Below, one piece after another: positions 1 to 42,895 of a stretch of DNA of 42,895 nt. Origin of the DNA: Myxococcaceae bacterium. Its GTDB lineage: Bacteria > Myxococcota > Myxococcia > Myxococcales > Myxococcaceae. The notes beneath the pieces were generated by a model, which searched no databases, was not told where the DNA came from, and saw nothing but the letters and a program-made list of their open reading frames with translations. The position numbers and the translations under genes were made by a program. The stretch's first letter is position 1. Each line of letters begins with the position of its first letter. The stretch spans positions 1 through 42,895 of the forward strand of contig JAIBBR010000030.1 in assembly GCA_019694575.1 (NCBI GenBank), in the 5' to 3' direction.

Positions 1-2
1 CG

Positions 3-134
3 CCTTCGCTCGCTGCGCTCGCTTCGGCGGGGCGACCACTACCCACGCGCATCATCAACGGCTACAACACGTCCGCCGCCATCGGCGTCGACATCAACCG
101 TGTCTACGAGATCGGATCAGGCCCACTTCTCTGA
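3..134 (+). CDS. C-terminal end of a possible unidentified protein (partial)
   Basis: An open frame enters from the left edge and ends at TGA 132-134. Its last part reads TRIINGYNTSAAIGVDINRV and continues for nine residues to the stop. The first dozen or so residues come from a low-complexity CG-rich stretch (bases 1-37), so only the second half looks protein-like. I do not recognise the family. A strong hairpin begins 27 bases after the stop, where a terminator would lie, which weakly supports a real gene end. It could also be chance. Confidence 0.25.
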   Translation, partial: PSLAALASAGRPLPTRIINGYNTSAAIGVDINRVYEIGSGPLL

Positions 135-160
135 CATCCCGCATGGGAGTGGGCTGTTGC

Positions 161-229
161 CTCAAGCCTCAAGGTGCGTGCTGATAATGGCTGCCAGTGC
201 ACGAAACAGCACGCACCTTGCCGCTTGAG
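161..229. repeat. long inverted repeat (22-base arms, 25-base loop)
   Basis: The left arm (161-182) and right arm (208-229) are reverse complements. There is a 7-base outer stem (CTCAAGC/GCTTGAG), a 2-base mismatch, then a 13-base perfect inner stem (CAAGGTGCGTGCT/AGCACGCACCTTG). The loop is 183-207. No T-run follows, so it is not a textbook intrinsic terminator. It lies between the possible gene ending at 134 and the 3' end of the minus-strand gene ending at 418, so it could serve as a bidirectional transcript end or be a palindromic mobile repeat. Confidence 0.7.
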
Positions 230-374
230 CGAGAACGTGAACCAGCCAGCCCGAGCAAAGCCACAAAACGGCACCCCAGAAGCGCACTTCGGCCCTGGCG
301 CACACGCTCATGCCAGTTGCGAAACACGCTCTCTGCCCGTTTTGTCATCTGAAAAAACAGAAAATGGAAAAGTC

Positions 375-413
375 GGCGCCGTCGCCGAACGACAATATGT
401 AAAGTCTGACACC
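375..413 (-). repeat. 39-bp dispersed repeat, copy 1, behind a stop codon
   Basis: This 39-base stretch matches 3048-3086 at 37 of 39 positions. On the minus strand it starts with GGTGTCAGACTTTACATATT and continues into a small GTCG/CGAC hairpin. It begins 4 bases after the stop codon of the TPR gene (418-420). The second copy sits in the same orientation 3 bases after another stop codon. GTCAGACTTTACAT-type sequences are, as I recall, common around REP-associated (RAYT, IS200-like) transposases. No transposase is present here, so that link is inference. Confidence 0.75.
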
Positions 414-417
414 TGCT

Positions 418-1359
418 TCACTTCATTTCAGCGTGCGCCTGATGAACGAAGCGCCCTCCGGGAAAGCGCACCAGGTACCGGGCCAAGTCAGCGTTGCCGC
501 CCGCGCGATCTCCGCTGCGCACCCGCGCGATGCCACGGCCCACCAGCGCTCGCTCGAACAAGTCGAGAGAACCTTCGGCCGAGCGCACCGCGCCATCAAA
601 CGCCACGCTCGCTTCTGGGTAACGCTCTTCACGCAAAAGCAGCTCACCCTGCACCACGCGCAGCTCGGGCGCACGCGGCATGCCTTTGAAATTGTCTACC
701 GCCAACAAGTCGAAGACTTTCAGCGCCTCTTCTTTGCGGTCTAACGACAACAACGCATCGAGCTGCACCGAGCGTGCATCGCGCTCGAGCTTGCCGGTGG
801 GAAAACGCGCGAAATAGCCATCGAGCGTCGAGAGCGAACCCTTCGCATCGAGCTCGCGCCGTAACAGCCGCATGGCCATGCCCAGCAGCCGCGACTCTTC
901 GAGCAGTGAATCGCTTTCTGAGACCGGCTCGGGAGCGACCGCGGCAACCGGCGGCGCCACCGCCTTCGCCACCGCCCGCTTTGGCTTGGGCTTGACCGCC
1001 ATTTCACACGGCGCACGTTCTACCGGCCCCACATGAAGCACTGGTAACACCGTGGGCATCGGCTCTACCGACCACGGCGCCACACGCGGCGACGGTGCTT
1101 CTGCATTTGCCCGCGCGAGCCAATGGTACCCACCCGCGCCGAGCAAAATGAACAGCAGCGCCGTGGGTACGGTTGACGTCACCCAGCTCCACGGCCCCCC
1201 AGTGACGGGCACCATGCCCAGTTGCGCACGCACCTGGGCCAAGGCGCTCGCACTCAGCCCCTGCGCCGGGCCCATTGCCCGTGACCATTCACCTGCGATG
1301 CGCGTCGCTTCGTCAGCCGGCGTGGCCTCTTCAGCCCAACGTTTGACGGGAGCAATCAC
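418..1359 (-). CDS. membrane-anchored TPR-like protein, probable anti-sigma or sigma-partner protein
   Basis: This protein has 313 residues. It begins with GTG 1357-1359, which overlaps the TGA of the upstream ECF sigma gene, so the two are translationally coupled. Residues 1-59 are a probable cytoplasmic segment, a single transmembrane helix follows at about 60-81, and a Pro/Ala/Val-rich linker at about 85-145. The C-terminal half (about 150-313) is helical and resembles TPR or BamD-like repeats, with pieces such as REERYPEASVAFDGAV. A short cytoplasmic N-terminus, one membrane span and position directly after an ECF sigma gene fit an anti-sigma factor. I see no clear zinc-binding HxxxCxxC motif, so this would not be a classical ZAS-type anti-sigma. 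The function is inferred mainly from context. Confidence 0.75.
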   Translation of the reverse strand: MIAPVKRWAEEATPADEATRIAGEWSRAMGPAQGLSASALAQVRAQLGMVPVTGGPWSWVTSTVPTALLFILLGAGGYHWLARANAEAPSPRVAPWSVEPMPTVLPVLHVGPVERAPCEMAVKPKPKRAVAKAVAPPVAAVAPEPVSESDSLLEESRLLGMAMRLLRRELDAKGSLSTLDGYFARFPTGKLERDARSVQLDALLSLDRKEEALKVFDLLAVDNFKGMPRAPELRVVQGELLLREERYPEASVAFDGAVRSAEGSLDLFERALVGRGIARVRSGDRAGGNADLARYLVRFPGGRFVHQAHAEMK

Positions 1360-1925
1360 GGCCCACGCTCCTTTTCCAGCAGCACCTGCATGCGTTTTAG
1401 AAAGTCAGCCCGCGCCCGATGCACCCACACCCACACCGTGGCGGGCTTGGCGCCCAGCAGCGCTCCAATGTCTTCGCCCGACATCGCTTCGAGCTCGAAG
1501 AGCACCAGCACCGTGCGGTACTTCTCGTTCATGCCGTCGAGCACCCGGTAAAAGCGTTCTTGGCTCTGCCGCTGCGCCAGTGCTTCATCGGCAGACAGGG
1601 CGTTGCTCGGCAATTCGCCCGCTACGTCATCACCCGAGCCTTTGAGCCAACGGCGAAAACGTTCGCGCCGGCGCCGGTGCCGCACGGTGTTCTGGGTGAT
1701 GCGAAAGAGCCAGGTGGTGAGCTTACCGGTGCGTGGTTTCCAGCCCGGTAGCTCTTGGTGAACAGTGAGAAACACTTCTTGCAGCACGTCTTGCAACTCG
1801 ACTTCCGGGCCTCCCAGGCGCGCCGCCCAACGCAGCACGTCTTTGGAATGCAGGCGAAAAACGTCGTCGAGCGTCAGTGGCGCCGCGCCGGTTTGGGTCA
1901 TCGTTTGGGCAAGCGCTTCGGCCAT
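1356..1925 (-). CDS. ECF-family RNA polymerase sigma factor
   Basis: This 189-residue protein has the two-domain layout of ECF (sigma-70 group 4) factors. Region 2 spans about 24-90, with the helix around DVLQEVFLTVHQEL, the TWLFRITQNTVRHRRRR segment and a basic tail. Region 4 spans about 125-178, with a helix-turn-helix in MSGEDIGALLGAKPATVWVW followed by HRARADFLKRM. It would direct RNA polymerase to a small regulon, probably including itself and the exported protein upstream. Its stop overlaps the start of the membrane-anchored TPR gene. A CTGTTAGGAA motif occurs about 117 bases before the start codon and again in front of the 2141-2980 gene. The signal sensed is unknown. Confidence 0.92.
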   Translation of the reverse strand: MAEALAQTMTQTGAAPLTLDDVFRLHSKDVLRWAARLGGPEVELQDVLQEVFLTVHQELPGWKPRTGKLTTWLFRITQNTVRHRRRRERFRRWLKGSGDDVAGELPSNALSADEALAQRQSQERFYRVLDGMNEKYRTVLVLFELEAMSGEDIGALLGAKPATVWVWVHRARADFLKRMQVLLEKERGP

Positions 1926-2041
1926 TACTGAGGTGCTCCGAAGCTGCTACCCATGCTGAACATTGTTTCGGCTCCCCAGCGGCCACCTTTGGGCCGATAC
2001 GCAACTTCGTTTAGGTTCTTCTCTTCAGCCGTACGGGTCGT

Positions 2042-2053
2042 AATTCCTAACAG
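2042..2053 (-). promoter_or_regulatory. possible ECF promoter element upstream of the sigma gene
   Basis: On the minus strand this reads CTGTTAGGAATT and is followed by ACGACC. It sits about 117 bases before the sigma-factor ATG. The same CTGTTAGGAA followed by a similar TTCGCCC occurs at 3002-3014, just upstream of the exported-protein gene. GGAA is a typical core of ECF -35 elements. I could not identify a matching -10 with confidence. Confidence 0.4.
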
Positions 2054-2140
2054 AGCCATGTGCGTGTGGTCATTTCGCGGCGGCCTGCACCCGTCTTACG
2101 GAGCACGCGGGCTTCGAAAAAATCAGCTGCGTCAAGCACT

Positions 2141-2980
2141 TCAGCCACTTCCCAGGCTGATGCCCCAGCAGAACGACACTTCGAACATGGGTGGTGGCTC
2201 ATTGCGCCATGGCGGCCACACCGAGCCGGTCACGCCCAGCCAAGGCCGCCACATGCGGCCAAAAATGACGCGCAAGCCGACCAGGGCGCCGGGGTCGAAG
2301 CGTGTGAACGTCGCAGGCGGGCCGACCATCGTGAGCGAGGTGCCAAGCAGAGCCAGGTGAGCATCGAGACGTACTTTGCTATCGACAAGACGAAACCGGG
2401 GCCCAATGCCCACTCCAACGCGTGGCCCTTCCAGTGCCAAGTACCCGTAGACCTCGATGCCCCAACGTGACTCTTCGAACATGTATGACATCGGCATCAC
2501 CGCGCCGCTCAACCCAAAGCGCCTCCATGACAGTGTCAGGCCGAAGCCCAGTTCGATGCCTGGCACCACGGCACGGCCAGCCGCGGCCTCCACCGGTTTT
2601 TCAGGAGCATGAGCCGCCTCGCTCTGGGGCGCCTCGGGAACTTCAGGCGCGCGTTCGGCGAACTCGGCTTCCCATGTGGCGAGCACCACGGCGGCAATTT
2701 CTGCCAACTCGCTGCACGAAGGGCGGGCACGAATCACCTTGGTCGCCAGCACCGTGCCAATGGCGTCACGCAAGGTGAGTTGCACTTCGCCAGCGCGTTG
2801 CTCGAGCGTGGCAGTGCGCGAAATGCCCAAATCGAGCGGTAGTAAGCCTTCAAGTTTGCTCGCCACTTCGCGCGGTGAGGGGCACGTGGTGCGACCCTCA
2901 ATGGTGAGCGTGGCACTGGCCATCAACAACACTGCTGCAATCACCACCGCGCACCTGCTCTTCACACCGGCCGAGAACAC
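2141..2980 (-). CDS. exported protein of unknown function, probable partner of the ECF sigma system
   Basis: The frame from ATG 2980 gives 279 residues. A GTG at 2965 would give a cleaner signal peptide (V/M-K-S-R-C followed by a hydrophobic run to about residue 27). The mature N-terminal part has two cysteines (C33 and C89) flanking a region that ends in a helix around AEIAAVVLATWEAEF. A Glu/Pro/Ala-rich linker follows (about 108-137). The C-terminal half alternates Gly and aromatic residues, as in outer-membrane beta structure (GIELGFGLTLSWRR, GVGIGPRFRL, WLGVTGSVWPPW). I do not recognise a named family. It lies 215 bases upstream of the sigma gene on the same strand and shares a candidate promoter motif with it. 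Confidence 0.75.
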   Translation of the reverse strand: MFSAGVKSRCAVVIAAVLLMASATLTIEGRTTCPSPREVASKLEGLLPLDLGISRTATLEQRAGEVQLTLRDAIGTVLATKVIRARPSCSELAEIAAVVLATWEAEFAERAPEVPEAPQSEAAHAPEKPVEAAAGRAVVPGIELGFGLTLSWRRFGLSGAVMPMSYMFEESRWGIEVYGYLALEGPRVGVGIGPRFRLVDSKVRLDAHLALLGTSLTMVGPPATFTRFDPGALVGLRVIFGRMWRPWLGVTGSVWPPWRNEPPPMFEVSFCWGISLGSG

Positions 2981-3001
2981 ATTCTCTAGCTCCGAAGGGC
3001 G

Positions 3002-3014
3002 AATTTCCTAACAG
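3002..3014 (-). promoter_or_regulatory. possible ECF promoter element upstream of the exported-protein gene
   Basis: On the minus strand this reads CTGTTAGGAAATT, followed by CGCCC. It lies about 22 bases before ATG 2980. If GGAA is the -35 core, transcription would begin near or inside the annotated start, which favours the GTG at 2965. The shared 10-base core with 2042-2053 suggests common control by the neighbouring sigma factor. Confidence 0.4.
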
Positions 3015-3047
3015 GTGAGGCACGTCGGTGGGAAACACGGCAAGCCC

Positions 3048-3086
3048 GGCACCGTCGCCAAACGACAATATGTAAAGTCTGACACC
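3048..3086 (-). repeat. 39-bp dispersed repeat, copy 2, behind a stop codon
   Basis: This matches 375-413 at 37 of 39 bases, in the same orientation. It lies 3 bases after the stop codon (3090-3092) of the Cys-rich lipoprotein gene. One of the two mismatches falls in the small hairpin loop, so the stem GTCG/CGAC is kept in both copies. Confidence 0.75.
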
Positions 3087-3089
3087 AGG

Positions 3090-3467
3090 CTACTTGCACC
3101 GCTCAGCGCAGACCGCGGGCTCTTGGGCGGGGTCGAGAAAGTCAGCGCAGCTCAAGGCGCTGCGGGCACTTGAGCAGTCTGCGGCTTTGAAGACATTGAA
3201 GGTCTTGCCCGCATTTTCACCGGTGCACAGCTCGTTCTCAGTGGTCTTCTCATCGCACTTGGCGAGCGCCGAAACTTTGGCGATGCAATCGTCGACCGAC
3301 GTGCCCCAGCCGCCTTTGAAGGCTTCTGAAGTCTTTACCGCGTCGCTCTGGCACTCGAACTGACGCTCACATTCGAGCTTAACGCCGCGTCTGCACAACT
3401 CAGGCGGAGGTGGAATGCAGCTGCTGAAAGCCAGGGCCAACGCCACGAAAGAGAGCAGGTTTTTCAC
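3090..3467 (-). CDS. small cysteine-rich lipoprotein
   Basis: This protein has 125 residues. The start is GTG 3465-3467, chosen because AAGGGAG lies 6-7 bases upstream. The N-terminus is a lipoprotein signal peptide (KNLLSFVALALAFSSC), with the lipid-modified cysteine at position 17. The mature part has many cysteines spaced through about 105 residues, including a closing CAERCK, which suggests several disulfides and a secreted, compact fold. No enzymatic motif is visible. Such small Cys-rich lipoproteins are common in myxobacteria, but I cannot assign a family. The gene ends directly before a copy of the 39-bp repeat. Confidence 0.8.
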   Translation of the reverse strand: MKNLLSFVALALAFSSCIPPPPELCRRGVKLECERQFECQSDAVKTSEAFKGGWGTSVDDCIAKVSALAKCDEKTTENELCTGENAGKTFNVFKAADCSSARSALSCADFLDPAQEPAVCAERCK

Positions 3468-3622
3468 GGCCTGCTCCCTTAGCGTGATTCGTCACCAAAC
3501 GTAAACGCGAGAAGGCGAAACGCTCGTCGTCCTTGGCGGGTGGCTCGAGACAGCCATTGTTCAACGGGCGCGATTTTTCGGCCCTGACGCCGCTTCGTGC
3601 GAAGCTTGAGACGGCGTGAACG

Positions 3623-5152
3623 ATGGCTGAAGACTTGAACCCAGAATGGTTGGTGTCGTTGGGTACCGCCCAGTTGGCAGAAGACTGGGCCACCTGCGTG
3701 CCGCTGTTGCGCGAAAAGGGTTTCGAAACCACCGCCGATGGTTTGAAAGCGTTGGCGCGGCTGCTCGACAAAGCCAACGGTCGCCGCACCGTGCGGGTGC
3801 TTGGCTTTCCCCAGGTGTTTTCTACCGCGCATGAAGCCGCCACCTCGCGCTGGGGCTTTTCATACGGCTACGGCGGCGTCGTCGACGACGAGCGTGAGCG
3901 CTGCACGGTGTGTCTGGTGTTTCGCCGCGGTGAAGCGGTGGTGCTGGGCATTGGCGAGTCGCGCGCGCGTGAGCCGCACCCCGGCCGGGTGTGGAGCGAA
4001 TTGATGCCTTGGTCTCCCCACGCGCCTGACAATTTGCCGCGGGTATTGGTGTGGGCCTCGTCAACCGCGCCTGACCGGTTGCGTTTCAAGTATTCGCCGC
4101 CGGCGCCTCCGACCGGGCGCAGCGAAGGCGGTGCGGGCCGGCTGGTGAATGCGATTCTCAAGTCGCCCGAAGACGACACCCCGCGGCTGGTGTACGCCGA
4201 CTGGCTCACCGAGCGCAATGACCCGCGCGGTGAATTGATTTCAGTGCAGTGTGCCTTGGCGCAGCTGCCCGAAGACGATGCCTCGGGCGCGGCGTTGAAA
4301 GAACGCGAGAAAACCTTACTCGCGACCCATTTATCGGCGTGGAAAGAGAGCCTCGGCCCCGGTGTCATCGAGCTGCATTTTCAGCGCGGTTTTGTCGAGC
4401 GGGTGGTGATTGACCCAGCGGTTTTTCTGCGTCAGACCTCGCGTCTCTTCGAGCACGAACCGGTGCGGCACTTGGTGGCACCCGCACTGCGCGCCCAAGA
4501 CGTCTCGGCCCTGGCCCACGCACCCTGGCTTTCGCAGCTGAAGAGCCTGGAGCTTTCAGCCCACCCCTATGTGGCGCCGCTCACCCCTGAAGCGTTCAGC
4601 CGCCTGCTCGAGTCGCGCGGGTTGCGTGGGTTGGAGCGTCTTTCGGTGCAGCAGCACCCCATCAGTGACTTGGGGCTCATGGTGCTTTCGCGCCAAGCGC
4701 CCGGCGTGCTGCCGTCGCTCAAAGAACTCGAGCTGATTGAAGCCGACATCACCGCCATTGGGGTCGAGGCGCTCGCCACGGTGCGCTGGTTCGGCCAATT
4801 GAAAAGGTTGGAATTGAAACGAAACAACCTGCGCAGCGTAGGCGTCGAAGCGCTCGCTTTCGCCTCGATGCGCGGCGAGCTTGTGCACCTGGGGTTAGAC
4901 GCGAATCTCATTTCTGACGACGGAGCGATGATTCTGGGTCAAGCGCCGCGGCTCGCCACACTCAAGTCGCTCGACGTGCAGCGCAACCACATTGGCCCGC
5001 GCGGCGCGAAGACGCTGCTCGATTCTCCCTATTTAAAAGCGCTCGACGTGCTGCAGTTGAATGGCAACCGCATGGGTGAAGCGGCGATGAAAATGTGGGT
5101 TGACCGCTTCAGGCTTGCTCCTCAAGTCGGCACACCAAACATAGAGTCTTGA
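3623..5152 (+). CDS. TIGR02996-domain protein with leucine-rich repeats
   Basis: This protein has 509 residues. Residues 1-165 are an N-terminal region I do not recognise (WATCVPLLREKGF, GFSYGYGGVVDDERERC). Residues 172-212 match the TIGR02996 repeat-companion domain (LVNAILKSPEDDTPRLVYADWL, then ERNDPRGELISVQCAL), which is known mainly from myxobacteria and planctomycetes and usually sits in front of repeats. Residues from about 305 to 500 are leucine-rich repeats of ribonuclease-inhibitor type, for example LKRLELKRNNLRSVGVEALA and LKSLDVQRNHIGPRGAKTLL. LRR proteins of this kind are thought to bind proteins. No signal peptide is seen, so it is probably cytoplasmic. The partner is unknown. 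It ends 49 bases before topA on the same strand. Confidence 0.88.
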   Translation: MAEDLNPEWLVSLGTAQLAEDWATCVPLLREKGFETTADGLKALARLLDKANGRRTVRVLGFPQVFSTAHEAATSRWGFSYGYGGVVDDERERCTVCLVFRRGEAVVLGIGESRAREPHPGRVWSELMPWSPHAPDNLPRVLVWASSTAPDRLRFKYSPPAPPTGRSEGGAGRLVNAILKSPEDDTPRLVYADWLTERNDPRGELISVQCALAQLPEDDASGAALKEREKTLLATHLSAWKESLGPGVIELHFQRGFVERVVIDPAVFLRQTSRLFEHEPVRHLVAPALRAQDVSALAHAPWLSQLKSLELSAHPYVAPLTPEAFSRLLESRGLRGLERLSVQQHPISDLGLMVLSRQAPGVLPSLKELELIEADITAIGVEALATVRWFGQLKRLELKRNNLRSVGVEALAFASMRGELVHLGLDANLISDDGAMILGQAPRLATLKSLDVQRNHIGPRGAKTLLDSPYLKALDVLQLNGNRMGEAAMKMWVDRFRLAPQVGTPNIES

Positions 5153-5201
5153 TGACACGTACTTGACGAACCGCGCCCTAACCTCATATCGAGCGCAACC
5201 C

Positions 5202-7901
5202 ATGGGTAAACCGCTCGTCATCGTCGAGTCACCAGCCAAAGCAAAAACGATCGGCCAGTTTCTGGGCGACAAGTTCAAAGTCATGGCTTCTATCGGCCAT
5301 GTGGTCGATTTGCCCTCGGGCGGTTTGGCCGTCGACGTCGAGAACGACTTCAAGCTCACCTACGAGGTCACCAAGAAAGACGTGGTGCGTGACCTCAAAG
5401 ACGCGCTCAAGGGCTCGAGCGAACTGTACCTGGCGACAGACGAAGACAGAGAGGGCGAGGCCATTGCCTGGCACTTGATGGAGCAGTTGAAGCCCAAAGT
5501 GCCGGTGAAGCGCATGGTGTTTCACGAAATCACCAAGCGGGCCATCGCCGAGGCGGTAGACCATTGGCGTGAGCTCGACCCGGGCTTGGTCGACGCGCAA
5601 GAAACGCGCCGCACGCTAGACCGTTTGTATGGCTATGAAGTGTCGCCGGTGCTGTGGCGCAAGGTGAAGACGGGCCTCTCGGCCGGCCGCGTGCAGAGCC
5701 CCAGCATTCGTTTGATTGTCGAACGTGAGCGCGAGCGCATGCGGTTTCGCAGCGTCGCCTATTGGGACATTTCGGCCCATCACCCCACCACGCCGGCGTT
5801 TTTCTCTAACCTGTTCACGGTCGAGGGCAAGCGCGTCGCGGCGGGCAAAGACTTCGATGAGAACGGCCAGCCCAAGAAAGACGTGTTGGTGCTCGACGAA
5901 GCCGGCGCCGACAAGCTGGTGGCGGGTTTAGAAGGGTTGAAGTTCAAAGTGGCGTCGCTCGATGAAAAGCCGAGCCGCAGCTCGCCCAAGCCCCCGTTCA
6001 TGACGTCGACGCTGCAGCAAGAAGCCGGGCGCAAATTGAACATGAGCGCGCAGCAGGTCATGCGCGTGGCGCAAGGGCTGTATGAACGGGGCTACATCAC
6101 CTATATGCGTACCGACTCGACCAGTTTGTCGGAGACAGCGCTCAACGCGGCGCGCACGCAAGTGAAAGAGCTGTTCGGCGAGAAATTTTTGCCCGCTGAG
6201 CCGCGCCTTTACGCGAAGAAAGTGAAGAACGCGCAAGAAGCGCATGAAGCGATTCGCCCTGCCGGTGAAGCGTTTCAAACGCCCGAGCAACTGTCGAAAG
6301 AGCTGCAGGCGGCTGAGCTCAAACTTTACGACTTGATTTGGAAGCGCACCGTCGCCTCGCAAATGGCCGACGCCACCGGCATGAGCCAGTCGCTCAAGTT
6401 GGCGGTGACGGCGAAGACGGGTGAAAAGGTAGAGTTTTCTGCCAGCGGCCGCACGATTGTGTTCCCCGGTTACTTGCGGGCGTACGTCGAAGGGTCAGAC
6501 GACCCCGAAGCCGAGCTCGATGACCGCGAGACGGTGCTGCCCACGTTGAAGGTGGGCGATGAAGTCGAAGTGACGGCGCTCGAGCCCAAGGGGCACACCA
6601 CCACGCCGCCCGCGCGTTACACCGAGGCATCGCTGGTGAAGAAGTTAGAAGAGCTCGGCATTGGTCGGCCTTCGACGTACGCGTCAATCATGGGCACGCT
6701 GCAAGCCAAGTACGTGTGGAAAAAAGGCTCGGCGCTGATTCCCAATTGGGAGGCGTTCGCCGTCGTCAATTTGATGGAAAAGCACTTTCAAGAGCTCGTC
6801 GACTACGCGTTCACCGCCCGTATGGAAGATGACCTCGACGAAATCGCCGGCGGGCAGGCGAAGAAAGTGCCGTACCTGAAAGAGTTTTATTGGGGCAGCA
6901 AGAAAGACGGCCGCGATGGTCTGCACAAGCAGGTCACCAGCCATATGGACCGCATCGACGCCGCCGCGGTGAATTCCATTTACATCGGTAAAGACACTGA
7001 AGGCGCCGACATCGTCGTCAAGCCGGGCCGCTACGGCCCTTATGTGAAGCGCGGAGAAGACACCGCCGCGGTACCCGACGCATTGCCTCCTGACGAAATG
7101 ACGCCCGAGCGGGCGCTCGCGTTGCTCAATGCCCCCAAGGGCGACAAACCAATTGGGGTAGACCCGGCAACCGGCTTGAACGTGTACGCGAAGTTGGGGC
7201 GGTTTGGCCCGTACGTACAGCTGGGCGAAATGAGCGATGACAGCAAGCCCAAGACGGCGTCGCTGTTTCGCACCATGTCGCTCGAGACGATGACGCTCGA
7301 CACCGCGCTGCAGCTGCTCACCTTGCCGCGCACGTTAGGCGTGGTCGACGGTGAAGAGGTGAAAGCGCACAACGGCAAGTTCGGCCCCTATGTCACGCAC
7401 GGCAAAGAGAGCCGCAACATGGGCATCGAGAACGAGCCCAAGCTGCTCACGCTGACGCTCGAAGAAGCGATAGAGATTTTGAAGCAGCCCAAGCAGTTTC
7501 GCGGCCGAGGTGCTCCCAAGCCACCGCTCAAGGTGCTGGGGCCCGACCCGGTGTCAGGCAAAGAAATGGTGCTCAAAGAAGGGCGCTTTGGCCTCTATGT
7601 CACTGACGGAGAAACCAATGCGTCGCTGCGCAAGGGCGACACGGTTGAATCGCTCACCCCCGAGCGCGCCGCCGAATTAATGGAAGCGCGCCGCGAGTAC
7701 ATTGCGTCGGGTGCCTCGCCGCGGGGCAAGAAGCCCAAGAAAGGGGCAACGAAGAAGAAGGCGGCGGCTGCAGACAAAGACAAGCAGGCCAAGCAAGCCA
7801 AGCAGGCGAAGGCCTCGGCGCCCAAGTCGAAGGGCAAAGCCACGCCGGCGGCGAAGAAAGGCAAAGGTAAGGTGGCGGCCAAGAAGAAGGGCCGTTCGTG
7901 A
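5202..7901 (+). CDS. topA: DNA topoisomerase I (type IA), TopA
   Basis: This enzyme relaxes negative supercoils through a 5'-phosphotyrosyl intermediate. I start it at ATG 5202, because the family begins with GKPLVIVESPAKAKTIGQFL; an in-frame codon at 5163 would add 13 unconserved residues. The protein then has 899 residues. The Toprim domain carries E9 and the acidic triad D80/D82/E84 in ATDEDREGE. The catalytic tyrosine is Y301 in GYITYMRTDS. The C-terminal region holds several topoisomerase C-terminal repeats (GRYGPYVKRGED, FGPYVQLGE, FGPYVTHGKE, GRFGLYVTDGE) in place of Cys4 zinc ribbons, then a Lys/Ala-rich tail of about 60 residues that probably binds DNA non-specifically. Its TGA overlaps the GTG of the next gene, so the two are likely co-transcribed. 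Confidence 0.97.
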   Translation: MGKPLVIVESPAKAKTIGQFLGDKFKVMASIGHVVDLPSGGLAVDVENDFKLTYEVTKKDVVRDLKDALKGSSELYLATDEDREGEAIAWHLMEQLKPKVPVKRMVFHEITKRAIAEAVDHWRELDPGLVDAQETRRTLDRLYGYEVSPVLWRKVKTGLSAGRVQSPSIRLIVERERERMRFRSVAYWDISAHHPTTPAFFSNLFTVEGKRVAAGKDFDENGQPKKDVLVLDEAGADKLVAGLEGLKFKVASLDEKPSRSSPKPPFMTSTLQQEAGRKLNMSAQQVMRVAQGLYERGYITYMRTDSTSLSETALNAARTQVKELFGEKFLPAEPRLYAKKVKNAQEAHEAIRPAGEAFQTPEQLSKELQAAELKLYDLIWKRTVASQMADATGMSQSLKLAVTAKTGEKVEFSASGRTIVFPGYLRAYVEGSDDPEAELDDRETVLPTLKVGDEVEVTALEPKGHTTTPPARYTEASLVKKLEELGIGRPSTYASIMGTLQAKYVWKKGSALIPNWEAFAVVNLMEKHFQELVDYAFTARMEDDLDEIAGGQAKKVPYLKEFYWGSKKDGRDGLHKQVTSHMDRIDAAAVNSIYIGKDTEGADIVVKPGRYGPYVKRGEDTAAVPDALPPDEMTPERALALLNAPKGDKPIGVDPATGLNVYAKLGRFGPYVQLGEMSDDSKPKTASLFRTMSLETMTLDTALQLLTLPRTLGVVDGEEVKAHNGKFGPYVTHGKESRNMGIENEPKLLTLTLEEAIEILKQPKQFRGRGAPKPPLKVLGPDPVSGKEMVLKEGRFGLYVTDGETNASLRKGDTVESLTPERAAELMEARREYIASGASPRGKKPKKGATKKKAAAADKDKQAKQAKQAKASAPKSKGKATPAAKKGKGKVAAKKKGRS

Positions 7902-8629
7902 GTACGCGCAAAAAGCCTGACGACGAGGTGGCGTACCTCGAGAATTACCGCGCCAAAGACTACCCGCGGCCCTCGGTCGCGGTGGACTTGGTGATTTTCA
8001 CCATTGCTGATGCGCAGCTGCGCGTGCTGCTGGTGAAGCGCAAGGAGCACCCCTTCAAAGGCAGCTGGGCATTGCCCGGTGGCTTCGTGCGCGTGGGTGA
8101 AACGGCCGCTGACCCAGGCGAAGACTTAGAAGCCGCGGCGGCGCGTGAGCTCGAAGAAGAAACCGGCCTCTCGGGTTCACGCGTTTACTTGGAGCAGCTC
8201 TACACCTTTGGCAAGGCGAACCGAGACCCACGCATGCGGGTCATTTCGGTGACGTACTTCGCCTTGGTACGGCCTGACTTGGCGCCGCTGGTGCAAGCGG
8301 GCGGCGACGCAGCGCAGGCGGCGTGGTTTCACGTCGATGGCTTGAAGAAGCTCGAGCTGGCGTTTGACCACCGCGACATCGTGCAAATGGCGCTCACCCG
8401 CATTCGCGGCAAGCTCGACGACAGCCCCTTGGCGTTCGACTTGGTGCCGATGACCTTCACCATACCCGAGCTGCGCCACGTGCACGCCATTGTCACCGGC
8501 TTGCCGCAAGACCCGGGCAATTTTCGCCGGCGTTTCAACCGCATGCTCGATGAAGGGTTGATTGAAAAAGCGCCCGGCAAGCGCATCACCACGTCGAAGC
8601 CGGCCACCGTTTACCGTTTTCGCCGCTGA
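7898..8629 (+). CDS. Nudix-domain protein with C-terminal winged helix, NrtR-type regulator
   Basis: This protein has 243 residues and a GTG start that overlaps the topA stop. Residues about 25-145 are a Nudix fold, with the signature at G62 to E68 followed by RELEEETGL (83-91). Between the two halves of the box there are 14 residues where the canonical motif has 7. The rest (about 150-243) looks like the winged-helix domain of NrtR, with the motif GNFRRRFNRMLDEGLIE. NrtR proteins repress NAD-metabolism genes, and ADP-ribose relieves the repression. The acidic residues of RExxEE are intact, so hydrolase activity cannot be excluded. The next gene has an NMN-adenylyltransferase-like domain, which fits an NAD connection. 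ADP-ribose pyrophosphatase is the main alternative. Confidence 0.85.
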   Translation: MSTRKKPDDEVAYLENYRAKDYPRPSVAVDLVIFTIADAQLRVLLVKRKEHPFKGSWALPGGFVRVGETAADPGEDLEAAAARELEEETGLSGSRVYLEQLYTFGKANRDPRMRVISVTYFALVRPDLAPLVQAGGDAAQAAWFHVDGLKKLELAFDHRDIVQMALTRIRGKLDDSPLAFDLVPMTFTIPELRHVHAIVTGLPQDPGNFRRRFNRMLDEGLIEKAPGKRITTSKPATVYRFRR

Positions 8630-8640
8630 AGGGCTCGGCC

Positions 8641-10017
8641 ATGCACGCGCTCCTCGTCGGCCGGTTTCATGCGGTGACCGCGAGCCAGCGTGAGTGGTTG
8701 AAGTCGCTGCGCTCGCTCGACGTAGACCGTATTTTTTGCGTCGTCACCAGCGCTAACCATTCGGGAACGCGGCGCAACCCGCTCGACGCCGATTCGCGCG
8801 TGCAGTTGCTTCAGCCCGCGCTGCAAGAATCTGGCAAGCCCTTCGAGCTCGTCGCTATCGCCGACATTCCCGAGACGCACGCCTGGGTGCAGCACCTGGT
8901 CGACGCGGTGGCGGCAAAGACTGGCGTCACGCTGAGCGGCGTGAATACGCAGGTGTACACGGCAAACCATGACGTCGAAGCGCTCTTTCGTGCGAGCGGT
9001 TTTGGCACGGTCGCTCCCAAGGTGCAGGGGTTGACGCCGCACGAATTGGTGATGCGCATGGTCGAAGGGCGAGAATGGGAATCACAGGCCTCGCCTGAAA
9101 CGGTGGCGCTCTACCGCCGCGTGGCCATGGCTGAAAAATTGAAGGCGCTGTTTGGCCAAACGCTCGTCAATGATGACGGCGAGCTCGGCCACTGTCGTGA
9201 CTTCGCCAGCTACGGCGCGCAAATGGACGCGGCGCTCAAGCAGAAGCTCGAAGACTTGCTGCCCTGGGTGGTGCCGGGGCTGATTGTCGACAAAGGCTGC
9301 GGCACGGGGAAGCTGCTCGTCGAGCTGTCGCGGCTGTGGCCCCAGTCAGCATTCGTCGGGGTCGACTTGTCGCGCGCGTTTCTGCGGCTCTGTGACGAGA
9401 ACACGTACTTCAGCGAGCACGTTGAATGGGTGGGTGGCAACATCATTGAGCGCCAGTTGGCTTACGGCAGCGCGAGCACCGTCATCTTCTCATCGGTGGC
9501 GCATGAAATTTACTCGTACACCGGCTACTCGCTGGCCGAGTTAGACCGGGCGCTGGCGAATGCCGCGGCTGAATTGCGCAGTGGAGGCCGGCTGCTGATG
9601 CGCGACGGGGTGAGCCCCGGGCAGGCGACGTGGCGCATGCGTTTGTTGAACCAGGCGACGCGAGAGCAGTTCAAGAAGTTTGCGGTGGAGTTCAAGCACG
9701 GGCAGGGCGCGAAGCATGAGTGGGTGGAGGCCGACCAAGTGCGGCTCTCGGCGCATCTGGCCAACGAGTTCATCTGCAAGAAAGACTACCTGAAGAATTG
9801 GCACATCGAGGTGCATGAAGAATACGGGGCGCTGACGCTCGAAGGGTGGGGCCAGGCACTGCAGAAAGCGGGCTTAAAGCCCTTACTGCTCAAGGGCTAT
9901 GTGAATGGGTGGATAGAGAAGAATCGTTACGAGGGGTCAGTGGCGCTCTTCGATGACGCGGGGGCGCCACTCCCTTGGCCGGCGACCAATTGCGTGGTGG
10001 TGGGTGAGAAGCCGTAG
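8641..10017 (+). CDS. NadM-like (degraded nucleotidyltransferase) domain fused to a class I SAM methyltransferase
   Basis: This protein has 458 residues, and GAAGGG lies 8 bases before ATG. Residues 1-170 align by eye with archaeal-type NMN adenylyltransferase (NadM): ALLVGRFHAV, TSANHSGTRRNPLDADSRV, DIPETHAWVQHL, YTANHDVEALFRASGF, RMVEGREWESQ. The catalytic H/TxGH motif is replaced by TASQ (13-16), and the later SGTEIRRRM-like motif reads LTPHELVMRM. Adenylyl transfer is therefore unlikely, and the domain may bind a nucleotide only. Residues about 205-335 are a Rossmann methyltransferase, with motif I VDKGCGTGKLL (216-226) and GVDLS (240-244). The C-terminal 120 residues are unassigned. It follows the NrtR-type gene by 11 bases. 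Substrate and methyl acceptor are unknown. Confidence 0.8.
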   Translation: MHALLVGRFHAVTASQREWLKSLRSLDVDRIFCVVTSANHSGTRRNPLDADSRVQLLQPALQESGKPFELVAIADIPETHAWVQHLVDAVAAKTGVTLSGVNTQVYTANHDVEALFRASGFGTVAPKVQGLTPHELVMRMVEGREWESQASPETVALYRRVAMAEKLKALFGQTLVNDDGELGHCRDFASYGAQMDAALKQKLEDLLPWVVPGLIVDKGCGTGKLLVELSRLWPQSAFVGVDLSRAFLRLCDENTYFSEHVEWVGGNIIERQLAYGSASTVIFSSVAHEIYSYTGYSLAELDRALANAAAELRSGGRLLMRDGVSPGQATWRMRLLNQATREQFKKFAVEFKHGQGAKHEWVEADQVRLSAHLANEFICKKDYLKNWHIEVHEEYGALTLEGWGQALQKAGLKPLLLKGYVNGWIEKNRYEGSVALFDDAGAPLPWPATNCVVVGEKP

Positions 10018-10181
10018 GGCGTCAGGTTCTTGAGTTTCCCTCCTGCGCTCATGTTCGAAAGCGGCTTTAAGAGGCTCCGTGCGGCTGCTGTCGGCACCAC
10101 GTCTCTTTCTTCGCGGGCTTTGGGAATCTCCCGCTCCCGCCGAGTGCCCGGGTGTCACCTGAACTCGCTATCTTCACGTGT

Positions 10182-11075
10182 ATGTCGCTCTCTCGTTTGG
10201 CCCGTTCTCACCCTGCGAAATCAACCCTGCCCCCGCACACCAACGGGGCAGACAGCAAGCTCAAGGTCAGCGCGATTTCGACAACTGGCATCACCAAGAC
10301 GGCTGTGCCCGCGCTACTTTCTGACTGGAAGCAAGCGACGCTCGAGGCCACCGCGCGCGGCTTGGCGGCGAAAGAGATGCAGCCTGACCTCGAAGTATTT
10401 CTTTCGGGTGCGCAGACCAAGCACGGCCGCCCGTTGAATGAAGAAGAGACTGATGCCGCCACCGGCACTTTCTTCGAGCGCAACGCGGGTCTCTTGGCGA
10501 CGCTGAGCAAGAAGCACTTGGGCACTTTCGGCAACGGAGCGCAGCTCGAGAAGAAGGTGACCCAAGCCGTCGACGCCATACGGCCCCAACTCCAAAATTA
10601 CGTAGATCCCTTTACTCCGATTGCGCGGGGCAACCCCAAGGCGCGCGCGAAAGAAGTGATGCTGTGGGAAAACAAAGGGGCCATGGTGCTGTTGGACATT
10701 TACAGCGATCAACCCAAAGCGCTGGTGGTGCCCAAGCAGCAGATGCAGTTTCCCACTGACCAAGCGGCTACTCCGCAAACGCTGCAGGAATTGGCCCGTA
10801 TTTCTGCGCACGTCAGCGATGCGTTCATGAACTCTGAAGGCGTGAAGAAGCCCGCCGGCATTTGGATAAACGCGCCCCAAGATTTGACCGTGAAGCAAAT
10901 GCATGTGCACGTGCGGCCTGACATCGCGCCCTGGTCGAAGTTGCTCAAAAAGCCCAAGTTAGACGGCGCCCAGGCCATCGACTTGATGGCCGACCCCGCG
11001 CTGCGCAAAGCGATGGACCCCGTCTTTCAACGGCTCAGCGCGCAGTTGGTGAAGACGCTTGGCCCGTCGCAATAG
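10182..11075 (+). CDS. HIT-like domain protein
   Basis: I start this at ATG 10182 (297 residues). GTG 10152 would add ten residues, and neither start has a clear ribosome site. The N-terminal 150 residues are unassigned, polar and helical. The C-terminal half resembles a HIT-family nucleotide hydrolase or transferase fold: NKGAMVLLDIYSDQPKALVV, a helix around LQELARISAHVSDAF, and the triad region QMHVHVRPD (239-247). The canonical H-x-H-x-H triad has only two histidines here (241 and 243). The residue after the second is Val-Arg rather than x-His, so this is HIT-like with an incomplete triad. It follows the NadM-like gene by about 165 bases on the same strand. Confidence 0.65.
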   Translation: MSLSRLARSHPAKSTLPPHTNGADSKLKVSAISTTGITKTAVPALLSDWKQATLEATARGLAAKEMQPDLEVFLSGAQTKHGRPLNEEETDAATGTFFERNAGLLATLSKKHLGTFGNGAQLEKKVTQAVDAIRPQLQNYVDPFTPIARGNPKARAKEVMLWENKGAMVLLDIYSDQPKALVVPKQQMQFPTDQAATPQTLQELARISAHVSDAFMNSEGVKKPAGIWINAPQDLTVKQMHVHVRPDIAPWSKLLKKPKLDGAQAIDLMADPALRKAMDPVFQRLSAQLVKTLGPSQ

Positions 11076-11084
11076 CCCCTTCTT

Positions 11085-11690
11085 CTAAAAGGTGTAGCGA
11101 ACGCCGACGCCAGTCATCTGACTGCCAATCAACAACTTGAAGTCGAGCTTTTGGTCGCTCGGTAAGTACTTGTCGATGATGCCAAAGTTGAATCGGTTGA
11201 TGGCCTTCATCAAGTTTTGGCCAGACAAGTAAGTAAAGACGAGACCGGTGATAGACGTGGCCAGACTCACACCTGCTATCGCTCCGAAAACAGGTGTTCG
11301 CGAATCGAGTAACGAGGGACTGTTCGTGTTGATGGCCGACGCCAAGATCAGACCGCAATCGGCAAGCAGCAACCCCAACGAAGCCATGGTGAAGGCGAAG
11401 CCCAAAGTTCTTTGACTCCCTGCGAGCCGCGCCAATTGGAGCGCTTCGGGAACATCGCCGAAGTAGTCATCGACGTTGCCCAAGAAGAAGCCCACGTCCA
11501 TCGGTCTGCCGTCTTGATACCACCCGCCGCTGCTGAGCGTCACCGCGCCCCAGTCGATGCGCTGGTACATCAGCTTCGACTTCAGCTCGAGGGCGGCATT
11601 GCCCGGGTCTGGCGGAGCTTCGGGTTGCGCCCACGCCAAGTGAGCACCTGCCAGCGACATGAGCAGCGCCAGCTTCATCGACCATCGCAT
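11085..11690 (-). CDS. exported protein of unknown function with two hydrophobic segments
   Basis: This protein has 201 residues with a signal peptide (MKLALLMSLAGAHLAWAQ, cleavage near residue 22). Two hydrophobic stretches follow, at about 95-121 (LGFAFTMASLGLLLADCGLI) and 133-157 (VFGAIAGVSLATSITGLVFT). The end is a beta-like segment closing in GVGVRYTF, with a terminal aromatic residue as in outer-membrane proteins. I do not recognise the family. It is convergent with the HIT-like gene, with stops about 10 bases apart, and follows the large flavoprotein gene on the same strand by 17 bases, so it may be co-transcribed with it. Confidence 0.7.
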   Translation of the reverse strand: MRWSMKLALLMSLAGAHLAWAQPEAPPDPGNAALELKSKLMYQRIDWGAVTLSSGGWYQDGRPMDVGFFLGNVDDYFGDVPEALQLARLAGSQRTLGFAFTMASLGLLLADCGLILASAINTNSPSLLDSRTPVFGAIAGVSLATSITGLVFTYLSGQNLMKAINRFNFGIIDKYLPSDQKLDFKLLIGSQMTGVGVRYTF

Positions 11691-11706
11691 GTGAACCTCC
11701 CTGTTT

Positions 11707-14700
11707 TTAAGCCTGCAGAAGTTGCGGCTTGCTGGCCAAAATCGCGTCCAGCCAGAGGTTCGACTGCTTTTCGAGCACGCTATTCGCGCGCAAACGCGAA
11801 TTCAGGTGCACAAAATCAACGTGGTCTAACTTTTGGTCTTGGTTGAAGCACGAGAAGACGAAAGTCTCTTTGCCCGTCACTGGGTCGACGTGGCGCTGCA
11901 GGCACTGAGCGCAGATTTCTTTCATCATGCACTGCATCGGCGAATTGATAGAGCCAATGGCTTCGTGGTTCGGCTTCAAGTACTGCTTCAAGATGCCGTG
12001 CCGCGCTTCTTTCACCGCGCGCATCATGCGGTCGCTGCCAATGGCGATAATGCGGTCGACGCTCGAAATGGGCGCCACCGGTTTCAAGCCCAATTTGCCT
12101 TCGGCGAACGCCACAATCGCCTGCACGATGTTGCCGCGAAACGACGCGTCTTGCGGCCGGCGGGCGGCAATCAGCTCGCCTGAATCGACTGACCAGATGA
12201 CTTGGTCGGTACCGGCTTCAACCTCGGCCATCTTGTAACAGTCTTCTTTTTTACGGTAACCGGCGAAGTAAATAACCTTACAGCCCGCAGATTTAAGCGC
12301 CTGACCGATTGAGAAGAGCACCGCGTTGCCCAAGCCGCCTCCGGCCAAGAGCACCGTTTCACCCCCGGGAATTTCAGTCGGAGTGCCCGTGGGGCCCATG
12401 AGCACCACCGGTTCGCCCGGCTTCAGCGCCGCGCACAGCCGTGACGAAGAGCCCATTTCGAGCACGATGGTCGACATCAACCCCTTCTCGGTGTCGACCC
12501 ACGCACCGGTGAGGGCCAGCCCTTCCATCGTGAGACGGGTGCCTTCGACCACCGGCGCGCGCCGCTCGAAGTTCTGCAAACGGTAGAACTGCCCTGGCTG
12601 AAAACGCGCTGCGGCGAAGGGCGCCTTCACCACCACTTCGACGATATTGGGGGTGAGCCGATTGATGGCTTCAACCGTGGCCAAGAACGCGCTGTCGAGT
12701 GAAGCGAAGAACGCCTCGCGCTTCTTCACGTCACCCTGCGGGTGGCGGGGAGTGAATTCTTTAGCGAAGGCGCGCACCACTTCGGTGTGGCCGTCTTTGG
12801 CTGACGCCATGGCCTTCACCACGTTGCCGGCGTAGGTGGGGTGGTTGTCGCCGTAGAAGGTGATGAAGCGGCCGTCTTTTTCGTACGACGTGAAGAACCC
12901 CGAGTCGCGGCCGATGTCTTTGTGCGGCGTCGTCTCTATCAACTTTGGGGGGCTGACCGAGGTGTCCAAGGTGTAGCCCTTGAAGAACGCGCTGTCTTTG
13001 TCGAGCTTGAACGTGCCCGGAAATTCGCGCTCGTAAGTGACGTTGGGCGAAGTGCCCGCCGCCACGCAGACCGTGCGGGCGGGAATTTCGTGGTACTGGC
13101 CCGCGCCTTTGAGCTTGCCGTCGACAATGGTCATGCGCTCGAACTTCATCGCTTTGACCGCTCCCGTTTCATCGGCAATCGCTTCGACGGGGCTCACGTG
13201 CTCGATGAAGCGAATGCCTTCTTCGAGCGCCTTGGCCACTTCTTCATGGTTCAAGCGGTACGCGGGAGACTCGGTCATCGCCCGGCGGTAGCACAGCGCC
13301 ACGCCACCCCAGGAGCGCACCAGGTTGATGAAGTTCGGCGCTTCTTGGGCTGCCCGGGCCCGCTCGCGTTCAGCGCGAATCGCCCGGCCGTGCTCCAAGA
13401 ACGTGAGGTACGTTTTGGTCTCTTCTTCGTCGAGCTTGGCGAGAATTGCTTTTTCAGACGTGGTGGTGAGCAGCCGCTCGTGGCGCAGCAGCACTTTTTC
13501 TACCTGCACCGGGTAATAGGCGAAGAGCTCGGTGGCGGTGTCGATGCCGGTGAGGCCTCCTCCGATGACAATCGCCGGCAGTTGAACCTGCAGGTTGGCG
13601 AGCGAATCTTTTTTGAAAGCACCGGTGAGCTGCAGGGCCATCAAGAAATCTGACGCGGCGCGAATGCCCCGAATCATGTTGTTCTTCATGTTGACCATGG
13701 TGGGTTTGCCGGCGCCCGCGGCGATGGCGATGTGATCAAACCCCAGCTGCCACGCGTCGTCGATGCTCAGCGTGCCGCCAAAACGAATGCCGCCGTAAAT
13801 GCGCAAGTTGTCACGCCGCGAAAGTTGCAAATGCAACAGACTCAAGAACGTTTTGTCCCAGCGCACGGTGATGCCGTATTCAGACACGCCGCCGAAGCCG
13901 GCGAGCACGCGCTCGTCGAGCTCGACCGCCAGTTCGTGCCAGTCACGCACCGGCTTCATTGGCTCGCCGTTTTTGCCGGTCAGCGAATCGGGAAAGGGCT
14001 CGATTTTGAGGCCGTCGATGCCCACCACCGCGAAGCCTTCATTCAAAAGGTAGTGCGCCAGCGTGTAACCCGCGGGCCCCAAGCCCACCACCATGACGTT
14101 CTTGCCGTTGTACGGCAGTGCGTAAGGCCGCTTCACGTTGAGCGGGTTCCACCTTGTGAGCAGACCGTAAATTTCAAAGCCGTAGGGCAAATTCAAAACG
14201 TCGGTCAGCACCGAGGTTTCAATTTGAGGAATGTCGACGGGTTCTTGCTTTTGAAAAATGCAGGCCTTCATGCAGTCATTGCAAATGCGGTGACCGGTGC
14301 CGGCGCACATGGGGTTGTCGAGCACCACCATGGCCAACGCGCCCATCGAGTCGCCCTTGCTCTTGAGCAGGTGCATTTCAGAAATGTGCTCTTCGAGCGG
14401 GCAGCCAGCCAGGTGAATGCCCAGTGGGTTGGGTTTGTATGTGTGCTCTTCGAGAACCGGGTCTTTGGTCTTGAAGCCTTTGGAGCAGCTGTCTTTCTCG
14501 CGCTCGTGGCAAATCACGCAATACTCGACTTGGCCCATGACTTGGCGCGCGTCGGCGCGGCGGTCGGTGAGCTTGAAGCCGTCACGGCGGCGCAAATGCG
14601 AGGCGGGCCCTTCATGCGCTTCGGGCATGTTCGGGTCGGGGTGGGTGACTTCTACCAGCTTGTCGAACACCAACGGCTTGGGCTGGTGAATGGTCGACCA

Positions 14701-15387
14701 GCCGTGAAACGTGTGGGTGAAGAGCGCGCGGGCGTAGGTCCACCGGTCGGCGAGCGAGAGCAACCCACGCACGCCAGCCAAGTCGTCGGCCACCAACGTT
14801 GAACCGAACGCGTCTTTGCCTTCGGGCGTGGCGAGCAGCGCGGCTTTGAGCGACTGCCAGCGGGTGCGCAATTCGGGGCGCGGTTCTTTACCGCTGCCGG
14901 CGAATTCACGTTCGATGTTCATCAGCGTCAGCACTGACTCGGCCAGTTGCCGCTCGGTGTCGTGGCCTTCAGAGCGAAAGCCCAGCGCGAACAACAAGCG
15001 CATGCGGGCATCGAGCGCGGGCAATTCGGCTTGGGTGGGCCGTTCGGGCGCGCCCTTCTTGAAGACGCGACGGGTGACGAACTCGCGCTTGAATTCGAAA
15101 AGCGACAACTCGTGGGTGAGCTTCTCGGTGAGCGCCTTCTGGTGGAGCTCGACGTTGAAGAGCTGGCCCACGAAGCGCGACGTATGTTCCGCGACGGCAA
15201 TCAACAAGGCTGAGATTTTCGGCCCGGTGGGCAGTGGGCCCGGGGTGTGGCGGTACTCGTCGAATTGCGCCGCAAGCGTGCTGTCTTCTTTTTTCAGTTT
15301 GAGTAGGAACGCGTCGTGAAGCCGTTTCAGCCCTTCAGGGGCGTACAGGTCCTCAAAGCGAAAGCCGTCGATTCCGAGCGAGAGCAT
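11707..15387 (-). CDS. single-chain GltD-like/PyrK-like flavoprotein (Nfn/Sud-type oxidoreductase fusion)
   Basis: From ATG 15387 the protein has 1226 residues. Residues 1-285 are a helical extension I do not recognise. Next comes a GltD-type double iron-sulfur region with C290, C293, C301 and C329 (CVICHEREKDSC, GCPLEEHISEMH) and C361, C369, C372 and C376 (CAGTGHRICNDCMKAC). An FAD-binding site VVGLGPAG (433-440) and an NAD(P) site VIGGGLTGID (about 607-616) follow. From about 897 there is a ferredoxin-reductase/PyrK-like module ending in a cysteine set (C1153, C1159, C1162, C1180). In Nfn and sulfide dehydrogenase these halves are separate subunits that pass electrons between NAD(H), NADP(H) and ferredoxin. 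Electron bifurcation is possible but unproven. Its start codon overlaps that of the divergent gene. Confidence 0.85.
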   Translation of the reverse strand: MLSLGIDGFRFEDLYAPEGLKRLHDAFLLKLKKEDSTLAAQFDEYRHTPGPLPTGPKISALLIAVAEHTSRFVGQLFNVELHQKALTEKLTHELSLFEFKREFVTRRVFKKGAPERPTQAELPALDARMRLLFALGFRSEGHDTERQLAESVLTLMNIEREFAGSGKEPRPELRTRWQSLKAALLATPEGKDAFGSTLVADDLAGVRGLLSLADRWTYARALFTHTFHGWSTIHQPKPLVFDKLVEVTHPDPNMPEAHEGPASHLRRRDGFKLTDRRADARQVMGQVEYCVICHEREKDSCSKGFKTKDPVLEEHTYKPNPLGIHLAGCPLEEHISEMHLLKSKGDSMGALAMVVLDNPMCAGTGHRICNDCMKACIFQKQEPVDIPQIETSVLTDVLNLPYGFEIYGLLTRWNPLNVKRPYALPYNGKNVMVVGLGPAGYTLAHYLLNEGFAVVGIDGLKIEPFPDSLTGKNGEPMKPVRDWHELAVELDERVLAGFGGVSEYGITVRWDKTFLSLLHLQLSRRDNLRIYGGIRFGGTLSIDDAWQLGFDHIAIAAGAGKPTMVNMKNNMIRGIRAASDFLMALQLTGAFKKDSLANLQVQLPAIVIGGGLTGIDTATELFAYYPVQVEKVLLRHERLLTTTSEKAILAKLDEEETKTYLTFLEHGRAIRAERERARAAQEAPNFINLVRSWGGVALCYRRAMTESPAYRLNHEEVAKALEEGIRFIEHVSPVEAIADETGAVKAMKFERMTIVDGKLKGAGQYHEIPARTVCVAAGTSPNVTYEREFPGTFKLDKDSAFFKGYTLDTSVSPPKLIETTPHKDIGRDSGFFTSYEKDGRFITFYGDNHPTYAGNVVKAMASAKDGHTEVVRAFAKEFTPRHPQGDVKKREAFFASLDSAFLATVEAINRLTPNIVEVVVKAPFAAARFQPGQFYRLQNFERRAPVVEGTRLTMEGLALTGAWVDTEKGLMSTIVLEMGSSSRLCAALKPGEPVVLMGPTGTPTEIPGGETVLLAGGGLGNAVLFSIGQALKSAGCKVIYFAGYRKKEDCYKMAEVEAGTDQVIWSVDSGELIAARRPQDASFRGNIVQAIVAFAEGKLGLKPVAPISSVDRIIAIGSDRMMRAVKEARHGILKQYLKPNHEAIGSINSPMQCMMKEICAQCLQRHVDPVTGKETFVFSCFNQDQKLDHVDFVHLNSRLRANSVLEKQSNLWLDAILASKPQLLQA

Positions 15388-16927
15388 GAATAGCGGTCTG
15401 GTAGCGCTTGTCGGCAGGGTAAGGCAAGGGCTTCGTGGGTTCGGCCCTCTCGCGGTGGCGCTGGTAGCGGCGGGGCTGTTTCGCTGGCCTCCACTGCTCA
15501 ATGCCAACGGCATCAATTCAGACGCGGCGGTGCCCGGTTTACAGGCGATGCATCTGCTCAAAGGTGAGTGGGCCTGGCACTTGTGGGGCGCCAGCTACCA
15601 GGCCTCGATTGACCCCCTGGTGATTGCCGGTTTCTTTGCGGTGTTCGGCACTTCAGCCCGCGTGCTGGTGTTGGTGCCGTGGTTGTTTCTGCTGCTGCAA
15701 ATCGCGCTGACGTACGACGTGGTGCGCCGCCGGGTGTCGCCCTGGGCCGCGCTGGTGGCGGTCTCGGTCTTGGTATTTGCCACCATGGTCATCAACATGC
15801 CGATGACCTACGTGATGCGCCAGGTGATGGTTACCACGCTGGTGGCAGGGGTATGGCTCGCCGACAAGTCGACCACCGCAGCCCGCCCGGTGCCTTGGCT
15901 CATCGCCAGTGCTGTTTTCATCGTGGGAGGCCTTTTCAACGACTACTTCGCGCTGGTGATGTTGCCGCCCATCGCGCTCTTTGCGCTGCTGTGCGCGTGG
16001 GAAGGCGAAGCAACCCGCCGGTCTCGAATTCAACGGCTGGTGGCGTGGGCGTTGCCGTTTCTCGTTTTGGTGGCGTTGGCTTTGGTGTTTCACCGGGGAG
16101 CTCCGCGCCAGTCGCTGATGGCGCGGCAGTTGGGCCGCAATGGGTCGCTGCTGGTTGAGCAGGTGTTGCCGTTCGCCTTCGGTTACCGCGTTTTCGTTTC
16201 GCATTCGCCCAACGCGTTCGACCCTTGGGTTCTGCCGGCGGCGGTCACCGTGCTGCAGAAAATGGCCGCGGCGTTGGCGGGCATGGTTTGGCTGTTGGGC
16301 GGCCTCGCGGTCTTTTTCAAGCGGGTGCCCTGGCCCACCCGTCGCTTGGCGCTGCTTGGTACTGGCAGTGGCTTGGCCGCGCTGACCGCGTTTCTGCTCT
16401 CGACGCAGCCGTCTGACATGTGGTCGGCGCGGTACTTGGCGCCCCTGGTGTGGATGGCTCCGTTCACGTTTGCGCCGCTCATGAGCGCTGGGGGCGAGAA
16501 GCGCGTCGGCGTGTTGTTGTTGCCGTACCTTGCCAGTGTCGCTTTTGCCGGCTGGCTCTCGTGGGGCATTTACGTCGACGGGCCCTTGCCGCGGCTCGAT
16601 GCCCGGGGCCGCGCTGACGATGAGCGAGTCGTACGAGACTTCTTGCGTGAGAACGGCGTGCAGTACGCGGCGGCCCAGTATTGGCTCGCCTATCGCCTTT
16701 CGTTTCTCTTCGAAGAAAACCCGGTCGTCGTTCCGCTCGCCGACGGTGAAGACCGTTACGCGCCGCACCGCGCCGGTTTCGACGCGGCAAAGAAAACCGC
16801 GCTGATTTTTCACCCGACGGAGTGGCGCGCCTCGCCCGCGCCCTACGAGATGACGCTGCGCAGCAGTCAGGTGCCGTTTGAAAAGCACGACGTCGCTGGC
16901 TTCACCGTGCTGTTGCTCTCGCGCTGA
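15386..16927 (+). CDS. multi-pass membrane protein, GT-C-type glycosyltransferase-like
   Basis: This protein has 513 residues and about ten or more transmembrane helices between residues 20 and 400 (for example VLVLVPWLFLLLQIALTYDV and WALPFLVLVALALVF). A periplasmic-type soluble tail of about 110 residues follows. An early loop after the first helix has NANGINSDAAVPGLQAMHLL, where GT-C enzymes carry an acidic residue. The layout matches the ArnT/PMT group, which moves sugars from polyprenyl-phosphate donors at the outer face of the membrane, but I cannot confirm the family from sequence alone. Two further proteins of similar architecture and a GT2 gene lie close by. Its ATG shares two bases with the start codon of the divergent flavoprotein gene. 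Confidence 0.75.
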   Translation: MNSGLVALVGRVRQGLRGFGPLAVALVAAGLFRWPPLLNANGINSDAAVPGLQAMHLLKGEWAWHLWGASYQASIDPLVIAGFFAVFGTSARVLVLVPWLFLLLQIALTYDVVRRRVSPWAALVAVSVLVFATMVINMPMTYVMRQVMVTTLVAGVWLADKSTTAARPVPWLIASAVFIVGGLFNDYFALVMLPPIALFALLCAWEGEATRRSRIQRLVAWALPFLVLVALALVFHRGAPRQSLMARQLGRNGSLLVEQVLPFAFGYRVFVSHSPNAFDPWVLPAAVTVLQKMAAALAGMVWLLGGLAVFFKRVPWPTRRLALLGTGSGLAALTAFLLSTQPSDMWSARYLAPLVWMAPFTFAPLMSAGGEKRVGVLLLPYLASVAFAGWLSWGIYVDGPLPRLDARGRADDERVVRDFLRENGVQYAAAQYWLAYRLSFLFEENPVVVPLADGEDRYAPHRAGFDAAKKTALIFHPTEWRASPAPYEMTLRSSQVPFEKHDVAGFTVLLLSR

Positions 16928-16975
16928 GTTCCACTTGCCTCGTCGGCACCTGCGTGTAAAAGCCTGGGCATTCAC

Positions 16976-18418
16976 GTGCTGACGCGGCTGGCTCATTCTT
17001 CGACGCAAGACCGGTGGTTGTCGGCGTCAGCGTTTGCCGCTGGTGCGCTGGTTCTTGGCTACGGGTTGCAAGTTTCTAACGGCACGCAGCACCCCGCGGC
17101 GCTGAATGCGCTGTCCATCACGATTCTGCTCACCGTGCTCGGGCTGTCGGCGGTGGCGCTGCGCAGTGTGGAGCGCTGGCAGAAAATTCCGCTCCTCGTC
17201 ATCGCGATGGTGGGCTTCGGTTACCAAATGGCGGTGGCGGTCACTGCGCCTCCGGGCATTTACCTGCAGGGCACGCAGGCTGACTTCGTGCTCCACCATC
17301 AGTGGATTGCCGCGGTGGCCGTGCTCTCGGGCGCGGCGGTTTGTGTACCTGACAAATGGCTCAAGTGGGCGGTGATGCCGGCGGTGTTGGTGGCGCACTT
17401 TGCGTTGGGGCTGTGGCTGCTGCGTGTTTCTCCCAACCCGCGCATTGACGTCTTTGTGTGGCACCGCGAGGCTTTCGAAGCTTTTTTCCGCGGAGAAAAC
17501 CCATGGGCGATGACGCTGCCCAATATTTACGGCACCACGCAATGGTACGCGCCAGGCCTCGCTGACACGCAGCACGTGTTCACCGGCTTTCCGTACCCGC
17601 CGCTGTCGTTCTTGCTCGCGTTGCCGGGGCACCTCATCGCGCACGATTACCGGTATGCGAACTTGGCGGCGCTCACCGCGGCCGGAGCGCTGATGACGTA
17701 TGCCCGCCCGGGCCGCTTGGGAGGCTTGGCGGCCATCATCTTTCTCTTCAGCCCGCGGCACCTCTTCGTGCTCGAGCAGGGGTGGACCGAAGCCAACGTC
17801 ATCTTCATGGTGGCGGCGGTGGTTTTTACCGCGTGCCGTTTTCCCCGGGCGCTGCCGTGGGTGCTGGGGCTGACGTTGGCCATCAAGCAGTACATGGTCT
17901 TTATTTTGCCGGTGTCGTTTTTCTTGTTGCCGGTGGAAAAGGGCAAGCCGTTCGACTTGAAGGCTTTCGCCATTTTCTGCGCCAAGGCGGTGGGCCTGGC
18001 GGCGGTGGTGACGGGCTGGGGCTTGGTGTGGAACCCGACGGCCTTCTTCAATTCGGTGGTGGCATTTCAGGCCAAGCAACCGTTTCGTCCCGACGCGCTG
18101 AGCTACATTTCAGCCACCGCGGACAACGGCGTGCCGACCTTGCCGCTGTCGTTGCATTTCGTGGGAGTGCTGCTCGCGCTGGGGTTCGCTTTGTGGAGAG
18201 CGCCGCGCACGCCGGCCGGTTTCGCCGCCACCACGTCGCTGGTGGTGCTGCTCTTCTTCGCATTCGCCAAGCAGGCGTTCTGCAATTATTACTTCGTCGC
18301 GGTGGGCACGCTGTGCATTGCCCTGGCCGTGTTGGAGCCGGCAGAAGACGAAGCGCTTACCCGCGCTCGCGCAGACGGTCTCGGCGCCACGGTGGGTAGC
18401 GCACCACAGCCGACTTGA
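16976..18418 (+). CDS. multi-pass membrane protein, GT-C-type (GT87-like) glycosyltransferase candidate
   Basis: This protein has 480 residues, a GTG start and about 10-12 membrane helices through its whole length. After the fifth helix there is RIDVFVWHREAFEAFFRGEN, then ENPWAMTLPNIYG and FTGFPYPPLSFLLALPGH. This 'D-x-W...RGENPW...FPYPP' arrangement resembles mannosyl- and arabinosyltransferases of GT87/GT-C type, in which an early Asp binds the polyprenyl-phosphate sugar. It lies 48 bases after the preceding membrane gene on the same strand, so an operon is likely. Its last 62 bases overlap the tail of the convergent GT2 gene. Confidence 0.75.
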   Translation: MLTRLAHSSTQDRWLSASAFAAGALVLGYGLQVSNGTQHPAALNALSITILLTVLGLSAVALRSVERWQKIPLLVIAMVGFGYQMAVAVTAPPGIYLQGTQADFVLHHQWIAAVAVLSGAAVCVPDKWLKWAVMPAVLVAHFALGLWLLRVSPNPRIDVFVWHREAFEAFFRGENPWAMTLPNIYGTTQWYAPGLADTQHVFTGFPYPPLSFLLALPGHLIAHDYRYANLAALTAAGALMTYARPGRLGGLAAIIFLFSPRHLFVLEQGWTEANVIFMVAAVVFTACRFPRALPWVLGLTLAIKQYMVFILPVSFFLLPVEKGKPFDLKAFAIFCAKAVGLAAVVTGWGLVWNPTAFFNSVVAFQAKQPFRPDALSYISATADNGVPTLPLSLHFVGVLLALGFALWRAPRTPAGFAATTSLVVLLFFAFAKQAFCNYYFVAVGTLCIALAVLEPAEDEALTRARADGLGATVGSAPQPT

Positions 18419-19082
18419 CGGTGTTGAAGGTGTAGCGAAACAAGTTGGGCACATTCACCGACGAGCTGTCTTGCTCGTAGCGCACGGGGCAGGGCACTTC
18501 GGCGACGCGAAAACCTTTTGCCACGCAGTCCATCATGATGTCGCTGGCGAAGGCGTGGGTGTTGCTGTAGCTCTCGAAGTCGAGCTGGCTGATGACTTTG
18601 CGGTGGTACGCGCGCATGCCGCTGTGCCATTCGCCGAAGGCGGTGCCGAACCAGAGGTTCTCGAAGAGGGTGAGGGTGCGGTTGCCGAGCCAGCGGTAAA
18701 GCGGCATGCCGCCTTGCAGCGCTTCGTCGCGGGTGCGAATGCGGTTGCCTTGAATCACGTCGTAATAGCCGCGGCTGATGTATTCGACCATTAAGTCGGC
18801 GAGGCCTGGCTCGTACTGGTAGTCGGCGTGAATTTCGATGCAGATGTCGTAATCGCTCTCTAAGAAAACCTTGAAGAGCTTCTTCAAGTTGCCGCCGTAG
18901 TTCACGTTCGGCTCATGCGTGATGACGCGAACGCCCAGGCTCTTGGCCACTTCGGCGGTGTTGTCTTGGCTTGCGTCGTTGCCGACGATGACGTGCTTCT
19001 TCAGCTTGTCGGGCAATGCCGCGTGCGTCTTGGCGATGGTCTTTTCGGCGTTGTACGCCAGCATCAATACGACAGCCTTCAT
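18357..19082 (-). CDS. GT2-family glycosyltransferase (polyprenyl-phosphate sugar synthase type)
   Basis: I start this at the codon for MKAVVLMLAYNAEKTIAK, which opens the GT-A fold; the frame extends upstream without conserved sequence. The protein has 241 residues. It shows NDASQDNT (35-42), NYGGNLKKL, an acidic region EIHADYQYEPG in which the usual DxD reads HAD (85-87), and FGEWHSGMRAY near the acceptor side. No membrane helices are seen. This is the pattern of dolichyl/undecaprenyl-phosphate glycosyltransferases, which would supply the lipid-linked donor used by the GT-C-type neighbours. Its 3' end overlaps the convergent membrane gene by 62 bases. Confidence 0.88.
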   Translation of the reverse strand: MKAVVLMLAYNAEKTIAKTHAALPDKLKKHVIVGNDASQDNTAEVAKSLGVRVITHEPNVNYGGNLKKLFKVFLESDYDICIEIHADYQYEPGLADLMVEYISRGYYDVIQGNRIRTRDEALQGGMPLYRWLGNRTLTLFENLWFGTAFGEWHSGMRAYHRKVISQLDFESYSNTHAFASDIMMDCVAKGFRVAEVPCPVRYEQDSSSVNVPNLFRYTFNTVKSAVVRYPPWRRDRLRERG

Positions 19083-19171
19083 GGGGCGGCAGGCCTTAGT
19101 CGAGGGTGTGGGTAAAGGACAAGAGGCAGGTGGTTTGCTGATTTTCGCCACTCGAAGATACGCTTCGCGTC

Positions 19172-19345
19172 GTGACTGACAACAACAGCGCTCGGAAGAA
19201 TGCCGCGTCAATCACGGAGCCAGAGACGATGGCTTCGCAAGAAGTAGCACGCCGCGCTCTGCGTACCTTGTTGGTCGAGGGCCTTGAATCTCCCGACGCG
19301 GCCTGTCCCAATGCCTCTATTGGAAGCGCAAGGCCGCGCAGTTAA
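19172..19345 (+). CDS. possible small protein of 57 residues
   Basis: An open frame starts at GTG 19172 and ends at TAA 19343-19345. It overlaps the stop codon of the convergent gene at 19342. The sequence is polar at first (TDNNSARKNAASITEPETMA), then has a helix RRALRTLLVEGLESPDA that faintly recalls ParD-type antitoxin tails. There is no ribosome site before the GTG and no toxin gene beside it. It lies in the 260-base gap between two minus-strand genes. It may be a gene remnant or chance. Confidence 0.25.
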   Translation: MTDNNSARKNAASITEPETMASQEVARRALRTLLVEGLESPDAACPNASIGSARPRS

Positions 19346-21234
19346 AACGCGCTGGTGACCCGGTAAATCGCGGTTGACGACATCGGCTGCATCGCCACCC
19401 GCTGAAAGGCCCCCGGTTTGCTCAACAGCGACCGTTCCTCTGGGCTGCCCGGCGCGACCGACACCCAACGCACTGGCATTTTTCGCAGCTCGCTTAAGTA
19501 CGCTTCGTCGTTGCCCGCGTGCTTCACGTACACCGCGCGATTTCTTCCGTCATGCGTCCAGTAATCACCCATGAAGCCGACTGAATTGTCGTAGGCCCAG
19601 ACTTCGCCCTCTTTGAACTCAGCCTCGCGCTTGGCGATGAGGTCCGCGGGGAGCAGCCAGCCGAACTCCGCGCGCATGCGGGCATCGACTTGGGCCAATT
19701 CGTCCTTCGAAGGAAAGAGCGGTGGAATGTGCCGGTAGCCAAGCAAGTCATGTGAATAGCCCCACACTGCGACGGTGGCGGTGATGGCGGAAAGTAAGTA
19801 CCGCGCGGTGAGCCACTTGAGCTGTTGGTGCACGATGCAAAAGGCGACCAAACCGGCGGCAGGCGCCGCGAGCACGAAGCGGCCCCACCACGACGCGGGC
19901 ACCAACACCGCGAGCACCGCGAGGGCAGGGAGCGAAAGGTATGGCCAGCGCTTTTTCGACCACGGTGCGCTCAAGAGAAGCCACAGCAAGCACGGCGCGA
20001 GAATGTAGGGGAACAGCGCTCCGAACGGACCTTCACGAATGTCGGGGAAAGGGTTGACCGACGGCGTGGTCCACAAGCGAATTAAATTGCCAAGCGCACC
20101 GGGGGCGCCAAAGAAAGCGGGAGGCCCGGCGATGGCAGCTTCGTTAAGTGGGCCCTGCAGCTTCCACCCGAAGAGCGGCACCGTGAGTTGCGCAGGGTAG
20201 AACGGGTTGCCCGATTCCATCACGTTGCGCCCCAAGGTCTGCAGCCCGAGTACGGCCCAAAGCAGCAGGTTGCCCAGCAAGCCAGCGGTGAGTCGGAGAC
20301 GTGAGCCTTTCGCGCGCCAATACAACCACCCCCAACGCGCGGCGATGAGTGGCGAGAGCAGCACCAAGTGAAAAAAGCCCGTTATTTTCGCGGCGCAGTA
20401 GAGGCCGAGCGCGACCGCGGTCATCCACCGGTCGAAGGTCGAGAAGGTGGCCGAGGTGAGAAAGTACACCGCGGTGATGAAGAAGAACGCAGCCGCGATA
20501 TCAGCATGGGTGGTGTGCAGTTGCAGTGCTACCGCGGGCAGAAGCAGCCACATGGCTCCGGCAGAAGCAGACAGGCTGCGTGTAGTGCCGAAGCGTTGGG
20601 CCCATGCTCCAATGGCGAGGGCCGCGGCGAGCGCGAGTGGAATTTGCGGTGCGTCGTCGAGACGGTCGTTGCCGGTGAAGAGCACGTTCCACCCCGCGAG
20701 CAGCTCGAGCAGGCGCGGGTAGCCGTTGATGTAATGCATGTGCGTCGGCACCCAATGGTTCGACGCTTCTTGCAGCGCGTAACGCATTTGCGCCTGGTGG
20801 TACATCGCGCAGTCCCACGACCAATTGGGCAAGTACCACGCGATGTGGGTGGAAACGGCGAGTGAGAGCGCGGCGGGCACGAGCACGTATGCGAGCAATT
20901 CGTGACGCGCGGTGATGTCACGCCACAAGCGCACCGGAGCGCCCAAGTCAGCGCGCCACAATTTAGCGATGAGCTGGCGTGGCCCCGCCGGTTTCAGCGC
21001 CCAAGCGATGGCGCTGCCGTTGATCAGCACCGCGACAATCGCCACCGGCACGAGCCGCAGCCTGTTGAATGCACCGGTGAGCGTGAGCACGCCATACATC
21101 GAGCCTGATGCAAGCAGGGCGCTCGCGGTCCACCGCTCCAACGTTTTACGTTGGGGTACCCAGCGCGCGACGCACACGTATGCCGCGGCCACAGCCAATG
21201 CCGATTGGAAGAACCAGTGGAAGTAACCGAGCAA
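19342..21234 (-). CDS. large multi-pass membrane protein, glycosyltransferase-like
   Basis: This protein has 630 residues and about 13 predicted membrane helices, then a soluble C-terminal domain from about residue 500. The large first extracytoplasmic loop has WYLPNWSWDCAMYHQAQMRY and NHWVPTHMHYINGYPRLLEL, with several His, Asp and aromatic residues, as expected for a GT-C active site. Nothing else identifies a specific substrate. It is transcribed toward the GT2 gene (about 260 bases between them) and divergently from the DUF4173 gene (127 bases). With the two membrane proteins at 15.4-18.4 kb it makes three candidate lipid-linked sugar transferases within 6 kb. Confidence 0.75.
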   Translation of the reverse strand: MLGYFHWFFQSALAVAAAYVCVARWVPQRKTLERWTASALLASGSMYGVLTLTGAFNRLRLVPVAIVAVLINGSAIAWALKPAGPRQLIAKLWRADLGAPVRLWRDITARHELLAYVLVPAALSLAVSTHIAWYLPNWSWDCAMYHQAQMRYALQEASNHWVPTHMHYINGYPRLLELLAGWNVLFTGNDRLDDAPQIPLALAAALAIGAWAQRFGTTRSLSASAGAMWLLLPAVALQLHTTHADIAAAFFFITAVYFLTSATFSTFDRWMTAVALGLYCAAKITGFFHLVLLSPLIAARWGWLYWRAKGSRLRLTAGLLGNLLLWAVLGLQTLGRNVMESGNPFYPAQLTVPLFGWKLQGPLNEAAIAGPPAFFGAPGALGNLIRLWTTPSVNPFPDIREGPFGALFPYILAPCLLWLLLSAPWSKKRWPYLSLPALAVLAVLVPASWWGRFVLAAPAAGLVAFCIVHQQLKWLTARYLLSAITATVAVWGYSHDLLGYRHIPPLFPSKDELAQVDARMRAEFGWLLPADLIAKREAEFKEGEVWAYDNSVGFMGDYWTHDGRNRAVYVKHAGNDEAYLSELRKMPVRWVSVAPGSPEERSLLSKPGAFQRVAMQPMSSTAIYRVTSAF

Positions 21235-21361
21235 GCGGCGGGCTTCTATCGCAGGGGGCTATGCGAGTCCCGGCGTATTCGACGCTGTGTTTTTTGCCAG
21301 CCGCGCGCCGCGGTCTGTCACCCGCAGTAAATACAGCATTGGTCTTGCATAGGCCGGCCGC

Positions 21362-22831
21362 ATGGTCTTGCAAACGCCTGCTTGGAAGCCATGGGTGCAT
21401 GCCAGTGCTTTGGGGCTCGCCATTGGCATTTCTTTCGAAATGTTTATTCGTGGGTCGCCGTGGGGCCTGCAATTTCCACTGTGGGTGCTGCTGTTCATCG
21501 CCGGCCTGCGGTGGATTGGCCGCGCTGGTGACGCGCAAGGCAAGCCGCGCGTATCGTGGTGGGAGTTGCAGCTGGCTTTCTTCGCGAGCTGGGTAGCCAT
21601 TCGTGACAACGCCTTATTGACCGCGATGAACGTGGGTATCTGTTTGTGGCTCGCTGCGGTGCACTGTTCCCAGTACCCATCGTTTGCTCCTCCGATGACT
21701 TCGCTCGCCGCACTGGTTTGGCGCCCGCTCAAGCTGTATGTGACCGCGCCCTTTACCGCGATCAAAGCGCTCAACGTGGGTAGCGCGCACCCGCCGTCGA
21801 GAGTGTTTCGTCAGTACGGTGGGGCGATGTTGCGGTCACTGTTCTTCATGCTTCCGGTGGGCTGGCTCTTCGTGGGCCTCCTCAATTCGGCAGACCCGTC
21901 ATTTGGAAACGCGCTGACGCAGTTCTTCACGCCCTCAGTTCAGAGAGACCTTTCTGTTTCCCCCTTCTTCATCACTGCCGTGACTGGGCTGGCGATGGGG
22001 TTGGCGCTACAAGCCCACCGCAAAATCGACAACGAAAGTGAACCTGCGGAGCCGGTCCTCACCTTTGTCGGGTACTTCGAAGCCATGGCTACGCTGACGC
22101 TGGTGAATGGACTGTTCACCCTCTTCACGTTCATTCAAACCCACCGCGCACTTTTCGACGATGCACTGGAGTCTTCTGAGACATACGCGTCGCGTGCGCG
22201 CGGAGGCTTCTTTCAGTTGTTGGTGGTGTGCGCGCTCACTTTCGCGCTGATTCTCTTTTTTCGCCGCTACACCGAAGTCAGCTCCCGTGCACGTGACAAG
22301 ATGTTGAAAGTGCAGTTTTCGCTGATGGTGGGTCTCACGGTGCTGATTTTGGTATCGGCGTTGGCCCGCATCAGTGCGTATGAGGACGCGTATGGCCTCA
22401 CAGAAGGGCGGCTGTTCAGCCACGTGTTTGCCGTCTTTTTAGGGGCCGGTTTAGGGTGGTGCGCGGTGACGCTGTGGTGGAAGTCACCATGGTTCGCTGG
22501 TGGGCTCGCTGCAATCGCAAGTGCCTATGTGGCGGCGATGAACGTGCTCAACCCTGACGCGATGATCGCGAGACATCACTTCGAGCAGCCACGCATGATG
22601 AACACTGACGTTCGCTACATTCTTTCGCTCTCAAAAGACGCCGTGCCATATCTTTTGCACAGTCAGTCGTTTAGAAATGCAATCTCACTTGAGAAATGGA
22701 ACGAGTGGTGTGCGCTCCCTAACAATGAAGAGCCCATTTGGTCGTTCAATCTGGCACGCTACCGAGCAAGACGAGAGAAGAGCCTGAACTTATGCCCTGA
22801 CCCAACGTACACGCTGAGAGGAAACCCGTAA
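21362..22831 (+). CDS. DUF4173-family integral membrane protein
   Basis: This protein has 489 residues with about 11 membrane helices and a short cytoplasmic tail. The diagnostic stretch is SRARGGFFQLLVVCALTFAL with the following FFRRYTEVSSRARDKML, which matches the DUF4173/DUF4153 family, whose function is unknown. An amphipathic linker HRKIDNESEPAEP separates two helical bundles. The ATG at 21362 follows a GGCCGGCC palindrome and a 10-base direct repeat of TGGTCTTGCA (one copy across the start codon, one about 20 bases upstream). It is divergent from the large membrane protein gene at 19342-21234. Confidence 0.8.
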   Translation: MVLQTPAWKPWVHASALGLAIGISFEMFIRGSPWGLQFPLWVLLFIAGLRWIGRAGDAQGKPRVSWWELQLAFFASWVAIRDNALLTAMNVGICLWLAAVHCSQYPSFAPPMTSLAALVWRPLKLYVTAPFTAIKALNVGSAHPPSRVFRQYGGAMLRSLFFMLPVGWLFVGLLNSADPSFGNALTQFFTPSVQRDLSVSPFFITAVTGLAMGLALQAHRKIDNESEPAEPVLTFVGYFEAMATLTLVNGLFTLFTFIQTHRALFDDALESSETYASRARGGFFQLLVVCALTFALILFFRRYTEVSSRARDKMLKVQFSLMVGLTVLILVSALARISAYEDAYGLTEGRLFSHVFAVFLGAGLGWCAVTLWWKSPWFAGGLAAIASAYVAAMNVLNPDAMIARHHFEQPRMMNTDVRYILSLSKDAVPYLLHSQSFRNAISLEKWNEWCALPNNEEPIWSFNLARYRARREKSLNLCPDPTYTLRGNP

Positions 22832-22947
22832 CGGCGCTCCGGGCTGTCGAACGAATCGCAGATTTTATAGGTAGCCATCGGTGATACCACGCCGGTCCAC
22901 CGCGAACATGGGTTGTCAGGTGGCGTTAACCAGGCCATGCTCAATTC

Positions 22948-23268
22948 ATGGCTCGCCCAAGACGTGCCCAGTTGCAGATTTTTGTCGCCGAGGGGTTTGA
23001 GCAAGCCGACGCATTCGATGTTGAGTATTGGCGGAACACAAGCCCCGAGGAACGTTTTCATGCGGTCGAAGCGATCCGGCAAGCGGCCTTTGCGCTCTAC
23101 GCGCCGAATGCCGAAGTTAGCGAAGGACTGGTCCGAGTTCTTGTCGTTGATGATTTTCCACCGCGTGAAGTTTCTGCTGGTCGGTGGGCACGCGGTGTCG
23201 ATTCACGCGCGTCCGCGCATGACGGAAGATCTCGATCTCTTCGTGGAAGCAAGCGTCGAAAACGCTGA
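22948..23268 (+). CDS. small helical protein preceding a nucleotidyltransferase remnant
   Basis: This frame encodes 106 residues. The part up to about residue 70 looks genuine: RAQLQIFVAEGFEQADAFDV then EYWRNTSPEERFHAVEAIRQ and GLVRVLVVDDF. Short proteins with a YWRxxxPEERxxAVExxR motif are commonly found directly before nucleotidyltransferase-fold genes of the DUF6036/AbiEii-like type, and that is the arrangement here. After about residue 72 the frame runs antisense to nothing and inside the coding frame of the next gene, and the residues become Arg/Ser-rich. A natural stop has probably been lost. I treat it as part of a decaying two-gene module. Confidence 0.5.
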   Translation: MARPRRAQLQIFVAEGFEQADAFDVEYWRNTSPEERFHAVEAIRQAAFALYAPNAEVSEGLVRVLVVDDFPPREVSAGRWARGVDSRASAHDGRSRSLRGSKRRKR

Positions 23269-23338
23269 ACGCATTAGAGCCACGCTGCAGGAATTCAGAT
23301 TCAGAAGCGCTGCGCCGCAAGTCGAGATGCTGGGCTGA
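23107..23338 (+). pseudogene. truncated nucleotidyltransferase-fold protein (DUF6036-like remnant)
   Basis: From ATG 23107 the frame reads DWSEFLSLMIFHRVKFLLVG, then GHAVSIHARPRMTEDLDLFV. This is the G[GS]xxxxxxxxxRxTxDLDL core of the nucleotidyltransferase fold, with the DLD catalytic acids intact. It stops after about 77 residues, while relatives are roughly 150-200 residues long. The last residues RSAAPQVEMLG do not resemble the family, so the 3' part is missing. Such proteins often act as one half of toxin-antitoxin or defence pairs. Here it is probably inactive. Confidence 0.65.
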
Positions 23339-23399
23339 AACCGCCAAAGCTGGGAGAAGCCTCTTCCTCCCACTTGGTTCGCCCGCCGTAGCCTGTGCT

Positions 23400-24326
23400 A
23401 TGGCCTTTAAGCGTATGGTGCCTTCCCAATGCAACGTCTGCGGCGGCCGCCTGCAGCTCAAGTACCCTAAAGTGGTTGATCCCCAGTCGAAAGAAACCTT
23501 CGGCATTTCTGTGTGCGAGCGCTGTGAGCTGGGCCACACCACGCCGCAGCCTGATGACTTGAGCCGCTATTACGGCCAGGCCTACCACGGCAACCGGCAT
23601 GGTTTTACCGCCCGCTACTGCGCGTGGCGACGTGAAGGTTTTGTCGAGTCTGTGCTGGGCAAAGGCGGCGGTAAAAAGTTGCTCGACATCGGCTGTGGCG
23701 ACGGCACTTTTCTCGAAGGCATGCAGAAGAAAGGGTGGACAGGCGTCGGCACCGAAATGAACCCGGCCATCGCGCGCGAAGCCGGTTTGACAGTCTTCGA
23801 GTCGCTCAAAGACGCGGCTGACGAAGGCCCGTACGACTGCATCACCACCTGGCACAGCTTGGAGCACATGCGCGACCCCGCGGGCACCATCGTCGAAACG
23901 GCCAAGCTGCTCAAAGACGACGGCGCGCTCTTCATCGCCGTGCCCAATGCGCAAGGTTGGCAGGCGAAAGTCTTCGGCGCGCGCTGGTTTCATCTCGATG
24001 TGCCGCGCCACTTGTTTCACTTCGGAGACGCGTCGATGGCGGCGCTGCTCCAGAAGGCCGGTCTCACGCAAGCCAAGCGGTGGGACCAAGAATTCGAGTT
24101 GGACTTGTTTGGCTGGCTGCAGAGCGCGCTCAACAGCGTGCTGCCGGACCCCAATTTGTTTTTCTACCACCTCACTGGGCGGGCATCGGGCGGTGGCTCG
24201 GCGCAATTGGCGTTGAGTTACGCATTGGGTTCCGCGGTGGGGGCCGCGGCGCTTCCCACGGTTCCGGCCGCCACGTTGATGCAGCAGGGCGGCACGCTGA
24301 TCATCGCCGCGCGCAAGGGCCGCTAA
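23400..24326 (+). CDS. class I SAM-dependent methyltransferase with N-terminal zinc-binding motif
   Basis: This protein has 308 residues. The N-terminus has two CxxC pairs (C11/C14 and C39/C42) that would bind zinc. Residues about 92-190 are a Rossmann methyltransferase of Methyltransf_23 type, with motif I LLDIGCGDGTFLEG (94-107), an acidic residue after GVGTEMNP and the post-motif WHSLEHMRDP. The segment WFHLDVPRHLFHF is typical of methyltransferases in polysaccharide clusters. The substrate is not known, but the adjacent sugar genes suggest a glycan or sugar nucleotide. The stop TAA is followed without a gap by the GTG of the RmlD gene, so the two are co-transcribed. Confidence 0.85.
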   Translation: MAFKRMVPSQCNVCGGRLQLKYPKVVDPQSKETFGISVCERCELGHTTPQPDDLSRYYGQAYHGNRHGFTARYCAWRREGFVESVLGKGGGKKLLDIGCGDGTFLEGMQKKGWTGVGTEMNPAIAREAGLTVFESLKDAADEGPYDCITTWHSLEHMRDPAGTIVETAKLLKDDGALFIAVPNAQGWQAKVFGARWFHLDVPRHLFHFGDASMAALLQKAGLTQAKRWDQEFELDLFGWLQSALNSVLPDPNLFFYHLTGRASGGGSAQLALSYALGSAVGAAALPTVPAATLMQQGGTLIIAARKGR

Positions 24327-25199
24327 GTGAACCGCCGCCGCTTGCTGGTGTTGGGAGACGGAGGACTGCTCTCGGCAGAAGTGAAGCCAGCGTTTCGCGC
24401 CCTCGATTGGGACGTCATCGGGGCAACCGTCAAAGATTGCGACATCACCGACGCGGCGAGCGTGGCGCGCATGTTGAGCAGTGCGAAGGCTGATTTGATT
24501 ATCAACTGCGCGGCGTACACCGCAGTCGATAAGGCCGAGACCGACGAAGCTGAAGCGGTGCGCATCAACGCCACTGGCGCGGGCATCGCAGCGCGTGGAG
24601 CAGCGGCCGCGGGCATTCCCTTTTTTCACATCTCTACCGACTACGTCTTCGATGGTCAGCAAGCGACGCCCTACGCAGAAGATGCAAAAGCGAACCCCCT
24701 CGGGGCGTACGCACGCTCGAAATGGCAAGGCGAAGAAGCCGTGCGCGCCGCGAAAGGCGCATGGACCATCGTTCGCACCGGTGAATTGTACGGAGACGCC
24801 GGCCCTAGTTTTTTCGCCGCCATTTTCAAGCGCGCATTGGCCGGTCAACCACTCAAAGTGGTGAATGATCAGCTCGTCTCGCCCACGTGGACGCGTGAGT
24901 TGGCGAAGCAACTGGCGCACATGGCGTTGGTGGCCAAGCCTGGGCTGTACCACGCGACATGCGGTGGTTCAGTCACCTGGTTCGACGCCGCCCGTTTCGC
25001 GTTGCAAGAAGCTGGGCTCAGGGTGCCTTTGGAGCCCGTTTCTACCGAAACGTACGGCTCGCCCACACCGCGCCCTTTGAACAGCGTCTTGTCGCATGGC
25101 GCGCTCGAAGCCGCCGGCCTGTACGTGATGCGCCAGTGGGACGAGACCCTCAAAGAATGGGTTGGTCAAACTGGGTTGCTTGCGGGAGCCAAGCGTTAG
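24327..25199 (+). CDS. rfbD: dTDP-4-dehydrorhamnose reductase (RmlD/RfbD)
   Basis: This 290-residue short-chain dehydrogenase fits RmlD, which reduces dTDP-4-keto-L-rhamnose to dTDP-L-rhamnose using NAD(P)H. Characteristic pieces are CDITDAASV, INCAAYTAVDKAETD, the STDYVFDG block (103-110), the catalytic Y128 and K132 in YARSK, and TGELYG. The N-terminal dinucleotide motif reads LGDGGLLS, with Ser where the third Gly is usual. The GTG start directly abuts the stop of the preceding methyltransferase gene. A second RmlD-like protein lies at 29406-30329. This copy is the closer match to genuine RmlD by motif content. Confidence 0.88.
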   Translation: MNRRRLLVLGDGGLLSAEVKPAFRALDWDVIGATVKDCDITDAASVARMLSSAKADLIINCAAYTAVDKAETDEAEAVRINATGAGIAARGAAAAGIPFFHISTDYVFDGQQATPYAEDAKANPLGAYARSKWQGEEAVRAAKGAWTIVRTGELYGDAGPSFFAAIFKRALAGQPLKVVNDQLVSPTWTRELAKQLAHMALVAKPGLYHATCGGSVTWFDAARFALQEAGLRVPLEPVSTETYGSPTPRPLNSVLSHGALEAAGLYVMRQWDETLKEWVGQTGLLAGAKR

Positions 25200-25215
25200 C
25201 GTCTAGAAGCCGCCT

Positions 25216-26460
25216 ATGCCTTCGCCAGTACAAGCACGCACCACCTGCCGGGTTTGCCACGGCAGTTCGCTGGAGCTGTTTCTCGATTTGGGCGACCAAC
25301 CGCCCGCCAACGCGTTGCTCACCCGCGAAGAGCTGGCCGGCCCCGAGCCTAAATTTCCCCTCGCGCTCAATTCGTGCCGCACTTGCGGGCAAATGCAAAC
25401 CACCCACGTCGTGTCGGCCGACATGCTGTTTCGCAATTACGTCTATTTTTCTTCGGTGTCGCAGGCGATGGCCACCCACTTCGGCGCCTACGCGAAAGAT
25501 GTCGCTGACCGCTTCGTGCCGCGCGACGGGCTGGTGGTCGAAATCGGCAGCAACGACGGCATTCTTTTGAAAACTTTGCTCGGCCGCCCGTTACGGGTGC
25601 TGGGGGTGGACCCCGCGCGCAACGTGGCTGAAGTGGCGCGGCAAAACGGCGTGCCCACGCTGGCAGAATTTTTCAACCGTGAGACCGCCACCGCGGTGCG
25701 CAAGGAGCACGGCCCGGCGTCAGCGGTGATTGCCAACAACGTCTTCGCGCACATCGATGACTTGGACAGCGTGATGCAGGGGCTCGACGCGCTGCTGTCG
25801 GACGACGGTGTGTTTGTGACGGAATCGCCGTACGTGGTGCCGTTTCTCGAGCACCTCGAATTCGACACTGTGTATCACGAGCACGTTTCGTACTGGGGCG
25901 TCGGCCCGCTCGAGCATTTGTTCAACCGCTTCGGCTTCGAAGTCTTCGACGTGTGGGACCAGCCGGTGCACGGCGGCACCATTCGCACCTTCGCCCGCCG
26001 CAAGGCCCATGCGAAGACGCCCAAGGCCGCGTCAGTGGCTGAGCACCTGGCGTTGGAAGCGAAAGTGGGCATCGGCCGGGCTGATACTTTAAAAAAGTTC
26101 GCCCGCGACGTGGCGGCCCTGCGTGAAAAGCTCACCGGCTTGGTACAGAAGCTCACCGCGGACGGCAAGCGTGTGGTGGGCTACACCGCTCCCGCCAAAG
26201 GCAACGTGCTGCTCAACTATTGCAACTTGGGGCCGAAGAGCTTGGCGTACCTGGCCGATGCGACTCCGGCCAAGCAGGGGCTGTTCAACCCGGGCATGCA
26301 CATACCCATTCAGAGCCCAGAGCATTTCCGCGCGGACAAGCCCGACTACGCGGTGCTCTTGGCGTGGAACCACCAGGTGGAAATTTTAGAGAAAGAAAAA
26401 GCCTGGCGCGCGCAGGGCGGAAAATTCATCATTCCCGTGCCCGACGTCGACGTGGTGTGA
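25216..26460 (+). CDS. SAM-dependent C-methyltransferase of NDP-sugar type (Methyltransf_13/14 architecture)
   Basis: This protein has 414 residues with the three-part layout of sugar C-methyltransferases. A zinc-binding N-terminus carries C11/C14 and C54/C57 and ends in the YVYFSSVS motif. A Rossmann methyltransferase follows, with motif I VVEIGSNDGILL (107-118). The C-terminal domain has the family motif VGYTAPAKGNVLLNYC and ends in FIIPVPDVDVV. Known relatives (TylC3, NovU type) methylate C-3 of 4-keto-deoxysugar nucleotides, so the likely substrate is a dTDP-4-keto-6-deoxyhexose made from the RfbA/RfbB product. It follows rfbD by 16 bases on the same strand. This suggests that the final sugar may be C-methylated. 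Confidence 0.88.
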   Translation: MPSPVQARTTCRVCHGSSLELFLDLGDQPPANALLTREELAGPEPKFPLALNSCRTCGQMQTTHVVSADMLFRNYVYFSSVSQAMATHFGAYAKDVADRFVPRDGLVVEIGSNDGILLKTLLGRPLRVLGVDPARNVAEVARQNGVPTLAEFFNRETATAVRKEHGPASAVIANNVFAHIDDLDSVMQGLDALLSDDGVFVTESPYVVPFLEHLEFDTVYHEHVSYWGVGPLEHLFNRFGFEVFDVWDQPVHGGTIRTFARRKAHAKTPKAASVAEHLALEAKVGIGRADTLKKFARDVAALREKLTGLVQKLTADGKRVVGYTAPAKGNVLLNYCNLGPKSLAYLADATPAKQGLFNPGMHIPIQSPEHFRADKPDYAVLLAWNHQVEILEKEKAWRAQGGKFIIPVPDVDVV

Positions 26461-26482
26461 CGATTTTTCAGGTGTACTTCAT

Positions 26483-27634
26483 TTAAAGCCCGAGCTCGCG
26501 CAGGCCTTCTTGCCAGGGCAGCACGTCAATTCCGGCGATGCGACGACGTTCGTTGCCCAAATACCAAAGCCTGCTCTGGTGTGCTTTTCCGAAGTAGTCG
26601 GCGAAACGCCGCAGCCCCAGCAAATCGCCCTCTGAAACGGTTTTAGAAGCCTTGAGCTCGAGGGCCCACACGCGCTTGTCGAGCTGAACGATGAAATCGA
26701 CCTCAGCGTTGTGCTCGGTTCGAAAGGTCGATACTCGAATCGACGCGTCAAGCGCCGCGGCTCCGTCGAAAAGCTGCTGGCAGATGAAGTGCTCGAAAAG
26801 AATGCCGATGCGGTCTGCTGATGTTTCGAAGTTATTGAGCAGCCCGTTCAATACGCCAACGTCGAAAAAGTAGGGCTTGGGGTGCTGCACCAACCTGCGG
26901 GTGGAGCTTTTGGCAAAAGCCTCGAGGCGGCGAATCACCAAGGTCTCTTCCAGCACCTCGAGCCATCGAATCACCGATGTTCTCGGCGATTGCGCAGCCA
27001 GCGAAAGCTTTTGCACATCGAGTGTGCGCCCAGACCACTCGCCGATGGTGCTGATGAAGCGAGCAAAGCCTTCGATTGATCGCGCCAGACTTTCTGCCTG
27101 AATTTCTTCACGAACGTAAATTGATGAATAGGCACGCAATGTCTTTCGGCGCGTTTCATCTTTGGCTTCGTTCAATATTCCTGGCAAGGCCCCCGTTGAA
27201 AGCCCCTGACTGAGGGGAAAGCGATAGCCCATTTCGCGCGCCGTCACCGCCCCCAACGAATAGGTGTGAATGCGCCCAGGAAGCAGGTTGGCGCTGCCCC
27301 GTCGTAACTTTCTGGCGCTCGAGCCGGTGAGTAAAAATTGGTAGCGACGAGGGTGCTCATCGAGCATGGCTTGAACGGTGTTGAGCAGCGACGGCAGTCG
27401 CTGTACTTCATCGACGAAGACCACCACCTTCGACTCTGGCCGGGCGGCGAGCCGCTCTTCAAGCGCCCCCGGTTTTGCTGCAAATTCGAGGAAGGTGCTT
27501 TCGCGCGCCAAGTTGATGGTGACAGTGGGGCTGAGGCTTCCCATCAGGGTCGACTTGCCGGTTTGCCGGGGCCCTAAGAGCAGAACGCTGTGTGTTGATT
27601 CACGCAAAGCAGCCAAGAGCGTTCGAGAAAGCAT
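26483..27634 (-). CDS. AAA ATPase with C-terminal DUF4143 domain
   Basis: I start this at ATG 27634 (383 residues). The open frame continues 50 residues further upstream, but that part covers the promoter palindrome and is unconserved. Walker A is GPRQTGKST (21-29), Walker B VVFVDEVQRLP (71-81), and a sensor LLTGSSARKL (101-110). The C-terminal DUF4143 domain has SSIYVREEIQAESLARS and a PD-(D/E)xK-like end NAEVDFIVQ...ALELKAS. This family is widespread and mobile, and its role is not settled. It sits alone on the minus strand between sugar genes, which suggests recent insertion. Its -10 lies 6 bases from the ATG, so the transcript is probably leaderless. Confidence 0.92.
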   Translation of the reverse strand: MLSRTLLAALRESTHSVLLLGPRQTGKSTLMGSLSPTVTINLARESTFLEFAAKPGALEERLAARPESKVVVFVDEVQRLPSLLNTVQAMLDEHPRRYQFLLTGSSARKLRRGSANLLPGRIHTYSLGAVTAREMGYRFPLSQGLSTGALPGILNEAKDETRRKTLRAYSSIYVREEIQAESLARSIEGFARFISTIGEWSGRTLDVQKLSLAAQSPRTSVIRWLEVLEETLVIRRLEAFAKSSTRRLVQHPKPYFFDVGVLNGLLNNFETSADRIGILFEHFICQQLFDGAAALDASIRVSTFRTEHNAEVDFIVQLDKRVWALELKASKTVSEGDLLGLRRFADYFGKAHQSRLWYLGNERRRIAGIDVLPWQEGLRELGL

Positions 27635-27663
27635 GCGGTCATAATACCGCGTAAAATGACCGC
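27635..27663 (-). promoter_or_regulatory. palindromic promoter/operator of the DUF4143 gene, copy 1
   Basis: This 29-base element has perfect 8-base inverted arms (GCGGTCAT/ATGACCGC) around a 13-base spacer that reads TTTACGCGGTATT on the coding strand. TATTAT forms a -10 box 6 bases before ATG 27634. TTCACA, 18 bases further upstream, is a plausible -35. Transcription would then begin at or next to the A of ATG. The palindrome overlaps the -10, as an operator bound by a repressor would. An identical 29-base copy is at 27888-27916. I recall very similar sequences in front of DUF4143-type ATPase genes in other bacteria. Confidence 0.8.
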
Positions 27664-27696
27664 TTGTGAAAAGAGTAGCGAGGCATGTCGCCGTCG

Positions 27697-27879
27697 TTAA
27701 TCGAAACCACCGAGCCCGAACTGGCACTTCGGACAGCCAAAGATACTGCGGGGAAACCCCGTGAAAGCCGAACGGCCTGTGCACCAGCCTCCCAGTTCGG
27801 GCAAGTAGGCAACGAAGTCGCCGCCGCCTTCAAGCCCCGTCAGGCCCAAATTTCTGGCCACAAGCTCGCAGAAGTTCAT
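27697..27879 (-). CDS. possible small protein of 60 residues behind the second promoter copy
   Basis: An open frame starts at ATG 27879, eight bases downstream of the second 29-base promoter palindrome, and ends at TAA 27697-27699. It reads MNFCELVARNLGLTGLEGGG and ends in GCPKCQFGLGGFD, with one CPxC-type pair. I find no known family. The promoter copy with the same orientation and spacing supports expression, but the frame may just fill the gap between duplicated promoters. Confidence 0.35.
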   Translation of the reverse strand: MNFCELVARNLGLTGLEGGGDFVAYLPELGGWCTGRSAFTGFPRSIFGCPKCQFGLGGFD

Positions 27880-27887
27880 GGTGTCAC

Positions 27888-27916
27888 GCGGTCATAATAC
27901 CGCGTAAAATGACCGC
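27888..27916 (-). promoter_or_regulatory. palindromic promoter/operator, copy 2
   Basis: This is identical over all 29 bases to 27635-27663 and has the same orientation. The TATTAT -10 is intact. The position equivalent to the -35 reads TTATAT instead of TTCACA. It lies 253 bases upstream of copy 1 and directly in front of the 60-residue frame. Confidence 0.75.
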
Positions 27917-27967
27917 ATATAAACCAGCGCCTTGGCCCAAGTTAAGGCTCCCAAACGCTGACACTGC

Positions 27968-28510
27968 TCAAGGCAGCACGGGCGCTTCGTTCAACTTCGG
28001 CGCCTGGGCATCACGCGGTGACAGCAATGGCTCACCGCTGAGCGGCCACTGAATGCCGATGGCGGGGTCATTCCACGCCACCACTTGCTCGGCCTCTTTC
28101 GCATAGGCCCCGACGCAGCGGTAATGCATGTCGACCAAGTCGCTCAGCACGCAGAAGCCGTGCGCGAAGCCAGGCGGTATCCACAACTGGTGTTTGTTGT
28201 CTTCGGTCAGCTCAGTGCCGAACCATTTGCCGAACGTGGGCGAGCGCTTGCGAATGTCGACTGCCACGTCGAACACCGCGCCCCGGGTGACGAACACCAA
28301 CTTGCCCTGCGCCTTGGGCTCTTGAAAGTGCAGCCCGCGCACGGTGTTTTTCGAAGAGCGCGACCACAAGTCGACACTGAATTCGGGGCCAATGCCGGCC
28401 GCCGCGTAACGCTCGCGTTGCCCCACTTCGAGCAGAAAACCGCGTGCGTCTCCGAAAACTTTGGGAGCAATCAGCAGCACGCCGGGCAAGGGAGTTGCCT
28501 GAATGTCCAC
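27968..28510 (-). CDS. rfbC: dTDP-4-dehydrorhamnose 3,5-epimerase (RmlC/RfbC)
   Basis: This 180-residue cupin enzyme epimerises C3 and C5 of dTDP-4-keto-6-deoxyglucose. It shows the family start VFGDARGFLLEV, VRGLHFQEPKAQGKLV with catalytic H61, RGAVFDVAVDIRKRSPTFG, WIPPGFAHGFCVLSD and the active-site Tyr in MHYRC (130). The GTG start at 28508-28510 lies 3 bases after the rfbA stop codon, so rfbA and rfbC are translationally coupled. It is the last gene of the minus-strand operon that begins with the second RmlD-like gene. Confidence 0.95.
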   Translation of the reverse strand: MDIQATPLPGVLLIAPKVFGDARGFLLEVGQRERYAAAGIGPEFSVDLWSRSSKNTVRGLHFQEPKAQGKLVFVTRGAVFDVAVDIRKRSPTFGKWFGTELTEDNKHQLWIPPGFAHGFCVLSDLVDMHYRCVGAYAKEAEQVVAWNDPAIGIQWPLSGEPLLSPRDAQAPKLNEAPVLP

Positions 28511-28513
28511 GGC

Positions 28514-29392
28514 TTAGCCCCCGTGCGGAGTGGCGAGCAGCGAGAGCAAATATTGGCCGTAGTCGTTCTTGGCCATGGGCTCGGCTTGCGCTTTGAGCTG
28601 CGCGTCGTTGATGTAGCCCATGCGCCAGGCCACTTCTTCAGGCGCCGCGATTTTCAAACCGGTGCGGCGTTCAATCACTTCGACGAACTGCGACGCTTCG
28701 AGCAGCGACTCGTGCGTGCCGGTATCGAGCCATGCATAACCACGGCCCATCACCTGCACCCGCAACTGTTTGCGTTTCAAATACTCGATGTTGAGGTCGG
28801 TGACTTCGAGCTCGCCGCGCGCGCTGGGCTTCAAGTGGGCGGCGATGTCGAGCACTTGGTTGTCGTAGAAATACAAACCGATGACTGCGTAGTTCGACTT
28901 CGGTGCTTTCGGCTTTTCTTCCAAGCTCTTGGCCAGGCCCGACTTGTCGAGCTCCACCACGCCGTAACGCTGCGGGTCTCGCACCCAATAGCCGAACACC
29001 GTGGCGCCGTCTTTTTGCTGCGCCGCTTGCTGCACCAGCTTTGACCAGCCGTGGCCGTAGAAAATATTGTCGCCCAGCGCCATCGCCACGCTGTCTTGGC
29101 CCACGAAGTCGCGGCCGATGATGAACGCTTGGGCCAGGCCTTCGGGCTTGGGCTGCTCGGCGTAGCTGAACTTCACGCCCCACTGTGAGCCGTCGCCCAG
29201 CAGTTCGCGAAAGCGCGGCAAGTCAGTGGGCGTAGAGATGATGAGAATCTCTTTGATGCCCGCCACCATCAGCGTGGTGAGCGGGTAATAAATCATCGGC
29301 TTGTCGTAGATGGGTAACAGCTGCTTCGAGACCACCCGCGTCAACGGGTACAGCCGTGTGCCTGAGCCACCCGCAAGAACGATTCCCTTCAT
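28514..29392 (-). CDS. rfbA: glucose-1-phosphate thymidylyltransferase (RmlA/RfbA)
   Basis: This 292-residue enzyme makes dTDP-glucose from dTTP and glucose-1-phosphate, the first step of the dTDP-rhamnose pathway. It shows [16 protein letters not shown] (3-18), the [16 protein letters not shown] signature (23-38), [12 protein letters not shown] and [17 protein letters not shown]. The length is normal for the family. It starts 13 bases after the stop of the RmlD-like gene and is followed 3 bases later by rfbC, a typical compact operon. Confidence 0.97.
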
Positions 29393-29405
29393 AGGGGCAG
29401 GGTCT

Positions 29406-30329
29406 CTACTTCAAAGGCAGGAACAGGAGCGAGCCCTTATCGAAAGCGTATTCAATCTTCAGGCCTTCGAGCGCTTCTTTGAGGGGCAGCGGTTTGGCCT
29501 CGAGCGCTCGCGCCGCCTTGTCGCTTTTGAGCCCCGCCTGCAAAGGGCGCTTGGTGTCGAAGCCGGTGACGGCACTGCCCGCGTGCAACAAGCCCGGGTC
29601 GAAGCCGAACGCTTCGCAGAAAGCTTGCCCGAAGGTCATGCGGTCGACTGTCTCGGCGCCACACAAGTGCCAGACGCCAGTCAGTTTTCGCTCTACCAGT
29701 TCGACCAATTGAGCGGCCACATTCGACGCCAAGCTGGGGGTGATGAGTTGATCAGAGAACAGCTTCACGCGCTGTTTTGCTTCGAGCGCGCTCAACAGCC
29801 ATGCACCGAAGTTCGAACGGCCGCGTGCCGGCCAACCGAGCAGCACCGCGGTACGCGCGATAGACCACTGGCGGGTGAGCTTCACGGTTGAACGCTCGGC
29901 GGCGAGCTTCGAGAGCCCGTATTCGTTGATCGGGCCGGGAATATCGTCTTCGCTGTAAGGGCCGCGGTTGCCTTCGAAGACGTGGTCTGTCGAGACGTTG
30001 ATGAAGTGGGTGCGCAGCTCGGTGATGGCATAGGCCAAGTGCGCGGTCATGCCGACGTTCTCGTTGAAAGCGTTGGTGCGGCCGCGGTTTTTGCAGCGGT
30101 CAGGGTCGGCCAAGCCAGCGCAGTGCACGATGGCGTCGGGGCCGAAGCGCTCGACGGCTTCACGGGTTTGCTCGATGTCGGTGAGATCGCACTGCACTAC
30201 AGGAGCCGGCGCATCGGCGATTTGCTTCTCGCGCGAAGTGAGCAGCACTTTGTGCCCACGGCGCACGAGCAGCCGGGCCACCCGATGCCCCAGTAAGCCG
30301 CCAGCGCCAGTCACCATCACGTTCAGCAC
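29406..30329 (-). CDS. second RmlD-like NAD(P)-dependent sugar reductase
   Basis: This protein has 307 residues with a GTG start at 30327-30329. The dinucleotide motif is [11 protein letters not shown] (6-16), followed by STDHVFEG (113-120), catalytic Y137 and K141 in YGLSK, and an RmlD substrate-binding C-terminal domain ([34 protein letters not shown]). It belongs to the RmlD_sub_bind superfamily but diverges from true RmlD in places (STDHVFEG for [18 protein letters not shown] for CAAYTAVD). It heads the operon with rfbA and rfbC, so either this copy or the one at 24327 could supply dTDP-L-rhamnose. The other may make a different deoxysugar. It is divergent from the DUF4932 gene, 67 bases away. 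Confidence 0.85.
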
Positions 30330-30396
30330 GTGTTTCTTCTACACCGAGCGACTGACGGCCGTGCTAGCGGGAGTCGACTTTCACGAAAGGACTTTC

Positions 30397-32061
30397 ATGG
30401 AGCGCGTCACGGGTATTGGCGGCATCTTTTTCAAGGCGAAGAACCCGGCCCTCAAGCGCTGTCTTTTCTTGCTCGCCGCGGCGACGGTCTTCTTTGGGGC
30501 TGCGTGCGCCCATGGCCCTGTCGCGACAAACCCACCCACGAATCTCCAGATGATTGCGCGGGTCGACCGTCGCGTCGAAACGCTTGCGATCTTGATGCGC
30601 CTTGCGGGTGCGAAAGAGTTTTTGGGGGTAGCAAACACCGACTACCTGCGCGATATCGACGCATATTTTGCGCCTTATCGACGCCATGCCGCGGTCGAGG
30701 CGACGAAACAAATTCGCGAAGCGGCGGGCATCGGCTTCAACGCGCCTTTTGGGCTGGCGGTGCATTTGAACGAGCAATTCGCGCCACGGGTTCCACTGGC
30801 GCCTTTTCCTGCGCACCTCGATAAACGATGGGCAAAGGTCGATATCGCTGCCTACTTGGAGAAAGTTCAGGCTTTCGTCGTCGATACGCGGGCCGATGCG
30901 TTCTTTGAAGCCCATGCCGGCTATTTCGCCAAGGTCGAAGAGCGATACCAACCTTTCGTTCAAAGTGAAAACGCGGTGGCTTGGTTCGATGCCTTCTTTG
31001 GGGCGCGACCTCAGGTTCGCTACCTGGTTGTTCCAGGGTTTTTGAACGGGCCCAGCAATTACGCCGCCCACGTCGAGCTGACCGATGGGAGCGAAGAGAT
31101 GTTTCAATCACTGGGCTTAGATGATCTCGACGCCGATGGTTTGCCGACGCTCAACGCTTCGACCGTTGAGTTGTTGGTGCATGAAATGGCGCATTCGTAC
31201 GCTGATCCCTTGGTGAGCGAACGGTTGGACTCGCTCCAGAAACCATTCGAGACAATCTTTCCATTGGTGCGCGAAAAAATGGCACGTGCCTCTTATGAGG
31301 AATGGCCGACGGTTGCGCGCGAGTCGCTCACGCGAGCAGTGACCATTGCGTATCTGCGCGATCGCAAAGGGGCCGACGCGGCTGCCCGCCAAGCGCTCGA
31401 TGACGCCGACCGCGGCTTTTATTGGACCGAATCGCTTGCAGATCGCTTTCAAGCGTATCGACAAAACCCACGAAATTTTTTGCCGCAACTGACGACTTTC
31501 TTCGAGGTGCTTGCAGCCCAGTACGCGGAGCAAGGCTTGCCGGCGGTGCGATTTCATGGGCCCATCAACTCGGCGGTGTCTGGCGATAACGTCATCATCG
31601 GACCTGCAGGGAGCGCTGAACTTCAGGGCTACCTGAAGGCCCTACAAGTGAAGCTTAAAAACACCGAACCTCTGCTTTTTGACTTTGATCCTTCGAGTCA
31701 AGCGATCGCCGGGCGGGGGCTCATTTTGTATGGCAGCCCTCAAACCAACAGAGGTGTCGCGAAAGCTCTTGAACTCTCGGGATGGCGGCTTGAAGCCGAC
31801 CGAATCGTCTTGCCAGGCGTCGAGGTGCGAGGACAAGGCCTGGTGCTGATTGCCTGCCGCACGCTCCCAGGTTCGGTCAACCGGGGTCTCGTCATTTACG
31901 CATCGCTCCGCGATGAAGACGTGGTGGGCATTAATTCTGTATTCCATGGGCCCAACGATTGGGTCATCGCCAGGCGTGTTGGAAAAAAGTTCGAGGTGGT
32001 GAAGACAGGGGACTTTCCGAAAGGCCCTTCAGGGCCTTGGAACGCGAACGTTGCTTGGTAA
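30397..32061 (+). CDS. DUF4932-domain putative metalloprotease lipoprotein
   Basis: I start this at ATG 30397, which has GAAAGG six bases upstream. An open frame continues to 30049, but there it is antisense to the reductase gene. The protein has 554 residues. A signal peptide (CLFLLAAATVFFGAAC) puts a lipid-modified cysteine at 37. The DUF4932 match begins at RVETLAILMRLAG and includes IDAYFAPYRRH and GFNAPFGLAVHL. HEMAH (262-266) is an HExxH zinc-protease motif. The C-terminal third (about 385-554) is a further domain without a name I recognise. Base usage looks less GC-biased than its neighbours, and the gene splits rfbB from the rest of the rhamnose operon, so it may be an insertion. Confidence 0.85.
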   Translation: MERVTGIGGIFFKAKNPALKRCLFLLAAATVFFGAACAHGPVATNPPTNLQMIARVDRRVETLAILMRLAGAKEFLGVANTDYLRDIDAYFAPYRRHAAVEATKQIREAAGIGFNAPFGLAVHLNEQFAPRVPLAPFPAHLDKRWAKVDIAAYLEKVQAFVVDTRADAFFEAHAGYFAKVEERYQPFVQSENAVAWFDAFFGARPQVRYLVVPGFLNGPSNYAAHVELTDGSEEMFQSLGLDDLDADGLPTLNASTVELLVHEMAHSYADPLVSERLDSLQKPFETIFPLVREKMARASYEEWPTVARESLTRAVTIAYLRDRKGADAAARQALDDADRGFYWTESLADRFQAYRQNPRNFLPQLTTFFEVLAAQYAEQGLPAVRFHGPINSAVSGDNVIIGPAGSAELQGYLKALQVKLKNTEPLLFDFDPSSQAIAGRGLILYGSPQTNRGVAKALELSGWRLEADRIVLPGVEVRGQGLVLIACRTLPGSVNRGLVIYASLRDEDVVGINSVFHGPNDWVIARRVGKKFEVVKTGDFPKGPSGPWNANVAW

Positions 32062-32066
32062 CGAGG

Positions 32067-32108
32067 GCGTGAAGACTTATCGTTCCAGAGAGTGATAAGT
32101 CCACACGC
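32067..32108. repeat. interspersed palindromic element, copy A (42 bp)
   Basis: The arms are GCGTG-AA-GACTTATC and GATAAGTC-CA-CACGC around a 12-base loop. The 2-base internal mismatch is the only break in 15-base arms. Its reverse complement closely matches 41576-41617 and 42612-42654. It lies between the convergent stops of the DUF4932 gene (32061) and rfbB (32114), so it could act as a bidirectional terminator. Confidence 0.75.
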
Positions 32109-32113
32109 ACTCG

Positions 32114-33133
32114 CTAGCCCGCCAGCCGCTTCTGGTACTGCGAGGCGTAGTACTCGCGGTACGCACCACTGGTGACACGTTCCCACCAGGCGCGGTTGTC
32201 TAAGTACCATTGCACGGTGTCTTTCAAACCCGTCTCGAATGAATGCTTCGCGCTCCAGCCGAGCTCACGCTTGGTCTTCGAAGGATCAATCGCGTACCGC
32301 TTGTCGTGGCCCGGGCGGTCTTGCACGTATTTAATCAACGATTCGGGCTTGCCGACGTAACCCAGCACCAGCTTTACAATCTCGATGTTCTGCCGCTCGG
32401 CACCTCCGCCGATGTTGTAGACCTCGCCCGACTTGCCTTTCTCGAGCGCGGCAATAATCGCCGAGCAGTGGTCTTCGACATGCAGCCAGTCGCGCACGTT
32501 CTTGCCGTCACCGTAAACAGGCAACTGCTTGTCGGCGAGCGCGTTGAGCACCATCAGTGGAATCAACTTTTCGGGAAACTGATATCGCCCGTAATTGTTC
32601 GAGCAGCGCGTCACCACCACGTCCATGCCGAACGTGTGCGCGTAGGCCAGCGCGAGCAAGTCGGCGCCGGTCTTCGAAGCTGAATACGGGCTCGAAGGTT
32701 TGAGCGGAGATTCTTCAGTGAATGCTCCCGTGGGCCCGAGTGAGCCATAGACCTCGTCGGTCGAGACCATGACAAAGCGCTTCACCTTCGCAGCGCGCGC
32801 GGCGTCGAGCAGCACTTGCGTACCCAACACGTTGGTGACGGTGAACGCCTCGGGCCCAAGAATCGAGCGGTCGACGTGGCTCTCTGCCGCCAAGTGCAGC
32901 ACCGCGTCGATGCCGTAGTCTTGAAAGAGCGGCGTCACCTTCGCTTTGTCGTTGATGTCGCCCTGAATGAAGACGTGTTGCTCGTCGTCTTCGAGCTCCT
33001 TCAAATTCTCCAAGTTGCCGGCGTAGGTCAGCTTGTCGAGGGTGACGATTTTCCAACCTGGGCGCTCGCGGCGCACATACTTCACCAAGTTGGAGCCGAT
33101 GAAGCCGCAGCCGCCGGTAATCAACACATTCAT
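32114..33133 (-). CDS. rfbB: dTDP-glucose 4,6-dehydratase (RmlB/RfbB)
   Basis: This enzyme converts dTDP-glucose to dTDP-4-keto-6-deoxyglucose with bound NAD+. I start it at the ATG for MNVLITGGCGFIGSNLVKYV (33131-33133); the frame extends 14 residues upstream without conserved sequence. The protein has 339 residues. It shows GGCGFIGS (7-14), the catalytic Thr-Asp-Glu in STDEVYG (124-130), Y150 and K154 in YSASK, SNNYGRYQFPEKLIPL and GDGKNVRDWLHVEDH. All pathway residues are intact. It is on the same strand as rfbA and rfbC but is separated from them by the oppositely oriented DUF4932 gene. Confidence 0.97.
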   Translation of the reverse strand: MNVLITGGCGFIGSNLVKYVRRERPGWKIVTLDKLTYAGNLENLKELEDDEQHVFIQGDINDKAKVTPLFQDYGIDAVLHLAAESHVDRSILGPEAFTVTNVLGTQVLLDAARAAKVKRFVMVSTDEVYGSLGPTGAFTEESPLKPSSPYSASKTGADLLALAYAHTFGMDVVVTRCSNNYGRYQFPEKLIPLMVLNALADKQLPVYGDGKNVRDWLHVEDHCSAIIAALEKGKSGEVYNIGGGAERQNIEIVKLVLGYVGKPESLIKYVQDRPGHDKRYAIDPSKTKRELGWSAKHSFETGLKDTVQWYLDNRAWWERVTSGAYREYYASQYQKRLAG

Positions 33134-33207
33134 GCTTAAGCGGCCTATCGAGCGTGGGCACAGTGCGTCAAGCATCGCAACGCCGACGTCTGGTAAGAAT
33201 GCCGGTC

Positions 33208-33930
33208 ATGAATTCATTAAAAGAGCTGACCCGTGGCGACTTCTTGAAAGTTTCAGTGGCACTGGTGGGCACCACGTTGCTCACGAAATGTGGCGTCGAG
33301 GGCTCGATTGGAAACGGCGGCACCGGAGGCGGCGCAGGCACCGGTGGTGGCTCAGCAACGGGAGGTGGTAGCGCAGCGGGTGGAGGAATGGCGGCTGGCG
33401 GCGGTTCCTCCGCAACGGGTGGGGGTGGCACGGCGAGCGGAGGTGGTGCAGCGACGGGGGGTGGCTCATCAGCGACGGGCGGAGGCAGCGCAACGGGCGG
33501 TGGCTCTGCGAGCGGAGGGGGCACGGCGACGGGCGGGGGCAATGCAACCGGTGGTGGCTCTGCGAGCGGAGGTGGTACGGCAACTGGCGGTGGCACAGCG
33601 AGCGGAGGTGGTGCAGCGACGGGAGGCGGCACCGGAACTGGAGGTGGCAGCACGCCAGCGATGTGTGTGGGCACCGTCGGCTTCACACACACCAGCAACA
33701 ACATGCACCATCACCTGCCGCTGACGTCTCCAATTACCTCGATGCAAATCAACAACGACATGCCGGCCACGTACACGGTACCGGCCGACGGCATTGGCCC
33801 GCACACCCACGAAATTTCCTTCGTGATGGCCGACTTCGCGACGCTACGCAGCGGAGCCTTCATCACCAAAACCACCGATGTCGATGCGACGGGGCACCAG
33901 CACACCTACCGCATTCAATGCAGCGGGTAG
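33208..33930 (+). CDS. glycine-repeat surface lipoprotein with histidine-rich C-terminal domain
   Basis: From ATG 33208 the protein has 240 residues; ATG 33199 is an alternative start. The N-terminus ELTRGDFLKVSVALVGTTLL resembles a Tat signal, but the second arginine is Gly. TKC gives a possible lipobox with C28. Residues about 36-150 are a (GGGxAxGGGxA)n low-complexity repeat, probably a flexible spacer. The C-terminal 85 residues form a compact domain with MCVGTVGFTHTSNNMHHHLP, GPHTHEISFVMADF and ATGHQHTYRIQC. The eight or more His and two Cys suggest metal binding. I recall similar HxH domains in myxobacterial surface proteins, without a known function. Confidence 0.75.
   Translation: MNSLKELTRGDFLKVSVALVGTTLLTKCGVEGSIGNGGTGGGAGTGGGSATGGGSAAGGGMAAGGGSSATGGGGTASGGGAATGGGSSATGGGSATGGGSASGGGTATGGGNATGGGSASGGGTATGGGTASGGGAATGGGTGTGGGSTPAMCVGTVGFTHTSNNMHHHLPLTSPITSMQINNDMPATYTVPADGIGPHTHEISFVMADFATLRSGAFITKTTDVDATGHQHTYRIQCSG
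33313..33651 (+). repeat. low-complexity Gly-rich coding repeat
   Basis: About 340 bases are built from imperfect GGCGGTGGC-TCTGCG-AGC-type units encoding runs of GGGSATGGGSASGGG. The units vary at synonymous positions and alternate between Ser, Thr, Ala and Asn. It lies entirely inside the lipoprotein gene. Such tracts expand and contract by slippage and recombination, so the length probably differs between strains. Confidence 0.85.
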
Positions 33931-33937
33931 CGCGCCG

Positions 33938-36451
33938 CTACTCGACGTGAATACGGGTAAGTCGAAACCCAAGACCCTGCTCGAGCGAAGGCGTCATCGT
34001 TCCCTCGATGAAGCATTCGTCAGTACCCGCGGTGCCAAGCAACGTCTGCCGCACGGTCCACTCGTTGCCTTCACTTTTGGTGAGGTGCGTTTGCAGCGGC
34101 GTGCGTGACCGCGGCGTGACGTCGAGCTCACCATGCGGCCCCCAAAAAGGCGCCATCGCCGCTTCTAACTTGGCGGCAGGCCAATTCTCGGTGTCATCGA
34201 GCTGCTCACTCGCCACGTCAAAGTCACGGCGGGCCAGCGCACGCACCAGCAAGTGCATTTCAGAGCGCACTTTCGCGGCGAGTGCTTTCGGGTCTTTCAG
34301 CCAGCGCAAAGAAACGGGTGTCTTCTCTGGCGCCTCCACAGAAGTACGTGCATCGGGTCGGCTTGTTTCCCCTAAGCGCAACCGTTCCCACTCTTCGAGC
34401 AGCGACGCGTCGACCCGCCGCAGCGTGGTGTCGAGAAACGCAATCACGTCGTCGAGCTTTTCGTCGCGCAGCCCTTCGGGCACATTTTGCACCAGTGTCT
34501 TGTAGGCATCGGTGAGGTAGCGCAGCACCACGCCTTCACTGCGCTGCAGCCCGTATTCCTTGATGTATTCGTTGAAGGAATACGCGCCTTCGAAAAGCTC
34601 GCGCGCCACCGACTTGGGCCGAATGTTTTCTTGGCCCACCCAAGGGTGCGCCGCGGCGAAGTCGTTGAAGGTGCCGTAAATGAAATCGCGCAGCGGCTTG
34701 GGCCATTCGAGCTTCTCGAGCTCCTCCATGCGCTGGTCGTATTCCATGCCTTGCGCTTTCAGCTCGGCGATTTTCTCACCCTTGAGCTTGTTCAGCTGCG
34801 CGTAGAGCACCACGTCGGGGTTTTCGAGAATCGACTCCACCAGCGACAGCACGTCGAGCGCGAAGCTTTCGCTGGAGCGATCGATCTGCTTGAGAATTTC
34901 ATGCAGGTAAAGCGAGAGCGTGTGGTTCAACGAAAAGTCGTGCTGCAGGCCCTCCGCCACGTGCAGATGTGCAGGCATGGTGGCGGTGCGCCGCTCGTGC
35001 AACACAATGCCCGCTTTGATGAGTGAACGGCAGTACACCGCGGCTTGTTTGCGCAGCCGGGTTTTTACGACGGCGCTGCCATGCGAGCGGCCAATCAGCT
35101 CTACCAGCTTGCGGTAACCACCTCCGCGTACCTCGGCATGCGAAGCGAGCAGGTGAATAAGAAAGCCATGGCTCAAAGTGAAGCGCGATTCGAGCGGCTC
35201 GGGGGCCCGTGTCTGCAGCTGCTCGAAGGTTTTCACGTCGTAATGCACGAAGCCTTTGTCGGGCGGCTTCTGAAGAACGACTTTTTTCCCCTGCGCTTTT
35301 TTTTGCTGCAGCTTCAGGTTTTCAATCACGTGCTCGGGCGCTTGGGCGACGACGTCTCCTTGGGTGTCGAAGCCGCGCCGGCCAGCCCGCCCTGAAATTT
35401 GCTGAAAGTCACGCGCGGTGAGCAACGCCGTTTTCTCGCCGTCGAACTTGCACAGCTGGGTGAGCAGCACGGTGCGAATGGGAATATTCACCCCCACGCC
35501 GAGCGTGTCGGTGCCGCTAATGACTTTGAGCAAGCCGCGCTGTGAAAGCTTTTCAACCAAGAGCCGGTACTTGGGCAGCAACCCCGCGTGGTGCAAGCCG
35601 ACACCGTGCAGCAGCAAGCGCTTCAAGTCTTTGCCGAAGGGCGAATCGAAACGGGCGCCGTGGAGCACCTCTTTGATTTGCTCTTTGTCTGCCTTGCTCG
35701 AAAAATCGATAGAGAGCAGATTCTGCGCCTGTTCTGCCGCGGCACGCTGGGTGAAGTTGACCAGGTAAACGGGAGCACGGCCTGACTCGAGCAGCTTCTG
35801 CACCGTCTCGTGCAGTGCGGTTTCGGCGTAGGTAAACGTCAGCGGTACGGGCCGCTCGGTGCTGCGTATTTCGGCAATGTCGCGGCCGGTGATGTTTTTG
35901 AGCGACTCGGTGATGGTGGAAAGGTCACCCAATGTGGCCGACATCAACAAAAAGCGGGTGTCGGGCAGTGCGAGCAGCGGCACTTGCCAGGCCACGCCGC
36001 GTTCTTTGTCTCCGTAATAGTGAAACTCGTCCATCACCACGTCGTCGACGAAGTGGCGCGATTCACGCAGGCACAGGTTAGAAAGAATTTCCGCCGTGCA
36101 GCAGATGATGGGCGCGTTGCGGTTCACCGCGCCGTCGCCTGTCATCAAGCCCACGTTGTCGGGCCCAAAGAGCTTGCACAGCGCGAAAAACTTTTCGTTC
36201 ACCAGCGCTTTGATGGGGCAGGTATAGAAAGACGTGCGGCCTTGGCAGAGCGCGAAATAGTGCAGCGCTTCGGCGACGAGTGATTTGCCCGAGCCCGTGG
36301 GAGTCGCCAACACCACGTGCTTGCCCGACAGCAGCTCGAGCACCGCTTCTTCTTGGGCGGGGTAAAGCGAAAGGCCAGTCGTGGTGGCGTGCTCGACGAA
36401 ACGGTCGAGCAGGGCATCGGTGGAAAGGCCGGTGGTGATAGTCAGAGCCAA
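33938..36451 (-). CDS. DUF3516-domain Ski2-like DEAD/DEAH helicase
   Basis: This protein has 837 residues. Walker A is ATPTGSGKS (49-57), the DExH box reads DEFH (141-144), motif III is SAT (171-173), and the late motif QISGRAGRRG is intact. The C-terminal half is the DUF3516 domain found in Ski2-like helicases of actinobacteria and myxobacteria. It may act on RNA or on DNA repair intermediates; the substrate is not established. A TAG stop lies four codons before the first available start, so the start is TTG 36449-36451. It lies 43 bases downstream of the DUF3999 gene end on the same strand, and its 3' end is 8 bases from the lipoprotein stop. Confidence 0.93.
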   Translation of the reverse strand: MALTITTGLSTDALLDRFVEHATTTGLSLYPAQEEAVLELLSGKHVVLATPTGSGKSLVAEALHYFALCQGRTSFYTCPIKALVNEKFFALCKLFGPDNVGLMTGDGAVNRNAPIICCTAEILSNLCLRESRHFVDDVVMDEFHYYGDKERGVAWQVPLLALPDTRFLLMSATLGDLSTITESLKNITGRDIAEIRSTERPVPLTFTYAETALHETVQKLLESGRAPVYLVNFTQRAAAEQAQNLLSIDFSSKADKEQIKEVLHGARFDSPFGKDLKRLLLHGVGLHHAGLLPKYRLLVEKLSQRGLLKVISGTDTLGVGVNIPIRTVLLTQLCKFDGEKTALLTARDFQQISGRAGRRGFDTQGDVVAQAPEHVIENLKLQQKKAQGKKVVLQKPPDKGFVHYDVKTFEQLQTRAPEPLESRFTLSHGFLIHLLASHAEVRGGGYRKLVELIGRSHGSAVVKTRLRKQAAVYCRSLIKAGIVLHERRTATMPAHLHVAEGLQHDFSLNHTLSLYLHEILKQIDRSSESFALDVLSLVESILENPDVVLYAQLNKLKGEKIAELKAQGMEYDQRMEELEKLEWPKPLRDFIYGTFNDFAAAHPWVGQENIRPKSVARELFEGAYSFNEYIKEYGLQRSEGVVLRYLTDAYKTLVQNVPEGLRDEKLDDVIAFLDTTLRRVDASLLEEWERLRLGETSRPDARTSVEAPEKTPVSLRWLKDPKALAAKVRSEMHLLVRALARRDFDVASEQLDDTENWPAAKLEAAMAPFWGPHGELDVTPRSRTPLQTHLTKSEGNEWTVRQTLLGTAGTDECFIEGTMTPSLEQGLGFRLTRIHVE

Positions 36452-36494
36452 AGCGCGCGCACACTACCCGCCGCGCGTCACCGTGAAAGAGAAT

Positions 36495-38519
36495 TCACGT
36501 GCCTGTCGGTTGGTTTCGCAGCAGCCGCAACGTGAATACCCCCAGCACCAACACGCCCAGGCCCAAGGCGCCCCACACCGCCGCGCGCTCGGGGCCGCTG
36601 CCTTGCCGCAACCGCGCCAGCCGCGTGAAGTCGGGGTTACTGGAAAGTGGCCCCAACAATTGCACTTTCGGCGCGTCGAGCTGGTTGATGAGCTCACGCA
36701 GAGATTCCAACTGGTAATTCGGCGCGGTGGCTTCGGGTTGACCGACCAGCAGCGTGTAGTTGCCCGGCGGTGCCAAAACATGAAGCACCGGGAGCGAGAC
36801 TTCTGCTTCTGCCCCCGAAATCAGCAGCGGCGCGGCGTCGCCTTCTTTCAGGTTGAGCTCCAATTCGCTCACCGCCATTGCCGGCAGGGTGATGTCCAGC
36901 TGCGCGGTAGACTGGTTAGAACGGCTCAACGTGCCTGAAGACAGCAACACCCACTCGTTGTTGGCGGGAGAAAGCCCTCGCACCGTGAACGAGCGCTCGA
37001 CGAACGGGTTCGGCGCCTGCAGACGCAATCGCTGCCACGCCACCGGCCCTTGCGTTCCCGTGAGCACAATGCGCGTGTCGCCGCCCGCCCTCACTGGCGT
37101 TGCCATTTTCAACGGCACCCATTCAGGGGCGAGTGCAGACGCCAAACGCACATAGGGCATTTGCCGCGACTGGGTGTCGATGACGCGCACGTCGCCCAAG
37201 TCGGCGCGCGCGTGCGCTACCACGTCGACGGGCAAGATGAGCCGCGTGACGCCTTCGCCCGAATCGGCGATGTAAAGCGGTGCCTGGTGTGAGTACGCGC
37301 TGGTCTTCATTTCGGCGCCGGGGCTCCAGGCGTATTCCAATAGCGGATACGCGTCGTGCGCGGGGTTGGGGGTGAGTGCCTGCAACTGGGCATAAGCCGC
37401 GTGGGCAAACTGGGCGCCGACTTGCTGGGTGTCGAGTTGTGCCACGTCGTAGACCGGCGGCGCGATGTGGCGGCTACCGACGAGCAGCGTCAGCTTCTGC
37501 GGGCCGACATGTTCAGACGTTGCATAAAAAAGCAGCCGCGGCGCCTGTGTGTATGAACTGATTTTCAAATCAGACAGGCCCGGTGAATCGCCATCGTCTA
37601 TCTCCACTTCTAAATGGTTTCCACGCGCAGGCGCTAACCGAACCGTCAACTGCTCGACGTAAGCGCTGCCGCTGACCGCCGGCCCGTCGGCCGAGCGTGG
37701 CAGCCGTGAAATGACGCCCGCGCCAATCAGGGCCTTGGGCTGGCCTTCTTGCACGTCGTAGATACGAATGCGCCTTGAGAAAACGGGCGTGGTGGTTTCG
37801 AAGCGCAGCTCGGTTTCACGCCAACCTTCGCTGCGCGGCATTGACACTTTGGTGGTGCGTTCTTCTTTCGAAAATTCCAGCTTCGCCTGGGGCAACGGCA
37901 TCAGCGCGCGCTCGTCGGTCGGTGTTTCACGCTCGTAAAGAATGCTGGGCTCGAGATAACCGCCGTTTTCTCCGCGTAAGGTGAGGTGCAGGGCTTCTCC
38001 CTTGGGCGTACCCAATTGAACGCGCGTTTGCGCCCGGCCGTCGGCCAGCCGAAACACTGAAACCGTGTGTGCCTCTTGCCGTTTGTCTTTGTTGACCCAA
38101 GACCATTCAAGCTCGGCGACGTAAACGTGCACTGGGGAACCGAGCATGAATGACCACGTGCTTTGTCTGTCGATGGGCGCGGTGAGCGTGAGCGTCTCTT
38201 CGAATGTCGTCGGTGCACCCTCGGCTTTGTACTGACGGCGCGACACGGTTTTCAAAGTGGGTTGCTCGGTCTGCGCGGGCGGCGGTGGACGAATGTCACC
38301 CGTGTCGAGCCAGTACGGCACCTGCGTGCCTTTCTCGTCGACGAGCCGCAAGTCGCCCCGGTCAGCGCGGCATTCGGCGAGCACCTCGGCGGTGAGTGGC
38401 AGCACGGTGGGGCCTGGTGCGTTCACCGTGACGGGCGCCCGGTGAAGAAACACTGACTCGAGCGAACGCGAAGGCGCGGCGGTGAGAACCCACGGCAAGA
38501 GTAACCAATGAAGTGTCAT
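36495..38519 (-). CDS. DUF3999-family exported protein
   Basis: This protein has 674 residues with a signal peptide (LHWLLLPWVLTAA) and a C-terminal membrane helix (AAVWGALGLGVLVLGVFTLRLL) followed by a short basic tail. The body is beta-rich. The family motif TAEVLAECRADRGDLRLVDE (43-62) recurs as VDVVAHARADLGDVRVIDTQ (431-450), so the protein carries two copies of the DUF3999 head domain. Its ATG overlaps the stop of the DUF2339 gene (ATGA), the usual genomic partner. The pair is thought to form a membrane complex of unknown function. Confidence 0.85.
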   Translation of the reverse strand: MTLHWLLLPWVLTAAPSRSLESVFLHRAPVTVNAPGPTVLPLTAEVLAECRADRGDLRLVDEKGTQVPYWLDTGDIRPPPPAQTEQPTLKTVSRRQYKAEGAPTTFEETLTLTAPIDRQSTWSFMLGSPVHVYVAELEWSWVNKDKRQEAHTVSVFRLADGRAQTRVQLGTPKGEALHLTLRGENGGYLEPSILYERETPTDERALMPLPQAKLEFSKEERTTKVSMPRSEGWRETELRFETTTPVFSRRIRIYDVQEGQPKALIGAGVISRLPRSADGPAVSGSAYVEQLTVRLAPARGNHLEVEIDDGDSPGLSDLKISSYTQAPRLLFYATSEHVGPQKLTLLVGSRHIAPPVYDVAQLDTQQVGAQFAHAAYAQLQALTPNPAHDAYPLLEYAWSPGAEMKTSAYSHQAPLYIADSGEGVTRLILPVDVVAHARADLGDVRVIDTQSRQMPYVRLASALAPEWVPLKMATPVRAGGDTRIVLTGTQGPVAWQRLRLQAPNPFVERSFTVRGLSPANNEWVLLSSGTLSRSNQSTAQLDITLPAMAVSELELNLKEGDAAPLLISGAEAEVSLPVLHVLAPPGNYTLLVGQPEATAPNYQLESLRELINQLDAPKVQLLGPLSSNPDFTRLARLRQGSGPERAAVWGALGLGVLVLGVFTLRLLRNQPTGT

Positions 38520-41425
38520 GTCGGCTCCAGGTCAGAAGGTTTCTTGGCGAATACGAAGCGCTGGTAAGCAATGGAAACCAAAAACAACGACACCCCCAGG
38601 CCGAGCAGCGAAGCCGCGCGGTAGAGGTCGGTCAAGTGGCCCAAGTCGTAGAGGAAGACTTTGCCTAAGGTGACGAAGAAGAGGCTCAGGCTGCTCCAGC
38701 GCAGGGCCTTCGAGTCGCGGCGCATGCCCACACCCAACACGATGAGCGCGTAAATGCCCCACGCCACCGACATTGCCAAGTCGTGCGCCGGCACGTGGTG
38801 GTACGCGAGCACGTTGCCTTGTGAAAAGACGTCGGCGATGGCCACGTTTATCCACACGAAGCCCAGCCACAGCGTGAGTGCACCCGCGGTGGTAAGGCCC
38901 CACGTCATTGCGTGTCGTGTTTTTTCAAGCTTGTTAAAGGTGAGCGTCGCCCACAACAGCCCGATGAACGGCACGCCGTAGCTATACAGCGTCCAGTTGA
39001 GCAGCGGCAGCGCACGCTCTTGCGCGAAAAAAGCGGGGCTCACCAGGGGGTGCAAGGTGAGGCCGCCCACCGCCAGCACCAAGAGCGCCACGCCGAAGTA
39101 ACGAAGACCGGGGTGATTTACCCGTGGCCACAACAGCGCGATGAGTGCCGTGCCTTGCGCCGCCCAGGCCACCCATATCCACTGGCGGTCGAGCTGGAGC
39201 GGAATAGCGAGCGCGATGAAACACAGCGCCACCGCGCCGTACCAAGTCAACGCCCGGCGATGTTCAACCGAGTCTTGTTTCCATTGAGGCAGCGTGCCGG
39301 CCAGAGCAATAAGTGGCAGCGCGGCCAAGAGCAGCGGCAAACCACCGATGGCGCTCTTGCCAAAGAGCTCGACCCAGCCGCTGTACAACTGCAGAAAGAG
39401 CAGCGCGCCCGCACCGGCCGACGCGTACGTCGCCGCGCGTAATGTCTGCACGTTTTTCCCTGCGAGCAAGGGCCAGAAGGTGAAAGCCGCTCCGAGCGCC
39501 AAGAGCGTGGCGAATTCGGCGCCGGTCATCACGGGTTGCATGAAAGCGAAGAAGGCGGTGACGCCGACGGTAACGGGCAGCCACACGCCGCGGTCAACGG
39601 CCGAACCCGCGAACGTGGCGAGGGCGGCCAGCGCGGCGACGAAGAGCCATACCGCGGTGGGCGAGAGTGTCGAGGGGCCCTCGGTGAAAGTGAAGAACAA
39701 CACGCCGGTTACCGAGAGTACGGTCGAAGCGCGCAACCAGCCTTCGCGTGTCGTTGTTTCAGCACTGCGCAGGCCGAAGACGAGCAGCGTCGCCGCCACC
39801 GCCGCCAGTGTGAGCAGAGTGAAGTCCAGCGTCGCCGCGTTCGCGAAAGACAAGGCAGTGCGAATGAGCAACGCCCAATAACCGCCCAGCGCGGCTGATG
39901 TGGCTGTCGCCCAACCCAGCTGTTTCGAGGCGGCCGCTCGCTCGTACATCGCCCCGGCGAGCGCGAGGCCCAGTACCGCGTACGGCAACAGCGTGGGTTC
40001 GGTGCGCTGTATGAGCAGTGAAGCTGCGGTGCAGCCCAAGAGCGACACCATCGAGACCAGCGCCCAGTCGAAGCGGCGCGACGTGTCGCCGGCTTGGCGC
40101 CGCTTCAACATCACCGCGCCGTGCATGACACCCGCGAGAAGTGAAATCGCGCCCACCCATTGCCACGGCGTGCCTGACCGCGGCGCCACGAAACTGCGCA
40201 ACAACAGCACGCCCGCGGCGGCGGTGGTCGCCGAGAGCGCCAGCCAGTCGATTTTTTCTTGCTCGCTGACCCACAGCGCGGCGGCGCACAACAGTGCGAG
40301 AAAGCCGGCCAACGGCAGCGGCGCCAAAGGCCATGAAGGCAGCAGCGCGAAGTACAACGCGAAACCGAATGGCAGCAGCACCGCCGCCACACGGGTGATG
40401 AGCCAACGCTTGGTGTCATCGGTTTGGTTTGGCCGGTTCAACGCGACAGCGAAGAGCGCGGTGAACACCGCGAGAACGCCCAAAGCCAAGAGCACCTGCT
40501 GAGGTTCGGCGCGCCGCCACACCCACGCGAGCTGCGTTGCCGTGGTGCCGAAGAGCGCGAGCAACGCCACGCTGTGCCACTTTTTGCGAATGGCCACCGC
40601 CACGAAGGCGACGTCGAGCAGCAGCACGTAACCAAAGAGCGCTACCGGCCGGTTGCTGCCGGTAGAAAGAAGAAATGGCGTGGCAAAGCCTCCCGCCAAG
40701 CCGAGCACTGCGACGAGCAAGGTGTGGTGCCGTACCGCGAGCAAGGCGCACACCGCGGTGGTGAGCGCCATCAACACGAAGGCGAGCTCCATCGGTATCA
40801 ATTGGTAGAGCGAACGTGCGGCCCACGTCGCGGCGTACAGGCCCACGATGCCGGCGGCGGCCAACCCGTTGCTGGTATCTCCAAAGCGTTTGCGCAAGGC
40901 TTCTGATGAAACGAGCGCGGCGATAGAAGCCAACGCCCCCAACGCCACGCGCATGGCCGGTGACAGCCAGCCTTGCTCGATGGAATAGCGAACAAAAAGC
41001 ACTGACGCCAACGCCAGCACCACCGCGCCGGCGACCGCAGCGCCGCGAATGCCCAGCCACTGTTCCCAGTTGATGCTGGGAGCAGGTGGTAAAGGCGCTC
41101 GCGGCGCGGAGGGAATCGGAGGAGGTGGCGGCCGTGGTTTCGGTGCCGGCGTAACGGCAATAGGTGGCGGTGGCGCGGGCGCGGGTGTTTCAACGGCGAC
41201 AGGCGCAGGCGTGGGTAATTCAACCGCGGCAGGCACCAAGGGTGGAGGCGCGGCACGTGTCGAGGCGGCACGTTGTTGATTTGCTTCGAGCGTGGTCAAT
41301 CTCAACCGCACATCGTGCAGTTCTTGCTCGAGGGAGCTGATACGAAAAGTTCGAAAGAACGCCACCACCGGCAAGACCAAGGTGCAGATACCGAACAGCG
41401 AACCCAGTAAGACGAGGGTGTCCAT
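38516..41425 (-). CDS. DUF2339-family polytopic membrane protein
   Basis: This protein has 969 residues. The N-terminus has one membrane helix, a short coiled coil (ISSLEQELHDVRLRLTTLEA), then a Pro/Ala-rich linker of about 80 residues. The motif INWEQWLGIRGAAVAGAVVL opens the DUF2339 region, which continues as some 25 membrane helices to near the C-terminus. No catalytic motif is evident. The stop overlaps the start of the DUF3999 gene, and this gene pair occurs together in many proteobacteria. The linker may span the periplasm or project into the cytoplasm. The start ATG lies 255 bases from the pseudogene upstream. Confidence 0.9.
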   Translation of the reverse strand: MDTLVLLGSLFGICTLVLPVVAFFRTFRISSLEQELHDVRLRLTTLEANQQRAASTRAAPPPLVPAAVELPTPAPVAVETPAPAPPPPIAVTPAPKPRPPPPPIPSAPRAPLPPAPSINWEQWLGIRGAAVAGAVVLALASVLFVRYSIEQGWLSPAMRVALGALASIAALVSSEALRKRFGDTSNGLAAAGIVGLYAATWAARSLYQLIPMELAFVLMALTTAVCALLAVRHHTLLVAVLGLAGGFATPFLLSTGSNRPVALFGYVLLLDVAFVAVAIRKKWHSVALLALFGTTATQLAWVWRRAEPQQVLLALGVLAVFTALFAVALNRPNQTDDTKRWLITRVAAVLLPFGFALYFALLPSWPLAPLPLAGFLALLCAAALWVSEQEKIDWLALSATTAAAGVLLLRSFVAPRSGTPWQWVGAISLLAGVMHGAVMLKRRQAGDTSRRFDWALVSMVSLLGCTAASLLIQRTEPTLLPYAVLGLALAGAMYERAAASKQLGWATATSAALGGYWALLIRTALSFANAATLDFTLLTLAAVAATLLVFGLRSAETTTREGWLRASTVLSVTGVLFFTFTEGPSTLSPTAVWLFVAALAALATFAGSAVDRGVWLPVTVGVTAFFAFMQPVMTGAEFATLLALGAAFTFWPLLAGKNVQTLRAATYASAGAGALLFLQLYSGWVELFGKSAIGGLPLLLAALPLIALAGTLPQWKQDSVEHRRALTWYGAVALCFIALAIPLQLDRQWIWVAWAAQGTALIALLWPRVNHPGLRYFGVALLVLAVGGLTLHPLVSPAFFAQERALPLLNWTLYSYGVPFIGLLWATLTFNKLEKTRHAMTWGLTTAGALTLWLGFVWINVAIADVFSQGNVLAYHHVPAHDLAMSVAWGIYALIVLGVGMRRDSKALRWSSLSLFFVTLGKVFLYDLGHLTDLYRAASLLGLGVSLFLVSIAYQRFVFAKKPSDLEPT

Positions 41426-41575
41426 TCATGGCCTTTCGTGGCTTTTAAGTGCGCGAGGTACTTGAGAGTTGAGACGAGATCACCACGAACAGGTTGCGTA
41501 TTGCTCAGAGAAAAGCAGCGCGAACTCAAGTTCACGCCTGCCACCGGTTTTACGCGCAGTGTTGTCGTTCCGAGG

Positions 41576-41617
41576 GCGTGTGGAGTTATCGCTTTATGGA
41601 ACGAAAAGTCTTCACGC
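41576..41617. repeat. interspersed palindromic element, copy B (42 bp)
   Basis: This matches the reverse complement of copy A and much of copy C (shared GCGTGTGGA-TTATC and AAGTCTTCACGC). Two stem positions differ, so the palindrome is weaker. It lies between the divergent starts of the DUF2339 gene and the pseudogene. It cannot be a simple shared terminator there, which supports a mobile or protein-binding repeat. Confidence 0.7.
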
Positions 41618-41679
41618 TCCCTGCCTGTCAGAGTCGCTTGTTATCTGTCCGAGAAACAAAAGGGGAAGGTGAGGGCGTG

Positions 41680-42611
41680 ATGGAGAAGGAAGACGAGCAT
41701 TGTTTGATGTAGCTCGCGGTCAGGCAGCAGGGCATCGTCAGTTACCAGCAAGGCAACGAGCTCGGGTTTACGAGCAGTTTCTTCAGGCGGCGCGTCGACA
41801 CCGGTGCGTGGTTACGACTGCACACGGGTGTGTACAGGGTAAGTGGTTCAGCGCCCACTTTAGAGCAGCGAGAGATCGCGGCGCTGCTTGCGGCGGGAGA
41901 GAACGCAGTGCTTTCACACCAGACTGCGGCGAGGCACCACCGGCTCGATGTTCCGGAACAGAACCTCGTGCATGTCACGGTACCTGCGTACCGAACTGTT
42001 TCGAAGCTCGACGGGGTGAGAATCTGGAGATCGAAATATTGTTCGCGCAAGCTCGCTGACCGTTCGGGCCCATTTTTGTACACGCCGCTCGGACGAACGG
42101 TTCTCGACTTGGCGGCGATGCTCGATGACGGGTGGCTTCGTGCAGCAATCGATTCGTCGTTGCGGCGCTCTCGTTACAACTTGCGGTGTATTGTCCGCAC
42201 GCTGCATTCACAGGGCACGGGCCATCACGGTGCATTGCGGCTGCGAACGGCAGTGCATGAAATCGAACGAACGCTGAGATTTCTGACAGTGCCCTTGAGT
42301 CATTGGCGCTGACAGTCGCTCGTGCATTTCGGGAACAGCCCGAGCTGCACTACCCCATTGTCGATTGGGAAGGTCTGCTTGCAGAAGTCGATTTCGCCTG
42401 GCCTTCAGCGAAAGTCTGCGTGGAATTCGACGGCTGGAAGTACCACGGCACCCGGCAGGCCTTTGCGCGCGACAGGGCGCGAGATCGTCTGCTTGCTTCG
42501 AGGGGTTGGGTGGTGCTGCGCTTCACCTGGCAAGACGTCGTCGATGATCAACCAGGCGTGATTCGAGACATCGAAGAGGTGCTCGATGGTCGGGCGCCTC
42601 CAAATTCATGA
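41680..42611 (+). pseudogene. broken AbiEi-like/DUF559 endonuclease-domain gene
   Basis: The reading frame starts at ATG 41680 with GGGGAAGGTGAGG upstream, gives MEKEDEHCLM, and meets an in-frame TAG at 41710-41712. The same frame continues with LAVRQQGIVSYQQ, GFTSSFFRRRVDTGAWLRLH and AALLAAGENAVLSHQTAARH, the N-terminal winged helix and core of AbiEi-antitoxin-like proteins. It ends at 42312. The C-terminal DUF559/Vsr-like nuclease domain (AEVDFAWPSAKVCVEFDGWK, YHGTRQAFARDRARDRL, FTWQDV) is in another frame, ending at 42611. A shift of -1, between about 42255 and 42300, would join them. Two lesions in one gene make a sequencing error less likely. It is a pseudogene. Confidence 0.85.
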
Positions 42612-42654
42612 GCGTGTGGTTTCATCGCTCTATAGAGCGATAAGTCTTCACTCG
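42612..42654. repeat. interspersed palindromic element, copy C (43 bp)
   Basis: The inner stem ATCGCTC/GAGCGAT is perfect over 7 bases with a TATA loop. The outer part carries GCGTGTGG and AAGTCTTCACTCGC as in the other copies. It starts directly at the end of the pseudogene and lies 16 bases from the rimO stop, between convergent genes. Confidence 0.75.
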
Positions 42655-42670
42655 CCAGAGTAGCTCCGTT

Positions 42671-42895
42671 TTACCGCGGCGCGCTCCATGCCGGCACGCC
42701 GAGCTGCACCAAGCCTTCAGCGGCAGCCTTCTTCTTCTTGTGCTCCTTGGGAGCTGCCACGCGCGAAACGATGCGCCCCACCAAGTCGTAATCGTGCGCT
42801 TCAGTCACTTCGACCGTGACGAATTCGCCGGGGTAAGCCAGACCGTCGTTGATGTACACCTGCCCGTCAATTTCGGGCGCTTGGCCTTGGTGACG
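42671..42895 (-). CDS. rimO: ribosomal protein S12 methylthiotransferase RimO, C-terminal part
   Basis: This is the last 74 residues of a gene that starts beyond the right edge. The sequence [20 protein letters not shown] continues into [21 protein letters not shown]. This is the TRAM domain that closes RimO, the radical-SAM enzyme that methylthiolates Asp of ribosomal protein S12. After the TRAM domain there is an extra Lys/Ala-rich tail of about 33 residues ([12 protein letters not shown]). The radical-SAM part is not in the window. MiaB has a related end, but the AQAPEIDG-type start fits RimO better. Confidence 0.85.

Follow-up and report, generated by a model that had tools for sequence, protein, structure and literature searches.

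The window analysed here, a stretch of 42,895 nucleotides from a Myxococcaceae bacterium (contig JAIBBR010000030.1), encodes a protein in which a domain with the NMN adenylyltransferase (NadM) fold is joined to a class I SAM-dependent methyltransferase; judging from its sequence and its genomic context, this protein probably couples NAD-related metabolites to a methylation reaction. The fusion is a real and conserved domain architecture, apparently undescribed so far; a literature search, with most subscription journals outside its scope, found no paper on an NMNAT-methyltransferase fusion. Computation showed the fold, the replacement of the catalytic motifs, the purifying selection, the fusion itself, the genes that co-occur with it or lie around it, and a candidate NrtR operator of the salvage operon; coordinates are listed in Table 1.

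Table 1. Position of the fusion gene, its parts and its upstream neighbours in the window.
Feature	Position	Strand	Remark
topA	5163..7901	+	conserved upstream neighbour of nrtR
NrtR-type Nudix + winged-helix regulator	7898..8629	+	PF00293 4e-23; PF21906 1.4e-11
NadM-like/methyltransferase fusion gene, 458 aa	8641..10017	+	stop at 10015-10017
NadM-like (NMN adenylyltransferase fold) domain, residues 1-171	8641..9153	+	profile, PDB and structure matches
GRFHAVTASQ, residues 7-16	8659..8688	+	in the place of GR-x-QPFHxGH
RRNPL, residues 44-48	8770..8784	+	kept equivalent of the R47-containing RDPF loop of NMNAT
DIPETHAWV, residues 75-83	8863..8889	+	equivalent of NMNAT D80...W87
LTPHELV, residues 131-137	9031..9051	+	in the place of SGTEVR; R136>V137, E kept
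Class I SAM methyltransferase module, residues 179-458	9175..10014	+	includes conserved leader and C-terminal part
VDKGCGTGK	9286..9312	+	SAM-binding motif I
KKDYLKNW	9778..9801	+	hallmark of the methyltransferase C-terminal part

A NadM Fold with a New Signature

An earlier note on this DNA had proposed that the first 170 residues follow the NadM fold, and every comparison agrees. The full length of the NadM profiles (PRK01153, 1.2e-12; TIGR01527, 1.2e-10) is covered by residues 1-171, which also align end to end with the PDB NMNAT sequence (1.3e-8). The structure prediction suggested as a check likewise gives a NadM-like fold: the model of the N-domain (pLDDT 89, pTM 0.82) resembles Methanothermobacter thermautotrophicus NMNAT (1ej2/1hyb) with a TM of 0.84-0.86 in Foldseek, and its best 19 PDB structure matches are all NadM. 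The fusion protein should nevertheless not be classed as NadM, since two catalytic motifs are replaced and its scores of 47.8 of 127 bits (PRK01153) and 41.2 of 181.2 bits (TIGR01527) lie below the curated cut-offs.

Residues of NMNAT are numbered here as in the M. thermautotrophicus enzyme, using the deposited mutants of R11, H19 and R136 (1m8f/1m8g, 1m8k, 1m8j). In the alignment to the PDB NMNAT, R11 corresponds to R8 of the fusion protein, Q13 to H10, H16 to T13, H19 to Q16, R47 to R45, D80 to D75, W87 to W82 and R136 to V137; HxGH thus reads TASQ (residues 13-16), as had been noticed. All 16 homologues covering the N-terminus carry GRFHA(V/I)TxxQ, and the three members outside the family read GRFHALTRTQ (locus L050), GRHHVFTAAQ (L049) and GRHHLLTRFQ (L048). 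G7, R8, H10, T13 and Q16 are invariant across all homologues, divergent members included, and GR[FH]HxxTxxQ is the signature common to all members in place of HxGH, from which we conclude that HxGH was swapped for a new signature rather than randomly eroded. The search for close homologues with an intact HxGH, another check suggested beforehand, found none among the homologues from 25 genomes. Scanning the phylum with PRK01153 gave no NadM above the cut-off; an intact motif is detectable by such a scan, because its top match (genome G186) displays QPFHRGH and SGT.

The second motif calls for a finer distinction. Loss of the SGTEIRRRM-like motif had been claimed, which is right for the ATP-phosphate arginine (R136, replaced by V137) and wrong for the segment, which is present in the close family as LTPHEL(V/L), nearly invariant in the form LTPHELV(M/Q)R. 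Nor does the description of the domain as "degraded" survive: next to the invariant GRxHxxTxxQ, pairwise dN/dS is 0.13-0.33 for the N-domain vs 0.12-0.31 for the methyltransferase part, so that the N-domain is under purifying selection and maintained rather than decaying.

The D80...W87 stretch of NMNAT we take to be the NMN side of the ligand pocket. D75, W82 and V83 are invariant in the close family and not in the two most divergent members, L048 and L049, where D75, W82 or R45 is changed. As these residues are not all kept, NMN is doubtful as the ligand of the whole family; it is a plausible ligand for the close family and a less plausible one for L048 and L049.

The Methyltransferase Module and Its Other Partner

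The partner domain had been described as an intact-looking class I methyltransferase, and residues 215-332 indeed score above the Pfam gathering cut-offs of PF08242, PF13649, PF08241 and PF13847. VDKGCGTG of SAM motif I is invariant in the close family and the leader of the module is conserved (DDGELGH.RDF..YG..MDA); the module is presumably active as a methyltransferase. KKDY and NW are kept in all NadM fusions, and of these residues KDY and W recur in the Nudix-like fusions described below. The whole module matches PRK06922/NF005379 (9.6e-17), with 60.6 of 602 bits, below the cut-off.

Mobile elements gave little. Searches of phages, plasmids and viral contigs with the methyltransferase module found no phage or viral relative, the sole plasmid relative being a Bacillus velezensis methyltransferase of about 275 aa, 27% identical; the divergent fusion members found no fusion in plasmids and phages; and viral structures yielded matches to methyltransferases and to lone cytidyltransferases, with no NadM-like/methyltransferase fusion recognised among them.

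In 12 genomes, all of them without the NadM fusion, the methyltransferase profile also retrieved proteins about 740 aa long (among them loci L153-L158 in G063, G066, G013, G065, G093 and G094). Their methyltransferase module aligns with that of the fusion (hhalign 1e-39, 34% identity, same KDY...W region) and is followed by about 420 residues weakly similar to ADP-ribose pyrophosphatase (NCBIfam 0.001; profile against PDB 0.03; Pfam NUDIX at best 9e-4, below the cut-off). This part is a probable degenerate ADPR-type Nudix domain; it too looks dead, because its Nudix box, RILHERAG, departs from the REUxEExG required for catalysis. Together, the two architectures suggest that the methyltransferase module has repeatedly been joined to NAD-metabolite binders. 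At the three loci examined, no NAD genes were recognised beside the genes for these proteins. A functional mutual exclusion of NadM-type and Nudix-type fusions was considered and dropped: no genome has both, and with a Fisher p of 0.37 this is not significant.

Gene Neighbourhoods, Distribution and a Candidate NrtR Operator

The gene directly upstream had been called NrtR-type, and both its NUDIX and NrtR_WHD domains are above cut-off; against the NCBIfam equivalog NF050029, it reaches 2.4e-52 and 177.9 of 400 bits, below the cut-off. Only 11 bp separate the nrtR stop from the fusion gene, which suggests that the two are transcribed together in the window. Among 17 loci, 15 have a window-type nrtR upstream on the same fragment and strand, usually behind topA, which is probably unrelated in function; nrtR directly adjoins the fusion gene in a few loci, and in others the two are separated by 0.6-2.7 kb of unrelated genes, part of them antisense, so that strict co-transcription is not general.

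The NAD context is strong, stronger than the earlier note had it. In G103, the gene order is NAPRT, PP2C, kinase, nicotinamidase-like, vWA, NrtR and fusion gene (NAPRT called by TIGR01513 at 3.3e-31 and vWA by Pfam; PP2C, kinase and the nicotinamidase-like protein, which had no HMM match, by motif reading). The fusion gene of G006 begins 16 bp downstream of a gene encoding a NadD-like/NAD kinase fusion. In G017 and G018, which belong to another family, the fusion gene lies elsewhere in the genome; both have a vWA-NrtR pair, within a longer PP2C-kinase-nicotinamidase-like-vWA-NrtR string in G017.

The NadD-like/NAD kinase protein encoded at about 6708-8084 of L048 (G006:C24) has PPTAYH instead of HxGH, and its NadD part may thus be altered too. 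A TerY-P-like triad (vWA, PP2C and kinase) is found inside an NAD-salvage string that includes nicotinate phosphoribosyltransferase and the nicotinamidase-like protein (L051 8556-14495, G103:C21; L127, G017; L070, G071). At 730-2760 of locus L128 (G017:C749), directly downstream of a nicotinate phosphoribosyltransferase-like fragment, lies a gene for a 676-aa protein that resembles glutamine-dependent NAD synthetase and has a C-terminal match to the NrtR winged helix (7.2e-27, at 2518-2694). In the window, 10152-11075 encodes a 307-aa protein with sub-threshold HIT/DcpS-C similarity; a conserved operon with this downstream gene was rejected, as the gene was not found in the flanks of the relatives. 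The minus-strand gene at 11707-15561, for a multidomain protein of 1284 aa resembling flavin oxidoreductases (Pyr_redox_2, with a weak match to Fer4_20), recurs close to the fusion gene in some relatives.

With the N-domain profile, the fusion was found in 25 of the 195 genomes of the phylum, and full-length homologues in 17 contigs; the two sets are not independent, since many genomes are common to both. Window-type NrtR (at least 70% identity) occurs in 22 of the 96 genomes of the family, exactly those with the fusion, and the eight with a 59-64% NrtR, like all the others, are without it. Across the phylum, 23 genomes have the cluster-type vWA (at least 62%), and 21 of these also have the fusion; the window genome has no match to this vWA. 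Fisher's test gives p ~4e-22 for the fusion with either gene, a value that is too small in both cases, because ancestry is shared and genomes of a single family are not phylogenetically independent samples.

In genomes with window-type NrtR, AGAGTC-N5-GACTCT lies upstream of NAPRT, over the promoter, and is a palindromic candidate for the NrtR operator on sequence grounds only. The pattern AGAGTNTTGNNNACTCT has one match each in 10 of the 96 genomes, always just upstream of NAPRT, and all 10 carry a window-type or 59-64% NrtR; the reversed control of the pattern has zero matches. Similar sites, several degenerate in one arm, occupy the same NAPRT position in 16 further genomes; the TTGACG part of the NAPRT sites is a likely -35 box, with TATAAC or similar downstream. 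As the only exact site of the window genome is at NAPRT on contig C78, next to the nicotinamidase-like gene, and no NrtR box was found in the window, including upstream of the fusion gene, NrtR would act in trans here, probably as a repressor of the salvage operon.

Proposed Function

The explanation that we favour, tentatively and at somewhat less than an even chance, is that a dead NAD-enzyme domain binds an NAD-related nucleotide and gates the attached methyltransferase within an NAD-salvage module. The N-domain would descend from an NMN adenylyltransferase and have lost the ability to join NMN to ATP. With the nucleotide-binding fold still in place, and with it a good part of the pocket on the phosphate and NMN sides, it would be a module that binds an NAD-related nucleotide (NMN, NaMN, NAD or ADP-ribose). 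Such binding would gate the SAM-dependent methyltransferase, and methylation of the target would then track the NAD-salvage state of the cell, the fusion gene being part of a myxobacterial NAD-salvage module with NrtR, nicotinate phosphoribosyltransferase and the nicotinamidase-like protein. Several observations point this way: the second HxGH histidine is replaced in all members and R136 is gone, while the SAM motif is intact; NAD contexts occur in separate lineages (G103 and G006; the vWA-NrtR pair in G017 and G018); the N-domain has a dN/dS near that of the methyltransferase part; the fusion shares its distribution in the family with window-type NrtR, and genomes with this NrtR have the candidate box at NAPRT; and the same module is joined elsewhere to a Nudix-like part, a match that is itself below cut-off. 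Speaking against it are the pocket residues changed in L048 and L049, the unrelated genes between nrtR and the fusion gene in many relatives, and the window without an NrtR box. A precedent is NrtR of Mycobacterium smegmatis, a Nudix enzyme without hydrolase activity that responds to ADP-ribose (PMC6800001).

The least certain part of this explanation is gating as opposed to substrate presentation, in which the NadM-like domain would hold a nucleotide or pyridine compound for the methyltransferase to methylate (a nicotinamide or nicotinate derivative, for instance, at N or O), as a way to modify or dispose of NAD metabolites. The NAD-salvage neighbourhood and the two unrelated NAD-nucleotide folds on one methyltransferase module would suit it, as would nicotinamide N-methyltransferase among the structure matches of the model; this likeness is, however, one that class I methyltransferases show in general (TM about 0.5, with many equally good matches), the sequence showed no kinship with a pyridine methyltransferase, and a separate substrate-binding domain is, to our knowledge, unusual among small-molecule methyltransferases. 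We find presentation rather unlikely. We also regard it as very unlikely that the domain is still a nucleotidyltransferase with an altered active site (H10/T13/Q16), perhaps acting on another nucleotide or in another reaction. The invariance of these three residues is what one expects of an active site and of a binding site alike, R8 and RxNP are kept, and the archaeal NMNAT is described as working mainly via substrate positioning (PMC1249556), which is why we keep residual or altered transfer activity as a rival; but the second histidine and R136 are both gone, and H19A of E. coli NadD has 0.62% activity left (PMC1249556), so the adenylyltransferase activity of the N-domain has presumably been lost.

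Two further readings move away from NAD sensing. The NadM-like domain might be a structural or protein-binding remnant with no functional NAD link, its place near topA-nrtR being a vertically inherited gene order; that this order persists despite unrelated insertions agrees with such a view, as does a window without an NrtR box, but the separate NAD contexts of G006 and G103, the co-occurrence with the cluster in G017 and G018 and the pocket residues conserved in the close family make it quite unlikely. A stress or anti-phage system in which NAD salvage, TerY-P-like signalling proteins and the methyltransferase work together seems to us highly improbable. The vWA, PP2C and kinase genes of the G103 and G017 clusters do resemble the TerY-P triad (PMC4978471), and the fusion protein has a weak PADLOC match to mad2 of the MADS anti-phage system (1.7e-7, 28.5 bits); however, most of this match covers the generic methyltransferase part, the vWA gene has no match in the window genome, and no phage, plasmid or viral fusion was found.

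Were the gating explanation correct, a known principle would acquire a new output: in NAD metabolism, NrtR already exemplifies a dead enzyme put to use as a sensor, with transcription as output, and here the pyridine nucleotide pool would instead be linked to a methyl mark or a metabolic step. A broader version, which we consider doubtful, is that one methyltransferase family sits under interchangeable dead NAD-metabolism enzymes (pseudo-NadM and pseudo-ADPR-Nudix) and, alongside the NrtR regulon, lets NAD status switch methylation directly. Because the fusion family is small and well bounded, is easily recognised by GRxHxxTxxQ and has a defined genomic setting, both binding and methylation are directly testable; AGAGTC-N5-GACTCT, for its part, offers a concrete candidate NrtR operator for myxobacteria.

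Comparison with Known Systems

The closest known protein is NadM, the archaeal-type NMN adenylyltransferase (PRK01153, TIGR01527; 1ej2, 1f9a), with which the N-domain shares the fold, a full-length alignment, the GR- and RxP-type loops and, in the close family, the NMN-side D...W; unlike NadM, the fusion protein has HxGH and the SGTEIR arginine replaced, scores far under the curated cut-offs and has an added methyltransferase. Bifunctional NadM-Nudix proteins (PRK05379; 2qjo) also join a NadM domain to a second domain in NAD metabolism, whereas here a methyltransferase takes the second place and the catalytic motif is missing from the NadM part. NrtR regulators, whose gene adjoins that of the fusion, use an NAD-enzyme fold as a ligand-binding sensor (the dead Nudix of M. 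smegmatis NrtR, PMC6800001), a principle that the fusion protein may share, but the output of the fusion protein would be methylation and not DNA binding. The class I methyltransferase PRK06922/NF005379 resembles the whole methyltransferase module, C-terminal part included; it is a 677-residue model with a different N-terminal part, and the score of the fusion is one tenth of its cut-off. Finally, the myxobacterial protein of about 740 aa combines the same methyltransferase module with a probable degenerate NAD-metabolite enzyme and differs in that its partner is ADPR-Nudix-like and C-terminal.
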